The position numbers were made by a program, and so were the translations under genes. The notes under the pieces are model-generated. The model did no database searches, was not told the DNA's origin, and was given only the letters and a program-made list of their open reading frames with translations. Positions 1-64,000 of a DNA stretch of 64,000 nucleotides are shown in pieces. Position 1 is the stretch's first letter. Each line of letters begins with the position of its first letter. Source of the stretch: Paludibacterium sp. B53371 (lineage in GTDB: Bacteria > Pseudomonadota > Gammaproteobacteria > Burkholderiales > Chromobacteriaceae); NCBI RefSeq assembly GCF_018802765.1, contig NZ_CP069163.1, positions 3,296,311-3,360,310 on the forward strand, in the 5' to 3' direction.

Positions 1-919
1 TATCGTAATTGCGCATGCTGCGATCGGCATAACGGGTACTGGTGTACTGCGAGGTCAGGCTGAGCAAGGCGCTGCGGCCGACCGGCTGACGCCATTCGAG
101 GATGCCGCCCTCGCTGCGCAGATAGTCGCGGCCCGCCATTTGTTGTTGCTCGCCTTGCAGCATGCCCAGCAGCAAGCCACTGCCTACCCGGCGTGATACG
201 CCGCTCTGCAGGTTGTAGAAAGTGCGGTCGAACTGGCGCAGCGGTTCGTAGTGGCGTGTCTTGACGCGCGGCAGCAGATAGAAGGTCCAGTCGTCATTCA
301 GCGCCCCGGTGAGGGCACCGCCCAGCTCCAGGTCGGCGTAGCTGCTGGCCGAGGCGCGGGCATCCGGGTCAAGTTTGATCGGCAGGGGCGAGAAGCCGGG
401 GGCCACGATCGACAGTTGGTCGGTGGCGGAGTTGACGTTGGAGTCCCAGCCGATTTCCTGGCGCACGGTGTAGGACAGCGACCAGGGGTGGCGGATCTTG
501 TCGAGTGCGGCCTGCAGGGTGTCGATCTTGCGCTGGGCGACGGGCGGGGGTTGCAGGGCACGGGCGTGCTGCAGGGCGGTATCGGCACGCAGGGTATCGC
601 CGGTCTGGAGGTAGGCGTCGGCCAGGTCGAGCCAGGCGGCGCCGCTGTTCGGGTTGGCCGCGGCGGCACGTTCCAGTACCCAGGAGGCGTCGGCGGCGCG
701 CCCGCTCACCAGCAGGGTAAAGCCGAGCAGGTGGTCAAAGCGGCCGCGACCGGCACATCCGGCTTCTGCCGGCTGCAGTACGGCCAGCGCGGCGGCGGCA
801 TCGCCGCGGTTGAGCGCCAGCTGGCCCGCCTGCGCCGCATTCGCGCACTCGTCGGCAGCCCGGGCAATCAGCGGAAAGACGCTACCGCACAGGGCAAACA
901 GTGTCAGGGTTTTTTTAAT
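1..919 (-). CDS. TPR / outer-membrane beta-barrel-like protein, 3' end beyond window, apparent ATT start
   Basis: I translated this frame by hand: it is open for about 306 codons from the window edge to an ATT at 919-917. It begins (M)KKTLTLFALCGSVFPLIARA, a typical signal peptide with cleavage expected near ARA|AD. Next come TPR-like helices (about residues 25-120, with NPNSGAAWLDLADAYLQTGD) and then a segment with the GWDSNVNS signature and alternating aromatic strands, as in TPR plus outer-membrane barrel proteins such as Slam/DUF560 relatives. No ATG, GTG or TTG lies in frame between the upstream in-frame TGA and the signal peptide, so the start is either the rare ATT or a -1 slip from the FecR gene, which overlaps it by 16 bases. 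Probably envelope-located; substrate unknown. The family call is by eye. Confidence 0.7.
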   Translation of the reverse strand, partial: MKKTLTLFALCGSVFPLIARAADECANAAQAGQLALNRGDAAAALAVLQPAEAGCAGRGRFDHLLGFTLLVSGRAADASWVLERAAAANPNSGAAWLDLADAYLQTGDTLRADTALQHARALQPPPVAQRKIDTLQAALDKIRHPWSLSYTVRQEIGWDSNVNSATDQLSIVAPGFSPLPIKLDPDARASASSYADLELGGALTGALNDDWTFYLLPRVKTRHYEPLRQFDRTFYNLQSGVSRRVGSGLLLGMLQGEQQQMAGRDYLRSEGGILEWRQPVGRSALLSLTSQYTSTRYADRSMRNYD

Positions 920-2838
920 ATCCCCACCCCGGAGACGGACTCATTCTGATTAGTCTGCAAGCCATAGTGGCTGATCATGCCACCGGCCTGGGGGCCGATC
1001 AAGACGCCCGCCGCCGAGCCGTTGCTGATGGTCGGGCTCTGGCAACCGGTGCAGCTGCCGTTCAGCGCGATGCCGCTGCTCTGGAAGGTTTGCAGCGATA
1101 CCGCCGCGCCACTGTTGGCGTCCCAGATCCGGCCCTGGCCATCGGTCACATTGATGGCGTAGTGGTCAATGGTCGGGTTGGCACCAAAGGTGACGTTGGC
1201 GGTCAGGCTGTTGATTTGTCCGCCCATCTTGCCGTTCTCATCCACCGGCCCCGGCATGCCGGGAACCATGGTGTAGCTGCCGGTCTGTCCGCTCATGGCG
1301 GTGATGGCTGAGCCGGGCGTTGCCCCGCCGGGCGCAAAAGCAAACTGGTGCAGGTCGGCATATTGCCAGTCGCCATTGGCATCGCTGGCGCCGCCACCGA
1401 AGTAAACGCCCCAGTAAATTTTGGCGCCGTCCGTTGTGGTATAGATCTGGTACTGCACCGGCTGTTGGGTATCGTCATCGACAAAAAACAGCAGCGATCC
1501 ATCATTCTGCACCACATACAGGGGCAGTCCGGAGCGCGGATCGACGCCGATCTGCCAGCTGTTGTCTTCGTCGACCTGCAGATGGCCGCGCTGGATCTGG
1601 CCATCGGCCACGGTCACGCCGACATAGGCCGAATTGGCCGGACTGTCTTGCGGCTCGACCGACAGGTCAAGGACAACGCTGTTGCTGACGATGCGGTTGG
1701 GCAAGGCCGTCGACAGCGGGTCGGTGGGTGTGGTGACGCCGCTGCCAGCGGCATTGTCGCTGCTGCCCTCGCTGGTCTTGGCCGGGGCCAGGCCGCGCAG
1801 CGGCAGGTTGCGCAACACTTCCGGCAGCACTTCGATGGTCTTCGGCGCGCCCTGGTCAAGCGGGGCAAAACCGGACTGGGTGGGTTCGATGCGCACGCTG
1901 CCCGCCGGGTTGAGCAGGGTGGTGCCGCCACTGATCACATGGTCGTAGGTGCCGGGGGCCACGCTGCTGAAGCGGCCGACGGCGGCCGGTACCTGGAACA
2001 GCTCGTGGTCGGTGCCGCGGATGTGGACCTCGGCGCTCGGCGTCCGGATCAGGTAGTTCTGCTTGTTGAGATGGCCGATGTCACCGGTCATGGCACGCAT
2101 GCCCCCCTGCTCCAGGGTCATGGCCAGGCGTTCGCTGCCGTCGATTTTCTCCGGCAGGTTGAAGGTATTGATATGCAGTTTCGAACCGGAATACAGCATC
2201 ACCGAGCCCTGATCGGCCATGCGGATCTGCAGCAGCCCGTCATTTTCCGCGGTCATGATGGCATCGCCTTCGCACACGGCATCGCCGCGTGTCAGCTCGC
2301 GTGCCGGCAGGCCCGGTTGCTGTGCCAGCACCTTGCCATGGCGATACAGGATGTAGCCGGCCAGCCTGGGCTGAGCCGCGATCGGGGCGGTTTGCAGCCC
2401 GGTGCCGCCGAGGCCGCCCCAGCCCTCGTGACCGGCGGGCTGGTTGTCCGCTGTGCTGGTGGCCGGCTTGGCTGATTGCGGCTGAATGCCGGTGCCGCCC
2501 AGGCCGCCCCAGCCTTCGTGGTCCGGCAGCAGGTTTTTCGCGACGGTGCGCTGGCCCGGCGTGGCGGGCTGCTGGATGCCGGTGCCCCCCAGGCCGCCCC
2601 AGCCGTTTTTCGGTTCGGGCTGGGCCGTGGCGGTTTGCACACCGGTGCCGCCCATGCCTCCCCAGGGGGTCGGGGGTGGTGTCTGGCCGGGCGGGGTCGG
2701 CAGTGGCGCCACTTGCTGGCCATGCGCGTCGAAGCGACAAACGGCGGCGGCCCAACCCGTCAGCGGGGTCAGGCTCAGGGCGGCGAGCAGCAGGAGCTCA
2801 GGCCGAAGGCGGATTCGCAGCAGGCTTGTCTTCGGCAT
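904..2838 (-). CDS. Secreted FecR-domain protein with four GWGGxGGTGxQ repeats
   Basis: The protein has 644 residues. The start chosen is the ATG at 2838, because it opens directly into a signal peptide (charged MPKTSLLRIRLRPE, then a Leu/Ala core ending near TGWAAA); an in-frame ATG at 2955 would add 39 residues inside the upstream gene. After a proline-rich stretch there are four copies of WGGxGGTGxQ with the Trp at residues 59, 80, 110 and 140, the last three exactly 30 residues apart. A FecR-like beta domain follows (about 165-290, with the IRGTDHE signature), then a long repeat-poor C-terminal part. It overlaps the DUF6502 gene by 41 bases and the TPR gene by 16, so the three look co-translated. 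Export to the periplasm or surface is inferred; function is unknown. Confidence 0.8.
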   Translation of the reverse strand: MPKTSLLRIRLRPELLLLAALSLTPLTGWAAAVCRFDAHGQQVAPLPTPPGQTPPPTPWGGMGGTGVQTATAQPEPKNGWGGLGGTGIQQPATPGQRTVAKNLLPDHEGWGGLGGTGIQPQSAKPATSTADNQPAGHEGWGGLGGTGLQTAPIAAQPRLAGYILYRHGKVLAQQPGLPARELTRGDAVCEGDAIMTAENDGLLQIRMADQGSVMLYSGSKLHINTFNLPEKIDGSERLAMTLEQGGMRAMTGDIGHLNKQNYLIRTPSAEVHIRGTDHELFQVPAAVGRFSSVAPGTYDHVISGGTTLLNPAGSVRIEPTQSGFAPLDQGAPKTIEVLPEVLRNLPLRGLAPAKTSEGSSDNAAGSGVTTPTDPLSTALPNRIVSNSVVLDLSVEPQDSPANSAYVGVTVADGQIQRGHLQVDEDNSWQIGVDPRSGLPLYVVQNDGSLLFFVDDDTQQPVQYQIYTTTDGAKIYWGVYFGGGASDANGDWQYADLHQFAFAPGGATPGSAITAMSGQTGSYTMVPGMPGPVDENGKMGGQINSLTANVTFGANPTIDHYAINVTDGQGRIWDANSGAAVSLQTFQSSGIALNGSCTGCQSPTISNGSAAGVLIGPQAGGMISHYGLQTNQNESVSGVGILKKP

Positions 2839-3661
2839 GATAGAAGTAGGCACCAAAATGCATGCGTTGTGGCGGGGTGCTGTCTGCACCGGCTGGCTGG
2901 CTGTGGTTTTGCATGACCATTTCCTGTGCCATGCGGTTGATTTCCAGCAGGGCATCCATGCTCATCTGCTCTGCCCGCTGCTTCAGTTGCTGAACCTGTT
3001 CGGGACTCAGGCCGTGGTAGAACACGCAGCGGTCCATATAGGGGGCCTGCTGGCCTTCGAGGTTGCTGACCACGGCCGCCAGGTGGTCATGGATGTTGCG
3101 GCCGAAGAAATCCATTTTTTCTTCCAGCGCCGGCGATTGCAGCAAGGCCTCGACGTTCAGGTGCACCCTATCGTCCTGATCGATCTGCACCAGACCGACG
3201 CGCTGCCATTCGTCAAGGAACACTCTGGCGCGCACATCCTTGCTGATGTCGTAGACCATGCCCTCAAAGGTCGGCGCTTCGTGCGTGGTGGCCTGGCGCG
3301 GCAATGGGCGCGGCCGGCCCTGGGCATCGAGGAAGCGCGTTTCACCGGTCCACTTGGCCAGTAACTGGGCCTGCAGCGAGACATGGCTGTGCTTGGTCAG
3401 GTTGAGCGGGGCATCGTCGGTTTCCCGCAGGCGTTTGACATCCTTGCGGTGCACGCCGGTCAGAATGCTGATGCGGCTGTCGGTCTGGGGTTTGCCGGGC
3501 AGGGCAAAATCGCGTTCGGCGACATCGACATAGACGCGCTTGAGCAGCTCTGCCAGCGAGGGATAGGCCATGCCATGGTTGAGCAGCAGACGCACCAAGG
3601 GCTCCAGCAGATAGCGGAGCGCTTGCAGCATTTTGGCGGGCGGGCTGGCACTGGTATTCAT
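2798..3661 (-). CDS. DUF6502-type protein
   Basis: The protein has 287 residues from the ATG at 3661 (MNTSASPPAKMLQ); an upstream in-frame ATG would add 20 unlikely residues. There is no signal peptide or membrane segment. The N-terminal third (ALRYLLEPLVRLLLNHG, then YPSLAELLKRVYVDVAE) and the segment TGVHRKDVKRLRE resemble a winged-helix DNA-binding fold and match what I remember of DUF6502. The centre and C-terminus are mostly helical. It is the first gene of a tight three-gene set with the FecR-domain protein and the TPR protein, so a cytoplasmic regulatory role for that set is a reasonable inference. Nothing in the sequence proves it. Confidence 0.7.
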   Translation of the reverse strand: MNTSASPPAKMLQALRYLLEPLVRLLLNHGMAYPSLAELLKRVYVDVAERDFALPGKPQTDSRISILTGVHRKDVKRLRETDDAPLNLTKHSHVSLQAQLLAKWTGETRFLDAQGRPRPLPRQATTHEAPTFEGMVYDISKDVRARVFLDEWQRVGLVQIDQDDRVHLNVEALLQSPALEEKMDFFGRNIHDHLAAVVSNLEGQQAPYMDRCVFYHGLSPEQVQQLKQRAEQMSMDALLEINRMAQEMVMQNHSQPAGADSTPPQRMHFGAYFYHAEDKPAANPPSA

Positions 3662-3769
3662 GGAAAACCATCTGGATCTATTACAACTGATAGCGTAGCA
3701 TGAATAGGTAACCATGCCCATAAAAAATGGGTAAATTTCCCACGCCGCAGCATTTCAGCCACATTCCCT

Positions 3770-4600
3770 ATGTCCCCTGCCCTGCTGATCGATAGCCACT
3801 GCCATCTGGACGATGTGGTGTTTGACGCGCGTCGCGACCAGGTGGTGCAAACCGCGCTGACGGCCGGGGTCGGTCAGATTGTCGTCCCGGCGGTGTCCAG
3901 CCGGTTGTTCGAAGCCACGCTGGCCATGCGTCAGCGCTATGGCTGCCTGATTGCGCTGGGTTTGCACCCGATGTACTGCCGTGAACATCTGGATGATCAT
4001 CTGGCGCAGCTTGAAGCGCAGCTGCAACGGCATCGGCCGGTGGCGGTGGGCGAGATCGGTCTGGACCACTGGTTGCCGGACCAGGATCTGCCGCGGCAGG
4101 AGGCGCTGTTCATCGAGCAGCTGAAGTTGGCGCGTCGCTATGATTTGCCGGTGATTCTGCATGTGCGCAAGGCACAGGATCGGGTGCTGAAGTACCTGCG
4201 GCAGTATGCGGTGGGTGGCGGAATTGCCCATGCCTTCAATGGCAGTCAGCAGCAGGCCGAGGCTTTTGTCGCGCTGGGCTTCAAGCTGGGTTTCGGCGGG
4301 GCCATGACTTATCAGGGTTCGCAACGCATTCGCCGGCTGGCCGCCACCCTGCCGGCTGACTGTCTGGTGCTGGAGACGGATGCGCCGGATATTCGTCCGG
4401 CCTGGGCGCAGGATCAGCCCAATGAGCCGGCCAATCTGGCGCGCTATGCCGCCGAGCTGGCGTCGCTGCGCGCAGCGACGCCTGAGGAGATGGCGCGGCA
4501 GACCAGCGCGAATGTGCAGCAGGCGCTGCGGCTGACTCCCGCCAGCCTGGGGGGGCTGCATTGCCCCGCGCAGATTTCATCTTGTCCGGCAGATAAATAG
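3770..4600 (+). CDS. TatD family metal-dependent hydrolase
   Basis: This 276-residue protein is a typical TatD length. It opens with LLIDSHCHLDD, the HxH metal site of the amidohydrolase-like barrel, followed by a Glu in VAVGEIGLD, His in VILHVRKAQ, His in GGIAHAFNGS and the closing LVLETDAPDI motif. All expected metal ligands are therefore present. TatD proteins are Mg-dependent 3'-5' DNases, and related proteins act as D-aminoacyl-tRNA deacylases or RNA-quality enzymes; the sequence does not say which. It stands alone on the plus strand, divergent from the DUF6502 gene and not part of the tat operon. Confidence 0.9.
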   Translation: MSPALLIDSHCHLDDVVFDARRDQVVQTALTAGVGQIVVPAVSSRLFEATLAMRQRYGCLIALGLHPMYCREHLDDHLAQLEAQLQRHRPVAVGEIGLDHWLPDQDLPRQEALFIEQLKLARRYDLPVILHVRKAQDRVLKYLRQYAVGGGIAHAFNGSQQQAEAFVALGFKLGFGGAMTYQGSQRIRRLAATLPADCLVLETDAPDIRPAWAQDQPNEPANLARYAAELASLRAATPEEMARQTSANVQQALRLTPASLGGLHCPAQISSCPADK

Positions 4601-4655
4601 TCTATGCTGGATTCTATGATATCTAAATAATCATACCCTGCGATCCCACATCATC

Positions 4656-5150
4656 ATGCCATTCGTTCAATTGACCCCCCAGGGTGACGTCGAGGCACTT
4701 TTCCTGAAAAAGGGCAGTGATCGCCCCTATCTGCCACTGAGTGACATCCGGGTGCTGCATTTTCTGCAAGCGTCCGATCCGGAGCTGACGGCAGCCTTGC
4801 TCAATGCCTCGGATGATGCCCACCGCATGCTGTTGTCCAGCCTGATCGACCTGCTGGTGCGCAACAAGACCCTGTCGGGCAAGACGGTGGTGACCGATCA
4901 TGGTCAGTTGATTCCGCACAAGCAGCTGGATGAGCTGATCGAGACGGTGGAGACCAGCGAGGACGAGGCGCTGTTGACGCTGACGGAGTCAGACCGCAAC
5001 ACGGTGCGCATTATTGAAGACGTGATTGATGTGCTGATCGCCCTGGACGTGATTTCTCTGCGCGACCTGCCACCGGGTGCCCAGCATCTGCTGGCGGTAC
5101 GCCGCGCCCTGCGGGCCTATTTGTCGGATCACGACGGCGATCTGGATTAG
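4656..5150 (+). CDS. Conserved-looking hypothetical protein, 164 residues
   Basis: The protein is soluble, with no signal peptide or membrane segment. It begins MPFVQLTPQGDVEALFLKKG and is rich in Leu, Asp and Glu. The centre (ELTAALLNASDDAHRMLLSSLIDLLV) and end (VRRALRAYLSDHDGDLD) look helical, and a run of acidic residues follows LIETVETSEDEA. I do not recognise a catalytic motif. It converges with the DUF2069 gene across only 14 bases. Codon use resembles its neighbours, so I take it as a real resident gene of unknown function. Confidence 0.75.
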   Translation: MPFVQLTPQGDVEALFLKKGSDRPYLPLSDIRVLHFLQASDPELTAALLNASDDAHRMLLSSLIDLLVRNKTLSGKTVVTDHGQLIPHKQLDELIETVETSEDEALLTLTESDRNTVRIIEDVIDVLIALDVISLRDLPPGAQHLLAVRRALRAYLSDHDGDLD

Positions 5151-5164
5151 GCGCTGCCTGCCGG

Positions 5165-5497
5165 TTATTGTCGGCTGCGGATAAAACCGATCACCGCGAC
5201 GAAGAACAGCACGCTCAGGGCGGTCTCGCCCCAGGCCAGCTGCTGTGACAGGCCGTGATCGGCCCAGCCGCGCATGATGCCTTCGGTGAAAAACAGCAGG
5301 ATGAACATGCTGGACCACTGGAAGGTGTAGAGCCGCCCGCGCAGGATGCCGAACAGCGGCGCCAGCAGCAGCACTGCCTTGAGCGCCAGCATCGAGCCGC
5401 CCGGCCGCAGCGGCGCCAGCCACAATTCCCACCCCAGCGACAGCAGGATCAGGGCAATCAGCGTGCCGATGGCCAGCCAGTGCCAGAGCCGGCGCAT
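5165..5497 (-). CDS. DUF2069 family membrane protein
   Basis: The 110-residue protein has three or four hydrophobic helices (about 5-23, 36-52, 62-76, 88-105) and the short loops typical of DUF2069 proteins. Its ATG overlaps the tatC stop by one base, so it is the last gene of the his-hinT-tat run. The family has no known function; it is an inner-membrane protein by composition. Whether it has anything to do with Tat export is unknown. Confidence 0.75.
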   Translation of the reverse strand: MRRLWHWLAIGTLIALILLSLGWELWLAPLRPGGSMLALKAVLLLAPLFGILRGRLYTFQWSSMFILLFFTEGIMRGWADHGLSQQLAWGETALSVLFFVAVIGFIRSRQ

Positions 5498-6225
5498 CAG
5501 CTGGCGCTCCGGGCGCGCTGACGTTCCATCAGTTGCGCGGCGATGATGCCCACTTCATAGAGCAGCCACAGGGGAACGGCCAGCATGGTCTGCGACAGCA
5601 CATCCGGCGGGGTGACGATGGCGGCCACCACGAAGGCGCCGACGATGACGTAGGGCCGCGCGGTACGCAGCTTGTCGATGGTCAGCACGCCGATGCGCAC
5701 CAGCAGCACCACGACCACCGGCACTTCGAAGGCCGCGCCGAACGAGACGAACATGCCCAGCACGAAGGACAGGTATTTGTCGATATCGGTCATCATCGAC
5801 ACGCCACTGGGGGTGACGGCGGCCATGAAGGTAAACACCAGCGGGAACACCAGGAAGTAGGCGAAGGCCATGCCGAGGCAGAACAGCAGCACGCTGGACA
5901 CGACCAGCGGCAGGATCAGTCTTTTTTCATGGCTGTACAGGCCGGGGGCCACGAAGGCCCAGATCTGGTACAGGGTATTGGGCAGCGAGATCAGCAGCGC
6001 CACCAGCATGGTGACCTTCATCGGCACGAAGAAGGGGGCGGTGACTTCGATGGCAATCATGTTGCTGCCGGCCGGCAGGTGTTGCAGCAGGGGTCTGGCC
6101 AGCAGGTGGTAGATGGCCCCGGACCAGTGGAACAGGCCGAGGAAGACCAGGAAGAAGCCGATCAGGGCACGCACCAGTCGGGTGCGCAGTTCCAGCAGGT
6201 GGGTCAGCAGCGGTTGTTCGGTCAT
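5497..6225 (-). CDS. tatC: Twin-arginine translocase subunit TatC
   Basis: At 242 residues it is slightly shorter than E. coli TatC because the charged C-terminal tail is reduced. It starts with THLLELRTRLVRA, containing the conserved Glu of the signal-binding site. It keeps the MIAIEVTAPFFVPMK segment, the cytoplasmic loop YQIWAFVAPGLYSHEKR and PYVIVGAFVVAAIVTPPDV, with six transmembrane helices expected. TatC with TatB binds RR signal peptides of folded substrates at the inner membrane. Its start overlaps the tatB stop by four bases, so the two are translationally coupled. Confidence 0.97.
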   Translation of the reverse strand: MTEQPLLTHLLELRTRLVRALIGFFLVFLGLFHWSGAIYHLLARPLLQHLPAGSNMIAIEVTAPFFVPMKVTMLVALLISLPNTLYQIWAFVAPGLYSHEKRLILPLVVSSVLLFCLGMAFAYFLVFPLVFTFMAAVTPSGVSMMTDIDKYLSFVLGMFVSFGAAFEVPVVVVLLVRIGVLTIDKLRTARPYVIVGAFVVAAIVTPPDVLSQTMLAVPLWLLYEVGIIAAQLMERQRARSAS

Positions 6226-6725
6226 CGGGGAGGTTCTTGCCGGGCTGGCGTCGGGGTCAGTTCGGCAAACAGGTCAAGCTGGTTGTCATCAACGGGGGGG
6301 CGCTCAGGCTCGTTCTGTGCGGCGGGCGGCTCGCCGGCCGGCACCGGGGTCGGTACGACCACGCTGGCCGCAGACATCGGCGTCAGGTCATCAGCCGGCG
6401 GCGCGACGATCTCCGCTTTGGCGGCCTCAAGGGCTTCGACGGTTTCCTGGCGGGCCTGATGGATGGTCTGGCTGACCTCGTCGACCTCGGCCGTCAGCTG
6501 TTCCTTGAAGGCATAGGCCGTGTTCTGCACTTCCTGTTTCAGCGACACCAGGGTGGACAGCTCGGTGTGCTCGCCGATGTCGGCCTTGACGCTGGCGACA
6601 AAGCGCTGGGCGCGCGCCACCAGCGCCCCCAGGGTGCGGGCCACGGCCGGCAGGCGCTCGGGACCGAGCACCACCAGCGCCACCACGGAGGTCAGCAGGA
6701 TTTCACCAAAACTGAAGTCGAACAC
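6222..6725 (-). CDS. tatB: Sec-independent translocase protein TatB
   Basis: The 167-residue protein begins MFDFSFGEILLTSVVALVVLG, the single N-terminal helix with the conserved Glu at position 8, then the PERLPAVARTLG hinge and an amphipathic helix. The remainder is a charged helical region and a low-complexity Pro/Ala-rich tail (about 110-167), as in other proteobacterial TatB. It partners with TatC in the receptor complex. The gene lies 15 bases after tatA and overlaps tatC. Confidence 0.95.
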   Translation of the reverse strand: MFDFSFGEILLTSVVALVVLGPERLPAVARTLGALVARAQRFVASVKADIGEHTELSTLVSLKQEVQNTAYAFKEQLTAEVDEVSQTIHQARQETVEALEAAKAEIVAPPADDLTPMSAASVVVPTPVPAGEPPAAQNEPERPPVDDNQLDLFAELTPTPARQEPPR

Positions 6726-6740
6726 GGTATCCCCAGCGGC

Positions 6741-6950
6741 TTATTTCTTGTCGGCTTCGCCTTCGATGACGCGCCCGGTCTTCTCGGCATCGGCGGCAGC
6801 CTGCTTCTCGGCCTCGCCCTTCATGCCCTCTTTGAAGCCGCGTACCGCGCCACCCAGATCCTTGCCGATATTCGGCAGCTTCTTGGTGCCGAACACCAGC
6901 ACCACAATCAGCAAAACGATCAGCCAGTGAAAAATGCTAAAAGAACCCAT
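6741..6950 (-). CDS. tatA: Sec-independent translocase protein TatA
   Basis: The chosen start gives 69 residues, [20 protein letters not shown], a single membrane helix followed by the [20 protein letters not shown] amphipathic helix that defines TatA. An in-frame upstream start would add 23 residues lying inside hinT and is rejected. The C-terminal tail is short and charged. TatA oligomers form the protein-conducting element. The start lies one base after the hinT stop codon, so expression probably follows the his operon. Confidence 0.96.
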
Positions 6951-6951
6951 G

Positions 6952-7284
6952 TCAGTTTCCTTGCGACTTGTGACCAAAGACATGTACGTGCAGGTGGAAT
7001 ACTTCCTGCCCGCCGCCACGTCCGGTATTGATACCGGTCTTGAAACCGGCTGACAGACCCTGTTCGGCCGCGAGTTTCGGCGCGAGCAGCAGAATCTTGC
7101 CCAGCACCTCCTGGTGTTCGGGCTGGCAATGCGCCAGCGATTCGACGTGGCGCTTGGGGATGATCATGAAATGCACCGGGGCGATCGGCCGGATATCGTG
7201 GAAGGCGACCACGTCGTCGTCTTCGTAGAGTTTGTTGGCCGGAATCTCTCCAGCAGCGATCTTGCAGAAGATGCAATCAGTCAT
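6952..7284 (-). CDS. hinT: HIT family purine nucleoside phosphoramidase HinT
   Basis: From [15 protein letters not shown] the protein has 110 residues, the usual HinT length. The histidine triad is intact as HLHVHVFG near the C-terminus, and the CxxC-like IFC at the front is also typical. HinT hydrolyses AMP-lysine and aminoacyl-adenylates; its physiological role is housekeeping. Its place between hisE and tatA is a gene order seen in other betaproteobacteria. Confidence 0.94.
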
Positions 7285-7315
7285 CAGCCTTCTCCGGGGC
7301 AATCAGGGATGGGAA

Positions 7316-7645
7316 TCAGGGTTGCTGCGGCCGCGAAGCCTTTTCGTCCAGGCCGGAAATGCCTTCGCGACGGTGCAGCTCCATCAGGATGTCTTCGGGA
7401 CGCAGGCCGTGAAAGGCCAGCAGCACCATGGTGTGGAACCACAGGTCGGCGACTTCGCGCACGATATGCAGCTTGTCGCCATCTTTCGAAGCCAGCAGGG
7501 TTTCGGCGGCCTCTTCAGCGACCTTTTTCAGAATGGCGTCTTCACCCTTGTGAAACAGCGATGCCACGTAGGAAGTTTGCGAACTGGCCTCGCGTCGCGC
7601 TTCCAGCGTATCGGCAATCGACTTCAACACTTCGGTATTGATCAT
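7316..7645 (-). CDS. hisE: Phosphoribosyl-ATP pyrophosphohydrolase HisE
   Basis: The 109-residue protein [18 protein letters not shown] carries the all-alpha NTP-PPase fold. Two metal-binding acidic motifs are visible, [12 protein letters not shown] and [11 protein letters not shown]. It hydrolyses PR-ATP to PR-AMP, step two of histidine synthesis. Here it is separate from HisI, although both genes are adjacent (83 bases apart). A longer in-frame start at 7723 lies in the hisI-hisE gap and gives a basic, proline-rich lead with no family resemblance, so I do not use it. Confidence 0.95.
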
Positions 7646-7728
7646 GTCATTCCTTGTGCGGCACGGCCGGCCGGGTGCCGGCGACAGCGCCCATTCTAAC
7701 GCTGCCGGCCATCGGCTCGCCATCCGTT

Positions 7729-8130
7729 TTATGTGTTGCGGGTATAAATCGCCGCCGGATCCTTGAGGATCGGGTCGACCACCTGCCAGGCGCCATCGGC
7801 AAATCGGCGGTAGAAACAGCTCTCACGTCCGGTATGGCAGGCAATACCGCCATCTTGCCGGATCTGCATGACAATCACGTCACCATCGCAATCCAGGCGC
7901 AGTTCGCTGACGTGCTGCACATGGCCGGACTCCTCGCCTTTTTGCCACTGGCGCCGGCGCGAGCGGCTGTAGTAGTGCGCCAGACCGGTCTCGGCCGTCA
8001 GCTGCAGGGCTTCGCGGTCCATCCAGGCCATCATCAGGATACGCCCGCTCTGTTCATCCTGGGCGATGGCCGGCACCAGGCCGGCCTCGTCCCATTTCAC
8101 TTCATCCAGCCACATGGGGGTTCCCGTCAC
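7729..8130 (-). CDS. hisI: Phosphoribosyl-AMP cyclohydrolase HisI
   Basis: It catalyses step three of histidine synthesis, opening the PR-AMP ring. The HisI signatures are present: [28 protein letters not shown], the metal-binding DCDGD, and two later cysteines in [11 protein letters not shown] that complete the zinc site. The start chosen is the GTG at 8130, which overlaps the hisF TGA and follows GAGG at good spacing. The ATG five codons downstream (8115) is the alternative, giving 128 residues. Confidence 0.94.
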
Positions 8131-8894
8131 AGGCGGACCTCGATGCCGGCGGCCTGCATGGCCAGCTTGGCATCGCGTACCGTGTATTCACCGAAATGGA
8201 AGATGCTGGCGGCCAGCACGGCATCGGCATGCCCCTCGCTGACGCCCTCGACCAGATGCTGCAGATTGCCGACGCCACCGGAGGCGATCACCGGAATCGA
8301 TACCGCGTCGGAAACCGCGCGGGTAAGCGGCAGGTTGAAGCCGACCCGGGTGCCGTCGCGATCCATGCTGGTGAGCAGGATTTCGCCGGCGCCGAGCTGC
8401 TGCATTTTCAGCGCCCACTCGACCGCATCCAGCCCGGTCGGGGTGCGACCGCCATGGGTAAACACCTCCCAGCGGTCGTTGTCCGGTCCGGTGGCCTTGG
8501 CATCAATGGCGACCACGATGCACTGCGAACCGAAACGGCCGGCGGCTTCTTCCACCAGCCCGGGGTTGGTGACAGCGGTGGTGTTGATGCTGACCTTGTC
8601 GGCACCGACATTGAGCAGGCGGCGGATGTCCGCTACCTGGCGCACGCCGCCGCCCACGGTCAGCGGAATGAAGACCTGATCGGCCACCGACTCGATCACG
8701 TGCAGAATCAGGTCACGCTGGTCCGAGCTGGCGGTGATGTCGAGGAAGGTCAGTTCGTCGGCGCCCTGTTCGTTGTAGCGACGGGCGATCTCGACCGGGT
8801 CGCCGGCATCGCGCAGGCCAACAAAGTTGACCCCCTTGACCACGCGGCCGGCGGTGACGTCGAGGCAGGGAATGATGCGTTTGGCCAGTGCCAT
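8127..8894 (-). CDS. hisF: Imidazole glycerol phosphate synthase cyclase subunit HisF
   Basis: From [13 protein letters not shown] the protein is 255 residues, standard for HisF. The two catalytic aspartates are in PCLDVTAG and VVAIDAKAT. The half-barrel repeats and phosphate loops GGGVR and ASGGVG are seen. It uses ammonia from HisH to convert PRFAR to IGP and AICAR. The AICAR made here feeds PurH, also encoded in this window. The start lies one base past the hisA stop. Confidence 0.97.
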
Positions 8895-8895
8895 G

Positions 8896-9645
8896 TCAGG
8901 CTTCCTGGTCGGACAGTTCGTCCGCCAGCGCCTGGGCTTCGGCAAACGGCAGGCTGCCTTCGTAGATGGCGCGGCCGGTGATGGCGCCTTCGATGCCCTC
9001 ACCTTCTACCGCTACCAGCTGGCGCACATCATCCAGGTTGGTCAGGCCACCGGAAGCGATTACCGGCACACGCAGTGCCTGGGCCAGCTTGACCGTGGCG
9101 TCGATATTCACCCCGGTGAGCATGCCGTCGCGGCCGATATCGGTGTAGATCACCGACACCACGCCATAGTCCTCGAAACGCTTGGCCAGCTCGATCACGT
9201 TGTGGCTGGTGATCTTGGCCCAGCCGTCGATCGCCACCATGCCGTCCTTGGCATCCAGGCCGACAATCACCTGGTCGGGGAAGGCATCGCAGGCATCGCG
9301 CAGGAAGCCGGGCGTCTTGACCGCGGCGGTGCCGATGATCACGTATTGCAGGCCCATGTCGAGGTACTTTTCGATGGTATCCAGATCGCGGATGCCACCG
9401 CCCAACTGCACCGGCATGTCGGAACCAACTTCGGCCAGGATGTCGCGAATCACCGCCAGGTTCTTCGGCTTGCCGGCAAACGCACCATTCAGATCCACCA
9501 GATGCAGGCGCCGGGCCCCCTGGTCACGCCAATGGACGGCGACTTCGACCGGGTCTTCGGAAAACACCGTGGCCTGATCCATCAGGCCCTGCTTGAGGCG
9601 GACACACTGACCATCCTTGAGGTCAATTGCGGGTATGAGCAGCAT
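8896..9645 (-). CDS. hisA: ProFAR isomerase HisA
   Basis: The 249-residue TIM barrel opens [17 protein letters not shown], with the catalytic Asp in PAIDLKDG. The second catalytic Asp is in [11 protein letters not shown]. The phosphate-binding motifs LGGGIRD and ASGGL are present. It performs the Amadori rearrangement of ProFAR to PRFAR between the HisI and HisF steps. The gene follows hisH by 17 bases. Confidence 0.97.
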
Positions 9646-9662
9646 GGTAAGTCTTGATTTCG

Positions 9663-10313
9663 TTAGGGTTGAACAGTGCCATCCCAGGCCAGGAAATTCT
9701 TCATCAGCTGAAGCCCGGCGGCATGACTCTTCTCGGTGTGAAACTGCGTGGCAAAAATGTTCTCGCGGCCGACGATGCAGGAAAAGCGCCCCGGGTACTC
9801 ACTCTCGGCCAGGGTCAGCGCCGGATCCTGCGGCGCGAAATGGTAGCTGTGGACGAAATAGAAGCGCTCGCCATCGGCAATGCCGGCAAACAACGGGTGC
9901 GGCTGGCACTGGAACACCCGGTTCCAGCCCATGTGCGGTACCTTGAGGCGATCGCCGTGCGCATCGGTCTGGCCGGCGGCAAAGCGCCTGACCGTGCCGG
10001 GGAACAGCCCCAGCCCCGGGGTATCGCCCTCTTCGCTTGAGTCGAACAGCAGCTGGGCGCCGACGCAAATGCCGAAAAACGGCTTGTTGCGCGTGGCCTC
10101 CAGCACGGCCTCGGCCAGACCGTGGGCGCGCAGTTCGCGCATGCAGTCCGGCATGGCGCCCTGACCGGGGAACACCACCTTGTCGGCTTTCAGCACGGCG
10201 TGCGGATCGGCAGTCAGTTGAATGCGGGCGCGGCCATCGTTGACCGCCTCGATCGATTTCACCACCGAATGCAGGTTGCCCATGCCATAGTCGATTACGG
10301 CGACATTGATCAT
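9663..10313 (-). CDS. hisH: Imidazole glycerol phosphate synthase glutaminase subunit HisH
   Basis: This 216-residue class I glutamine amidotransferase has the nucleophile Cys in [11 protein letters not shown] and the His-Glu pair in TQFHTEKSH, so the triad is complete. It supplies ammonia to HisF. The start overlaps the hisB stop by four bases, indicating translational coupling. Confidence 0.97.
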
Positions 10314-10903
10314 GCTGTCAGCGTCCCCTTGGTCGAGGGCGTGATGCCGGCCATGCGCTCGTCGGCTTCACAGGCCATGCGCAGCGCACGGCCAAAAGCC
10401 TTGAAGATGGTTTCCGCCTGGTGGTGAGCATTGACGCCACGCAGGTTGTCGATGTGCAGCGTCACCATGGCGTGGTTGACGAAGCCATGGAAAAACTCGG
10501 CAAACAGGTCGACATCGAACTGGCCGATGGCGGCGCGGGTATAGCTGACTTCGTAAGTCAGACCGGGACGACCGGACAGGTCGATCACCACGCGCGACAG
10601 CGCCTCGTCCAGCGGCACATAGGCATGGCCATAGCGGCGGATGCCCTTCTTGTCGCCGATGGCGCGGGCAAAGGCCTGCCCCAGGGTGATGCCGATATCC
10701 TCGACGGTGTGGTGGGCGTCGATGTGCAGATCGCCTTCGGCAAGGATGCTCAGGTCGATCAGGCCGTGGCGTGCGATCTGGTCCAGCATGTGATCGAGAA
10801 ACGGCACGCCGGTCTGGAGTTCGGCCTGGCCGGTGCCATCCAGATCGAGCGTCACGGTGATCCGGGTTTCCAGGGTATTGCGGGTAACGGTAGCGGTTCG
10901 CAT
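10310..10903 (-). CDS. hisB: Imidazoleglycerol-phosphate dehydratase HisB
   Basis: The 197-residue protein has both manganese-binding motifs, HHTVEDIG and [12 protein letters not shown]. It is the single-domain form without the N-terminal histidinol-phosphatase domain of enterobacterial HisB. A separate histidinol phosphatase must be encoded outside this window, because none is seen in the operon. It lies three bases downstream of hisC. Confidence 0.97.
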
Positions 10904-10906
10904 GAT

Positions 10907-11989
10907 TTATTCGAAGTAGGCTGTCAGGGCGGCCAGGACCGCGTCGTTTTCCTCGGGCGCACCAATGGTGATGCGCAGACATTGCGCCAGCAGCGGATGG
11001 CTGCCGTGCAGATTCTTCACCAGCAGGCCGGCCTGCTTGAGAAAACCATGCAGCTCGTCGGCATCGGCCACGCGCACGGTAATGAAATTGGCCTGACTGT
11101 CGAAGGCCTGCAGGCCGGCAAAATGGGCGAGCCGCTCGGCCATGCGGGCACGCTCGCGGCGCAGGTCACGGGCCTGACCGTCAAACACTTCGCGATGTGC
11201 CAGCAGGAAGCGCGCGGTTTCCTGGGTCAGCACATTGACGTTATACGGTGGCCGCACCTTGTTGATGGCCTCGATCCAGGCCGGCGTCGAGGCGGCATAG
11301 CCCAGGCGGATGCCGGCCAGACCGATCTTCGACAGGGTGCGCATTACCAGCAGGTGCTCCAGCTTGCCGGCCAGCGCCATGAACGAGTCGTCGGCAAAGG
11401 CCTGATAGGCCTCGTCCAGCACCACCAGCCCGGTGGCGGCCTCCAGGATGCGCTCGATGTCGGCACGGGCAAAACGGTTGCCGGTCGGGTTGTTGGGGTA
11501 GGAAATGAAGATCACCGCCGGCTGGTGCTGGCGGATGGCGTCCAGGGTGCGCGGCAGGTCGAGCGAGAAATCCTCGTTGAGCGGGATGCCGACATAGCCG
11601 ACCCGGGAAAACTGCGCATTGAGCCGGTACATGACGAAGGACGGCTCGAAGGCCATCAGGCAGGCACCGGGGCGCGCCAGCGCCTGGCAGATCAGGGTGA
11701 TGATTTCGTCCGACCCATTGCCGAGCAGCACTTCCGCCTCGGGGGGAATCCCGAAGGCCTCGGCCAGCTGCGCCTTGAGACCGCTGCCGGAGGGGTCCGG
11801 GTAGCGGTTGATCAGCACGTCCGACAGGCGACGACCCAGCTCGTTACGCAACGCCTCCGGCAGACGGAAAGGATTCTCCATGGCATCCAGCTTGATGTAG
11901 CCGGCGGCGTCGGCCACATGGTAGGCCGGCATGTCGAGAATTTCCGGTCGGATCAGGTGTTCGGCGGAACGTTTCATGTCTTGGCTCAT
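10907..11989 (-). CDS. hisC: Histidinol-phosphate aminotransferase HisC
   Basis: The 360-residue fold-type I PLP enzyme has the PLP lysine in RTLSKIGLAGIRLG, the cofactor contacts GNGSDEII and YPNNPTGN, and the Asp of VVLDEAYQAF. It transaminates imidazole-acetol phosphate to histidinol phosphate. Starts at M1 or at M5 (MKRSAEHL) are both possible; M1 is kept. A 48-base gap separates it from hisD. Confidence 0.96.
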   Translation of the reverse strand: MSQDMKRSAEHLIRPEILDMPAYHVADAAGYIKLDAMENPFRLPEALRNELGRRLSDVLINRYPDPSGSGLKAQLAEAFGIPPEAEVLLGNGSDEIITLICQALARPGACLMAFEPSFVMYRLNAQFSRVGYVGIPLNEDFSLDLPRTLDAIRQHQPAVIFISYPNNPTGNRFARADIERILEAATGLVVLDEAYQAFADDSFMALAGKLEHLLVMRTLSKIGLAGIRLGYAASTPAWIEAINKVRPPYNVNVLTQETARFLLAHREVFDGQARDLRRERARMAERLAHFAGLQAFDSQANFITVRVADADELHGFLKQAGLLVKNLHGSHPLLAQCLRITIGAPEENDAVLAALTAYFE

Positions 11990-12037
11990 ACCCGTACGGG
12001 CGAAGGCTTATCTGCCTGATTATATGTCATAAAACCA

Positions 12038-13348
12038 TTATGCGTCGGCGGACGGCATGCGCAGTTCGGCAGCCCGGGCATGGGCGGTCAGGCCCTCGCC
12101 ATGGGCCAGGGTCGAGGCAATCGGCCCCAGACGCGCGGCGCCGGCCGCGGAAACGCGGATCAGGCTGCTGCGCTTCTGGAAGTCATACACCCCCAGCGGA
12201 CTGGCAAAACGGGCGGTACGCGAGGTCGGCAACACGTGGTTCGGCCCGGCGCAATAGTCGCCCAGACTCTCCGAGGTGAAGCGGCCGAGGAAAATCGCCC
12301 CGGCATGGCGCAACTGCGGCAGCCAGGCTTCCGGATCGGCCACTGACAGCTCCAGGTGTTCCGGCGCAATGCGGTTGGCGATCTCGCAGGCTTCAGCCAG
12401 ATCGCGCACCTTGATCAGTGCGCCACGGCCGGACAGCGATGCCTCGATGATGTCGCGCCGCGGCATGTCGGCCATCAGCCGCGCCATGCTGGCCTCGACC
12501 CGGGCAATGAATTCGGCCGAGGGCGTCAGCAGGATGGCCTGGGCAATTTCGTCGTGCTCGGCCTGGCTGAACAGATCCATGGCAATCCAGTCCGGATCGG
12601 TTTCCCCGTCGCAAATCACCAGGATTTCCGACGGACCGGCGACCATGTCGATGCCGACCACGCCGAACACCCGTCGCTTGGCGGCCGCGACCCAGGCATT
12701 GCCCGGACCGGTGATTTTGTCCACCTGCGGCACGGTTTCGGTGCCATAGGCCAGCGCCGCCACCGCCTGGGCGCCACCCACGGTAAACACCCGGTCGACA
12801 CCGGCGATATAGGCCGCCGCCAGCACCAGGTCATTGCGTTCCCCGCCCGGCGTCGGCACCACCATGATGATTTCGCCCACGCCGGCTACCTTGGCCGGCA
12901 TGGCATTCATCAGCACCGAGCTGGGATAGGCCGCCTTGCCGCCCGGCACGTAGATGCCGACCCGGTCCAGCGGCGTGACCTGCTGGCCGAGCAGCGTGCC
13001 GTCCTCTTCCTCGTAGGACCAGGACGACTGGCGCTGATGTTCGTGATAGCGGCGCACGCGTGCGGCCGCGGCCTCCAGCGCCTCGCGCTGTGCCTGCGGC
13101 AGGCGGGCATGCGCTGCCGCCAGCTGTTCGCGGCTGAGGGTCAGATCCGCCATCGACTGCGCCGACAGCCGGTCGAAGCGATTGGTGTATTCGATCACCG
13201 CCGCATCGCCACGGCGCTGCACCTCGGCGCAGATCGCCGCCACCCCCTGATCTACCGCCGGATCCTGCGCGGTTTCAAAGGCCAGCAGGGCCGCCAGACG
13301 TTCGGCAAAGTCTTGTCGGGAAGTATCCAGATGCAACATGGCCATCAT
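12038..13348 (-). CDS. hisD: Histidinol dehydrogenase HisD
   Basis: The protein has 436 residues, the normal length. The signatures [20 protein letters not shown] and [16 protein letters not shown] are present, with the zinc and catalytic region [18 protein letters not shown] and the C-terminal GPNHVLPT. It oxidises histidinol to histidine in two NAD-dependent steps. The start overlaps the hisG stop (ATGA). The first few residues (MMAML) leave the exact initiator ambiguous by up to three codons. Confidence 0.97.
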
Positions 13349-13995
13349 TCCTGCTTGCCGGCAGTCGCCGCGGCAAAAGCGTCCAGCACCGGCTGGATGG
13401 TGTCGTATTTGAGTTTGAGCGCCGCCTGGTTGACCACCAGGCGCGAGCTGATATCCAGAATGTGTTCAACCGCCGACAGATGGTTGGCCTTGAGCGTGTT
13501 GCCGGTGGACACCAGATCGACGATGGCGTCGGCCAGACCGACCAGCGGTGCCAGCTCCATTGAGCCGTACAGTTTGATGATGTCGACGTGCACGCCCTTG
13601 CGGGCAAAATGCTCACGGGCGATTTTCGGATATTTGGTGGCGACTTTCAGGCGTGCACCATGTTTCACCGCTTCGTCATAATCAAAACCGTCCTGCACTG
13701 CCACCATCATGCGGCAGCGGGCGATGTTCAGATCCAGCGGCTGGTACAGGCCGGCCCCCCCATGTTCGATCAGCACGTCGCGTCCGGCAATGCCCAGATC
13801 GGCCGCGCCATATTGCACATAGGTCGGGACGTCGGAAGCGCGCACGATCACCAGGCGCACATCCGCATGGTTGGTGCCGATGATCAGCTTGCGCGAGGCT
13901 TCGGGGTCTTCCGCCGGGGTAATGCCGGCAGCCGCCAGCAGAGGCAGGGTCTCTTCGAAAATACGCCCTTTGGACAGGGCAATGGTCAGCGTCAT
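13345..13995 (-). CDS. hisG: ATP phosphoribosyltransferase catalytic subunit HisG, short form
   Basis: The 216-residue protein [20 protein letters not shown] is the short HisG form that lacks the C-terminal regulatory domain. PRPP-binding residues lie in [15 protein letters not shown]. Short HisG works only with the HisZ regulatory subunit, which is not in the window. It is the first gene of the his operon, catalyses the committed step, and is preceded by a 154-base gap containing a small dyad. Confidence 0.96.
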
Positions 13996-14084
13996 GATGA
14001 ATGTTGTCTGTCAGGCCAGTTGCCAAAGATTAATTCAAATTCAGATGCTTGGGGGAATGCAGATCCGCCGGACACATGAATGGA

Positions 14085-14103
14085 GTTATTCAGACAGAAT
14101 AAC
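14085..14103. promoter_or_regulatory. Perfect 7-5-7 dyad upstream of hisG
   Basis: The sequence reads GTTATTC AGACA GAATAAC, about 90 bases before the hisG start codon and 50 bases after the ycgR stop. There is no T-run, so it is more likely an operator or mRNA stem than a terminator. I found no histidine-rich leader peptide here. The cognate protein is unknown. Confidence 0.35.
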
Positions 14104-14149
14104 CGAAAAGCCGGCGGCGGGAAATTACTGCTTTGTCGGGGTGCGGCGG

Positions 14150-14911
14150 TCAGCGCATCATCGCGCGACGTTCGCGCTCGAGCTGGCCGACGTAACGCTG
14201 GATCAGGTTTTCCATCTGGGTCGGCAGACCGACGAAATTACAGCCCACGCGCAGGGCGTCCTGACCGTTGCGCATCTGCAGGGGCAGACGATGGCGCACT
14301 TCCAGCACGCAGTTGAGCCGCCCGAAAGGCTTGAGATCCAGATGGCAGTCGAGGTACTGGGTGCCGATGTCAAAACCGGCCATGGTCAGATCCGGCAGCC
14401 ACAGCGCCATGCCGCCCAGGCTGATGTCAAACACCGCCAGTTCGACCGGGGCGCCGGGGAAATCATTGATGGTACAGATCAGCGGATTGCCGACCGGGGT
14501 GCGGATGCGGAAGAACTCGCGCCGCTGCAACTTGATGACCTGCTCCGGCAGCGACACTTCGAAGGCCGGCTTGCCCTCGTAGCTGATCTGGTGCACCTGA
14601 CCGGTGATGAACTGGGTCTTGACGCCGTCGGGCGAGCAGACAAACACATTGCGCTCGCTGGCCAGCAACTGCTTGTTGGTGGCTTCGTCGCTGCCCCAGT
14701 CGAAGATCATGGTCTGCTTCTTGGTATCGACTTCCAGCAGACGGGTAAGGATGAAGGTTTTGCCCTTGTTCGAGAACACGGTCACCATGAAACCGCTCTT
14801 GGCAATGGCCTTGAGGTGATGAACGATTTCAACCTGCGAAGCAAGCGTGTACTTGGCCAGATCGAGGGTCTGGCCGGCACCTGAAACGCTGGGCTGGTTT
14901 TCTTGACTCAC
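14150..14911 (-). CDS. YcgR-like flagellar brake protein (PilZ domain)
   Basis: The N-terminal half is a YcgR-type domain (YTLASQVEIVHHLKAI onwards). The C-terminal half is a PilZ domain with the c-di-GMP motif RREFFRIR and then DISLGGMAL. YcgR proteins bind c-di-GMP and slow the flagellar motor. I chose the GTG at 14911 (MSQENQPSVSG, 253 residues) because GAAGG lies eight bases upstream; a TTG five codons earlier has no ribosome-binding site. No flagellar genes are adjacent. A c-di-GMP-turnover protein gene lies at 59.2 kb. Confidence 0.88.
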   Translation of the reverse strand: MSQENQPSVSGAGQTLDLAKYTLASQVEIVHHLKAIAKSGFMVTVFSNKGKTFILTRLLEVDTKKQTMIFDWGSDEATNKQLLASERNVFVCSPDGVKTQFITGQVHQISYEGKPAFEVSLPEQVIKLQRREFFRIRTPVGNPLICTINDFPGAPVELAVFDISLGGMALWLPDLTMAGFDIGTQYLDCHLDLKPFGRLNCVLEVRHRLPLQMRNGQDALRVGCNFVGLPTQMENLIQRYVGQLERERRAMMR

Positions 14912-14955
14912 AGTGCAAACCTTCAATGAATATTGTATCTAGCTATAAGACGATT

Positions 14956-15537
14956 CTAGCGTAACAGTTGCTGAATATCATGCACCACATCGGCAACCGG
15001 TGTGCCATAAGGCTCGTAAACCCGCACCTGCCCGCTGGCATCCAGCAGATAGGATCCGGCACTGTGATCGACTGAATAACCCCCACCGGGCGTCGGGACT
15101 TTCTGCGCCACCACCTTGTAGGCTTTCATGACATCGGCAACCTGGGCCGGCGTGCCGGTCAGACCGACAAAAGTCGGGTTGAAATGCGGCACATAGCCTG
15201 CCAGTACGGCCTGTGTATCCCGCTCGGGATCGACGGAAACAAAGATCACTTGCAGTTTATCGCCATCTTTGCCGAGTTTTTTATACACATTGGCATATTC
15301 TAGCAGGGTTGTCGGACAGACATCGGGACAATGTGTGTAGCCGAAAAACAGCGCCACCACCTTGCCCTGGAATTCGGACAGGCGGCGCGGCTTGCCTTGC
15401 TGATCCGTCAGCGAGAAATCGCCACCCACCTGGGTTCCGGTCAGATCGGAGCCTTTGAGATCAAGCTTGATCGGCTTTTGACAGGCGGCCAGCCCGACGA
15501 GCAGGACCAGCAGCAGCAAACGACGTAACAGGGGCAT
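14956..15537 (-). CDS. SCO1/SenC family copper chaperone lipoprotein
   Basis: About 193 residues. The N-terminus is a lipoprotein signal, LLLLVLLVGLAAC, with the lipobox LAAC. The thioredoxin-like core has the copper-binding CPDVCP and the distal His in YSVDHSAGSYLLD, so all three ligands are present. Such proteins deliver copper to the CuA site of cytochrome oxidase. The GTG at 15543 is an alternative start (two extra residues). No oxidase genes are adjacent. Confidence 0.92.
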   Translation of the reverse strand: MPLLRRLLLLVLLVGLAACQKPIKLDLKGSDLTGTQVGGDFSLTDQQGKPRRLSEFQGKVVALFFGYTHCPDVCPTTLLEYANVYKKLGKDGDKLQVIFVSVDPERDTQAVLAGYVPHFNPTFVGLTGTPAQVADVMKAYKVVAQKVPTPGGGYSVDHSAGSYLLDASGQVRVYEPYGTPVADVVHDIQQLLR

Positions 15538-15742
15538 CAGCACACAACCATCAGACAGTCATCCACCAGCAACAGTGTCGCGCACAGCGCGACACGCGAG
15601 CGCATCAGGATACTCACGATGCAGGACAGCGGCAAGAAAAACCCTGCCCTTTGTGCGGGGTCTGGCCGGCAAGGCAGCAATTTTGGACAGGCTTGTGGGC
15701 ACGGGATGCCGCATAGTGCGGACGGTGAACCCCGGAGAAAAA

Positions 15743-16606
15743 ATGAACGACCGACTGCAGGCCTACCAGACGCGTTTCAACAAGGTCCTCGACTACATCG
15801 ACCAGCACCTGGACGAACCGCTGAGCGTGGGGCAGCTGTGCCAGATCGCCCATTTCTCCAAATTTCACTTTCACCGGCAGTTTGCCGACTACCTCGGCAT
15901 CAATGTGGCGCGCTACATCCTGCTGCGCCGCCTGAAGCAGGCTTCCTATCGCCTGGTGTTCGCACCACAGGAAAAGGTGATCGATATTGCCCTGCATGCC
16001 GGATTTGAAACGCCGGAATCCTTTGCCCGTGCCTTTCGCCAGACTTTTGGCCAGTCACCGTCCGAATTCAGGAAGGCCCCCGACTGGGCGCACTGGCACG
16101 AGGTTTACCGCTTCCGCCTGCCAGAAAGGAACCACCCCGTGAAAGTCGATATTGTCGATTTCGCCCGCACGCCGATTGCCGTCAAGGCGCATCGCGGTCC
16201 GACCGAGCAACTGAATCATGCCGTGGCCAGCTTTATCGAATGGCGCAAACAGTCAGGCCTGTCGCCCAAGGATGACTGCCGTACCTTCGGCATTGCCTAC
16301 GACAATCCCGATACCACCGAGCCCAGTCAGTTTCGTTTCGATATCGCCGGCGAAATCCGCCAGACGGTGCCGGCCAACCCGCAGGGCGTGATCGAAAAAG
16401 TCATCCCGGGCGGACGCTGCGCCCGGGTGCGCCATCTCGGTGCGCATGAGCGCATCGGCGAAAGCATCTATCCGCTGTATCGCGACTGGTTGCCGGCCAG
16501 CGGGGAAGAACTGCGCGACTTTCCGCTGTTCTTCCACTACGTCAACCTGCTGCCGGATACCCCGGAGGCCGCCCTGATCACCGACATCTACCTGCCGCTG
16601 GCCTGA
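15743..16606 (+). CDS. AraC-type regulator with GyrI-like effector domain
   Basis: The 287-residue protein starts at the ATG at 15743, which follows GGAG at good spacing; the open frame upstream to 15575 is not needed. Residues about 8-105 form the double helix-turn-helix of AraC proteins (LSVGQLCQIAHFSKFHFHRQF, then VIDIALHAGFETPESFARAFRQTFG). Residues 130-287 form a GyrI-like small-molecule-binding domain. This is the architecture of Rob and of regulators of drug-response genes. It is divergent from sco1 and is followed by a GNAT gene 64 bases on. Confidence 0.9.
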   Translation: MNDRLQAYQTRFNKVLDYIDQHLDEPLSVGQLCQIAHFSKFHFHRQFADYLGINVARYILLRRLKQASYRLVFAPQEKVIDIALHAGFETPESFARAFRQTFGQSPSEFRKAPDWAHWHEVYRFRLPERNHPVKVDIVDFARTPIAVKAHRGPTEQLNHAVASFIEWRKQSGLSPKDDCRTFGIAYDNPDTTEPSQFRFDIAGEIRQTVPANPQGVIEKVIPGGRCARVRHLGAHERIGESIYPLYRDWLPASGEELRDFPLFFHYVNLLPDTPEAALITDIYLPLA

Positions 16607-16670
16607 GCGAGGCGTCGCCAGCCCGCCTGCCACCGGATACACTGACAGCTCCCCGCCAAGGAAAACCATC

Positions 16671-17204
16671 ATGCCTCATTCCGCCCGCCCAGATACCCTG
16701 ACCATTCAGGATCTCCCCACCTGTGGAGAGATCCTCCAGGCGCTGAGCGACTTGCTCACCGACAGCGTGGCAGGCGGCGCCTCGGTCGGCTTCATCGCCC
16801 CGCTGGACAGGCAAGTGGCGCTGGACTACTGGCGCGGCGTCGATCAGCGGCTGCGCAGCCAGGATGGTCGTCTGCTGGTGGCGCGGCAGGCCGGTGACAT
16901 TGTCGGCAGTGTGCAAATCGGTCTGTGCAAAAAGCAGAACGGCCAGCACCGCGGGGAAATCGAGAAACTGATGGTCAGAACCGACTGCCGCTCGGCCGGA
17001 ATCGGCACACAACTGATGGCCGCAGCCGAAGCCCAGGCCAGAGCACTCGGCCTGCGGCTGCTGGTGCTGGACACACGGCAAGGGGATGTCTCGGAAGCGC
17101 TCTATGCCAAATGCGGTTTTACCCGTGCGGGCGTCATCCCCGGCTTTGCCCTGAGCTCAAACGGCCAGTACAACGGCACCGCCATTTACTACAAAACCCT
17201 GTAA
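16671..17204 (+). CDS. GNAT family N-acetyltransferase
   Basis: This 177-residue protein has the GNAT core: a beta strand GDIVGSVQIGL, the acetyl-CoA motif VRTDCRSAGIGTQLM (Q/RxxGxG/A), and the C-terminal LYAKCGFTRAGVIPGFA with the usual Tyr/Cys region. The substrate is not evident. It resembles antibiotic or amino-acid acetyltransferases. It sits 64 bases behind the AraC/GyrI regulator and could be its target. A REP-like hairpin begins 20 bases after the stop. Confidence 0.85.
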   Translation: MPHSARPDTLTIQDLPTCGEILQALSDLLTDSVAGGASVGFIAPLDRQVALDYWRGVDQRLRSQDGRLLVARQAGDIVGSVQIGLCKKQNGQHRGEIEKLMVRTDCRSAGIGTQLMAAAEAQARALGLRLLVLDTRQGDVSEALYAKCGFTRAGVIPGFALSSNGQYNGTAIYYKTL

Positions 17205-17223
17205 ACCGCCGACACACACAAAA

Positions 17224-17275
17224 GGGGTCAGGTCTTTCATTTTGCGTCAGGATGCAAAATGAAAGACCTGACCCC
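17224..17275. repeat. REP-like palindromic hairpin, copy 1
   Basis: A 52-base near-perfect inverted repeat, GGGGTCAGGTCTTTCATTTT on the left arm, mirrored on the right, closed by a TCAGGA loop. A second copy at 18758-18823 has the same arms with compensatory changes, so stem pairing is conserved. There is no T-run beyond the stem. It resembles the palindromes mobilised by REP-associated Y1 transposases; no such transposase is in the window. Confidence 0.85.
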
Positions 17276-17335
17276 GTTCTGGTTGCAAGCAACCCCTCCG
17301 GGGACCTTGCGGCCCCCGGCCTCCGAGAACAGTGG

Positions 17336-17593
17336 TTAATCCAGCGAGAGAATCGTACAACCCGCCACCTGCCGTGCCCGCGCTGCACTGGGCAGGTACA
17401 GCCATGACGACTGACCGTCGATCGCCTCGACCGCCCAGGCCAGGCGGCTATCGACAATCAGACGGCACAGGCCCTGCTCGGGCAGGCTGTCACGCGGGGG
17501 GCAAAGCCGGGAAACCAGCTGCAACAACTGCAGATCGCGCTGCTGACGACTTGGTGGATAGACCAGGGGTGAATTACCATCATACGCAGCCAT
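17336..17593 (-). CDS. Small unrecognised protein, 85 residues
   Basis: MAAYDGNSPLVYPPSRQQRD begins the protein, which is soluble, has two cysteines and no signal peptide. I recognise no family. The strong ribosome-binding site AAGGAG six bases before the ATG supports it as a real gene. It is flanked by the REP-like hairpin downstream and a GC-rich hairpin (17624-17659) 30 bases upstream. It may be taxon-restricted. Confidence 0.6.
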   Translation of the reverse strand: MAAYDGNSPLVYPPSRQQRDLQLLQLVSRLCPPRDSLPEQGLCRLIVDSRLAWAVEAIDGQSSWLYLPSAARARQVAGCTILSLD

Positions 17594-17623
17594 ACAAACT
17601 CCTTGCGTGAGTGTGTGTGGTTA

Positions 17624-17659
17624 GCGGGCCCGGGGGTGTGCTAGCACCCAAGGGCCCGC
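17624..17659. promoter_or_regulatory. GC-rich hairpin between cupin gene and 85-residue gene
   Basis: GCGGGCCC at 17624 pairs with GGGCCCGC at 17652. Inside, GGGTG pairs with CACCC around the loop TGCTAG, with one two-base mismatch. It lacks a T-run, so it may be a weak cupin-gene terminator, a leader structure for the 85-residue gene, or a protein site. Confidence 0.45.
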
Positions 17660-17746
17660 GCCCGTTACGGCAAACGCCGCAGACAGCACACTACTCAATG
17701 CCCCGACAGATACACAAGCCAGAACGGTCAGACAAGCTCACACCAC

Positions 17747-18058
17747 TCAGACACTGCCAGCCTTTTCCACCACCAGAATCCTCGCCTCGCCACGGGGATG
17801 AGCCACATGCTCGCAGCCGATGCCGGCATAGAACACATCACCTGCCAGCAAGGTCACGACCCGCTCTTCACCCTCTTCGCGATAGTGCATGTCGACGATG
17901 CCATCCAGCACGGCAAAGACTTCTTCACCATCATTGACATGCCACTTGTAAGGTTGGTCTGTCCAGTGCAGGCGCGTGGTGATCCCGCCCATGTTGGCAA
18001 TTTCTTCGGCGCCCCAGGGCCGGCTGGCCGTGAACGTCTTACTGCGAATGATGCGCAT
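17747..18058 (-). CDS. Cupin domain protein
   Basis: The 103-residue single-cupin protein has beta strands and the two cupin motifs in shortened form: LHWTDQPYKWHVNDGEEVFAVLDG and GDVFYAGIGCEHVAHPRGEAR. His and Glu residues in these could bind a metal. The substrate is unknown. It lies downstream of the methyltransferase gene with a 41-base gap, on the same strand. Confidence 0.82.
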   Translation of the reverse strand: MRIIRSKTFTASRPWGAEEIANMGGITTRLHWTDQPYKWHVNDGEEVFAVLDGIVDMHYREEGEERVVTLLAGDVFYAGIGCEHVAHPRGEARILVVEKAGSV

Positions 18059-18099
18059 GACTCTCTCTTTCGTGCCGTTGTCGAGCGCCGTCGACTCTG

Positions 18100-18732
18100 T
18101 CAGACGGTCTTGCCCGCTACCATCAGAAAGACCGGGAAGCTTGTCTGTCCCGGCCCGGTTCCCTTGTTCATCACGAAGACCGTGGTGAAACGGACGGTCT
18201 CAAACCCGACCTGCTTTGCCCGTTCGGCCAGCTGGCTTCGATCGAATCCCTTGTGGCCGCTGAAATCCGGTCCGTGAAACGAGCCGTCCTCGGCATCGAG
18301 GTCGGCCACGCACAAATAGCCGGGCTGTTTCAGCATGGTATACATCTGCTGCAGCACCTTATCGGTGTCCTCGATGTGGTGCAGGGTCATGGCGGTAAAA
18401 ATCAGATCGACACTCGCTGGCGGCAAGGCCGGCTGACCCGCCTCTACCAGGCAGACGTGCATGTCCTGCCGGCCGCTGGCCTGGATCTTGTCCTGCAGCA
18501 CGGCCAGCATGCCCGGCGAGGTGTCGGCCAGGCTGAGCGGCCCCAGGTCGTCCTTCAGGGCGAAGCCGAGCAGGCCGGTACCGCAGCCGAACTCCAGCGC
18601 GGACATCCGGGTGTTCAGGGAGACCTGCTCGCGAATGGACTGGGCAATGGCGTTGGCTCGCGCCACTTTGACCGGGTCGTCGTCCCAGGTTTTGGCTTTG
18701 TCATCGAAAGACAGCGCGTTTGACGGGCACAT
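18100..18732 (-). CDS. Class I SAM-dependent methyltransferase
   Basis: The 210-residue protein starts at the ATG at 18732, which has GAGGAA seven bases upstream. The SAM motif I is LEFGCGTGLLGFAL, followed by the acidic SLADTSPGML and the post-motif LIFTAMTLHHIEDTDKVL. This is the UbiE/methyltransferase-11 type. It follows bioD on the same strand with a REP-like hairpin between. It is too short and too unlike BioC to be called malonyl-ACP methyltransferase. The substrate is unknown. Confidence 0.85.
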   Translation of the reverse strand: MCPSNALSFDDKAKTWDDDPVKVARANAIAQSIREQVSLNTRMSALEFGCGTGLLGFALKDDLGPLSLADTSPGMLAVLQDKIQASGRQDMHVCLVEAGQPALPPASVDLIFTAMTLHHIEDTDKVLQQMYTMLKQPGYLCVADLDAEDGSFHGPDFSGHKGFDRSQLAERAKQVGFETVRFTTVFVMNKGTGPGQTSFPVFLMVAGKTV

Positions 18733-18757
18733 GGATCGATTCCTCAAGGGGTCAGCG

Positions 18758-18823
18758 AAACGACGGGGTCAGGTCTTGTATTTTGCATCAGGACGCAAAA
18801 TACAAGACCTGACCCCGTCGTTT
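18758..18823. repeat. REP-like palindromic hairpin, copy 2 (extended stem)
   Basis: The same 52-base core as at 17224, extended by AAACGAC on the left and GTCGTTT on the right to give a 66-base hairpin. Relative to copy 1, TTTCAT/ATGAAA is replaced by TTGTAT/ATACAA, which keeps the pairing. A partial duplicate GGGGTCAG sits just outside on the left (18748). It lies between bioD and the methyltransferase gene. Confidence 0.85.
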
Positions 18824-18838
18824 CCGTCGTTTCATCGT

Positions 18839-19468
18839 TTATTCCGGGGCGTAGGGTAGTTCGAGCAGACGCGGCGCGGGCAGTTGCTGGTCCAGGGTGG
18901 CCAGGTTTTCGGCATAGGCCGCCATGTCCGGCACCACTCGGTTGGCCACCCAGCCGGCCAGGGTCAGGCCACTGGCCTGAATGGCCTGGGCGGTGAGCAG
19001 GGCATGGTTGATGCAGCCAAGGCGCATGCCCACCACCAGAATGACCGGCAGTTGCAGGGCGCGGGCCAGATCGGCCATGAATAGCTGGTCGGTCAGGGGG
19101 GCGTACCAGCCGCCGGCCCCTTCCACGGCCATGCGCTCGTACTGGGCCGCCAGCCGCTGGTAGTGTGCGACGATGGTCGGCAGGCTGATCTCGACGCCTG
19201 CCTGACGCGCGGCCAGATGCGGCGAGATGGGCGGCAGGAAACGATAGGGGTTCATCAGGTCGAGGTCGGTCTGGCCGGTCGCGGCGCTCAGCCGGCTGAC
19301 GTCGTCGTTGAGCCAGCGCCCGTCCGCCGCCACCTCGCAGCCGGAGGCCACCGGCTTCATGGCACCGACGTGCAGGCCCTGACTTTGCCAAAGCTGAATC
19401 AATTTGACGGTAGAATAGGTCTTGCCAACTTCAGTATCGGTGCCGGTAATGAAATACCCTTGGGTCAT
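18839..19468 (-). CDS. bioD: Dethiobiotin synthetase BioD
   Basis: The 209-residue protein opens with YFITGTDTEVGKTYSTVKLI, the P-loop of BioD. It has the substrate lysine in GAMKPVASGCE, the MNPYRFLPPISPHLAA segment and VEGAGGWYAPL. It closes the ureido ring of dethiobiotin using ATP and CO2. No other bio gene is in the window, so biotin synthesis is split between loci in this genome. Confidence 0.96.
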   Translation of the reverse strand: MTQGYFITGTDTEVGKTYSTVKLIQLWQSQGLHVGAMKPVASGCEVAADGRWLNDDVSRLSAATGQTDLDLMNPYRFLPPISPHLAARQAGVEISLPTIVAHYQRLAAQYERMAVEGAGGWYAPLTDQLFMADLARALQLPVILVVGMRLGCINHALLTAQAIQASGLTLAGWVANRVVPDMAAYAENLATLDQQLPAPRLLELPYAPE

Positions 19469-19549
19469 AGTGCCGCCTCATGCTGGAACCAAAGTGCGTT
19501 GTTATGACTCATTATCGGCTGTACCGCAAGTCGGCCACCCCTGCCCTGA

Positions 19550-20011
19550 ATGAAGACGATGAAACCGGAAGACCTGATCAACAACCTGCATAGCCTGAAT
19601 GGCCCGGCCCTGTGGAGCACGCTGGCGATCCTGCTGATCGCGCTGTGTGCCAACCTGCTGTATTACCGCACCCTGCAGCGCACCATGCGGGTGATTGACC
19701 CGTCGCGCCGTCCTTTCCCGCCAATCACGGTCTGGGCATCTCTGCTGCCGCTGGTCGGCATTCTGTGGTTCATGGTGTACATCATCATGCTGTCGCTCGG
19801 GCTGCAAAAAGAGCTGCGTGCGCGCAATCTGCCGGGCAATGGTGCCTTTGGCGTGACGATGGGCACCGTCACGTTGTTCCTGTTGTTTCTGGTGCCGGGT
19901 TATCAGCTGTACGTGGTGTTTCCGGCCATGATCCTGTGGGCCATTCACTGGCATCGCATGGCGATGTATCGCAAGCTGCTGGCCGACCCGGTCTATCTGT
20001 TGGTCGACTGA
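19550..20011 (+). CDS. Integral membrane protein, four predicted helices
   Basis: The 153-residue protein has hydrophobic segments at about 20-38, 62-82, 105-125 and 122-140, and a conserved-looking TLQRTMRVIDPSRRPFPP loop. Starts at ATG 19550 or 19559 are both possible. It diverges from bioD and converges with the FUSC gene across 15 bases. I recognise no named family. A location in the inner membrane is inferred from hydropathy. Confidence 0.7.
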   Translation: MKTMKPEDLINNLHSLNGPALWSTLAILLIALCANLLYYRTLQRTMRVIDPSRRPFPPITVWASLLPLVGILWFMVYIIMLSLGLQKELRARNLPGNGAFGVTMGTVTLFLLFLVPGYQLYVVFPAMILWAIHWHRMAMYRKLLADPVYLLVD

Positions 20012-20026
20012 GGGGCAGGAAGCGGC

Positions 20027-21079
20027 TCAGATGGTGCGCGGCTGACGCGCCGTGGTCCGGCGCAGGGCGAGATGCATGGCGTAGAAGATGGCGATGCCGA
20101 TCACGCCGCCCGCCACCACATTGAGCAGGCGCGAGCTTTCCAGCAGCAGGCTGCCGCCGAACAGGGTGATGATCAGCGAGTGGCCTGCACAGCGGGCGGC
20201 AAAGGCCGGGCGGTATTCGCGGAAGGCAACGATGGTGACCAGGGTCAGCAGGCCGGCCAGATTGATCCAGAAACTGCTGTGCGGCACGATGAACAGCCCG
20301 AGCACGATGCCGCTCGGCACGCCGACCAGTGCCCCGAACACCCGGTCGCGGATCTTTTTCGAGGTGCTGTGCAGCTCGCCGGTGATGACGCTGGCGGCTG
20401 ACCAGATAAACCACTGCCCTTGCGGAATGGCATGACGCTCGAACAGCCAGGCACACAGCCCGACGGCCAGTGCAGCGGCCAGTGCCGGCAGGGTGGCGTC
20501 GATGCCATTACCCAGTTTTCTTTCCAGATGATGCCAGCGGCCAAGGTGGCGCCACAGCGACACGCCGGGCTGTCGTGTCAGGCTGCGGTGCAACAGGCTG
20601 AGCAGCAGTACCGGCAGCAACCCCCAGGCCAGATAGGGAACCCAGTGCACGGCCTGGGCCCAGCGACCGTTGCCTTGCCAGTGCCCGCCATTTTCGATGG
20701 CGCTATACAGCACGGGGATGAAGGTCCAGGTACCGAAGCTGCGCAATACACGATCCCAGCCGGTCAGGCCGAGCAGGAAGATGCCCAGGCCGGCGCACAG
20801 TGCGACGAACAGCCAGGGGTGCGGAATGGCCAGAAACAGTGCCAGAAAGCCGCCGATCATGGCCAGGCCGTGTACCAGTACCAGCAGCGGGCCGGAGTGG
20901 GTCTCGCGATAGACGATCAGCGCCGAGATGGTGACGACGGAAGCCTGTTGCCAGCCTTCGTCATGGCAGTATTCGGCCAGCAGGAAGAACGGCAGCAGGC
21001 ACAAGATGGCGGCCAGTATGGAGGTGCCGCGAAACACCTTGTCGAGGCGTTGCGTCACGGGAGAAATCAGGGACGACAC
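20027..21079 (-). CDS. FUSC-type membrane transporter
   Basis: The 350-residue protein has about ten hydrophobic helices. It appears as two halves, with the second containing SAASVITGELHSTSKKIRDRVFGALVGVPSGIVLG, the FUSC signature region. FUSC proteins (fusaric acid resistance, AaeB, YccS) export aromatic acids. No membrane-fusion partner gene is adjacent, which would be expected for AaeAB. The exporter role is an inference from the family. Confidence 0.8.
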   Translation of the reverse strand: MSSLISPVTQRLDKVFRGTSILAAILCLLPFFLLAEYCHDEGWQQASVVTISALIVYRETHSGPLLVLVHGLAMIGGFLALFLAIPHPWLFVALCAGLGIFLLGLTGWDRVLRSFGTWTFIPVLYSAIENGGHWQGNGRWAQAVHWVPYLAWGLLPVLLLSLLHRSLTRQPGVSLWRHLGRWHHLERKLGNGIDATLPALAAALAVGLCAWLFERHAIPQGQWFIWSAASVITGELHSTSKKIRDRVFGALVGVPSGIVLGLFIVPHSSFWINLAGLLTLVTIVAFREYRPAFAARCAGHSLIITLFGGSLLLESSRLLNVVAGGVIGIAIFYAMHLALRRTTARQPRTI

Positions 21080-21595
21080 GGATAACCTTCGGATTGTGCG
21101 ATTGTTAGCAATACCTAATATAGCCAGCTTTGTGCTGGCATGCTCTGATCCAGAACAACTCAGGACGGTAATGGCCGATCTGGCGCCAGCGGTTTTCTCC
21201 TGTCAAAGCAAATGGCTAGCTCAGCCTCTCAGGCGCACGACACTCGCCCAGAGACCTGTGCCATTCGCACACCATCCAGCTTGAACGCACTGGCATTACC
21301 CATACGGCATGATCTACTGCCTTTATTTAGCCATGAGTCTGCGCATGTCATCGACTGCCTTCTCGGACAGCACCGGCCAGCAAGCCGCCGCCGAAGCTGA
21401 AGCCCGGTTGTTTTTCTATTGCCAGAAGGCAGTGGACCAGGCGCAGTACGAATGCAAACCGCCGACCTTGTGGGTCGGCGGTTTTGCCTGACGCGCGATA
21501 ACGCGCAGGCATGAAGGGTCGGTCTTGTGGACCTGGGATTTCTCGGCACCCCGCCGACAACGGGACGGGAGCGACAGGGTGCGGGAAGGTGGCAA
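21080..21595. other. 516-base intergenic stretch without a convincing gene
   Basis: It lies between the FUSC start and the leuA stop. A short plus-strand frame (21309-21491, 60 codons) and a minus-strand frame (21348-21560) overlap each other. Neither has a clear ribosome-binding site or a recognisable product, and the plus frame runs through the terminator at 21456-21485. The leftmost 100 bases probably hold the FUSC promoter. Confidence 0.5.
21456..21485. terminator. Rho-independent terminator downstream of leuA
   Basis: AAACCGCCGACC at 21456 pairs perfectly with GGTCGGCGGTTT ending at 21484, around a TTGTG loop, with TTTT at 21482-21485 on the plus strand. It lies 111 bases beyond the leuA stop and can act in both directions, though the T-run is short. 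Confidence 0.75.
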
Positions 21596-23383
21596 TTATT
21601 GCTGGGGGTTGAGCCAGTTCTCCTTGCCGTGGATTTTGTTGAGGGCCGACAGATAGGCCTTGGCCGAGGCGACGATGATGTCGGTGTCGGCACCCTGGCC
21701 GTTGACGATGGTACCGTCGCGCGCCAGACGCACGGTGACTTCACCCTGCGACTCGGTGCCCTTGGTGATGGCGTTGACCGAGTACAGCTGCAGTTCGGTA
21801 CCGCTGTTGACCACCGATTCGATGGCCTTGAAGGCGGCATCGACCGGGCCGGAACCGCTGCTGACGGCGCGCTTTTCTTCGCCGCCTTCGGCAAAGACGA
21901 TTTCGGCGCGCGGCTCTTCGCCGGTTTCGGTGCTGACCTTGAGCGAGACGAACTTGAAGTCTTCGCGCTCGACGGCACCGATGCCGTCGGACAACAGGGC
22001 ATACAGGTCTTCGTCGAATACTTCGCGCTTCTTGTCGGCCAGATCCTTGAAGCGGGCGAAGGCGGCGTTGAGGGCCTCTTCGCTGCCCGGCTCGATGCCG
22101 AGTTCAGCCAGTTTGGTCTTGAAGGCGTTGCGGCCGGACAACTTGCCGAGCGTCAGGCGGTTGGCGCTCCAGCCAACGCTTTCGGCCGACATGATTTCGT
22201 AGGTTTCGCGGTGCTTGAGTACGCCGTCCTGGTGGATGCCGGATTCGTGGGCAAAGGCATTGGCGCCGACGATGGCCTTGTTCGGCTGTACCGGGTAGCC
22301 GGTGATGGTGGACACCAGCTTGGAGGTCGGCACGATCTGGCTGCTGTCGATGGCGGTTTGCAGGCCGAACAGGTCGCTGCGGGTTTTGACCGCCATGACC
22401 ACTTCTTCCAGGCTGGCATTGCCGGCGCGCTCGCCCAGGCCGTTGATGGTGCACTCGACCTGACGGGCACCCGCTTCGACCGCGGCCAGCGAGTTGGCCA
22501 CGGCCATGCCGAGGTCGTTGTGGCAGTGGGTGGACCACACCACCTTGTCGGCGCCGGGGACGCGCTCGATCAGGGTGTGCATGCGCTGGTACCACAGCGA
22601 GGGGATGGAGTAGCCGACGGTATCGGGTACGTTGATGGTGCGGGCACCGGCCTGGATCACCGCATCAAAGATGCGGACCAGGAAGTCCATGTCGGAGCGC
22701 ACGGCGTCTTCGGCGGAGAACTCGACATCGTCGGTGTAGTTGCGCGCCTGTTTGACTGCCCGGACCGCGGCCTCGACCACCTGGTCGGGGCTCATGCGCA
22801 GCTTTTTCTCCATGTGGATCGGGCTGGTGGCGATGAAGGTGTGGATGCGGCCGCGGTTGGCCGGGCGAATGGCCTCGCCGGCGGCGCGCACGTCATTGTC
22901 GTTGGCGCGCGCCAGCGAACAGACGGTCGAATCGCGCACCTGCTCGGCGATGGCGTGGATGGCCTGGGCATCGCCCGGACTGGCGGCGGCAAAGCCGGCC
23001 TCGATCACGTCCACCCCGAGCCGCTCCAGCTGGCGCGCGATGCGGATTTTTTCCTCGCGGGTCATGGAAGCGCCCGGGCTTTGTTCGCCGTCGCGCAAGG
23101 TGGTGTCGAAAATGATCAGACGATCGCCCATCTTGTGGTTTCTCCCTGTTGCAGCCGACACCGGCGAGACAGCCAGATAGTCGTTGTAATTAAAGGTTCT
23201 GCCTTGATTGGCCGCCCATTGCGCCAGCTTGTTGAGCTGGGCGAGCGGCAGGCTGCCACGCTCTCTCCATTTGTAGATTGCAGCACGGGAAACCGGCTCA
23301 TCGGGAAAGGTTCGGCTCAGGGCTTCGGCCAGGGGGCCGGGTCCACCAAAATCTTCGATCAGTCGCTCGATGTCCAATTGCAT
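21596..23383 (-). CDS. leuA: 2-isopropylmalate synthase LeuA with N-terminal helix-turn-helix extension
   Basis: The open frame codes 595 residues. Residues 85-595 are a normal Leu[21 protein letters not shown], the metal motif [27 protein letters not shown] and a C-terminal LeuA regulatory domain. Residues 1-84 are extra and look like a Cro/CI-type helix-turn-helix ([11 protein letters not shown], then [15 protein letters not shown]). Both possible starts have ribosome-binding sites: GGAG six bases before 23383, and AGGGAG ten bases before the internal ATG at 23131. A fused protein and a shorter LeuA may both be made. The gene commits ketoisovalerate to leucine and ends the ilv-psd-pssA-leuA order. 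Confidence 0.93.
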
Positions 23384-23495
23384 GTTTCACTCCGCTGCTT
23401 ATGTGACTTCAGACTGCCGTTTATCCGACATTACGTCAAATGTTGCTCTGCATGATGGCTAATTTTCTGTGGTAAATTCTGTCACACCGCTCAAT

Positions 23496-23514
23496 ATTGG
23501 ACATATAGTCCAAT
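23496..23514. promoter_or_regulatory. Perfect palindrome in the leuA / thrS-paralogue divergent region
   Basis: ATTGGACATATAGTCCAAT is a perfect 7-5-7 dyad. It lies 113 bases upstream of the leuA start and 67 bases upstream of the threonine leader peptide. A TATAAA at 23534-23539 on the plus strand could be the -10 box of the leader transcript. It is a candidate operator, possibly for the helix-turn-helix domain of LeuA. Confidence 0.5.
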
Positions 23515-23580
23515 TCTTAATCCTGGCGCTGCGTATAAAACCCCATTGACATAGCCGCGCTTCTCCCGCAGGCTAAATGC

Positions 23581-23694
23581 ATGGAACCCGTCCGCGCCCA
23601 ACTGTCCTCTGTCCTCGCCCTGGCCTGCTCGTCAAGCCAGGCGATGTCGCGCGTACTGGCCACCACCACCGAGACCCCCACCACGGCTACCTGA
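23581..23694 (+). CDS. Threonine-rich leader peptide (attenuator) of the thrS paralogue
   Basis: The 37-codon frame ends RVLATTTETPTTAT then TGA: seven of its last ten codons are Thr (ACC or ACG, positions 23662-23691). This is the hallmark of attenuation by Thr-tRNA level, as in thrL. A weak AGG lies eight bases before the ATG. The stop codon sits at the edge of the first arm of the RNA stem described next. The real gene starts 87 bases downstream. It would be induced when charged tRNA-Thr is scarce. A longer overlapping frame from 23577 is less likely to be the functional one. Confidence 0.75.
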   Translation: MEPVRAQLSSVLALACSSSQAMSRVLATTTETPTTAT

Positions 23695-23726
23695 GACGTT
23701 GTGGAGGTAGCCAAATGGCTGCCTCC
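23685..23726 (+). promoter_or_regulatory. Mutually exclusive RNA stems of the threonine attenuator
   Basis: Arm 1 GGCTACCT (23685-23692, containing the last leader codons) pairs perfectly with arm 2 AGGTAGCC (23705-23712). Arm 2 in the form GGAGGTAGCC (23703-23712) pairs instead with arm 3 GGCTGCCTCC (23717-23726) around the loop AAAT, with one G-T pair. A ribosome finishing the leader covers arm 1 and favours 2:3; stalling at Thr codons could free arm 1. The 2:3 stem has no T-run, so it may act by Rho or on translation. Confidence 0.65.
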
Positions 23727-23781
23727 CGACCGGTGATGACCTGCGGCGAGTCAGCCGAACATCACTGACAAGGAGTCGATC

Positions 23782-25020
23782 ATGGTTGTCCCCGCCCCCG
23801 CCGTTTCCCCTGTTGCCGCCGTCGAGGCGAGCGAACTCGATGCCCGCGACCACCGACTGCTCGGCCAGCAGCTGGATCTGTTTCATCTGCAGCCGCAGGC
23901 CCCCGGCGCGGTGTTCTGGCACCCGCGTGGCTGGACGCTGTTCAATTTGTTGATCGATCACTTGCGCCGACATCAGCAGGCGGCCGGCTATGTCGAGGTC
24001 AATACGCCGGATCTGATGGATCTGGCGCTGTGGCAGCAGTCGGGCCACTGGGACAATTTCCGCCAGCACATGTTTACCAGCCTGACGCAGGACGAGCGGC
24101 AGATGGCACTCAAGCCGATGAGCTGTCCGGGGGCGGTGCAGCTGTTTGCCCACGGGCTGAAGAGCTGGCGTGATCTGCCGCTGCGCATGGCCGAATTCGG
24201 CAAGGTGCATCGCTACGAGCCGTCTGGTGCGCTGATGGGGCTGAAACGCCTGCGCCATTTCACCCAGGATGACGCGCATATTTTCTGCACGCTGGCGCAG
24301 ATGGATGGCGAGTGTCAGGCAATGATCCAGCTGTTGCTGGCGGTGTATCGGGATTTTGGCTTTGATCAGGTCAGGATCAGGCTGTCGACGCGACCGGCAC
24401 AGCGCATGGGCAGCGATGCGCTGTGGGACCGTCTGGAGGCAGCCCTGTCCGGCACGCTGCAGGCGCTGGGCGTGGCTTACGAGATGAATCCGGGTGAAGG
24501 CGCGTTTTACGGGCCCAAGCTGGAATTCGTGCTGACGGATGCCATCGGGCGCGACTGGCAATGCGGGACGCTGCAGGTGGATTTGATCCTGCCGGAACGG
24601 TTTGATCTGGGTTATATCGATGCCCAGGGCGAGCGGGTGCGGCCGGTGATGCTGCATCGTGCGGTGTTCGGCTCGCTGGAGCGCTTCATGGCCGTGTTGC
24701 TGGAGCATCATGACGGCACGCTGCCTGGCTGGCTGGCGCCGCTGCAGGCGGTGCTGCTGCCGATCAGCGCCCGGCATGCCGGGCATGCAGCCGGGGTACT
24801 GGCCTTGTTGCAGCAACAGGGTCTGCGGGTGGCGCTGGATGCGCGCGCTCAGACCATCGCCCTGCGGGTTCGCGAACACAGTCTGCAACGTATTCCGCTG
24901 ATGCTGGTGATCGGCGATCAGGAGGTGGCGGACGGCACGCTGGCGGTGCGCTCGTGCCGCGGCGAGCGGCTTGGCGCTCATGCCCCGGCGGCGATTGTCG
25001 AATGGTTACGGGCGCACTGA
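23782..25020 (+). CDS. Threonyl-tRNA synthetase paralogue lacking TGS and editing domains
   Basis: At 412 residues it is about 230 shorter than standard ThrRS. The match begins at the catalytic domain (ARDHRLLGQQLDLFHLQ). Class II motif 2 (RMAEFGKVHRYEPSG, with RHFTQDDAHIFC) and motif 3 (GSLERFMAVLLEHH) are intact, as are the zinc ligands C115, H166 and H292, followed by an anticodon-binding domain (about 318-412). The N1 TGS and N2 editing domains are absent, so Ser-tRNA-Thr could not be cleared in cis. AAGGAG lies six bases before the ATG. A Thr-rich leader precedes it. It is probably a starvation- or inhibitor-induced second ThrRS; the housekeeping thrS is not in the window. Confidence 0.92.
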   Translation: MVVPAPAVSPVAAVEASELDARDHRLLGQQLDLFHLQPQAPGAVFWHPRGWTLFNLLIDHLRRHQQAAGYVEVNTPDLMDLALWQQSGHWDNFRQHMFTSLTQDERQMALKPMSCPGAVQLFAHGLKSWRDLPLRMAEFGKVHRYEPSGALMGLKRLRHFTQDDAHIFCTLAQMDGECQAMIQLLLAVYRDFGFDQVRIRLSTRPAQRMGSDALWDRLEAALSGTLQALGVAYEMNPGEGAFYGPKLEFVLTDAIGRDWQCGTLQVDLILPERFDLGYIDAQGERVRPVMLHRAVFGSLERFMAVLLEHHDGTLPGWLAPLQAVLLPISARHAGHAAGVLALLQQQGLRVALDARAQTIALRVREHSLQRIPLMLVIGDQEVADGTLAVRSCRGERLGAHAPAAIVEWLRAH

Positions 25021-25023
25021 CGC

Positions 25024-25057
25024 AAAAAAAGCCGCCGGCATGGTGCCGGCGGCTTTT
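25024..25057. terminator. Bidirectional terminator between thrS paralogue and pssA
   Basis: GCCGCCGGC and GCCGGCGGC form a perfect nine-base stem around ATGGT, flanked by seven A on the left and TTTT on the right. It serves both convergent genes. Confidence 0.93.
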
Positions 25058-25074
25058 CGTGTACAAGGCCGTAC

Positions 25075-25842
25075 TCAGGTGTGCTGTTCGCGCTGGCGAC
25101 GCAGGCGGCGCAGGGCGGCACCGACATAGCCGGACAGGCCGTAGCAGACGAAGAAGCCGAACAGGACCAGCGGCGGCGAGGCGACCAGCAGCAGGATGAC
25201 CAGCACCAGCACCATCAGGGCGAAGAAAGGCACTTTGCGGCGCAGGTGGATTTCCTTGAAGCTCCAGAAGCGCACGTTGCTGACCATGGACAGGCCGGCA
25301 AAGGCGGTGAAGCCGAGCGTCAGCCAGTCGAGGTATGGCAGGGTGTCGTAGCCGTAGGACAGGCAGATCCACACCAGTCCGGCGACCAGCGCGGCGGCGG
25401 CCGGGCTGGGCAGGCCGATGAACCAGCGCTTGTCGACCACGCCGATCATGGTGTTGAAGCGCGCCAAGCGCAGGGCCGCGGAGGCGCAGTAGATGAAGGC
25501 GATCATCCAGCCGACCTTGCCCAGGCCGCGCAGTTGCCACTCGTAGGCCACCAGGGCCGGGGCCACGCCGAAGCTGACCATGTCTGACAGGCTGTCAAAC
25601 TCGGCGCCGAAGGCGCTCTGGCTGTGGGTCAGGCGTGCCACGCGGCCATCCATGCCATCCAGGATCATGGCGAGGAAGATGGCCACCGCCGCATACTCGT
25701 AGTTGTGGTTCATGGCCTGCACGATGGCATAGAAGCCGGAGAACAGCGCCGCGAGGGTAAACGAGTTGGGCAGCAGGTAGATGCCCTGGCGGCGCAGCGA
25801 ACGCTTTTCGCGTCCGCCAGGCAGCATGTCCGGAATGGTCAT
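25075..25842 (-). CDS. pssA: CDP-diacylglycerol-serine O-phosphatidyltransferase PssA
   Basis: The 255-residue membrane protein has about eight helices. The CDP-alcohol phosphotransferase motif is complete: DGMDGRVARLTHSQSAFGAE followed by FDSLSDMVSFG, giving the DGxxDGxxAR...GxxxDxxxD pattern. It makes phosphatidylserine, which the Psd enzyme encoded just upstream decarboxylates. It lies 12 bases after psd on the same strand. Confidence 0.96.
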   Translation of the reverse strand: MTIPDMLPGGREKRSLRRQGIYLLPNSFTLAALFSGFYAIVQAMNHNYEYAAVAIFLAMILDGMDGRVARLTHSQSAFGAEFDSLSDMVSFGVAPALVAYEWQLRGLGKVGWMIAFIYCASAALRLARFNTMIGVVDKRWFIGLPSPAAAALVAGLVWICLSYGYDTLPYLDWLTLGFTAFAGLSMVSNVRFWSFKEIHLRRKVPFFALMVLVLVILLLVASPPLVLFGFFVCYGLSGYVGAALRRLRRQREQHT

Positions 25843-25854
25843 GGCAGCGTCCGA

Positions 25855-26499
25855 TCAGGCCAGCTTGGCCAGAATGGTGCAGGTGGCCGACACCTTGTCG
25901 CCGATGGCGACACAGGGGGTGGCGCTCAGCGGCAGGTAGACGTCGACACGCGAGCCGAAGCGGATGAAACCATAGCGCTGGCCGCGCTTGAGCTGGTCAC
26001 CGGCACGGGTGTAGCACAGGATGCGACGGGCCACCAGGCCGGCGATCTGCACGAAGGTGATCTCGGTGCCCTGCGGGGTTTTCAGCAGCACGGCGTTGCG
26101 CTCGTTTTCCAGCGAGGCCTTGGCCAGCGCGGCATTGAGGAAGGAGCCCGAGTGGTATTCGACCTTCTCCACCGTGCCATCGACCGGGCTGCGGTTGGAG
26201 TGCACGTTGAACACGTTCATGAACACGCTGATTTTCAGCGCTTCCTGGTTGCGGTACGGGTCGATGGCCTTCTCGACCACCACGATGCGGCCGTCGGCCG
26301 GCGACAGCACGGCCTGCGGATCGGCCGGCACTTCGCGGGCCGGATCGCGGAAGAACTGCAGCACGAACAGGGCGATGATCCACAGCGGCAGCGACCACCA
26401 GCCAATCGTCGGGGTCAGGACGGCGGCGACAAGCACCGAGCCGATCAGGAAAGGCCAGCCTTCGCGAGCAATCAGGGGGTGTGGGTAATGCGCGGACAT
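25855..26499 (-). CDS. psd: Phosphatidylserine decarboxylase, short form
   Basis: The start is the second ATG (26499, [15 protein letters not shown]), which has TGGAG just upstream, giving 214 residues. It has an N-terminal membrane hairpin, the LSPADGRIV and [14 protein letters not shown] motifs, and the self-cleavage site FGS within [13 protein letters not shown] that creates the pyruvoyl group. It produces phosphatidylethanolamine. This is the shorter PSD class found with pssA in many betaproteobacteria. Confidence 0.94.
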
Positions 26500-26624
26500 C
26501 GAGTCTCCAGTATTCAATGGGGCCAGGGCCCGAAAACAATCGAAGGATTATAACGCCGAGCGCGGCGCTGCGGGGAAAACCGCACAGGTCACGCCGGGGT
26601 GGTCTGCCGACAGGATCAACAATG

Positions 26625-26656
26625 AAAATTCCCCCGCGCCGCACGGCGCGAGGGAA
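26625..26656 (-). terminator. Terminator downstream of ilvC
   Basis: On the minus strand TTCCC...GCGCCG pairs with CGGCGC...GGGAA, followed by TTTT. It lies about 20 bases after the ilvC stop and separates the ilv genes from psd-pssA. Confidence 0.75.
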
Positions 26657-26675
26657 CGGGGTCAGGCCGCGACGA

Positions 26676-27710
<1,035 letters not shown>

Positions 27711-27738
27711 TTATTGGTGTGCCCTGACTGCAGCCACT

Positions 27739-28230
27739 TCAGATTTTCAAAATACGCTCACCACGGCCGATGCCGGAAGCACCGGTGCGAACCGTTTCCA
27801 GGATCACTGCACGGTCGACGGCCTCGATAAAGGCATTCAGTTTTTCACTGGTGCCGGTCAGCTCGATGGTGTAGGTCTTGTCGGTCACGTCGATGATGCG
27901 GCCGCGGAAGATATCCGCCATGCGCTTCATCTCCTCGCGTTCCTTGCCGGTGGAACGCACCTTGATGAGCATCATTTCGCGCTCGATATGGTCCGATTCG
28001 TTGAGGTCGATCACCTTGACCACTTCGATCAGCTTGTTGAGCTGCTTGGTGATCTGTTCGATCACGTCTTCCGAGCCGTGCGTGACGATGGTCATGCGCG
28101 ACAGGGTCGGGTCTTCGGTGGTGGCGACCGTCAGCGAGTCGATGTTGTAGGCCCGGGCAGAAAACAGCCCGACCACGCGGGACAGTGCGCCCGCTTCATT
28201 CTCTAGCAAGATGGAAAGAATATGTCGCAT
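27739..28230 (-). CDS. ilvH: Acetolactate synthase small subunit
   Basis: The 163-residue regulatory subunit opens MRHILSILLENEAGALSRVVGLFSARAYNIDSL, the ACT domain that binds valine, followed by the C-terminal activation domain. It confers feedback inhibition on the large subunit. The gene is nine bases from ilvI. Confidence 0.97.
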   Translation of the reverse strand: MRHILSILLENEAGALSRVVGLFSARAYNIDSLTVATTEDPTLSRMTIVTHGSEDVIEQITKQLNKLIEVVKVIDLNESDHIEREMMLIKVRSTGKEREEMKRMADIFRGRIIDVTDKTYTIELTGTSEKLNAFIEAVDRAVILETVRTGASGIGRGERILKI

Positions 28231-28239
28231 GGTGCCGCC

Positions 28240-30000
28240 TCAACACATATTGCCGTAGTCACGATTGTTCTCAAACGGGACGTTCTGCACGTCGCGCATG
28301 TGCGGCGGCAGATCCATCTGGTTCAGGCCCCTGCCGTTCTGCACCATCGGGAACACGTTTTCCGACTGGTCGGTGATGATGTCGAGGAACACCAGCCGTT
28401 CTTTCATGGCGAAGGCTTCGCGCAGCGCCGGTTCGACATCGCCAGGGTGCTCGACGCGCATGCCGACATGGCCATAGGCCTCGGCCAGTTTGACGAAGTC
28501 CGGCAGCGCATCCATATAGGTTTCGGAGTAGCGGTTGCCGTAGAACATCTCCTGCCATTGCCGCACCATGCCCAGGTAGCGGTTGTTGAGGTTCACCACC
28601 TTGACCGGGATGTGGTACTGCTTGCAGGTCGACAGTTCCTGGATGTTCATCTGGATCGAGGCGTCGCCGGTGACACAGGCCACGGTGGCATACGGGTTGG
28701 CCAGCTGGGCGCCCATGGCGGCCGGCAGACCGAAGCCCATGGTGCCGAGGCCCCCGGAGTTGATCCAGCGGCGCGGCTGGTCGAAGTGGTAGTACTGTGC
28801 CGCCCACATCTGGTGCTGGCCGACATCGGAGGTGATGAAGGCTTCGCCGCCGGTGACCTCGTACAGCTTCTGCATGACGAATTGCGGCTTGATGAGGGTG
28901 TCGGACAGGGCGTACTTCAGACACTCGTGGCTGCGCCAGCTCTCCAGTTGCTTCCACCAGGCCTGCAGGGCGGTGGCATCGAGTGCCAGCCCGCTCTGGC
29001 GGATCTGGTCGAGCATGTCGCGCAGCACCAGCTTGACGTCGCCGACGATGGGGATATCCACCTTGACGCGCTTGGCGATCGACGACGGGTCGACGTCGAT
29101 ATGGATGATTTTCTTTGGCTGGGCCAGGAACTGCGATGGCACGCTGATCACCCGGTCGTCGAATCGTGCACCGACGGCGATCAGCACATCACAGTACTGC
29201 ATGGCCATGTTGGCTTCGTAGGTGCCGTGCATGCCGAGCATGCCGAGGCACTGGCGATCGCTGCCGGGATAGGCGCCGAGGCCCATCAGGGTATTGGTAC
29301 ACGGCAGGCCGAGCGACTGCACCAGCTCGCGCACTTCGGCTGCGGCATTGCCCTGCACCGCGCCTCCGCCGATGTAGATCAGCGGACGCTGGGCGCTGGC
29401 CAGCAGGTTGACGGCTTTCTTGATCTGGCCGCTGTGGCCGCGGGTCACCGGCACATAGGAGCGGATGCTCATGCTCTGCGGATAGCTGAAGTCGCCGAGC
29501 TGCTGGGTGACGTCCTTGGGGATATCCACCACCACCGGGCCGGGCCGGCCGGACTTGGCCAGGTAAAAGGCCTTCTTGATGGTTTCGGCCAGTTCGGCAA
29601 TGTCCTTGACCAGGAAATTGTGCTTCACGCATGGCCGGGTAATGCCGACCATGTCGACCTCCTGGAAGGCATCCAGGCCAATGGCCGGGGTGGCCACCTG
29701 TCCTGACAACACCACCAGGGGAATGGAATCCATATAAGCCGTGGCAATACCGGTAATGGCGTTGGTCGCGCCAGGGCCGGAAGTTACCAGGGCCACACCC
29801 ACCTTCTCGCTGGAACGGGAATAGGCATCTGCTGCATGTACTGCTGCCTGTTCGTGCCTGACCAGCACATGCCGGAAATGATTCTGCTTGAAGATGGCAT
29901 CATATATTTCAATCACCGCGCCGCCGGGGTAGCCGAAAACAAACTCGACTCCTTCTTCCTGCAGGCATCGGACTACAATCTCCGCGCCCGTGATCTGCAT
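28240..30000 (-). CDS. ilvI: Acetolactate synthase large subunit
   Basis: The 586-residue ThDP enzyme has the catalytic Glu in LVRHEQAAVHAADAYSR, the FAD-binding middle domain and the ThDP-Mg motif GDASIQMNIQELST with NNRYLGMVRQWQ. It condenses pyruvate into acetolactate. GAGG lies six bases before the ATG. I saw no branched-chain-rich leader peptide in the 233-base upstream region, although a TTGCCG / TAAGGT pair at 17-base spacing could be a promoter. Confidence 0.97.
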   Translation of the reverse strand: MQITGAEIVVRCLQEEGVEFVFGYPGGAVIEIYDAIFKQNHFRHVLVRHEQAAVHAADAYSRSSEKVGVALVTSGPGATNAITGIATAYMDSIPLVVLSGQVATPAIGLDAFQEVDMVGITRPCVKHNFLVKDIAELAETIKKAFYLAKSGRPGPVVVDIPKDVTQQLGDFSYPQSMSIRSYVPVTRGHSGQIKKAVNLLASAQRPLIYIGGGAVQGNAAAEVRELVQSLGLPCTNTLMGLGAYPGSDRQCLGMLGMHGTYEANMAMQYCDVLIAVGARFDDRVISVPSQFLAQPKKIIHIDVDPSSIAKRVKVDIPIVGDVKLVLRDMLDQIRQSGLALDATALQAWWKQLESWRSHECLKYALSDTLIKPQFVMQKLYEVTGGEAFITSDVGQHQMWAAQYYHFDQPRRWINSGGLGTMGFGLPAAMGAQLANPYATVACVTGDASIQMNIQELSTCKQYHIPVKVVNLNNRYLGMVRQWQEMFYGNRYSETYMDALPDFVKLAEAYGHVGMRVEHPGDVEPALREAFAMKERLVFLDIITDQSENVFPMVQNGRGLNQMDLPPHMRDVQNVPFENNRDYGNMC

Positions 30001-30233
30001 TTTCGCCTCTGTAATCTGTTTTTTGTCCCGTTGTTATGTCACTTTGGACATTCTGTATAAAGAATATTCCGCAGTTGTCGTAAGACCTTATCTTATCTGC
30101 CAGTCAGCGGCAAGCAATTTTGTGCAGTCGCAAAAACGGCTAAGCCACGGTAAATTCAAGCATTTTTGCGGTGCTGTTTTTGCGTACTCAGCTCTGTTAA
30201 GATGCTGTGTTGGCATTATTTATGCACTTCAGA

Positions 30234-31115
30234 ATGGCCACTCCCCCTTCCACGCCTCACCCGGTTGCAAACGTCGTGCTGCGCGCCTGGCAACAGGCGA
30301 TTTTGGCACTGGACGATGTGCGGGCCGGACAAGACGTGGTTCAGCAGACGCTTGATGACTGGCAGATGTTCTATGATGACGCCATCAAAGATACGTCTGA
30401 TCCGGTATTTCAGCGTTTATTGCAGCGCAATATCCATCGGACAAAATTTCGCCTGGCGATGAGTCATCTGTTGCCGGATCTGCTGGCCAGGCTGATTCCG
30501 CCGCGTGTGGAACCGCTGACGCCCGGTCCGCTGGAAACCTTGCAGCTGCCGGCCGATGCCGGTCCCTGGTATGAATTGCCGGAAGGTCGGGCATTGCTGC
30601 GCGAAGTGTTGCGGTTGCTGCCGTCGTCGCAGCGTCAGGCGTTCTGGCTGCTGTCCGTGGAGCGCCTGCCGCTCAGGCTGGCGGCACGGGCCCTGGCTCG
30701 CAGCCGCTACGGGGTGCGCAAGGATGCGGCGCGCGCCACGGCGATGCTGGCGACGATTCTGGCGCTGAAGGACGCGGTGGCGGAAACGGACGAGCGCCAG
30801 CAGGTGGTCGGGCAGGCATTGCAGGCGCTGGCAGGCTGGCAGGCCGAGTTGGCGACACAGGCCGGACCGGCGCTGACCGCGCCGGTGCCAGGCCGGCGCA
30901 AGCTGCCTCGCTGGCGTCTGCTGCCGCTGCGTCACCCGCTGGCGACCCGTCTGGCCGGTCTGGCGTTGCTGGGCAGTCTGGCGCTGGGGGGAGTCTGGCT
31001 GCAGCAGTGGCGCAGTGCCAGTGATCCGGCAGAACTGGATGTGCAGATCCTGTCCGGTGAGGTGCCGCTGGGCATCTTGCTGGATCCGCATTTTGCGGAG
31101 GCCAGCCATGATTAA
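30234..31115 (+). CDS. Sigma-factor-like protein fused to a DUF3619-like membrane anchor
   Basis: The 293-residue product starts at ATG 30234 (MATPPSTPHPV). Residues about 117-171 read as a sigma region-4 helix-turn-helix (LLREVLRLLPSSQRQAFWLL then RLAARALARSRYGVRKDA). Residues 238-258 are one membrane helix. The tail AELDVQILSGEVPLGILLD resembles the DUF3619 C-terminus. In related bacteria a sigma factor and DUF3619 are separate neighbouring genes before DUF3106 and RDD, so this looks like a fusion with a poorly conserved region 2. It may be a membrane-tethered regulator; this is inference. Confidence 0.65.
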   Translation: MATPPSTPHPVANVVLRAWQQAILALDDVRAGQDVVQQTLDDWQMFYDDAIKDTSDPVFQRLLQRNIHRTKFRLAMSHLLPDLLARLIPPRVEPLTPGPLETLQLPADAGPWYELPEGRALLREVLRLLPSSQRQAFWLLSVERLPLRLAARALARSRYGVRKDAARATAMLATILALKDAVAETDERQQVVGQALQALAGWQAELATQAGPALTAPVPGRRKLPRWRLLPLRHPLATRLAGLALLGSLALGGVWLQQWRSASDPAELDVQILSGEVPLGILLDPHFAEASHD

Positions 31116-31482
31116 GCGTTCTCTGCTGCTGGTCTGGCTGCTCTGGGCCGGCCTCTGTGGCGCCCAGCCGGTATCGCCGCAATGGAGTGAGCTGACCGCC
31201 CACCAGCAGACGGTACTGGCACCGGTCAGCAGTGACTGGAACCGTTTTGCCCCGGCGCACAAGCAGCGTCTGCTGGCCATGGTGCCGGCATATGACCGCC
31301 TGTCGCCCGCCGCGCAGCAGCGGCTGCAGCGGCGACTCAAGAGCTGGGCGGAACTGCCCGAAGAACAACAGGCGCTGGCGCGTCTGAACTGGCTGAGCCT
31401 GCAGGCCATGACGCCGGCACAACGTGCTGATGTCCTGGCGAAACTGCAGGCGACAGCGGCCCCCGGCGCCAGCGCTCCCTGA
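31108..31482 (+). CDS. DUF3106 family exported protein
   Basis: The 124-residue protein starts inside the end of the sigma-like gene (overlap 8 bases) with GGAGG ahead of the ATG. It has a signal peptide (MIKRSLLLVWLLWAGLCGA) and then WNRFAPAHKQRLLAMVPAYDRLSP, LKSWAELPEEQQALAR and repeated helical Leu/Gln-rich segments, the DUF3106 pattern. It is likely periplasmic. Function unknown. Confidence 0.82.
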   Translation: MIKRSLLLVWLLWAGLCGAQPVSPQWSELTAHQQTVLAPVSSDWNRFAPAHKQRLLAMVPAYDRLSPAAQQRLQRRLKSWAELPEEQQALARLNWLSLQAMTPAQRADVLAKLQATAAPGASAP

Positions 31483-31495
31483 TACAGGATGCAAC

Positions 31496-32008
31496 ATGAC
31501 CGACCAGACTGATCGCCCCGGCCTGAAACGACTGCTGGCCTGCCTGCTGTATGAATGCCTGCTGATGACGGCCTTGTTGCTGACCACTTCGGCGTTGTTC
31601 ACCGTGCCGATGGTCAAGCTGGGTCAGCCAGCCTGGTTGCGGGCGCTGGAACAATTGACGTTGCTGGCGGTGCTGTTTGCCTACTTTGGTTTGTCCTGGG
31701 TGCGCGGCGGGCAGACGGTGGCAATGAAAGCCTGGCGTCTGCAGGTGACGCGGGCGGATGGCGAGGCCCTCGGCTGGCGGCTGGCGATTTTCCGCTTTGC
31801 CGTGGCGCTGATTTTGATTGTCGGGGTGCCGATCGCGGCCTATCTCGGTATGGGCGGCGGCAATCCGCATACGGCGCGGCTGGCCTTGCTGTGGTGTGCG
31901 GTGCCGTTTGTCTGGCGCTGGTTCGACCCGCAGGGACAGACACTGCATGACCGCCTGTGCGGCACGCGGCTGCGGGTCAAGCCGCGCCGCGCGATACCCG
32001 GCGCCTGA
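31496..32008 (+). CDS. RDD family membrane protein
   Basis: The 170-residue protein starts at ATG 31496. It shows three helices, the RDD features GLKRLLACLLYECLL and GQTVAMKAWRLQVTRADGE, and the closing QTLHDRLCGTRLRV. RDD proteins are small inner-membrane proteins, some with transport roles. It is the last gene of the three-gene operon with the sigma-like and DUF3106 genes. Confidence 0.88.
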   Translation: MTDQTDRPGLKRLLACLLYECLLMTALLLTTSALFTVPMVKLGQPAWLRALEQLTLLAVLFAYFGLSWVRGGQTVAMKAWRLQVTRADGEALGWRLAIFRFAVALILIVGVPIAAYLGMGGGNPHTARLALLWCAVPFVWRWFDPQGQTLHDRLCGTRLRVKPRRAIPGA

Positions 32009-32011
32009 GTC

Positions 32012-33316
32012 TCAGCCGGCCTGCCACACCGGCTGGCCGGCAACCCAGGTGGCGCTGACTGCCCGGTCATCACCCAGCGTCATCAGAATGAACAATGCCT
32101 CCTGCAGATCGCGGGCGTGGCTCATGCGGAAGTCGATGAAGGGGGTCGGCTTGCGGTTGAGCACCACCAGGTCTGCCTCCTTCCCTGCTTCCAGTGAACC
32201 GAGCCGATGGCCGAGGCCGAGGGCTTCGGCGCCACCGCGCGTGGCCAGATAGAAGGCCTGCGGTGCCGTGAGCGGATAGCCGTTGAGCTGGGCGGCCTGG
32301 TAGGCAGCCCCCATGGTACGCAGCATGGAAAAGCTGGTACCGGCGCCGAGGTCGCTAGCCAGACCGACGGCCACCGGGCGCTCGCGCCGCTTGGCTTCGC
32401 GAATGTTGAAACAGCCGGAGCCGAGGAAAAAGTTGGAGGTGGGGCAATGCGCCAGCGCACTGCCGCTTTCCGCCAGCATGGCGTATTCGTCTTCGGCCAG
32501 ATGGATGCCGTGGCCATAGATGGCGCGCGGTCGCAGCAGGCCGTAGCGGCGATAGACATCGGTATAGCTGCTGCACTCGGGGAATAGTTCGCGCATCCAG
32601 GCGACTTCGGCCAGGTTTTCCGACAGGTGGGACTGGATGGCGACGTCAGGGTATTCGGCGGCCAGCGCCCCCAGGGCTTCCAGCTGCGCCGGGCTGGAGG
32701 TCGGCGCGAATCGCGGGGTGATCACATACTCGGCGCGGCCTCGTCCATGCCAGCGCTCGATCAGGGCCCTGGAGTGGTCATAGGCGCGCTGCGGGCAATC
32801 GAGCAGCTCGGCCGGCGCATTGCGGTCCATGCAGACCTTGCCGGCCAGCAGGCGTACGTTGCGGCGCGCGGCCGCCTCGAACAAAGCATCGACGGACTGC
32901 GGGTGCACGGTACAGAACACGCTGCTCGTGGTGACGCCATTTCTCAATTGCTCGTCGAGGAACAGTTCGGCCACGCCGCGGGCGTAGTCGGGGTCGGCGA
33001 AACGTTGTTCGGTGCAGAAGGTGTAGCGGTGCAGCCAGTCGATCAGTTGCTCGCCGAAGGCGGCGACCATCTCGATCTGGGCGTAGTGCACATGGGTGTC
33101 GATGAAGCCCGGCAGGATCAGGGCATCCGGGTAGTGGATGACGACCACCGAGGGGTCCAGCGCCGGCAGCAGTCTGTCGGCCTGGTCGTGCGCCACGATC
33201 AGACCGTCTTCCATCAGGACCAGCCCGTCCTGGCAATAGCGCATGGCCTGCTCGGCATCATGCAGGAACGGATCGGCGACGAAGGTCAGGGTCGCGCCAC
33301 GGATTGCCGTTTTCAT
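32012..33316 (-). CDS. guaD: Guanine deaminase GuaD
   Basis: The start is ATG 33316 (MKTAIRGATLTFVADPFLH, 434 residues), with GGGGAG four bases upstream. Metal and catalytic residues are in GFIDTHVHYAQIEM, IQSHLSEN, YGHGIHLAEDE and LASDLGAGTSFSML. It deaminates guanine to xanthine. It is divergent from a MarR-type regulator, with a palindrome between them. Confidence 0.95.
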   Translation of the reverse strand: MKTAIRGATLTFVADPFLHDAEQAMRYCQDGLVLMEDGLIVAHDQADRLLPALDPSVVVIHYPDALILPGFIDTHVHYAQIEMVAAFGEQLIDWLHRYTFCTEQRFADPDYARGVAELFLDEQLRNGVTTSSVFCTVHPQSVDALFEAAARRNVRLLAGKVCMDRNAPAELLDCPQRAYDHSRALIERWHGRGRAEYVITPRFAPTSSPAQLEALGALAAEYPDVAIQSHLSENLAEVAWMRELFPECSSYTDVYRRYGLLRPRAIYGHGIHLAEDEYAMLAESGSALAHCPTSNFFLGSGCFNIREAKRRERPVAVGLASDLGAGTSFSMLRTMGAAYQAAQLNGYPLTAPQAFYLATRGGAEALGLGHRLGSLEAGKEADLVVLNRKPTPFIDFRMSHARDLQEALFILMTLGDDRAVSATWVAGQPVWQAG

Positions 33317-33352
33317 CGAACTCCCCAAATCTGGCGGTGATGCAGCGATTAT

Positions 33353-33372
33353 ATATCTTCAGATGAAGATAT
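33353..33372. promoter_or_regulatory. Perfect 9-2-9 palindrome between guaD and marR
   Basis: ATATCTTCAGATGAAGATAT lies 37 bases upstream of the guaD ATG and 65 bases before the marR ATG. Its size and symmetry suit a MarR dimer, so it is a good candidate for the operator through which the divergent regulator controls guaD and itself. Confidence 0.65.
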
Positions 33373-33436
33373 TTCATTAGCTGTGCATGTTACCCTTATC
33401 TCCACTCATTTCCAATCACTTGTGAACTCCACTGCC

Positions 33437-33934
33437 ATGCTCGACCACGCAGATCAAATCGACCGCATCGTTGCCCTGTGGCGAAGTGTCCGCCCGGATC
33501 TCGACCCCTCCTCGACGGAAGTCATCGGCCGCATTGTGCGGATGGAATATTTCATTACCCGGCGGGTCTTGCAGGATCTGGCACGCTACTCGATCAACGT
33601 CGGTGAATTCGACGTCCTGGCCGCGCTGCGCCGCCAGGGAGAGCCTTACCAGCTGTCGCCCAACCAGATGCAGGAGATGGTGCTGATCTCCTCCGGCGCC
33701 CTGACCAATCGCATCAATCGGCTGGAAAGTGCCGGGCTGGTGAAGCGTACGCCGGATCAGGATGACCGCCGTGGTGTGAATGTCTCGCTGACCGAAAAGG
33801 GCTTCAAGATCATTGAGGAGGCAGCCGGTCATCATCTGGCGGCCGAGGCGGAGCTGGTGGAGATCCTGTCACCGGAAGAGCGTACCCAGCTGGCCGGTCT
33901 GCTGAAAAAACTGCTGTCTACCCAGGAAGACTAA
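33437..33934 (+). CDS. MarR family transcriptional regulator
   Basis: From ATG 33437 (MLDHADQIDRIVALW) the protein is 165 residues; a GTG at 33383 would add 18 and would begin just past the palindrome. The winged helix is visible: YQLSPNQMQEMVLISSGALTNRINRLESAGLV followed by the wing RTPDQDDRRGVNVSLTEKG. Divergence from guaD suggests a purine-related effector, but this is inference. Confidence 0.9.
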   Translation: MLDHADQIDRIVALWRSVRPDLDPSSTEVIGRIVRMEYFITRRVLQDLARYSINVGEFDVLAALRRQGEPYQLSPNQMQEMVLISSGALTNRINRLESAGLVKRTPDQDDRRGVNVSLTEKGFKIIEEAAGHHLAAEAELVEILSPEERTQLAGLLKKLLSTQED

Positions 33935-33949
33935 GCCGCAGCGAGCCAG

Positions 33950-33977
33950 AAAAAAAGCCCCGATCCGGGGCTTTTTT
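33950..33977. terminator. Bidirectional terminator after marR
   Basis: GCCCCG pairs with CGGGGC around ATC, extended by A-run/T-run pairing on both sides (AAAAAA...TTTTTT). It lies between the convergent marR and proS genes. Confidence 0.93.
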
Positions 33978-34030
33978 CTTGATATGGTGTGATTTTCACC
34001 ACACTTTGCCATACCGGCGTTTGATCCGCG

Positions 34031-35740
34031 TCAGTGAGTCATCGCGGCACGCAGGTGGGCGACGATCTGCGCCAGCTCGATGCTGGTGGCGCTGTCGTCA
34101 CGACGGGCCTGGTACTCGACCTTGCCTTCCTTCAGGCCGCGCTCGCCGATCACCACGCGGTGCGGGATGCCCAGCAGTTCGGAGTCGGCCAGCAGCACGC
34201 CCGGACGTTCGTCGCGGTCGTCGAGCAGCACGTCGATGCCCAGGGCGGCCAGTTCGTCATGCAGCTTGTCGGCAGCTTCGCGCACCAGTTCGCTGCGGCC
34301 ATAGCCCATCGGCACGATGACCACGTTGAACGGTGCCATGGCGTCGGACCAGATGATGCCGCGCTCGTCGAAGTTCTGCTCAATGGCCGCGCCGACGATA
34401 CGGGTGATGCCAATACCGTAGCAGCCCATTTCCATCACTTTGAGCTTGCCGTCACGGTCGAGGAAGTTGCACCCCATCGGTTCGGCATACTTGGTGCGCA
34501 GCTGGAAGATGTGGCCGACTTCGATGCCGCGGCACAGTTGCAGTGTGCCCTTGCCGCACGGCGACGGGTCGCCTTCGACCACGTTGCGCAGATCGGCGAC
34601 TTCCGGCTCGGCACAGTCGCGGCCAAAGTTGACGCCGGTGAGGTGCTCGTCATCACGGTTGGCACCGGTGATCATGTCGGCCATGGCGGCCACGGTACGG
34701 TCGGCGATGACGCGTCCCTTGAAGCCGACCGGACCCAACGAGCCGGGTTCGGCACCGAAGGCGTCGCGGATGGCGGCCGGACTGGCCATGGTCAGCGGCT
34801 TCTTGATGCCGGCAATCTTTTCGGCCTTGATCTCGTTGAGTTCGTGGTCACCGCGTACCAGCATCAGTACCGGCTCGCCTTCGGCGCCTTCCACCACCAC
34901 GGCCTTGACGGTCTGGCGGATGTCGACCTTGAGGAAGTCGACCAGCTGGGCGATGGTCTTGATGGCCGGGGTGCTGACCGACTGCATGGCCGCGCCGGCA
35001 GCCGGACGCGGGGTAGCCGGGGCCAGGGCCTCTGCCAGCTCGATGTTGGCGGCGTAGTCAGAGTCCGGGCAGAAGGCGATCAGGTCTTCGCCGGAATCGG
35101 CCAGTACCTGGAACTCGTGCGAGCCGGTTCCGCCGATCGAGCCGGTGTCGGCGGCCACGGCGCGCGACTTCAGGCCCAGGCGGCGGAAGATGTTGCTGTA
35201 GGCCTGGTACATGGTGTTGTAGGTTTCGACCAGGCTGTCGAAATCGGTATGGAAGGAATAGGCATCCTTCATGATGAATTCGCGCGAGCGCATGACGCCG
35301 AAACGCGGACGCACTTCGTCGCGGAACTTGGTCTGGATCTGGTAGAAGTTTTTCGGCAGCTGTTTGTAGCTGTTGATTTCCTTGCGCACGATGTCGGTGA
35401 TGACTTCCTCGTGGGTCGGACCGAAGCAGAAATCACGCTCGTGGCGGTCCTTCATGCGCAGCAGTTCCTTGCCATAGAACTCCCAGCGGCCGGACTCCTG
35501 CCACAGTTCGGCCGGCTGCACGTTGTTCATCAGCAGTTCGATGGAACCGGCGCGGTTCATTTCCTCACGCACAATGTTTTCGACCTTGCGCAATACCCGC
35601 AGGCCCATCGGCATCCAGGAGTACAGACCGGAAGCCAGGCGCTTGATCAGGCCGGCACGCAACATGAGTTTGTGGCTGGGAAGTTCGGCTTCGGCCGGGG
35701 CTTCCTTGAGGGTGGAAATGAAAAACTGCGCAGCACGCAT
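34031..35740 (-). CDS. proS: Prolyl-tRNA synthetase ProS, bacterial type
   Basis: I chose [20 protein letters not shown] at 35740, giving 569 residues, the usual size; the open frame runs 38 codons further up without family resemblance. Class II motifs are seen in [11 protein letters not shown] and [17 protein letters not shown], and [17 protein letters not shown] is motif 3. Residues about 230-400 are the INS editing domain that clears Ala-tRNA-Pro. It is convergent with marR. Confidence 0.97.
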
Positions 35741-36027
35741 GGAGAACGTCCTTGAAAATTCGGCAAAATATAGTCGATTGTACCGTTTTGCCGCGCCGGT
35801 TGGAACCTCGGCCCCAGGCTGTTTCGCGCCGGCAGTGTCGCCTATGACTGACAAAATGCGCTATACCAACAACGGGATTTCCGGTTTATTTTTGCCGTGA
35901 AGGAGTCGCTTCAGGTAAGCTGCGCGCATGCCAAATGCTTCTGCAGTCCTGACTTGGGCCTGTCTGCACACGATCTGCGCCGTCGGCCAACCCCGTCAAT
36001 CACTGAAAAATCACACTCATCATCAAC

Positions 36028-37887
36028 ATGCAGCAACATCATAAAAACAGCATGGCGGCCACGACGCTGGGCGCCATCGGCGTGGTATACGGTGACATCG
36101 GTACCAGCCCGCTTTATACCCTGAGCGTCTGCTTTTCGATCACCAGTCTGGCGCCGACTCATGCCAATACGCTGGGTATTCTGTCGCTGATCTTCTGGGC
36201 CATCCTGCTGGTGGTCACCATCAAGTATGTGGCCTTCATTCTGCGTGCCGACAACAATGGCGAAGGCGGCATCATGGTGCTGATGGCGCTGGCGCGGCGT
36301 TATCTGAACGGCAATGCCAAGAAGCGCATCGTGGTGCTCGGCCTGTTCGGCGCGGCGCTGTTCTATGGCGATGCCATCATCACGCCGGCGGTATCGGTGT
36401 TGTCGGCCAGTGAGGGCCTGAAGGTGCTGAGCCCGGCGATGGCGGAGTTCGTGCTGCCGATGGCGGTGGCGGTGCTGATCGGCCTGTTCCTGCTGCAGCG
36501 CTTCGGCACGGCCAGTGTCGGCCGCCTGTTCGGCCCGGTGATGGTGGTGTGGTTCCTGGTGATCGGTCTGCTCGGCCTGCACAGCATCGTGCAAAGTCCG
36601 CAGGTTCTGGCGGCGGTCAACCCCTGGTATGGGCTGCAATTCCTGCTGACGCACGGTTACGGGGCCTTCCTGACGCTGGGCGCGGTGGTGCTGGCGCTGA
36701 CCGGTGGCGAGGCGCTGTATGCCGACATGGGCCACTTCGGCCGCAAGCCGATCCAGCATGCCTGGTTCTGCCTGGTGCTGCCGGCGCTGGTGCTGAATTA
36801 TTTCGGCCAGGGCGCCCTGCTGCTGCGTCATGCCGAAGCCGTGGCCAATCCGTTCTTCATTCTGGCGCCGAAGTGGGCCCTGCTGCCGCTGATCATCCTG
36901 GCCACCATGGCGACGGTGATTGCTTCGCAGGCGGTGATTTCCGGCGCCTACTCGCTGACACGTCAGGCGATCCAGCTGGGCTACTGCCCGCGCATGACCA
37001 TTCTGCATACTTCGGCGCGCGAGATCGGCCAGATCTATCTGCCGTTCGTCACCTGGGCGCTGCTGGTGGCAGTGCTGGTGGTCACGGTGTCGTTCGGCTC
37101 CTCCGAGAGCCTGGCGGCGGCCTACGGCATTGCCGTGACCGGCACCATGGTGATCACGACCCTGCTGTTCTTCGTGGTGGCACGGGTGAACTGGCGCTGG
37201 CCGCTGCCGCTGGCGCTGGGTATTACCGGGGTGTTCATGGTGCTGGACTTCACCTTCTTCAGCGCCAACCTGCTCAAGCTGCTGCATGGCGGCTGGCTGC
37301 CACTGACGATCGGCCTGATCGTGTTCCTGGTGATGAATACCTGGAAGCTCGGGCGCGAGCTGCTGTTCCAGCGCATTCAGGAGCATGCCCTGCCGCTGGA
37401 AGAATTCATTGAGAACATCGAACACTACCCGCCGACCCGGGTGCAGGGCACGGCGGTGTTCCTGACCGGGACCACCCATGGTGTGCCGCATGCCCTGCTG
37501 CACAATCTCAAGCACAACAAGGTGCTGCATGAGCGTGTGGTGCTGATGACCATCAGCACCGAGGACATTCCCTATGTCACCAACCGGGTGGAAATCAGCC
37601 AGCTGTCGAACAGTTTCTGGCGCGTGGTCGCGCATTACGGCTTCATGGAGACCCCGGATATCGACGATATTGTCGAGGCCGGCAAGAAGCACCATCTCGA
37701 GTTCGACCTGATGGACACCTCGTTCTTCCTGTCGCGCGAGACGCTGATTTCGACCGATCGTCCGGGCATGCCACGCTGGCGCGAAAAGCTGTTCCTGTGG
37801 ATGAGCAAGAATGCCTTGCGCGCCACCGATTTCTTCCAGATTCCGACCAACCGCGTGGTCGAGCTGGGGGCACAGATCGAGCTGTAA
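36028..37887 (+). CDS. kup: Low-affinity potassium uptake protein Kup
   Basis: The 619-residue protein begins with AATTLGAIGVVYGDIGTSPLY, the Kup signature, followed by twelve hydrophobic helices and a cytoplasmic C-terminal domain with ALRATDFFQIPTNRVVELGAQIEL. It is a proton-coupled potassium importer. The 287 bases between it and proS hold both promoters; I saw no other feature there. Confidence 0.97.
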   Translation: MQQHHKNSMAATTLGAIGVVYGDIGTSPLYTLSVCFSITSLAPTHANTLGILSLIFWAILLVVTIKYVAFILRADNNGEGGIMVLMALARRYLNGNAKKRIVVLGLFGAALFYGDAIITPAVSVLSASEGLKVLSPAMAEFVLPMAVAVLIGLFLLQRFGTASVGRLFGPVMVVWFLVIGLLGLHSIVQSPQVLAAVNPWYGLQFLLTHGYGAFLTLGAVVLALTGGEALYADMGHFGRKPIQHAWFCLVLPALVLNYFGQGALLLRHAEAVANPFFILAPKWALLPLIILATMATVIASQAVISGAYSLTRQAIQLGYCPRMTILHTSAREIGQIYLPFVTWALLVAVLVVTVSFGSSESLAAAYGIAVTGTMVITTLLFFVVARVNWRWPLPLALGITGVFMVLDFTFFSANLLKLLHGGWLPLTIGLIVFLVMNTWKLGRELLFQRIQEHALPLEEFIENIEHYPPTRVQGTAVFLTGTTHGVPHALLHNLKHNKVLHERVVLMTISTEDIPYVTNRVEISQLSNSFWRVVAHYGFMETPDIDDIVEAGKKHHLEFDLMDTSFFLSRETLISTDRPGMPRWREKLFLWMSKNALRATDFFQIPTNRVVELGAQIEL

Positions 37888-37907
37888 GCCTCTGCGCTGT
37901 ATTGCAG

Positions 37908-37940
37908 AAGGCCTGTGCACACCATGCACAGGCCTTTTTT
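37908..37940. terminator. Terminator shared by kup and ampD
   Basis: AAGGCCTGTGCA (37908-37919) pairs with TGCACAGGCCTT (37925-37936), followed by T to 37940, where the ampD stop begins. It mainly serves kup. Confidence 0.92.
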
Positions 37941-38497
37941 CATGCCTGTTGCGCGCCGATGGGCAAGCTGGCCCGGAGGCGCGACCAGTCGAAGTATGGG
38001 CCGGGATCGGTCTTGCGGCCCGGGGCGATGTCGGCGTGCCCAGTGACGGCCTTGAGGGGCAGGCAGGTGAACAACAGGCTGGCCAGCTCGCTCAGGCAGG
38101 CGTATTGCGCCTCGGTGAACGGTTCGAAGTCCGAGCCTTCCAGTTCGATGCCCAGCGAGAAGTCATTGCAGCCTTCCCTGCCCTGCCAGCTGGAGACGCC
38201 GGCATGCCAGGCGCGCGACTGTACCGGCACGAACTGCAGCAGCTGGCCATCGCGACGGATAAAGAAGTGGGCCGAGACTTTCAGGTGAGCAATGTCGGCA
38301 TAGTAGGGGTGGGCCTGCGGGTCGAGGGTGTTGGTGAACAGTTGCTCCACGCCCGGTCCGCCGTACTGGTTGGGCGGCAGGCTGATGTTGTGGATCACCA
38401 GCAGTTCGATGGCCGTGCCCGCCGGCCGGTCATTGCAGTTGGGCGAAACGATGTGGCGGGCGGGTTCGACCCAGCCCCCGGCGTTGAGGGACAGCAT
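37940..38497 (-). CDS. ampD: 1,6-anhydro-N-acetylmuramyl-L-alanine amidase AmpD
   Basis: The 185-residue amidase_2 enzyme has zinc ligands in LLVIHNISLPP (His), VTGHADIAPGRKTDPG (His and Asp) and the conserved RAWHAGVSSWQGR. It has no signal peptide, so it is the cytoplasmic recycling enzyme, which also limits ampC induction where AmpR exists. No beta-lactamase or ampR is in the window. Confidence 0.95.
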   Translation of the reverse strand: MLSLNAGGWVEPARHIVSPNCNDRPAGTAIELLVIHNISLPPNQYGGPGVEQLFTNTLDPQAHPYYADIAHLKVSAHFFIRRDGQLLQFVPVQSRAWHAGVSSWQGREGCNDFSLGIELEGSDFEPFTEAQYACLSELASLLFTCLPLKAVTGHADIAPGRKTDPGPYFDWSRLRASLPIGAQQA

Positions 38498-38592
38498 GCT
38501 TGATCACCGTGCTTGGAGGAATTTGCCTATTTTAGGGCAGTTGCCCCGATCTGCTCGTGCTATTCTGAACATCCCAAATAAATACACCCGGC

Positions 38593-38606
38593 TTGAGCAA
38601 GATCGA
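38593..38606. promoter_or_regulatory. FNR/CRP-like site upstream of the hemerythrin gene
   Basis: TTGAG CAAG ATCGA matches the FNR consensus TTGAT-N4-ATCAA at eight of ten positions. It is centred about 70 bases before the hemerythrin ATG. This would fit oxygen- or NO-responsive control, but a single near-match is weak evidence. Confidence 0.3.
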
Positions 38607-38668
38607 ATGACGGTCATGCCGATAGCTGCATACTGCTGCATACCAAACGCATTGCTGGAGAAAGAATC

Positions 38669-39196
38669 ATGCCGACCCTCGAGAGTCTGACCCACCCGGC
38701 GCCATCCTTTGACCAACCGCTGGACATGCTGCTGGCCTGTCATGACCAGATCCGCCGTTTCTGTGATTTGCTGGACAAGCTGGTACCGCATATCAGCGAG
38801 CATGGCGTGGATGACGCCGCGCGTTCCACCATCGAATCCATCGTGCGCTATTTCGATGTGGCCGGACCCTCGCACCATGCGGATGAAGAGGACGAGCTGT
38901 TTCCGATTCTCGAGGCACGCGTGCCGTCGGCGCCGCCCAAGCTGGAGCAGCTGAGCGCCGAGCACGGCTATCTGCATTCGCGCTGGAATGCCATCCGCGA
39001 TGATCTGCTGGCATTGAAGAATGGCGATATCTCGGTGATCAGCCGCATCGAGATCGAGGAGTTCGTGCGCCAGTACCGCATGCATGCCGCGATTGAGGAA
39101 GCCTGGCTGATTCCGACCGCCGACAAGGTGATGACCGAAGAGGAAAAGCGTGAAGCCGGCAAGCATATGGCCGCCAAACGCACGCCGTCGCTGTAG
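38669..39196 (+). CDS. Hemerythrin domain protein
   Basis: The 175-residue four-helix bundle has di-iron ligands in LACHDQIRRFCDLLD, SHHADEEDELFPIL, LSAEHGYLHSRW and YRMHAAIEEAWLIPTA, that is the H...HxxxE...H...HxxxE pattern. Such proteins bind oxygen, NO or serve in iron and nitrosative stress. It is a single gene with its own terminator. Confidence 0.9.
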   Translation: MPTLESLTHPAPSFDQPLDMLLACHDQIRRFCDLLDKLVPHISEHGVDDAARSTIESIVRYFDVAGPSHHADEEDELFPILEARVPSAPPKLEQLSAEHGYLHSRWNAIRDDLLALKNGDISVISRIEIEEFVRQYRMHAAIEEAWLIPTADKVMTEEEKREAGKHMAAKRTPSL

Positions 39197-39214
39197 TCCC
39201 GCGCGCCGGTCAAC

Positions 39215-39246
39215 AAAAAAGCCGCCTGTCCGGGCGGCTTTTGTTT
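39215..39246. terminator. Bidirectional terminator between hemerythrin gene and tal
   Basis: GCCGCC pairs with GGCGGC around TGTCCG, with six A on the left and TTTTGTTTT on the right. It serves both convergent genes. Confidence 0.9.
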
Positions 39247-39268
39247 TGCGGTGACGCGCGCGGCCGTC

Positions 39269-40327
39269 TCAGGCCGTCAGTTCCATCAGGGCATTGAAGG
39301 AGTCGACGAACATCTTCAGGCCATCTTGCTGCAGCTTTTCACCCACGGCATCCAGGTCGATGCCGGCGGCCATGATGCCGGCCAGCACTTCGCGGGCCGC
39401 TTCCGGTTCCTGACGCAGCGTCGCGGCGGCTTCGCCATGGTCGCGGAACTTGTCCAGCGTGGCATCCGGCACGGTGTTGATGGTTTCGGCACCGATCAGG
39501 CTTTCAACATACAGCACATCGGAGTAAGCCGGGTTCTTGGTGCCGGTCGAGGCCCACAGCAGGTATTGCGGACGGCCCCCGGCACGCGCCAGCTCGGCGA
39601 ACTCGGCGCCGTGGAAGCGTTCGGTATAGCGCGCATAGGCGGCCTTGGACAGGGCGATGGCACCCTTGCCCTGCAGGGCCGGCGGCAGTTGCGGGTCAAG
39701 CAGCGAATCGACGCGCGACAGGAAGAAGCTGGCCACGGCCTTGACGTGTGCCAGTGCATGGCCATCGCCATGGCGCGCGCTCAGGCCGGCGATGTAGGCA
39801 TCCCACACGGCTTCGACCTGCTTGAGGCTGAACAGCAGGGTGATGTTGACGTTGATGCCTTCGCGGATCAGGACGCCGAAGGCTTCGATCCCGGCCGGGG
39901 TGGCCGGAATCTTGATCATCAGGTTGGGACGGCCGACCGATTGCCACAGGTCGCGGGCCGACTGCAGGGTACCTTCCACGTCGTTGGCCAGCAGGGGCGA
40001 AACCTCCAGGCTGACGTAGCCGTCGTCTCGCTCGCTTTGCTGGTACACCGGCAACATCATGTCGCAGGCGGTGCGCACATCGGGAATCACCAGTTCTTCG
40101 TATGTTTTTTCCGCGCCCATGCCACGTGCCTTGAGGGCAACCAGATCGTCGCGGTAGCGCGGATCGGTGCTGATGGCCTTGTGGAAAATGGTCGGATTGG
40201 AGGTCACGCCAGCAATGCCGTCCTGTTTGATCAGGCGCGCCAGTTCACCGGAAAAAAGCAGTTCGCGGGAGAGGTTGTCGAGCCAGATACGCTGGCCAAA
40301 TGGGCGGATGGCTTGCAAACGATTCAT
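39269..40327 (-). CDS. tal: Transaldolase
   Basis: From MNRLQAIRPFGQRIWLDNLS it is 352 residues, the longer class common in actinobacteria and betaproteobacteria. The Schiff-base lysine is in LMIKIPATPAGIEA, with the phosphate loop LLWASTGTKNPAYSD. It links the pentose phosphate pathway and glycolysis. The upstream extension of the open frame overlaps phoR and is rejected. Confidence 0.95.
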   Translation of the reverse strand: MNRLQAIRPFGQRIWLDNLSRELLFSGELARLIKQDGIAGVTSNPTIFHKAISTDPRYRDDLVALKARGMGAEKTYEELVIPDVRTACDMMLPVYQQSERDDGYVSLEVSPLLANDVEGTLQSARDLWQSVGRPNLMIKIPATPAGIEAFGVLIREGINVNITLLFSLKQVEAVWDAYIAGLSARHGDGHALAHVKAVASFFLSRVDSLLDPQLPPALQGKGAIALSKAAYARYTERFHGAEFAELARAGGRPQYLLWASTGTKNPAYSDVLYVESLIGAETINTVPDATLDKFRDHGEAAATLRQEPEAAREVLAGIMAAGIDLDAVGEKLQQDGLKMFVDSFNALMELTA

Positions 40328-40415
40328 GGTGTGATCCGATAAAGCGAGGGGAAAACTGCATCGTAGCGCCAGACGGCGCGCAAGCCAAGTATTTATAAAT
40401 GAAACGATGTGCTTG

Positions 40416-41744
40416 TCAGGCCTGGTTGACCGCGTTGTCAGGCGCTGCCGGTTCGGCCATCCGCTCACGGCCGAATGCCACGCTGAAGGTGCTGCCCATA
40501 TCGGGTTCGCTGTGAATGTCCAGCTTGGCATGATGGCGTGCCACGACGTGCTTGACGATGGCCAGGCCCAGCCCGGTGCCGCCGTTGCCGCGCGAGCGGC
40601 CGCGGTCAACCCGGTAGAAGCGCTCGGTCAGGCGCGGGATGTGCTCGCGGGGAATGCCGATGCCGGTGTCGGAGACGCTGAACACCACTCTCTCGGCTTC
40701 TTCGCGCCAGCACAGCGAGATGCGGCCGCCTTCCGGGGTGTAGCGAATGGCATTGGACACCAGATTGCTGAAGGCAGAGTGCAGTTCACGGCTGCTGCCC
40801 CACAGCCACAGGCCGGTCTGCTTTTGCAGGCTGACTTCGTGGCGGCCCTGGGACAGGCCTTCGGCTTCCACCATCAGCGTCTCCAGCATCTGGTTCATAT
40901 CGACCTTTTCCGAGGTCAGCGGCGCCGGGCTGTTTTCCAGTCGCGACAGGGTCAGCAGGTCTTCCACCAGGGTCTGCATGCGGCGCGACTGTTCCATCAT
41001 CATTGGCAGGAACTGGCGCAGGGCGGCCGGATTGTCTTCCGGCATGTCGCTGAGGGTTTCCAGAAAGCCGCCGATCACGGTCAGCGGGGTGCGCAGCTCG
41101 TGCGAGACATTGGCAACGAAATCGCGGTGCACGGTATGCACCATCTCCAGCTGGGTGATGTCGCGGGACAGCATCAGCTTGCGGGTGGAGTCGAACGGCA
41201 CCAGCTGGATGGTCAGCACGATCTCGCGCGGTTGCGAATACTTGAGGACCAGCGGCTGGCTGAAGTTGTCGGCCTTCATGTAGGCATGAAACGACGGCTG
41301 GCGGATCAGGTTGAGCAGCAGGTTGCCGACATCGCGCTGGCGGTCGAGACCGAAATGCTCGACGGCCGTGGGATTCATCCATTCGATGCGATCATTTTCA
41401 TCCAGCACGATCACGCCGTCCGGCATGGCTTCGCCGGCATTGATGAAACGTTCGAGGACATGGGTCAGCTTGCGCTTGCTCTGATCCTGGGTGCGCACCT
41501 GGCGGTAGAGTGTCATGAAGACGGTGTGCCAGGCACCCAGGCCATCCGGCACGCGGGCGGCAATCGGGTTTTTCAGCCAGCGCAGCAGGAGCGCGACGTG
41601 GAACAGGTGAAAGCCCAGCATGCCGCCCAGGCAGATCGCCAGGGCAATCAGGCCATCCTGCGGCCCGGAAAACAGCCAGAAACCGACACTGACCAGCACG
41701 ATACAGGCCAGCCACCCCAACACCCGCTGCAGAAATTCGCGCAA
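40416..41744 (-). CDS. phoR: Phosphate regulon sensor kinase PhoR
   Basis: The 442-residue protein has two N-terminal membrane helices (about 8-45) with almost no periplasmic loop. A PAS domain follows (VIVLDENDRIEWMNP), then HisKA with the phospho-His in FVANVSHELRTPLTVIGG and the ATPase domain (LVSNAIRYTPEGG, DTGIGIP, GGTGLGLAIVKHV). The PhoR call rests on this layout and on phoB next to it, 18 bases upstream. No pst or phoU gene is nearby. Confidence 0.92.
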   Translation of the reverse strand: MREFLQRVLGWLACIVLVSVGFWLFSGPQDGLIALAICLGGMLGFHLFHVALLLRWLKNPIAARVPDGLGAWHTVFMTLYRQVRTQDQSKRKLTHVLERFINAGEAMPDGVIVLDENDRIEWMNPTAVEHFGLDRQRDVGNLLLNLIRQPSFHAYMKADNFSQPLVLKYSQPREIVLTIQLVPFDSTRKLMLSRDITQLEMVHTVHRDFVANVSHELRTPLTVIGGFLETLSDMPEDNPAALRQFLPMMMEQSRRMQTLVEDLLTLSRLENSPAPLTSEKVDMNQMLETLMVEAEGLSQGRHEVSLQKQTGLWLWGSSRELHSAFSNLVSNAIRYTPEGGRISLCWREEAERVVFSVSDTGIGIPREHIPRLTERFYRVDRGRSRGNGGTGLGLAIVKHVVARHHAKLDIHSEPDMGSTFSVAFGRERMAEPAAPDNAVNQA

Positions 41745-41762
41745 AACCGCCTCACTGAAACC

Positions 41763-42452
<690 letters not shown>

Positions 42453-42595
42453 TGAGGTCCATCCTTGTTAAGCAATTGTGGCAAGGATAAAAACTAAAAA
42501 TTGCAGAAATATGACAAGTATTCGGGTTTTCGGTGCCTATTGCTAGTTATTTGTCATTGAGACCGAATACGCCACGTCTGGCAGCAAAAAAAGGC

Positions 42596-42628
42596 AAAAA
42601 AAACGAGCCTGTCAAGGAAACAGGCTCG
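42596..42628 (-). terminator. Strong minus-strand terminator with no coding gene before it
   Basis: On the minus strand CGAGCCTGT pairs with ACAGGCTCG around a seven-base loop, followed by eight T. It ends transcripts coming from 42629-42885, where no protein gene is seen on this strand, and lies 144 bases before phoB. It may terminate a small RNA or attenuate phoB. Confidence 0.85.
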
Positions 42629-42885
42629 GATAAAGGGTCGCCGTCAACATTACAAGACAATGACTTGTGACCAGGGACAAAGAGATCACCAGGACAGTTG
42701 CGGGAAAAAAGTCATAACGGGACAGGACAGTTTTCTGCAACAGATCCGGTAGCGGAGCAAAGCACCGCTGAAGGCCCGTATTCTACGGCTGCCCCGGTGA
42801 GAGATTAATGGGGTTCCCCTGATAATAATGGGGCAATTATTTCGAATGCTCGTTTATAATCAGGTTTTACCTTCGATTCGAAGCC
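42629..42885. other. Non-coding stretch upstream of the Lrp gene, possible small RNA on the minus strand
   Basis: There is no credible protein frame. It contains a hairpin AGCGGAGCAAAGCACCGCT near 42751 and a TATAAT at 42855-42860 that suits the plus-strand Lrp promoter. A minus-strand transcript of about 200 bases would end at the strong terminator at 42596. Minus-strand frames of nine to twelve codons exist but have no distinctive composition. Confidence 0.4.
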
Positions 42886-43329
42886 ATGGACAAGTTTGAC
42901 AAGAAAATCCTCACTGCGCTGCACGAAAACGCACGCATCAGCTACGCCGAACTGGCGCGGCGGGTCAACCTGTCCGCGCCCGCCGTGGCGGATCGGGTGG
43001 AAAAACTCGAGCATGCCGGCGTGATCACCGGCTATCACGCGCGCATCAATCCAGCCAAGATCGGCTATCCGATCCAGTGCCTGATCGAACTGACGGTGAA
43101 GCATCAGGACTACTACATCGTGATGGAACAGCTGGCGACGCTGCCGGAAATCCTCGAATGCTTTTCGGTCACCGGTACCAGCGGGCTGCTGCTCAAGGTG
43201 GCGGTACGTTCCATGCCGGACCTGCAGGCCCTGATCGCTCGGCTGATGCAGTACGGCGATACCAAGACCTCGATCGTGATTGATGTGCCGGTGCCGCTGC
43301 GCATGCCGGATGTGGTGGAGACGGAGTAA
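42886..43329 (+). CDS. Lrp/AsnC family transcriptional regulator
   Basis: The 147-residue protein begins MDKFDKKILTALHENARISYAELARRVNLSAPAV, the AsnC helix-turn-helix, and has a C-terminal RAM (ACT-like) domain from about residue 65 (IQCLIELTVKH onward). A TATAAT box lies 26 bases before the ATG. The target is unknown; it is convergent with the nag operon. Confidence 0.92.
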   Translation: MDKFDKKILTALHENARISYAELARRVNLSAPAVADRVEKLEHAGVITGYHARINPAKIGYPIQCLIELTVKHQDYYIVMEQLATLPEILECFSVTGTSGLLLKVAVRSMPDLQALIARLMQYGDTKTSIVIDVPVPLRMPDVVETE

Positions 43330-43333
43330 CAGC

Positions 43334-43364
43334 AAAAAAACCGGGCACCCTGAGGTGCCCGGTT
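43334..43364. terminator. Terminator of the nag operon and the Lrp gene
   Basis: AACCGGGCACC pairs perfectly with GGTGCCCGGTT around CTGA. The A-run on the left gives seven T in the minus-strand transcript, so it mainly ends the nag operon after nagE. Confidence 0.92.
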
Positions 43365-43399
43365 GCGGGGGAGTGGATCAGAGGTCGTCCCTTATCTGA

Positions 43400-45052
43400 T
43401 CATTTGTGACCCAGCGCGGCCAGTGCCTGCTCGGCATCTCCGGCCAGGACCACGTGCAGCAAGGTACTGGAGAACGGCACCACTTCTACCGCGCCCAATC
43501 CCTTCAGTGCCGTCTCATCGATGCGACCGCTGTCCGCCACTTCGATGCGCAGGCGGGTACCGGCCACCTGCTCGACATTGAAAACGTTGCTTTCGCCGCC
43601 CAATGCTGCCGTCCAGCGGGCGCGATCAAAATTTGGCGTACTCGCAGCCGCTGCCGGAGCACTGGCCGACTGACGCAGCACCTGACGAATTTCATCGGCA
43701 ATCAGGTCGGCTTCCGGCCCGATGACCACCTGCACACTGCCCGGTGCCGGGCGAATCAGACCACGCGAGCCCAGCGCCTTGAGGGCGGCCTCATCCAGCG
43801 CCTGACCATCGGCGACTTCCAGACGCAGACGGGTGGTGCAGGCATCGACCGACTTCAGGTTGGCGGCGCCGCCCAGCGCGGCAATATAGCCACGTGCACG
43901 GTCGCTGCCGCTGGTTTGTGCCACCGGGACAACCGGAGCATCTTCTTCACGCCCCATGGTCATCAGGTTGAATTTGCGGATGGCAAAGGTGAACACCACG
44001 TAGTAGACCACGAAGTACACCGCACCCACCGGCAGCATCAGCAGCGGGTTCTCACCCTTGCCGCTGGACAGCAGGTAGTCGAACAGACCGGCCGAGAAGG
44101 TGAAGCCGAGACGGATGTGCAGCAGGTGGGTAATCACCAGCGACAGACCGGTCAGGACGGCGTGTACGGCATACAGGGCCGGCGCCAGGAACATGAAACC
44201 GAATTCCACCGGCTCGGTAACGCCGGTCAGGAAGGAGGTCAGGGCCATCGACAGCAGCAGACCGGCCACGGCCTTTTTGTTCTCGGTCTTGGCGCAACGG
44301 TACATAGCCAGGCAGGCAGCCGGCAGACCGAACATCATCACCGGGAAGAAACCGGTCATGAAGGCGCCGGCGGTCGGGTCACCAGCAAAGAAGCGGTTCA
44401 GGTCGCCGGTGGCGATCTTGCCGGCGGCGGCCGGGAAGCTGCCGAAGACAAACCACACCAGCGAGTTGAGGATGTGATGCAGCCCGGTGACGATCAGCAG
44501 ACGGTTCAGCACGCCATAGACGAACAGGCCGATGCTGCCGGCGTTGATCAGCCAGTGGCCGATGGCATCAATCCCGCCCTGGATCGGCGGCCAGATGACG
44601 CTGAATACCAGACCGAGCACCACGCTGGTCAGACCGGTGACGATCGGCACGAAGCGCTTGCCGCCGAAGAAGGCCAGGTAAGGCGGCAGCTTGATGTCCT
44701 TGTAGCGGTTGTACAGGCCACCGGCAATCAGACCCATGATGATGCCCGAGAGCACGCCCATATTGATCTTGTCATCCAGCGCCTTGAGGACGGCGGTGAT
44801 GATCAGATAGCCGACCACCCCAGCCAGACCGGCGGTCCCGTTGTTTTCCTTGGCAAACCCGACTGCCACGCCAATGGCGAAGATCAGCGCGAGGTTGTCA
44901 AAGATGGCCCCCCCGGCAGATGCCAGCCAGGCAATGTTCAACAAGTCCGGCTGACCGAGACGCAGGAGCAAACCCGCGACCGGCAGCACGGCAATCGGCA
45001 GCATGAGGGCACGCCCCAGCTGCTGAATGCCAGCGAATTTATTCATCGACAT
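43400..45052 (-). CDS. nagE: PTS N-acetylglucosamine transporter, EIIC-EIIB-EIIB
   Basis: The start ATG at 45052 follows GGAG at eight bases, giving 550 residues. Residues 1-370 are the glucose-family EIIC domain (ALMLPIAVLPVAGLLLRLG, LTGVTEPVEFGFMFLAP). A first EIIB domain has the phospho-Cys C405 in VDACTTRLRLE. A second EIIB copy (about 475-550) has Ala at the matching position (A497, QVAGTRLRIE), so it cannot be phosphorylated there. It receives phosphate from NagF, encoded 28 bases upstream, and imports GlcNAc. Confidence 0.93.
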   Translation of the reverse strand: MSMNKFAGIQQLGRALMLPIAVLPVAGLLLRLGQPDLLNIAWLASAGGAIFDNLALIFAIGVAVGFAKENNGTAGLAGVVGYLIITAVLKALDDKINMGVLSGIIMGLIAGGLYNRYKDIKLPPYLAFFGGKRFVPIVTGLTSVVLGLVFSVIWPPIQGGIDAIGHWLINAGSIGLFVYGVLNRLLIVTGLHHILNSLVWFVFGSFPAAAGKIATGDLNRFFAGDPTAGAFMTGFFPVMMFGLPAACLAMYRCAKTENKKAVAGLLLSMALTSFLTGVTEPVEFGFMFLAPALYAVHAVLTGLSLVITHLLHIRLGFTFSAGLFDYLLSSGKGENPLLMLPVGAVYFVVYYVVFTFAIRKFNLMTMGREEDAPVVPVAQTSGSDRARGYIAALGGAANLKSVDACTTRLRLEVADGQALDEAALKALGSRGLIRPAPGSVQVVIGPEADLIADEIRQVLRQSASAPAAAASTPNFDRARWTAALGGESNVFNVEQVAGTRLRIEVADSGRIDETALKGLGAVEVVPFSSTLLHVVLAGDAEQALAALGHK

Positions 45053-45080
45053 CACACTCTCTCCTGTGTTGAGAAGCCGC

Positions 45081-47591
45081 CTACACTTGCGGCCAGATTT
45101 CGCGCGCACGCGCGCGGACTTGCGCTGCCGAGGTGAGTTGCAGCAGGGGCTGCACTTCACGCCGGCACATCTCCAGATCCAGGGCACGTACCCTGGCCTT
45201 GAGTTCAGGTACCAGCCCCGGGCTGACCGACAGTTCGGTCACGCCGAGGCCCAGCAATACCGGGGCGGCCTCCAGATCGGAAGCCATGGCACCGCACACG
45301 CCGACCCAGCGGCCATGTCTGGCGGCGCCGGCGGTGGTCTGGGCGATCAGGCGCAACAGCGCCGGATGCATGTGGTCGAGACCGGCAGCCAGATCTGGAT
45401 TGCAGCGATCACGCGCCAGGGTGTATTGCGTCAGGTCGTTGGTGCCGATGGACAGGAAATCGGCATGTTCGGCCAGCTGGTCGGCCAGCATGGCGGCCGA
45501 GGGGACTTCGATCATCACCCCGAGTTGCGGCAACTCGCTCACCCCCAGCTCGGCAGCCAGTTCCGCCAGCCGGATCTTGACGCGCAGCAGATCGTCGACA
45601 TCGGCCACCATGGGCAGCAGGATGCGCAACTTGCTGGCCGGCCGGGTGGCCAGCAGGGCCGCCAGCTGGTCGTCGAGCAGCGCCGGACGGGCAAAGCCGC
45701 TGCGGATGCCGCGCAGTCCCAGCGCCGGATTGTCTTCATGTGGCAGGGTCAGATACGGCACTTCCTTGTCGCCGCCGACGTCGATGGTGCGCATGATGGC
45801 GCTGCGACCCTGTAATGCATCCAGCACCGCCTGATAGGCCGCATGCTGTTCTTCGCGGGTCGGTGCCGCCTCGCGCTCGATGAACAGAAATTCGCTGCGC
45901 AGCAGGCCGACGCTGTCGGCACCGCAGCGCACGGCTTCGCGGGCATCGCGTTCATTGGCAATATTCGCCGCCACCTCGACCGGGTGACCGTCACGGGTTT
46001 GTGCCGGCTGCGACGCTGCCTCACGGACCTTGGCCAGCATGGCGCGCCGCTCATCGATCTGGGCGCGGGCAGCCTGCAGGCTGGCGCTGTCCGGCTTCGG
46101 GTCGAGCACGCAGGCCGTGGCATCCAGCAGCACTTCGCGGCCATTTGCAATTTCCAGCACGGCCGGACCCGCGGCCACCATGGCCGGGACACCGCGCGCG
46201 CGCACCAGAATGGCCACATGCGAGGTGGCACCACCGCGAGCCAGGACGACGCCGGCCAGGGCATCGGCCGGCAGGGTGGCCAGATCGGAGGGCGTCAGGT
46301 CATCGGCGATCAGGATGGACTGCGGCGGCACGCTGGGCTTGTCGGCGGTTTCACCGCTGAGGGCCAGCAGAACGCGGCGCTCCAGATCTTTCAGATCATT
46401 GGCACGTTCAGCCAGCAGGGGGTTGTTCATGGCGGACAGCATCTGGCGCTGAGCCCGAGCGGCGTCGCGGAACGCCACGCCGGCACTCTGGCCCTGCCCC
46501 ACGCTGCGTTCGGCGGCACCGATCAGCTCCGGGTCGTCCAGCAAGGCCAGGTGGGCATCGAAGATGGCCTGCAGGGCCTTGTCGCCGCGCTTCAGGGCAG
46601 CATGCATCTGCGCCATGATTTCGCTGCGCACGGTGGCCAGCGCCCTGGCCAGGGCGCGGTATTCGTCGGCCAGCAGGCCGGGCTGTTCTTCGACCCATGG
46701 CTCGGCAGCGGCAAACTGCACCACCGGACCAATGGCCAGGCCCGGGGCCGCCAGCACGCCGCCGATCTTGCCATCGGCCAGCATGGCCGGGGCGGCGGCG
46801 GAAGCCGGGGCGGCCTCTGCCTGGGCACTGGGGCTGTGCGCCTGCAATGCCTCAATCACCGCGGCCAGGGCCTCGGCTGCCTGTTCGCCGCTGGCGAGCA
46901 CCTGTACCTGATCGCCCTTGCCGATGCCCAGGCCCATCAGGGCCACCACGCTGCGGGCATTGGCCTCCTGGCCATTGAAGCGCAGGCTGACACGCGCATT
47001 GAATGCCTTGGCCGCGGCCTGGATCATGGCCGCCGGACGGGCATGGATGCCATCACCATGACCGACCAGCGCCTGGCCTTGCAGGGTCTGGTCGTCACGC
47101 GCGACGGTCGGCTCGGCGGCGGCCATGCCCAGCGGCACGATACGCATGAACATCGACTGCCCGGCACTGAGCTCGCCGTCGGCACGCGCGGCTGGCTCGA
47201 AGGCATCGCTGTTGGCAATCACCACCACCGTCACCAGCGACGGGGCTTTGCCGCGGATGAAGTCGAAGTCGGCTTCGATCAGCGGCTGGCCACAGCGGAT
47301 GCTGTCACCCTGCGCCACCAGCGGCTTGAACCCCTGGCCTTGCAGACTGACGGTGTCGATGCCGATATGCATCAGGATCTCGGCGCCGTTACTTGCCCTC
47401 AGGGTCAGGGCATGACCGGTGCGCGCGATCTGCGACACCACGCCGTCACAGGGTGCCAGCAGGGTGCTGCTGGCCGGGTCGATGGCCAGGCCGTCGCCCA
47501 TCATGCGGCCGGCAAAGACCGGGTCCGGCACCTGGTCGAGGGAGAGCGCCTTGCCGGAGAGCGGCGCCTTGAGTTCGAGCGCTTGGATCAT
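45081..47591 (-). CDS. nagF: PTS fusion protein EIIA-HPr-EI (NagF type)
   Basis: The 836-residue protein starts at ATG 47591 after AGGAAA. Order: a glucose-type EIIA (phospho-His in ILMHIGIDTVSLQG), an HPr domain (phospho-His in GIHARPAAMIQ), a linker, and enzyme I (phospho-His in GGATSHVAILVRARG, with PEP-binding LSIGTNDLTQYTLARDR). It alone carries phosphate from PEP to NagE, making the system independent of general PTS proteins. The gene name follows the Pseudomonas NagF arrangement. Confidence 0.94.
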   Translation of the reverse strand: MIQALELKAPLSGKALSLDQVPDPVFAGRMMGDGLAIDPASSTLLAPCDGVVSQIARTGHALTLRASNGAEILMHIGIDTVSLQGQGFKPLVAQGDSIRCGQPLIEADFDFIRGKAPSLVTVVVIANSDAFEPAARADGELSAGQSMFMRIVPLGMAAAEPTVARDDQTLQGQALVGHGDGIHARPAAMIQAAAKAFNARVSLRFNGQEANARSVVALMGLGIGKGDQVQVLASGEQAAEALAAVIEALQAHSPSAQAEAAPASAAAPAMLADGKIGGVLAAPGLAIGPVVQFAAAEPWVEEQPGLLADEYRALARALATVRSEIMAQMHAALKRGDKALQAIFDAHLALLDDPELIGAAERSVGQGQSAGVAFRDAARAQRQMLSAMNNPLLAERANDLKDLERRVLLALSGETADKPSVPPQSILIADDLTPSDLATLPADALAGVVLARGGATSHVAILVRARGVPAMVAAGPAVLEIANGREVLLDATACVLDPKPDSASLQAARAQIDERRAMLAKVREAASQPAQTRDGHPVEVAANIANERDAREAVRCGADSVGLLRSEFLFIEREAAPTREEQHAAYQAVLDALQGRSAIMRTIDVGGDKEVPYLTLPHEDNPALGLRGIRSGFARPALLDDQLAALLATRPASKLRILLPMVADVDDLLRVKIRLAELAAELGVSELPQLGVMIEVPSAAMLADQLAEHADFLSIGTNDLTQYTLARDRCNPDLAAGLDHMHPALLRLIAQTTAGAARHGRWVGVCGAMASDLEAAPVLLGLGVTELSVSPGLVPELKARVRALDLEMCRREVQPLLQLTSAAQVRARAREIWPQV

Positions 47592-47622
47592 GATGTTTTC
47601 CTGTCTTGACTGCACGCGACCG

Positions 47623-48625
47623 TCAGACGGTACGCGTCACTTTCGAAAGATGGCGCGGCTGGTCGGGGTTCAAGCCGCGAGCCTCCGACAACCGGGCTGC
47701 CATCAGGTAAAAGCTCTGGATCGCCAGCAGCGGGTCCAGGACCTCGTCATCGGCGGTGGCCAGCGTCAGCTGTCGTTCTGCCACGTCTTGCGGCGCGGCC
47801 AGCAATACATTGGCACCACGCTCACGCATTTCGCCAGCCAGGGCGATCAGACCGGCCTGCTCCGGGCTGCGCGGCGCATAGACCAGCAGCGGGTAGCCTT
47901 CGTCGATCAGTGCCATCGGGCCATGCTTGATTTCGGCACTGCTGAAGGCTTCTGCCTGCAGGGCGCAGGTTTCCTTGAACTTCAGCGCCGACTCCAGTGC
48001 CACGGCAAACCCGAGGCCGCGCCCCACCACCATAATGCGGTCGGCGGGCGCCAGCACGTCGATGGCGGCGGACCAGTCCTGACGGCAGGCATCGCCAAGT
48101 CGTTCCGGCAGGGTTTCCAGGGCCGCCAGCAGATTGACATCTCCCTGCCAGTGCCCCACCAGACGCGCCACAGCCGACAGCGAGGTGATGTAGCTCTTGG
48201 TGGCAGCGACGCTTTTTTCCGGGCCGGCGCACAGGGGAACAACCCATTCGCAGCAGTCGGCCAGCGGTGACTCATGCTGGTTGACCAGGGCGACGGTGAT
48301 GGCCCCGGCTCGCCCGAGCGCGCTCATGGTTTCCACCAGGTCCGGACTCTGGCCGGATTGCGACAAGCCGACGGCCAGCGCGCCTTTGACGTGCAGCGGG
48401 GCATGGTGCAGCGTGACCAGCGACATCGGCAGCGAGACCACCGGCACCCCCTGGCGCTGCATGGCCAGGTAGGCAAAGTAGTTGGCGGCATGGTCAGAAC
48501 TGCCGCGCGCCACGGTCAGCGCCAGTTGCGGCGGCTGCTGCACCAGCAGGCGGCCGAGCATAGCCAGGCGTTCGTCGGCATACATGTGCTGCGCAGCAAC
48601 CGCTTCGGCGGCGCTCTGCGCTTCT

Positions 48626-48645
<20 letters not shown>
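47623..48645 (-). CDS. SIS-domain glucosamine-6-phosphate deaminase (NagB-II type)
   Basis: Two SIS domains (TVARGSSDHAANYF, VGLSQSGQSPDLVETM; RIMVVGRGLGFAVALESALKFKE, EIKHGPMALIDEG) are present without the glutaminase domain of GlmS. This is the NagB-II deaminase found in nag operons. The TTG at 48645 has AAGGAG six bases upstream and is preferred (340 residues); an ATG at 48663 lacks a site. It overlaps nagA by 20 bases. It converts GlcN6P to fructose-6-P. Confidence 0.88.
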
Positions 48646-49731
<1,086 letters not shown>

Positions 49732-49735
<4 letters not shown>

Positions 49736-50466
49736 CGCTTCAGCTCCGCGACAAAGTCGTAGTAATCATTGCGGCAGTAGGTATCGGTCAGCTCGATGGC
49801 GTTGTTGGCGGCGTCATAGCCGATACGCGACATCATCAGCATGGCTTCTCCGACAGGAATGCCGGCCAGGGCGGCCAGCTCCGGGGTGGCATTGATGGCC
49901 CGCACGTGTTGCAGGGCGCGCACCACCGAGTGGCCGTGGCTGTCGAGATAGGCATAGAGTGAGCTTTCGACTTGCAGCGGATCCGGCAGGCAGCTGGCAG
50001 GCAGGGTACTGATTTCGATCGCCATCACCACGCCGTCGGCCAGGCGTTTGCGCTTGAGTCGGCTGACTTCGGCATTGGGTGACAACCCGAGCTTGATGAT
50101 CTCTTCCGAAGACGGCGTGGTTCTGACCCGCATCAGCCATTGTGATTCCGGCTTGAAACCCTTGGCCTTGAGGACTTCGGTAAAGCCGTTCAGGCGCGAC
50201 AGGGGTTGTTCCAGCTTGGGTGTGATGAAGGTACCGGAACCGTGGCGGCGACTGATCAGACCCTGGTCCAGCAGGATATCCAGCGCCTTGCGCGCGGTGA
50301 CACGGGAAATGGCAAGTGCCTCGCACAGGGTCCGCTCCGAGGGCAGGGCCTCGTCGGCCTGCCACCAGCCGGCATTGATGGCCTCGGCCAGCTTGCGAGC
50401 CAGTTGCAGATACAGCGGGGTGTTGTCCGATTCGTCCAACTGCAGGGCCGTCCAGCGACTATCCAT
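49732..50466 (-). CDS. nagR: GntR/HutC family repressor NagR
   Basis: The 244-residue protein (start ATG 50466, MDSRWTALQLDESDN) has an N-terminal GntR winged helix (LPSERTLCEALAISRVTARKALDILLDQGLI, RRHGSGTFI) and a C-terminal UTRA effector domain. It heads the nag operon and its promoter is covered by TGGTATT repeats, so autorepression relieved by GlcNAc-6-P or GlcN6P is likely. A GTG nine codons upstream is the alternative start. Confidence 0.92.
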
Positions 50467-50496
50467 TTCCGCGTTCCGTCTGTTTGGTGTCACCGA

Positions 50497-50530
50497 AAAT
50501 TAATACCACTTAAATACCACGTCAATACCA
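50497..50530 (-). promoter_or_regulatory. nag operon promoter overlapped by three TGGTATT operator repeats
   Basis: On the minus strand TTGACG (50525-50520) and TAATTT (50502-50497) are separated by exactly 17 bases. TGGTATT occurs three times, at 50530, 50519 and 50508 (5' ends on the minus strand), exactly 11 bases apart. This matches the TGGTATA-like half-sites of NagR/YvoA regulators and would block RNA polymerase directly. A fourth TGGTATT lies at 50632-50638 on the plus strand. Confidence 0.75.
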
Positions 50531-50646
50531 ATTTTTTAAAACATTGCGTCAGAACAACTTGCTGCATGGCAGCAAAAGCCTTCATATTAAACAGTTGATG
50601 CTGAATGAGTGGCAGATAGACAAGCAAAAAGTGGTATTAAAGTCGT

Positions 50647-50662
50647 ACGCAAACGTTTGCGT
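50647..50662. promoter_or_regulatory. LacI/PurR-type 16-base palindrome
   Basis: ACGCAAACGTTTGCGT is a perfect palindrome with the central CG typical of LacI-family operators. It agrees with the E. coli PurR box as I remember it. It sits about 180 bases upstream of nagR and 113 bases downstream of the eamA stop, with no purine gene adjacent. Confidence 0.6.
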
Positions 50663-50715
50663 CAGCACAGACCGCGCGATGCAGATCGCAAACGCCAGGC
50701 AGAGGGGACAAGGAC

Positions 50716-50759
50716 AAAAAAACCAACAGGCCGACCCGGCATGGGTCGGCCTGTTGGTT
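50716..50759 (-). terminator. Long-stem terminator after eamA
   Basis: A perfect 17-base stem (AACCAACAGGCCGACCC and its mirror, loop GGCAT) with seven T on the minus strand, 16 bases beyond the eamA stop. Confidence 0.94.
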
Positions 50760-50774
50760 GCAGGGGACAGGTGG

Positions 50775-51635
50775 TTAACGCCGCCAGGCCAGCATGACCA
50801 CGGCCGAGACGATCACCGCCATGCCGGCAACCTCCATGCCACCGACCTGCTCATTCAGCAGGCCCATGCCGAGCAGCACGGCGATCACCGGGTTGACGTA
50901 GGCATAGCTGGTGGCCAGCGACGGCCGCACATGGGCCAACAGATAGATATAGGCGCTGTAGGCGATGATCGAGCCGAAGACGGCCAGATAGAGCATGGCC
51001 AGCCAGCCGGCCAGCGGCGGCATGGTTTGCAGATGCTCGCCGGTGAGCGCACTGGCCAGCAGCAGTTGCAGGCCGGCGCACAGCATCATCATGGCACTGG
51101 CCATCATGCCCTTGGGCTGGGTCACCCGCTTGTTGAGCGCCGATCCGAGCGCCCAGCCGATACAGGCCAGGATCAGCAACACGGCCCCAAAGGGACTGGC
51201 GGCCAGGTTGGCACCAAAGTTGAGCAGCACGATGCCGCAGAAACCCAGCAGCAGAGCCAGCCATTCGCGCAGCTGGGTCGGCTGTCCCAGCAGGCGGGCA
51301 AACAGGGTGGTAAACAGTGGTACGGTGGCCACCATCAGTGCCGCCACACCGGAGGAGACGCGGGTTTCGGCCATGGTCACCAGGCCATTGCCGATCGCCG
51401 GCATCAGAAACCCCAACAGCGCTGCACCGGCCAGTTCTCGCCGGTTCGGGTTGGGGGCGCCGCGCCAGCGCAGCCAACCGTACATCAGCAGTCCTGCCAG
51501 CAAAAAGCGTACGCCGGCCATCATGAAGGGGGGCCAGGATTGAACGCCGACGCGAATGGCGAAATAGGTCGAGCCCCAGATGATATACAGCGCCAGCAGG
51601 GACAGCAGGACGGGCAGACGGTTGGAGGAAGTCAT
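50775..51635 (-). CDS. EamA/DMT family exporter (YedA-like)
   Basis: The 286-residue protein has ten helices in two EamA halves, starting LLSLLALYIIWGSTYFAIRVG, a YedA-type opening. Such proteins export amino acids or other metabolites; the substrate is unknown. The ATG has no Shine-Dalgarno sequence; a perfect nine-base hairpin ends two bases before it. It has its own terminator. Confidence 0.88.
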   Translation of the reverse strand: MTSSNRLPVLLSLLALYIIWGSTYFAIRVGVQSWPPFMMAGVRFLLAGLLMYGWLRWRGAPNPNRRELAGAALLGFLMPAIGNGLVTMAETRVSSGVAALMVATVPLFTTLFARLLGQPTQLREWLALLLGFCGIVLLNFGANLAASPFGAVLLILACIGWALGSALNKRVTQPKGMMASAMMMLCAGLQLLLASALTGEHLQTMPPLAGWLAMLYLAVFGSIIAYSAYIYLLAHVRPSLATSYAYVNPVIAVLLGMGLLNEQVGGMEVAGMAVIVSAVVMLAWRR

Positions 51636-51637
51636 CA

Positions 51638-51662
51638 GATCAGCCAGAAGGGTTGGCTGATC
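51638..51662 (-). promoter_or_regulatory. Hairpin directly before the eamA start codon
   Basis: GATCAGCCA pairs perfectly with TGGCTGATC around a seven-base loop, two bases upstream of the eamA ATG on the minus strand. It occupies the place of the ribosome-binding site and has no purine-rich loop, so it may limit translation or be a protein site. Confidence 0.5.
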
Positions 51663-51738
51663 ATTCTATTGGTTGATAATCATTCAGGACAAGGAGATTC
51701 TTGCCGGGGTGCCCGGGTCCGGGCATCCCGATGGGCTG

Positions 51739-52407
51739 TCAGCGCGTAGCCTGACGCTGCAGGATGTTGGAAAACTCTTCCATATAGGCATCGAAGCGGG
51801 TGGCCAGACGATCGACATCGGTGGCGAAGCGGTTGTAGGCCACCACGGCAGGAATGGCTGCAAACAGACCGATGGCCGTGGCCACCAGGGCTTCGGCAAT
51901 CCCCGGGGCGACGGTCGCCAGGGTGGCCTGGCCGGTGTTACCCAGACCGATGAAGGCGTGCATGATGCCCCAGACGGTGCCGAACAGGCCGACGTAGGGG
52001 CTGACCGAACCGACGGTGGCCAGGAAGGAATTGTGCCGATCCAGGGTATCGAGTTCACGCTGAGCGGCGGCACGCATGGCGCGGCGCGAGCCATCCATGA
52101 TGTCGGACAGTTCGGTGCCGCTGCGGCCGCGCAGCTTGAGGAACTCGGCAAACCCAGCCTGGAAGATGCGCTCCATGCCGCTGCGGTGCTGACGGCGCGA
52201 GGCGTCTTCGAACAGTCGGCTCAGATCGGTGCCGCTCCAGAACTGGCGCTCGAATTCGTCGCTGTCGCGACGTGCGCTCTTCAGCACAAAGGTTTTATTG
52301 AAAATCAGTGTCCAGGACAGAATGGAGGTCAGGACCAGGCCAGCCATCACCAGCTGGACCACCAGACTGGCATTCAGGATCAGGGAGATAAACGAAATCG
52401 GTTGCAC
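51739..52407 (-). CDS. TolQ-like proton channel subunit, stand-alone
   Basis: I chose the GTG at 52407 with AAGGA upstream, giving 222 residues beginning MQPISFISLILNASLVVQLV. Three helices fit the MotA/TolQ/ExbB family. The region RELDTLDRHNSFLATVGSVSPYVGLFGTVWGIMHAF and the following helix are close to TolQ. Normally tolR, tolA, tolB and pal follow, but here the next gene is eamA and a GC-rich hairpin (51706-51730) follows the stop. Confidence 0.85.
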   Translation of the reverse strand: MQPISFISLILNASLVVQLVMAGLVLTSILSWTLIFNKTFVLKSARRDSDEFERQFWSGTDLSRLFEDASRRQHRSGMERIFQAGFAEFLKLRGRSGTELSDIMDGSRRAMRAAAQRELDTLDRHNSFLATVGSVSPYVGLFGTVWGIMHAFIGLGNTGQATLATVAPGIAEALVATAIGLFAAIPAVVAYNRFATDVDRLATRFDAYMEEFSNILQRQATR

Positions 52408-52560
52408 AGGGTTTCCTTGACGAGGTTGCCGCGTGCGCGAAGGCACGGTACAGCCTGGCATCATTTCATGAAGAATGTGTATTGACCAGTATTATGCCAC
52501 CCAAGTTCCATGGCCGAGCAGATGGATTGTAACGCGATGTGTCGCCCCCGACATCGCGAC

Positions 52561-53292
52561 TCAGGGGGCCAGATAAGCATGGGCGATGCGGCTCATGCTG
52601 CCGTCCTGCTGCATGCCCTGCAGCACGCTGTTGAGCTGGAAGATGAGCTGGTTGTCGACATGCGGGTTGCAGGCCAGATACATGAAGGCGGTATTGAACA
52701 CCAGCACCGGTCTGAGCTGTGGCAGTTTTTCTTTTTTGGTCAGGTAGTTGCCGAGGTACTTGCCGGTCGCCCAGAAGTCGATGCGCCCGGCCATCAGTTT
52801 GCGGGCGTTGAGGTCATCGGTCGGCGTGAGTTCAACGTTGAAGCCGCGGGCAATCAGGTATTGCGCCACGGCATCGCCGTTGTAGCCGCCTATCTTGTAG
52901 CGCCGCACGCTTTCCAGATCCAGGCCGACTTTCGGGCTGGACGGGCCGGCATACAGCACCCAGGGGTTCTCCAGCAGCGGACCGACCCATTTGAACTGGT
53001 GTTCGCGGTTGTCGGTGCGGGTGGTGGAGTACACGCAGGTATTGTTCTCCAGAATGGTGGTGTTGAAGGCGCGGATCCAGGGTTGCAGCTGAATGGTGTA
53101 CGGCCGTTTGGCGCGCTGGAACAGCTCGCGCACGATGTCGGTGGACAGTCCGCCGACCTGGCCGTTGGGCAGGGCCATATTGAACGGGGGGTAGTCCTCG
53201 GTCAGCAGACGCAGCCCGCCGGCGCGGGCTGCGCCCACGGCCAGCGCAGGCAGCATCAGGCAGAACAGACAGCGCAGCAGCACGGGCCTCAT
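52561..53292 (-). CDS. Periplasmic amino-acid-binding-like protein (SBP_bac_3), copy B
   Basis: The 243-residue protein has a signal peptide (LLRCLFCLMLPALAVGAARA) and the family-3 solute-binding fold: LRLLTEDYPPFN, GGLSTDIVRELFQRA and the long conserved segment around TRTDNREHQFKWVGPL. It is a close paralogue of the gene 18 bases upstream, differing mostly at the ends. No ABC permease or ATPase gene is adjacent, so it may be a sensor-type or orphan binding protein. Confidence 0.85.
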   Translation of the reverse strand: MRPVLLRCLFCLMLPALAVGAARAGGLRLLTEDYPPFNMALPNGQVGGLSTDIVRELFQRAKRPYTIQLQPWIRAFNTTILENNTCVYSTTRTDNREHQFKWVGPLLENPWVLYAGPSSPKVGLDLESVRRYKIGGYNGDAVAQYLIARGFNVELTPTDDLNARKLMAGRIDFWATGKYLGNYLTKKEKLPQLRPVLVFNTAFMYLACNPHVDNQLIFQLNSVLQGMQQDGSMSRIAHAYLAP

Positions 53293-53310
53293 GGCGTCTC
53301 CCCCTCCGGG

Positions 53311-54042
53311 TCACTCATTCAAATAGCGCTTGTGCAGCTGATCGTAAAAACCGTCATGCTGCATGGTGGTCAGGATGTCGTTCAAACGGTGAATGGTGGT
53401 ATCCGGCACATTCTGGTTGCAGGCCAGATAGAGGAACACATTGTTGAAGCTCAGCAGCAGCTTGATCTGCCCGAGCTTCTGCTGGTTGATCAGGTAGGTG
53501 CCGCGCGGCTTGCTGGTGGCCCAGAAGTCGATGCGGCCGGCCACCAGCTTGCGCAGGTTGAGGTCGTCGGTCGGGGTCAGTTCGACATTGAAGCCCAGCC
53601 CGATCAGGTACTGTGATTCGGCATCGCCGCTATACCCGCCAATCGTAAAGCGCCGCGCATCCTCGAGGGCAAAGATGCCCTTCGGGCTGGCCGGGCCGCC
53701 ATACAATGCCCAGGTGTTTTCCACCAGCGGGCCGACCCATTTGAACTGGTGTTCCCGGTTGTCGGTGCGGGTGGTGGAGTAGACGCAGGTATTGTTTTCC
53801 AGGATGGCGGTGTTGAAGGCGCGGATCCAGGGTTCAAGTTCGATCTGATAGGGAATTTTGGCGCGCTTGAACAGTTCGCGTACCACCTCGGTCGACATGC
53901 CGCCGACCTGGCCACCGCTGGTCATCATATTGAACGGTGGATATTGCTCAGTCAGCAGATGCATGGTCGGCGTCTGTGCCCAGCTCAACGATGCGGTCGT
54001 CAAACCGAGACAGCAGGCCCATTTCCGCAGCAGGGTGCCCAT
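53311..54042 (-). CDS. Periplasmic amino-acid-binding-like protein (SBP_bac_3), copy A
   Basis: The start at 54042 (MGTLLRKWACCLGLTTASLSWA) gives a clean signal peptide and 243 residues, the same length as copy B. It shares FNTAILENNTCVYSTTRTDN and VELTPTDDLN with it. This is a tandem duplication. The ligand is unknown; the family binds polar amino acids. The promoter must lie in the 184 bases before it. Confidence 0.85.
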   Translation of the reverse strand: MGTLLRKWACCLGLTTASLSWAQTPTMHLLTEQYPPFNMMTSGGQVGGMSTEVVRELFKRAKIPYQIELEPWIRAFNTAILENNTCVYSTTRTDNREHQFKWVGPLVENTWALYGGPASPKGIFALEDARRFTIGGYSGDAESQYLIGLGFNVELTPTDDLNLRKLVAGRIDFWATSKPRGTYLINQQKLGQIKLLLSFNNVFLYLACNQNVPDTTIHRLNDILTTMQHDGFYDQLHKRYLNE

Positions 54043-54170
54043 GTTTGCCCGCCTTATTCTGGTGGATCTTGGGTTTAATATAGTCAAGCACCTGAGGTGC
54101 ATGAAGGAATTGGGTACGACGGCGCGCGCCGGGGTCAACGCGGCGGTCCGCCCGGCGCTATTTTAAGGGC

Positions 54171-54208
54171 GCAAAACAAAGCCGACGCTGACTTGCGTCA
54201 GGTCGGCT
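54171..54208 (-). terminator. Terminator after purD
   Basis: On the minus strand AGCCGAC...TGAC pairs with GTCA...GTCGGCT, followed by TTTGTTTTG. It is about 20 bases past the purD stop. Confidence 0.8.
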
Positions 54209-54226
54209 GTCGGCGCGCCAGGCGAC

Positions 54227-55504
54227 TTAATGGCGCCGGTGCAGGGCGCGGGCACCGATATCACGCCGCAGCTGGGCGCCGGAGAAGTGAATCTGATCGA
54301 CCAGGGCATAGGCGCGCGACTGCGCCATACGCACACTGTCGCCCAGCCCGACCACGCACAGCACGCGCCCGCCATGGGTCAGCACCCTGCCCTGCTCGTC
54401 CAGGGTGCTGCCGGCATGGAACACGATGCCGTCTTCGCTCTCGGCAGGCAGGCCGTCGATCAGGTCGCCCTTGCGCGGCGCATCCGGGTAGCCGGCGGCC
54501 GCCATCACCACCCCCAGGGCCACACGGCGATCCCATTCGGCCTCGACCTTGTCCAGGGTACCGCGCACGCCATGTTCCAGCAGGATGGTCAGGTCGGTCT
54601 TGAGGCGCGCCATGATCGGCTGGGTTTCCGGATCGCCCAGCCGGCAGTTGAATTCGATGGTGTAGGGGTTGCCCTTGGCGTCGATCATCAGACCGGCATA
54701 GAGAAAGCCGGTATAGGGATGACCTTCGGCCTTCATGCCGCGTACGGTCGGCATGATGATTTCACGCATCACGCGGGCATGAACCTCGGGGGTCACCACC
54801 GGTGCCGGGCTATAGGCGCCCATGCCGCCGGTGTTGGGGCCCTGATCGTTGTCGAGCAGTCGCTTGTGGTCCTGACTGGTGGCCAGCGGCAGCACATGCT
54901 CGCCATCCACCATGACAATGAAGCTGGCCTCTTCGCCCTGCAGGAAGTCTTCGATCACCACACGGGCACCGGCATCCCCCATGCGATTGTCCAGCAGCAT
55001 CATGTCGATGGCCTGATGGGCTTCGTCGAGAGTCATGGCGACCACCACGCCCTTGCCGGCAGCCAGGCCGTCGGCCTTGATGACGATGGGCGCGCCGCGT
55101 CCGTCGACATAGGCACGGGCGGCAGCGGCATCGGTAAAGGTCTGATACGCCGCCGTCGGAATGCGGTGGCGCTGCATGAAAGCTTTGGCAAAGTCCTTGG
55201 AGCTTTCCAGCTGGGCAGCAAAGCGTGTCGGGCCGAAAATCTTCAGCCCGGCATCGCGGAAGGCGTCGACCACGCCGGCGGCCAGCGGGGCTTCGGGACC
55301 GACCACGGTCAGTTCGACTTTCTCGCTTTTGGCAAAGGCGACCAATTCGTCGATGCCGGTGATCGGGACATTGGTCAGATCCGGATTGAGGGCCGTGCCG
55401 GCATTGCCCGGCGCGACGAAGACCTTGGAGACGCGCCGCGACTTGGCAATGCGCCACGCCATGGCGTGCTCACGACCACCGTTACCGATAACCATCACTT
55501 TCAT
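54227..55504 (-). CDS. purD: Phosphoribosylamine-glycine ligase PurD
   Basis: The 425-residue ATP-grasp enzyme begins MKVMVIGNGGREHAMAWRIA and keeps VIKADGLAAGKGVVVA, QGPNTGGMGAYSPAP and FNCRLGDPETQPIM. It makes GAR in de novo purine synthesis. It follows purH after a 123-base gap on the same strand. Confidence 0.97.
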   Translation of the reverse strand: MKVMVIGNGGREHAMAWRIAKSRRVSKVFVAPGNAGTALNPDLTNVPITGIDELVAFAKSEKVELTVVGPEAPLAAGVVDAFRDAGLKIFGPTRFAAQLESSKDFAKAFMQRHRIPTAAYQTFTDAAAARAYVDGRGAPIVIKADGLAAGKGVVVAMTLDEAHQAIDMMLLDNRMGDAGARVVIEDFLQGEEASFIVMVDGEHVLPLATSQDHKRLLDNDQGPNTGGMGAYSPAPVVTPEVHARVMREIIMPTVRGMKAEGHPYTGFLYAGLMIDAKGNPYTIEFNCRLGDPETQPIMARLKTDLTILLEHGVRGTLDKVEAEWDRRVALGVVMAAAGYPDAPRKGDLIDGLPAESEDGIVFHAGSTLDEQGRVLTHGGRVLCVVGLGDSVRMAQSRAYALVDQIHFSGAQLRRDIGARALHRRH

Positions 55505-55627
55505 GCTGTGTTCCTTGCTCGAATCGGGTCAGTCAGCGGGAGGGCGACCGTACGCCACTCCCGATGACAATATGATAACGCGGTCGACTGGTGCAAGAAC
55601 ATGTCGTCACCAGTCATTTGCGCCAGC

Positions 55628-57205
55628 TCAGTGGCGGAAGTGCCGAACGCCGGTCAGAACCATGGCGATGTCATGCTCATCGGCTGCCGCGATGACCTCT
55701 TCGTCGCGCATCGAGCCACCCGGCTGGATGATGGCGCGGATACCCTGTTCGGCAATGACGTCCACGCCGTCACGGAACGGGAAGAAGGCATCCGAAGCGG
55801 CTGCGGCGCCGATCAGGGAGAGCCCGGCATCCTGGGCCTTGCGTGCCGCGATACGGGTGGAGTCGACGCGGCTCATCTGGCCGGCACCGATCCCGGCAGT
55901 CTGCTGGCCACGGGCAAACACGATGGCATTGGACTTGACGAATTTTGCCACGCGCCAGGCAAACAGCAGATCGGCTTTTTCCTGTTCGCTCGGCTGGCGA
56001 CGGGTCACCAGGCGCCATTCGGCCGGCAGCACATTGCGTACGTCCGGGGTCTGCACCAGCAGGCCACCGCCGACACGCTTGAGCTCAAAGCGGTTGGCGC
56101 CTTCCTGCAGCGGCACTTCCAGCACGCGCACATTCTTCTTGGCGGCGATCAGCGCCCGGGCTTCGGCGGTGAAGGACGGGGCAATCAGTACTTCGAGGAA
56201 CTGCCCGGTCACCGCCTCGGTGGTTTCGGCATCGACTTCGCGGTTGAAGGCGATGATACCGCCGAAGGCCGAGGTGCTGTCGGTGGCAAAGGCCAGACGA
56301 TAGGCAGACAGCGGGGTATCCGCCACGGCGACGCCGCAGGGGTTGGCATGCTTGACGATGACGCAGGCCGGCTGGTCGAAGGTCTTGACCGCCTCCCAGG
56401 CAGCGTCGGCATCACCGATGTTGTTGTAGGACAGCTCCTTGCCCTGCAACTGGCGATAGTGGGCAATCGAACCGGCGGCCGGATCCAGGTCGCGGTAGAA
56501 GGCGGCAGACTGGTGCGGGTTTTCGCCGTAGCGCATGTCCTGCACTTTGACGAACTGCATGTTCAGGCGGTTGGGGAACAGCGAGCGCTCGAGCACACCG
56601 GTGGGTTCGGCATCGACCAGCGCGGTCAGGTAATTGGAGATGGCGCCATCGTAGGCGGCGGTGTGCGTGAAGGCCTTTTTGGCCAGCGCAAAGCGGGTCT
56701 GACGCGACAGCTTGCCCTGCCCTGCCTGCAGCTCGTCGATCAGCGCCGGGTAGTCGGCCGCGTCGGTCACCACGGCGACGTGTGCCCAGTTCTTGGCGGC
56801 GGAACGCACCATGGTCGGCCCGCCGATGTCGATGTTCTCGATGGCGTCTTCCAGCGTGCAATCACTCTTGGCAATGGTGGCTTCGAACGGGTAGAGATTG
56901 ACGCAGACCAGATCGATGTTGCCGATGCCGTACTCGGTCATCTTGGCGACATGCTCCGGCAAGTCGCGGCGGCCGAGAATGCCGCCATGCACCTTGGGAT
57001 GCAGGGTCTTGACCCGGCCGTCCAGCATTTCGGGGAACCCGGTGTAGTCGGAGACCTCGGTCACGGCGATGCCGGCCTCTGCCAGCAGTTTGGCGGTGCC
57101 GCCGGTCGACAGGATCTGCACACCTTGTGCATGCAATGCGCGGGCGAATGCCACAATGCCGCTCTTGTCGGAAACACTGATCAATGCACGTTCGATTTTG
57201 CTCAT
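55628..57205 (-). CDS. purH: Bifunctional AICAR transformylase / IMP cyclohydrolase PurH
   Basis: From [16 protein letters not shown] at 57205 the protein is 525 residues. The IMP cyclohydrolase domain (about 1-195, [14 protein letters not shown]) precedes the AICAR formyltransferase domain, with the catalytic Lys-His pair in [13 protein letters not shown]. It performs the last two steps to IMP and also consumes AICAR released by HisF. The TTG start five codons earlier is unlikely. Confidence 0.97.
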
Positions 57206-57241
57206 GATGTTTTGCGCCAAATGAGTAAGGACGGGACAAAC

Positions 57242-57270
57242 AAAAGGCCGCCCTGTCGGGCGGCCTTTTT
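57242..57270. terminator. Terminator between fis and purH
   Basis: GGCCGCCC pairs with GGGCGGCC around TGTC, flanked by AAAA and TTTTT. It sits just after the fis stop, so purH needs its own promoter in the next 36 bases or read-through. Confidence 0.92.
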
Positions 57271-57274
57271 ATCT

Positions 57275-57526
57275 TCAGATCAAATCATAGGATTTCATCT
57301 TCTTGCGCAGCGTGTTGCGGTTCAATCCCAGCAACTCCGCTGCCCTGGTCTGGTTTCCCTGCGTGTGTATCAGTACAACTTCCAGCAGGGGCTTTTCCAC
57401 ACAAGCCAACACCATATCGTAGATGGCAGACGGCGTTTCGCCGTCCAGGTCCTGGAAATAGCGTTCCATGGCCTGGCGCACCGATTGCGAAATATGGTCA
57501 TTGTCCTGGATGGTTTGCGTCTTCAT
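57275..57526 (-). CDS. fis: Fis family nucleoid DNA-binding protein
   Basis: The 83-residue protein ends with the Fis helix-turn-helix NQTRAAELLGLNRNTLRKKMKSYDL. It is shorter at the N-terminus than E. coli Fis, as is usual in betaproteobacteria. It forms the conserved dusB-fis pair, 21 bases after dusB. Confidence 0.93.
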   Translation of the reverse strand: MKTQTIQDNDHISQSVRQAMERYFQDLDGETPSAIYDMVLACVEKPLLEVVLIHTQGNQTRAAELLGLNRNTLRKKMKSYDLI

Positions 57527-57547
57527 CGACTTTTGCTCTTGTTGGTT

Positions 57548-58564
57548 TCAATCCTGCCCGGGCAGGGAATGTTCTTGGTATACCAGTCGTTCCGAGTCGG
57601 CGGCCAGGCCGGCAAAATAGGCGGCGACACAGGCATGTTGCTCGGACGTGCTTTCCAGTTGATACATGGCCTCGCGAAACGCATTGGCCCCCCGCAACCC
57701 GCGCGTGGTCCAGGCGATGTGCTTGCGGGCGATGCGACAGCCCGAGTATTCGCCGTAGAACCCGTAGAGATCGTCGAGGTGCGCCAGCAGGATGTCGCGG
57801 ATCTCCCCGACCCTGGGGGCCGGCAACAGCTCGCCATGCGCCAGGTAGTGCAGGATTTCGCGGAAGATCCACGGGCGTCCCTGTGCCGCACGGCCGATCA
57901 TGATGGCATCGGCACCGGTCTCTTCCAGCACCCGGCGGGCCTTCTGCGGCGAGTCGATGTCACCGTTGGCAATCACCGGGATCGAGACGGCCGCCTTGAC
58001 CTGGCGAATGGTGTCGTACTCGGCCTCGCCGTGGTACATGTCTTCCCGGGTGCGGCCATGCATGGCCAGCGCGGCAATGCCGCAATCCTCTGCCAGGCGG
58101 GCAATGCGCAGGGCATTGCGCTGGTCGCGCGACCAGCCGGTGCGCGTCTTGAGCGTCACCGGCACATCGACGGCCCGCACCACGCTGTCGAGAATGCGTC
58201 CGACCAGCGCCTCGTCGCGCAACAGGGCCGAGCCGGCCGCCACATTGCACACCTTCTTGGCCGGGCAACCCATGTTGATATCGATGATCTGGGCGCCATG
58301 GGCCACATTCAGGCGAGCCGCTTCGGCCATCTGCGCCGGGTCGGAGCCGGCAATCTGCACCGAAATCGGTTCTGCCTCGCCGCTGTGGTCGGCACGACGC
58401 AGGGTCTTGGTCGTGGTCCACAGGGCCTTGTTGGCTGTAATCATTTCCGACACCGCCAGCGCCGCCCCCATCTTTTTGCAAAGCATGCGGAAAGGACGAT
58501 CGGTCACGCCCGCCATGGGCGCGACAATCAGGCGGTTTTTTAACCGGTAAGGTCCTATAAGCAT
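57548..58564 (-). CDS. dusB: tRNA-dihydrouridine synthase DusB
   Basis: The 338-residue FMN barrel has VAPMAGVTDRPFRML, the catalytic Cys in INMGCPAKKVCNVAAGSALL, the substrate motif KTRTGW and FMN-binding GRAAQGRPWIF. It reduces uridine 17 in tRNA. The gene order dusB-fis supports the subfamily assignment. Confidence 0.95.
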   Translation of the reverse strand: MLIGPYRLKNRLIVAPMAGVTDRPFRMLCKKMGAALAVSEMITANKALWTTTKTLRRADHSGEAEPISVQIAGSDPAQMAEAARLNVAHGAQIIDINMGCPAKKVCNVAAGSALLRDEALVGRILDSVVRAVDVPVTLKTRTGWSRDQRNALRIARLAEDCGIAALAMHGRTREDMYHGEAEYDTIRQVKAAVSIPVIANGDIDSPQKARRVLEETGADAIMIGRAAQGRPWIFREILHYLAHGELLPAPRVGEIRDILLAHLDDLYGFYGEYSGCRIARKHIAWTTRGLRGANAFREAMYQLESTSEQHACVAAYFAGLAADSERLVYQEHSLPGQD

Positions 58565-58607
58565 GTTTTACAAAGGTATTACGGCTGAAGGGCGGCCATT
58601 GTAATGC

Positions 58608-58629
58608 TTTTTTACATTGTGGTAAAAAA
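58608..58629. promoter_or_regulatory. AT-rich 8-6-8 dyad upstream of dusB-fis
   Basis: TTTTTTAC and GTAAAAAA are perfect mirrors around ATTGTG, 44 bases before the dusB ATG, in an AT-rich patch that stands out from its surroundings. It could be a Fis autoregulatory site, a promoter region, or a weak terminator of rnpB on the minus strand. Confidence 0.4.
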
Positions 58630-58710
58630 CATTTTGCTTATTTTTTGGGCAGCATCGATAGCGGAAAGAAATCGCATGTGGAGACATGCGTGTGCCAGGT
58701 CGGCACGGAG

Positions 58711-59077
58711 GGTGGGAAGTCAGCCGATAAGCCGGGTTCTGTCGTTGGACAGTCATTCATCTAGGCCTGCCGTTACCAGCAGGCTCAAGCAACCTACCCG
58801 GGCGCAACGCGAGCCACGTTGGCGCGCCCCTATTTGGTCTTGCTCCGGATGGGGTTTAGCCTGCCGTCCGTGTTGCCACGTCCGCGGTGCGCTCTTACCG
58901 CACCTTTTCACCCTTGCCTGATCCCCGAAGGGCCATCGGCGGTTCAGCTCTCTGTTCCACTTTCCATCGCCTCACGGCGTCCGGCCGTTAGCCGGCATCC
59001 TGCTCTGCGGAGCCCGGACTTTCCTCCCCGTCCGCTGCAAGCAGCGAACGCGACGACTGTCTGTCTGACTTCCCGCG
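58711..59077 (-). ncRNA. rnpB: RNase P RNA (class A)
   Basis: On the minus strand the 5' end reads GGGAAGTCAGACAGACAGTC, followed by GAGGAAAGTCCGGGCTCC, the conserved CR-I, and near the 3' end ACAGAACCCGGCTTATCGGC followed by TGACTTCCC, which pairs with the 5' end (P1). These are the universal bacterial class A features. Length is about 367 bases. It is the catalytic RNA for tRNA 5' maturation. Confidence 0.96.
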
Positions 59078-59218
59078 GCGGATTCTACAGCAAGCCGGGG
59101 GTCTGGTCGATGGCAGCTCCATACAACAGCAGGGTTTGCCATGCCGCAAGGCTCAGGCAAATACCTTATCCTCCCCTGCCGATCCCGCTATACTGACCCC
59201 TCGCCTCAGGGGGAGGGC

Positions 59219-62200
59219 ATGGAGCTCACACAAAACAGACTATCGCGCTTGCAGCTGATCGGTTCCTTGCTGATCGTGTTTCTGCTCGCGGTCAGCATGT
59301 CGGCCTATTTCATCTTTTCCCACTGGCGCGATTTCTCCAATCGCCAGGCATCGCTGTCTGCCCAGTCGACCGAACGTGCCCGCGATCATCTGAAAGCCAC
59401 CAGCGAACAGACTGTGCTGATGCTGGGGGCGCTGCGCGAGCACGCCAGCCAGTCGCTCAAGCATCGGCTGCGCGAGCAGGTGGATCAGGCCTGGACGATC
59501 GCCCAGACCACCTGGCAACGCGAGCATCACCGCAAGAGCAAGGCCGTCATCGCCCGGGAAATCACCGATATTCTCAGTCCGCTGCGTTTCTATCACGGCC
59601 AGGACTATTTCTTCATTTTTGGCCTGGACGGCAAGGTGCGCATGCATCCCGATCCGCGTGTGCTGCACGACAAGGATCCGCTGACGCTGACCGACGATGC
59701 CGGCCGATACGTGATCCGCGATCTGGTGGAAACGGCCAAGAGTCCGGACGGTGCCGGCTACCGTTACTACCGCTGGTCCGAGCCCGGCCAGAGCGAGATG
59801 CTGGACAAGGTCGGCTATGTGCGCCGTTTTGCGCCGCTAGACTGGGCCATCGGCAGCAGCGAGTTTGTGGCCGGCTCCGACGACAGCCTGCAGCGGCGCG
59901 GCCTGCAATTGCTGGAGCAGTTGCAGCTGGCGCGACGCGACAATTTCATCGTCCTGGACCGCAACGGCATTCTGCTGATGTTCCCGCAGGATCCCTCGCA
60001 GGTCGGCAAGCATTTCCTGTCCCTGCCGGCACCGAGCCGCGCCCTAGTCGTCGATCTGATGGGGCTGAACCCGACCGGGGGCTTCCTGTCGTGCATGTTC
60101 CGTGGCCAGCATGCACTGGCCTATGGCCGCAAGCTGCCGGGCTGGGGCTGGACGCTGGTGAACGTGCTGCCGACGCAGACCATGATCAACCGTGACCTGG
60201 CCGCCGATCGTGACTTGCAGGACGCCCTGCATCAGCGCATCAGCGCCACCCTGCTGATGACGGCGCTGGCGCTGGGTCTGGCCGGTTTCTTTTCCTGGAT
60301 GTTCGCCAACTGGATGAACGCCCTGTTCGCCCGTTATCGGCGTGACTTGTGGAGCAGTCATCACGAGTTGAAAGAGCGCTCGCGCGAATTGCTGCTGTCG
60401 CGCTTCATGATGGACAACGCCTCGCAGATCGTCTGTCTGATGGATCAGCACGCCCGGCTGGCCTATCAGAACGATATGGCACGGCAGATTCTGGGCGATG
60501 ATCCGCAGATCCGCGATCAGCGGCTGGCGGCGTTGTTCCGCCATACCGAGCTGCCCTTGCCGCAGACCTATGCGGTCTTGCTGCCGGAGGATGTGCCGCA
60601 GCGGATTTTCGAGGTCACGCTGCATGAGATGGTCTATGAGGGTGAGCGTTACCGCTCGGTGACCGCCCATGACATCACCGAGCGCATGCAGGCGGAAGAT
60701 GCGCTGCGTCTGGCCGCCAAGGTATTCGAAACCAGTGCCGAAGCCATCCTGATCGCCAACAGCCAGAACCGCATCCTGAAGGTGAACGATGCCTTCCTGA
60801 GCAGCACCGGCTACAGCGAGGACGAGGTCATCGGCCAGACGCCGTCCATCCTGGCCTCGGGACGGCACTCGCGTCAGTTCTATGACGAGATGTGGAAGTA
60901 TCTGCGCGAGCACGGCAAGTGGTCGGGCGAGATCTGGAACCGGCGCAAGAATGGCGAGATTTTCCCGGAGTGGCTGACGATCAGCGTGCTGCACGATGAG
61001 CGCGGCAAGATCAGCCATTATGTGGCGCTGTTCACCGACATGACGGAAAGCAAGCGCCAGGAAGCCGAGATGCGCTACATGGCGGAGTACGATCCGCTGA
61101 CCGATCTGCCCAATCGTGCCCTGATCAATGACCGCATGCAGCAGGCGATTGCCGAGGCACAGTCGCAGGGCAGCGAGCTGGCGGTTCTGTTTATCGACCT
61201 GGACCATTTCAAGCGCGTCAACGATTCGCTCGGCCATGCGCTGGGGGACGAGTTGCTCAGGCAGGCGGCACAGCGTCTGGGACAGACAGTACGCGACATC
61301 GACAGCCTGGGACGCAGTGGCGGGGACGAGTTTGTCCTGATCCTGACGCAACTGAAGCGCCATGAAGAGGCCGCGCAGGTGGCAGAGCGCATGCTGGCGG
61401 CGCTGTCCGAGCCGTTCACGCTGGGTGAGCACGCCGTGCAGGTCTCGGCCAGCATCGGGATCAGTCTGTACCCGAAGGATGGGCGTGATATCCAGGGGCT
61501 GATGATGAGTGCCGACCTGGCGCTCTACCACGCCAAGGCCAGCGGCCGCGACATTTTCCGCTTCTATTCCAGCCAGATGAACAGCCAGTTCAATGAAAGG
61601 CTGATGCTGGAGTCGCGCCTGCGCGATGCTTTGGATCAGCAACATCTGGATCTGGTGTACCAGCCGCTGTTTGCCATGGACGGACAGACTTTGATCGGCT
61701 GCGAGGCCCTGCTGCGCTGGCACCATCCGGAGATCGGCTTCATCGCCCCGGAGCGCTTCATCCCGGTCGCAGAAGAAACCGGCATGATCATCGAGATCGG
61801 CGCCATGGTGCTGGACCGGGTCTGTGCGCAAATTGCCGCCTGGCAACAGCAGGGGCTGTCGGTCCTGCCGGTCACGGTGAATGTGTCGGCCAGCGAGCTG
61901 GCGCGCCCGGATTACGAAGAAACCTTGCGCGCGGCACTGGCCAAGCACAAGCTGGCCGGCGACAGGCTGATGCTGGACATGAACGAAGATGCCCTGATGA
62001 GCAATCCGGCACGGGCGATGAATGCGCTGGACCGCATCCGTGCCCTGGGCGTCGGCCTGTCGATCGACAACTTCGGCATCGGCTACTCCAGCCCGGTGCA
62101 CCTCAAGCGCTTCGCGCCGGCCATGATCAAGATCGACCGCACCTTCATCAGCGGCTTGCCGGACAATCGCGAGAACGCCTCGATCGTCTCGGCCATCATC

Positions 62201-62383
62201 CATCTGGCTCATGCGCTGGACATTCCGACCCTGGCCCAGGGCATCGAAACCGAGGCACAGCGCCTGTGTCTGTTGCGCATGGGCAGCAGCGGTTTCCAGG
62301 GCTTTCTGGCCGGCGCACCGCAGTCCGCCGACAGCATGGGACAGCGCTGGCAGCCCGCCGGCAACGCCTCAGTCGAATCGTAG
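59219..62383 (+). CDS. Membrane Cache-PAS-PAS-GGDEF-EAL protein with degenerate EAL
   Basis: The start ATG at 59219 follows AGGGGGAGG; the protein is 1054 residues. Order: TM helix (about 12-34), periplasmic sCache_2-type domain (about 60-245), TM helix (341-363), PAS (from about 395), PAS (from about 497), GGDEF (motif intact at about 701-705, with an RDID inhibitory site five residues before), and EAL. In the EAL domain the first Glu is kept (829), but DDFG has become DNFG (N951) and AEG has become AQG (Q1007). It is probably a diguanylate cyclase with an inactive phosphodiesterase domain. It overlaps tamB by 15 bases, tail to tail. Confidence 0.93.
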   Translation: MELTQNRLSRLQLIGSLLIVFLLAVSMSAYFIFSHWRDFSNRQASLSAQSTERARDHLKATSEQTVLMLGALREHASQSLKHRLREQVDQAWTIAQTTWQREHHRKSKAVIAREITDILSPLRFYHGQDYFFIFGLDGKVRMHPDPRVLHDKDPLTLTDDAGRYVIRDLVETAKSPDGAGYRYYRWSEPGQSEMLDKVGYVRRFAPLDWAIGSSEFVAGSDDSLQRRGLQLLEQLQLARRDNFIVLDRNGILLMFPQDPSQVGKHFLSLPAPSRALVVDLMGLNPTGGFLSCMFRGQHALAYGRKLPGWGWTLVNVLPTQTMINRDLAADRDLQDALHQRISATLLMTALALGLAGFFSWMFANWMNALFARYRRDLWSSHHELKERSRELLLSRFMMDNASQIVCLMDQHARLAYQNDMARQILGDDPQIRDQRLAALFRHTELPLPQTYAVLLPEDVPQRIFEVTLHEMVYEGERYRSVTAHDITERMQAEDALRLAAKVFETSAEAILIANSQNRILKVNDAFLSSTGYSEDEVIGQTPSILASGRHSRQFYDEMWKYLREHGKWSGEIWNRRKNGEIFPEWLTISVLHDERGKISHYVALFTDMTESKRQEAEMRYMAEYDPLTDLPNRALINDRMQQAIAEAQSQGSELAVLFIDLDHFKRVNDSLGHALGDELLRQAAQRLGQTVRDIDSLGRSGGDEFVLILTQLKRHEEAAQVAERMLAALSEPFTLGEHAVQVSASIGISLYPKDGRDIQGLMMSADLALYHAKASGRDIFRFYSSQMNSQFNERLMLESRLRDALDQQHLDLVYQPLFAMDGQTLIGCEALLRWHHPEIGFIAPERFIPVAEETGMIIEIGAMVLDRVCAQIAAWQQQGLSVLPVTVNVSASELARPDYEETLRAALAKHKLAGDRLMLDMNEDALMSNPARAMNALDRIRALGVGLSIDNFGIGYSSPVHLKRFAPAMIKIDRTFISGLPDNRENASIVSAIIHLAHALDIPTLAQGIETEAQRLCLLRMGSSGFQGFLAGAPQSADSMGQRWQPAGNASVES

Positions 62384-64000
62384 GGTGTAACGCGATTCCG
62401 CCGAGGCGTTATTGCCCAGGCGCAGCAGCAGCGACCATTTGCCGCTCAGCTGATACATGAGTTTCAGCGCCTGTTGCGAGCTGGTCAGACCGTATTCGTA
62501 GCCGAGGTAGAACGTCCGGCTCAGCTGTTTGCCGACGGTCAGCACCTGCTCGGCCGGGCTGACCGTCCCGTTGAGCAGGGTCTTGCTCTCCTTGCGGGTC
62601 AATCCCAGATCATCAAACAAACCCACCTTGTCGTTCAGGCTGCCGGCTGCCAGCTGACTGGCCGCCAGCGCCAGGAAGTTACTGTCCTGAGTGCTGTCGT
62701 CCGCCGCCCGTCCCAACACCAGCCAGGATAGTTTGTCGCGGTCGGTCATGGCGTCATCGGCGATCAGTTGCAGACGCGGCTGCGACACCGAGCCCAGCAC
62801 TTCGACACCGGCGCCGACCGGCGACATGCGGCGCCGGGCACGCACGTTCAGGTTGGGATTGTCCAGCGGACCGACGAAGGTAATGGTGCCGGCATCGATG
62901 TCCAGCTCCTGGCCATAGGCCTTGTAACGCCCCTTGACCACATTCACCTGCCCGCGCGCCGACGGCGCCATGCCCTGCTGGGCACTGACCTTCACCTGGC
63001 CGGACAGCTCGACATTCAGACCGGGGCCACTGAAGGCAAAGTGGTTGCCCAGATCCAGCAGCAACTCGACCGATACCGGCAGACTGGCCAGCGCCGACTG
63101 CGGCACGGGCCGGCCAATCACCATCACGTCATCGGACAGTGCCGGGGTGCCGGCCTTGGGCAAGTCCAGCCGGCCCTGATCGGCATGGACCCGGCCGGTG
63201 AGGGCAATGCGCTTGTCGTTGACACTCAGATTGGCGTTGCCGCTGACAACCAGCACACGGTCCGGGCGATCGAAGACGCTGAATTGGCGGATCTCGACTC
63301 GCACCGCCGCATCCGGGCGCATGCTCGTGCCGTCGCTGTCATTGAGACGCAACTGGCCGCTGGCCTTGGCCTCGCCCTGGCCGGAGACAAAGCGCAGCTG
63401 GTCCAGCCACAGGGTATGCCCCTCCAGCCGCGCCGCCAGGGTACCGCCGGCCAGCCGCAGGCCGGTGCGTCGATCACGCAGCAACAGTTCACGCCCCTGG
63501 ATCGGCCCTCTGGCCTGCGGATTGCCCAACGGGCCGCTCAGCGCCAGATCGGCACTCAGACTGCCGCCGGTTTCGGCCAGGTCGGACAAGGCAGCCAGGG
63601 AAGCCAGATGCGGCAGATCCAGTTTCAGACTGGCCGACAGGGGGGTGGCTGCATTCAGACGCCATGGCGCGGCACTCAGCTTGCCCCGCAGCTGCAGCTG
63701 CCCGACACCAGCCGCCAGCAACACGTCCACAGCAGTTTGGTCACGCGACCAGTCTATTCTGGCCCGGGTCTGGCCCAGGGCCAGGGCATAAGCCCGATTG
63801 CCGGCATCCAGCGTCATGTCGCCTGACTGGCGTTCAATGCTCAGGCTGCCATGGCCATCCGGCTGCAATGCCCAACTGCCCCCCACCACCAGGTCATGGC
63901 TGCCGGGCAGATCGAGCCAGGGCTTCAGCGCTGCCAGGGCCAGACCATCGAGTCGGCCATGGCTGCTGAGGCTGCCATCGCGCTGGCGAGTCAGACCGGC
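62369..64000 (-). CDS. tamB: Translocation and assembly module subunit TamB, C-terminal part
   Basis: The frame is open to the window edge, so the 5' part is missing; 543 residues are seen. The repetitive beta-rich AsmA/TamB character is clear (ANLSVNDKRIALTGRVHADQ, GQVNVVKGRYKAYGQELDI). The C-terminal DUF490 domain runs from PNLNVRARRRMSPVGAGVEV to the final YLGYEYGLTSSQQALKLMYQ and TLRFD. TamB spans the periplasm and with TamA moves lipids or outer-membrane proteins. tamA would be expected beyond the edge. Confidence 0.94.
   Translation of the reverse strand, partial: AGLTRQRDGSLSSHGRLDGLALAALKPWLDLPGSHDLVVGGSWALQPDGHGSLSIERQSGDMTLDAGNRAYALALGQTRARIDWSRDQTAVDVLLAAGVGQLQLRGKLSAAPWRLNAATPLSASLKLDLPHLASLAALSDLAETGGSLSADLALSGPLGNPQARGPIQGRELLLRDRRTGLRLAGGTLAARLEGHTLWLDQLRFVSGQGEAKASGQLRLNDSDGTSMRPDAAVRVEIRQFSVFDRPDRVLVVSGNANLSVNDKRIALTGRVHADQGRLDLPKAGTPALSDDVMVIGRPVPQSALASLPVSVELLLDLGNHFAFSGPGLNVELSGQVKVSAQQGMAPSARGQVNVVKGRYKAYGQELDIDAGTITFVGPLDNPNLNVRARRRMSPVGAGVEVLGSVSQPRLQLIADDAMTDRDKLSWLVLGRAADDSTQDSNFLALAASQLAAGSLNDKVGLFDDLGLTRKESKTLLNGTVSPAEQVLTVGKQLSRTFYLGYEYGLTSSQQALKLMYQLSGKWSLLLRLGNNASAESRYTLRFD

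Follow-up and report, generated by a model that had tools for sequence, protein, structure and literature searches.

A recurring threonine-rich leader element, probably a translational attenuator, before an auxiliary threonyl-tRNA synthetase gene in Paludibacterium sp. B53371

The window considered here, a stretch of 64,000 nucleotides of contig NZ_CP069163.1 of Paludibacterium sp. B53371 (positions 3,296,311 to 3,360,310), carries on its + strand a gene for an auxiliary threonyl-tRNA synthetase (ThrRS) of 412 residues (thrS2, 23782..25020; Pfam, NCBIfam), flanked by genes of leuA and pssA type and preceded by a small threonine-rich open reading frame (ORF) and a series of segments able to pair with one another. 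The protein matches the catalytic (PF00587) and anticodon-binding (PF03129) families and the thrS model TIGR00418 (494.3 bits vs. a cut-off of 383.65), with a weak match to PF13393 under the cut-off. A sequence-only reading had described it as a second ThrRS devoid of TGS and editing domains, and this description holds: Pfam found no TGS or editing family in the protein, the frame, followed back from the ATG, closes after 14 codons, and the N-terminal domains of five full-length ThrRSs gave nothing better than E 0.08 when searched against the window. The genome (3.63 Mb, one contig) has one other strong ThrRS match, 52% identical and lying in an open frame of 643 codons, and the editing-type domain PF07973 has five matches in the genome, one of them in that frame and none in the window.

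ThrS2 retains 103 of 110 near-invariant columns, and keeps the Cys/His/His and further residues (E. coli numbering) that we take to be the zinc ligands and the catalytic residues; the enzyme presumably charges tRNA-Thr. At codon 152 (24235-24237) a Met replaces the motif-2-loop His (E. coli 371), which is present in 133 of 133 other rows of the alignment. All 61 genomes of the family gave a ThrRS match, and an intact short ThrRS frame was found only in this one, with G044 carrying the gene in broken frames, G009 (61% complete) giving a weak match only, and a 443-codon frame in G046 running to the end of the available stretch. In each of the 80 loci kept from 580 relatives, the frame stays open for 239 codons or more before the match. 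Strong matches in further genomes (threshold E 1e-150 or 1e-158, in overlapping samples) numbered 20 of 399 in the order, 3 of 369 in the class and 6 of 398 in the phylum, every frame having at least 636 codons. P0001 has matches in 30 phage records, each below 60% identity.

The leader ORF (23581..23694, + strand) has 37 codons and translates to MEPVRAQLSSVLALACSSSQAMSRVLATTTETPTTAT, with Thr at seven of its final ten codons. Such a density (at least seven Thr per ten codons, six frames) occurs once in the window and in three stretches of the 960,480 bases of the 80 relatives' loci, and none of 5000 dinucleotide shuffles of 23540-23781 attained it. The Thr tract is however C-rich, and its remaining two frames are rich in His and Pro, so that the Thr count alone is weaker than it appears; we accept the leader ORF as real because it is present in three relatives, whose leaders, together with the translation, bear out the 37-codon leader proposed from the sequence. 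A promoter-like TTGACA, 17-nt spacer and CAGGCT (23546..23574, + strand; promoter scan) ends 6 nt before the leader ATG and would start a transcript at or near the leader AUG. By eye, all four genomes show a −10-like box 6-7 nt in front of the leader ATG (window 23569-23583), namely TAGCCT, TAGGCT and TAGGGT at 6, 7 and 7 nt in the three relatives, in two of which the promoter scan put other pairs first. The leader mRNA may thus be leaderless, as reported for thrL of Streptomyces lividans (PMC8079986).

Downstream of the Thr run, and partly within it, lie the segments that had been proposed to pair in two mutually exclusive ways. Arm A, GGCTACCT (23685..23692, + strand), is inside the leader ORF, where it covers the final codons and extends one base into the stop; arm B, GGAGGTAGCC (23703..23712, +), can pair with A or with C; arm C, GGCTGCCTCC (23717..23726, +), carries CCUCC, an anti-Shine-Dalgarno sequence whose CUCC can pair with the Shine-Dalgarno sequence (SD) of thrS2. 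A hairpin, D (23731..23767, +), separates arm C from this SD (AGGAG, 23771..23775, +), which the local folds lead us to propose as a fourth arm. The two exclusive pairings are indeed there, as an A:B stem of 8 pairs at −12.8 kcal/mol and a B:C stem of 10 pairs at −19.3 kcal/mol in the window, although these energies make the alternatives unequal in strength; mutually exclusive triples of 8-pair arms appeared in 9 of 500 shuffles.

Among 65 of the 66 members of the wider FastTree clade of thrS2, scanned over the 300 nt before the gene starts, three show at least seven Thr in ten codons (loci L122, L128 and L129), all from genomes of the same order as the window genome. Their leaders have 40, 39 and 42 codons and end in TTTTTTSTAT, TTTTTTSTAT and TTTTTTTSMAT, against TTTETPTTAT in the window. 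The window's Thr codons lie at offsets −23, −20, −17, −11, −5, −2 and +4 from arm A, and those at −23, −20, −17, −11 and +4 are Thr in all four genomes. Between the last Thr codons and the gene, the relatives' DNA can be aligned to that of the window at the three arms, at CCGGTGAT and at GAGTCAGCC. Arms A and C are identical in the four genomes and arm B in three of them, being one letter off in L128; the common pattern is GGCTACCT / RGAGGTAGCC / GGCTGCCTCC, followed by the hairpin and the SD, and among 231 loci it matched solely in loci of these four genomes. A sequence model built from the three relatives, the window left out, found 23681-23782 as its sole match in the 64 kb (E 1.2e-8). The expectation that orthologues would share the leader was borne out by three relatives; no leader of this kind precedes the gene in other near relatives. 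The element was not found in plasmids (blastn) or in viral contigs (exact pattern), an RNA model returned only the two matches already known in the five genomes of the G091 family, and across 30 further sources it gave nothing better than E 0.09. G046 has 35 nt that match the start of the leader; these were set aside, as by eye they seem to be the stretch before another gene's end.

Since the arms hardly vary and the element has only four members, covariation is uninformative for the arms. The tip of hairpin D, GAGUCAGCC, is conserved and its stem sequence varies among the four; in a register common to L122, L128 and L129 (as transcribed from the alignment; the window folds in another register), nine pairs were compared, of which two differ on both sides, one differs on one side, and two have one broken cell. 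In all four genomes, folding from arm C to the SD closes CUCC:GGAG onto hairpin D, at −22.8, −26.3, −23.7 and −25.5 vs. −17.8, −18.7, −15.6 and −20.4 for hairpin D alone. The thrS frames behind the leaders of the three relatives have 640 to 695 codons and, in the two that were scanned, include TGS and editing domains. The assignment to an editing-less class of paralogues consequently stands for the window enzyme and fails for its leader-bearing relatives: TGS and editing were seen to be lost solely in this genome, and such a loss is no trait of the leader-regulated genes.

Predicted accessibility of the SD was followed in the window, L122, L128 and L129 (values below in this order). In local folds the unpaired value of the SD was 0.03, 0.07, 0.03 and 0.01 with arm A free, 0.80, 0.60, 0.53 and 0.84 with arm A covered, and 0.21, 0.03, 0.03 and 0.22 when four nucleotides of arm B were covered as well; the rise on covering A was matched by 10, 4, 8 and 2 of 300 shuffled middles. 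In the local folds of all four, the SD is thus predicted to be hidden by default, hidden as well with a ribosome at the leader stop, and exposed by covering arm A alone, which is the logic expected of a sensor of tRNA charging; this behaviour becomes uneven with more flank. With the folds extended by 80 nt on the 5' side and 45 nt on the 3' side, masking raised the SD value from 0.22 to 0.60 in L122 and from 0.17 to 0.45 in L129, had little effect in the window (0.35 free vs. 0.39-0.49 masked, with an SD opening energy of 5.3 vs. 5.1-7.6) and none in L128 (0.21 vs. 0.17-0.20). A window fold over 23577-23830 took the SD from 0.06 to 0.23-0.51 with a ribosome at Thr28-Thr34, and gave 0.49 also with the ribosome at the stop; in the wider folds a ribosome at the leader stop did not hide the SD again in the window (0.49) or in L129 (0.39). 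The SD gain of the window taken by itself was attained by 39 of 200 shuffles. From arm A to the AUG, the enforced B:C state came to −48.4, −48.4, −38.6 and −53.5 and the enforced A:B plus C:SD state to −40.3, −50.3, −45.8 and −44.8, so that either may be the lower, with a gap of 2 to 9 kcal/mol; the window favours B:C over A:B by 9 kcal/mol. As the B:C state pairs arm A with the SD in the window and in L129, there the SD would open only if arm A is covered. With a footprint of +12, ribosomes stalled at the first three Thr codons would fall short of arm A.

We regard a threonine-specific translational attenuator of the auxiliary thrS as the probable function of the element. With plentiful Thr-tRNA, the ribosome on the leader would reach the stop codon and either leave or sit over arm A and the start of arm B; the CUCC of arm C could then pair with the GGAG of thrS2 atop hairpin D or, alternatively, a free arm A could pair with the SD, and in either case thrS2 would go untranslated. 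With charged tRNA-Thr scarce, a ribosome slowed on the later Thr codons would cover arm A only, B:C would form and trap the anti-SD, the SD would open and extra ThrRS would be made. Borrelidin has been reported to halt ribosomes at Thr codons (PMC13410324). The element itself is compact and stands in four genomes; if our reading of it is right, its target is translation and the SD is its last arm. Direct pairing of the Thr run with the SD as the sole switch was rejected, the window duplex being equalled by 207 of 1000 shuffles and 469 of 1000 random segments.

The comparison first drawn with thrABC attenuation did not survive the analysis. A scan of the window showed no intrinsic terminator-like site between the leader and the thrS2 ATG, and the longest T run from leader stop to thrS ATG is 2, 2, 1 and 3 in the four genomes; as no run exceeds three before the gene in any of them, no intrinsic terminator was seen, classical terminator attenuation was rejected, and the SD of thrS2 looks like the fourth arm instead. 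No T-box fold was found; at gathering score, Rfam reported nothing in the window besides RNase P. The same genome also holds a Thr leader of the classical kind, at its housekeeping thrS (L231:2037-2300, i.e., C1:1129536-1129799 of the genome), where a tRNA-Val gene lies upstream and the leader, MLAVRTTTTGFSS, is accompanied by a strong intrinsic terminator. Out of 29 thrS loci taken from the family, one was too short; by our own criterion for calling a leader, 22 of the remaining 28 have a Thr leader, and an intrinsic terminator is present in 28 of 28. We found no report of this leader and terminator at the family's housekeeping thrS in the open-access literature. One genome thus offers two Thr leaders, with a terminator at the housekeeping gene and terminator-less at the spare, which can be compared in one cell.

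Control at the level of transcription could also come from Rho, the C-rich leader serving as a Rho loading site that a Thr-stalled ribosome protects, possibly acting jointly with the translational switch. The segment 23605-23682 has C 0.46 and G 0.23, an excess attained by 0.17% of the 78-nt windows of the + strand, and the E. coli uORF toiL is reported to regulate translation and, indirectly, its target through premature Rho termination (PMC12121999). Ten other + strand regions of the window are nevertheless equally C-over-G, the C-richness is due to the ACC codons, and the anti-SD of arm C and the hairpin next to the SD, present in all four genomes, would be left unexplained; we consider this explanation unlikely. 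Less credible still is a coupling by reinitiation, in which the leader, a second small ORF (ATG 23715 to TGA 23766-23768, + strand) and thrS2 would be translated one after the other, the Thr run being incidental. The second ORF does follow a GGAGG 7 nt before its ATG and ends 13 nt before that of thrS2, and leader genes near starts may boost expression by reinitiation (PMC4833913), but its own SD sits within the B:C stem, and reinitiation would not explain why four genomes have the Thr run at similar offsets.

Other alternatives concern the enzyme. A decaying leftover of ThrRS2 behind a functionless leader would fit the long branch (1.12), the lost N-terminal domains and the change of the motif-2-loop His to Met; against it, the 412-codon frame is intact, the catalytic residues are kept and the leader arms are as in distant relatives, which makes decay quite improbable. 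An auxiliary resistant TrpRS is reportedly under a leader, and thrS2 might be a paralogue that gives resistance, as ObaO does, with a leader sensing the inhibitor, a reading we hold to be very doubtful. ObaO is a second ThrRS conferring obafluorin resistance (PMC11252418), yet the known substitution for obafluorin/borrelidin resistance is missing here: Gly463 and Leu489 of E. coli, replaced by Ser and Met in ObaO, are Gly244 and Leu270 in thrS2. Its neighbours, moreover, are leuA- and pssA-type genes. With regard to the translational attenuator, a further proposal is that through it threonine starvation switches on a ThrRS free of proofreading, that this enzyme charges tRNA-Thr with serine, and that the resulting built-in Ser-for-Thr mistranslation keeps ribosomes moving; we consider it improbable, and the lost proofreading domain makes adaptive mistranslation directly testable. 

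Overall, the Thr-leader element is real and recurring; most likely it attenuates the translation of an auxiliary thrS, and in this genome it is placed on an enzyme devoid of proofreading. It would join two stories usually told apart, that of spare synthetases kept for stress and that of leader peptides sensing tRNA charging.

The thrABC operon has the classical Thr leader attenuator; such systems share with the window the leader of Thr codons and the alternative stems, and differ in the intrinsic terminator that is absent before thrS2. An auxiliary antibiotic-resistant TrpRS gene is said (Vecchione and Sello, 2010) to be regulated by ribosome-mediated transcriptional attenuation, which would be leader-type control of an auxiliary synthetase as in the window, although transcriptional and for Trp, whereas no terminator is seen here. 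The thrZ gene of B. subtilis is induced by Thr starvation. It codes for a second ThrRS and is controlled at the RNA level according to charging, as proposed here, but its T-boxes read the tRNA directly, and Rfam reports no T-box in the window. Attenuators have been predicted before trpS and leuS, and His leaders before hisS paralogues. In S. lividans TK24 a Thr leader, thrL, precedes thrS, is leaderless and has no U-rich terminator (PMC8079986); it has 18 residues with two Thr, as compared to 37 residues and seven Thr in ten here, and the available part of that report describes no anti-SD switch and does not call the gene auxiliary or editing-less. The absence of any precedent, as first supposed, is thus contradicted by these near ones. 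The LEU element of actinobacterial leuA (PMC1262725) likewise combines a run of control codons and the SD in one terminator-less fold, but, as far as that source describes it, with leucine, a biosynthetic gene and a pseudoknot in place of threonine, a synthetase and three arms with anti-SD and hairpin. In the open-access literature we found no Thr leader described before an auxiliary or a betaproteobacterial thrS, which is weak evidence of novelty as most subscription papers, e.g., the 2004 survey of proteobacterial attenuation, fall outside that scope.

As to its origin, thrS2 shares a FastTree clade with 34 other ThrRSs, some of them plasmid-borne. Genes of zinc starvation (folE2, COG0523, dihydroorotase, hisI and others) lie next to 31 of the 34. 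The three without are L122, L128 and L129, where the check was extended over 17.5, 17.5 and 9 kb; the two scanned genes adjoin unrelated ones (MFS and EAL; histidine kinase and response regulators). In a mixture-model IQ-TREE analysis of 42 rows, thrS2 falls just outside the zinc group on a branch of 1.12, and a single clade of the four leader-bearing enzymes is not rejected (p-AU 0.524) and not displayed by the free tree. The thrS2 enzyme is probably kin to the ThrRS2 enzymes of zinc starvation, and an origin of the zinc type is likely. The zinc-regulated auxiliary ThrRS T2 of Anabaena is comparable in its impaired editing, with the window enzyme likewise devoid of proofreading and its kin in zinc clusters; T2 differs in being described as under Zur and in having a degenerate editing domain (PMC4787780) where the window enzyme has none. 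The window holds one distant hisI match as its only zinc-cluster neighbour. Zur control of thrS2 was rejected, the best Zur-like box before the gene having four mismatches in a scan that is itself weak (just 3 of 44 zinc-cluster relatives within one mismatch). Elsewhere in the genome, a FUR-family gene lies beside a cobW-family gene.

The leuA-pssA interval (23384-25074) is variable within the genus, its occupants differing among relatives: no ThrRS2 match was present at leuA in 11 relatives (3.6-4.6 kb each), and by eye two close relatives have other genes, LysR- and MFS-like, at this position. A 19-bp palindrome (23496-23514) was discarded as an operator of thrS2, as by eye like palindromes precede the same form of leuA in relatives devoid of thrS2; its pattern is unenriched in the genome (119 vs. 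145 for the control, at most two mismatches). The leuA gene (21596-23383, − strand) has an N-terminal extension of about 84 residues that we read as helix-turn-helix-like, for which Pfam names no family and which is matched in 11 of 11 relatives; the palindrome lies upstream of the gene, and it is possible that LeuA regulates itself. In G043 a long CGACTG repeat tract lies between pssA and leuA (L196:3489-4040).
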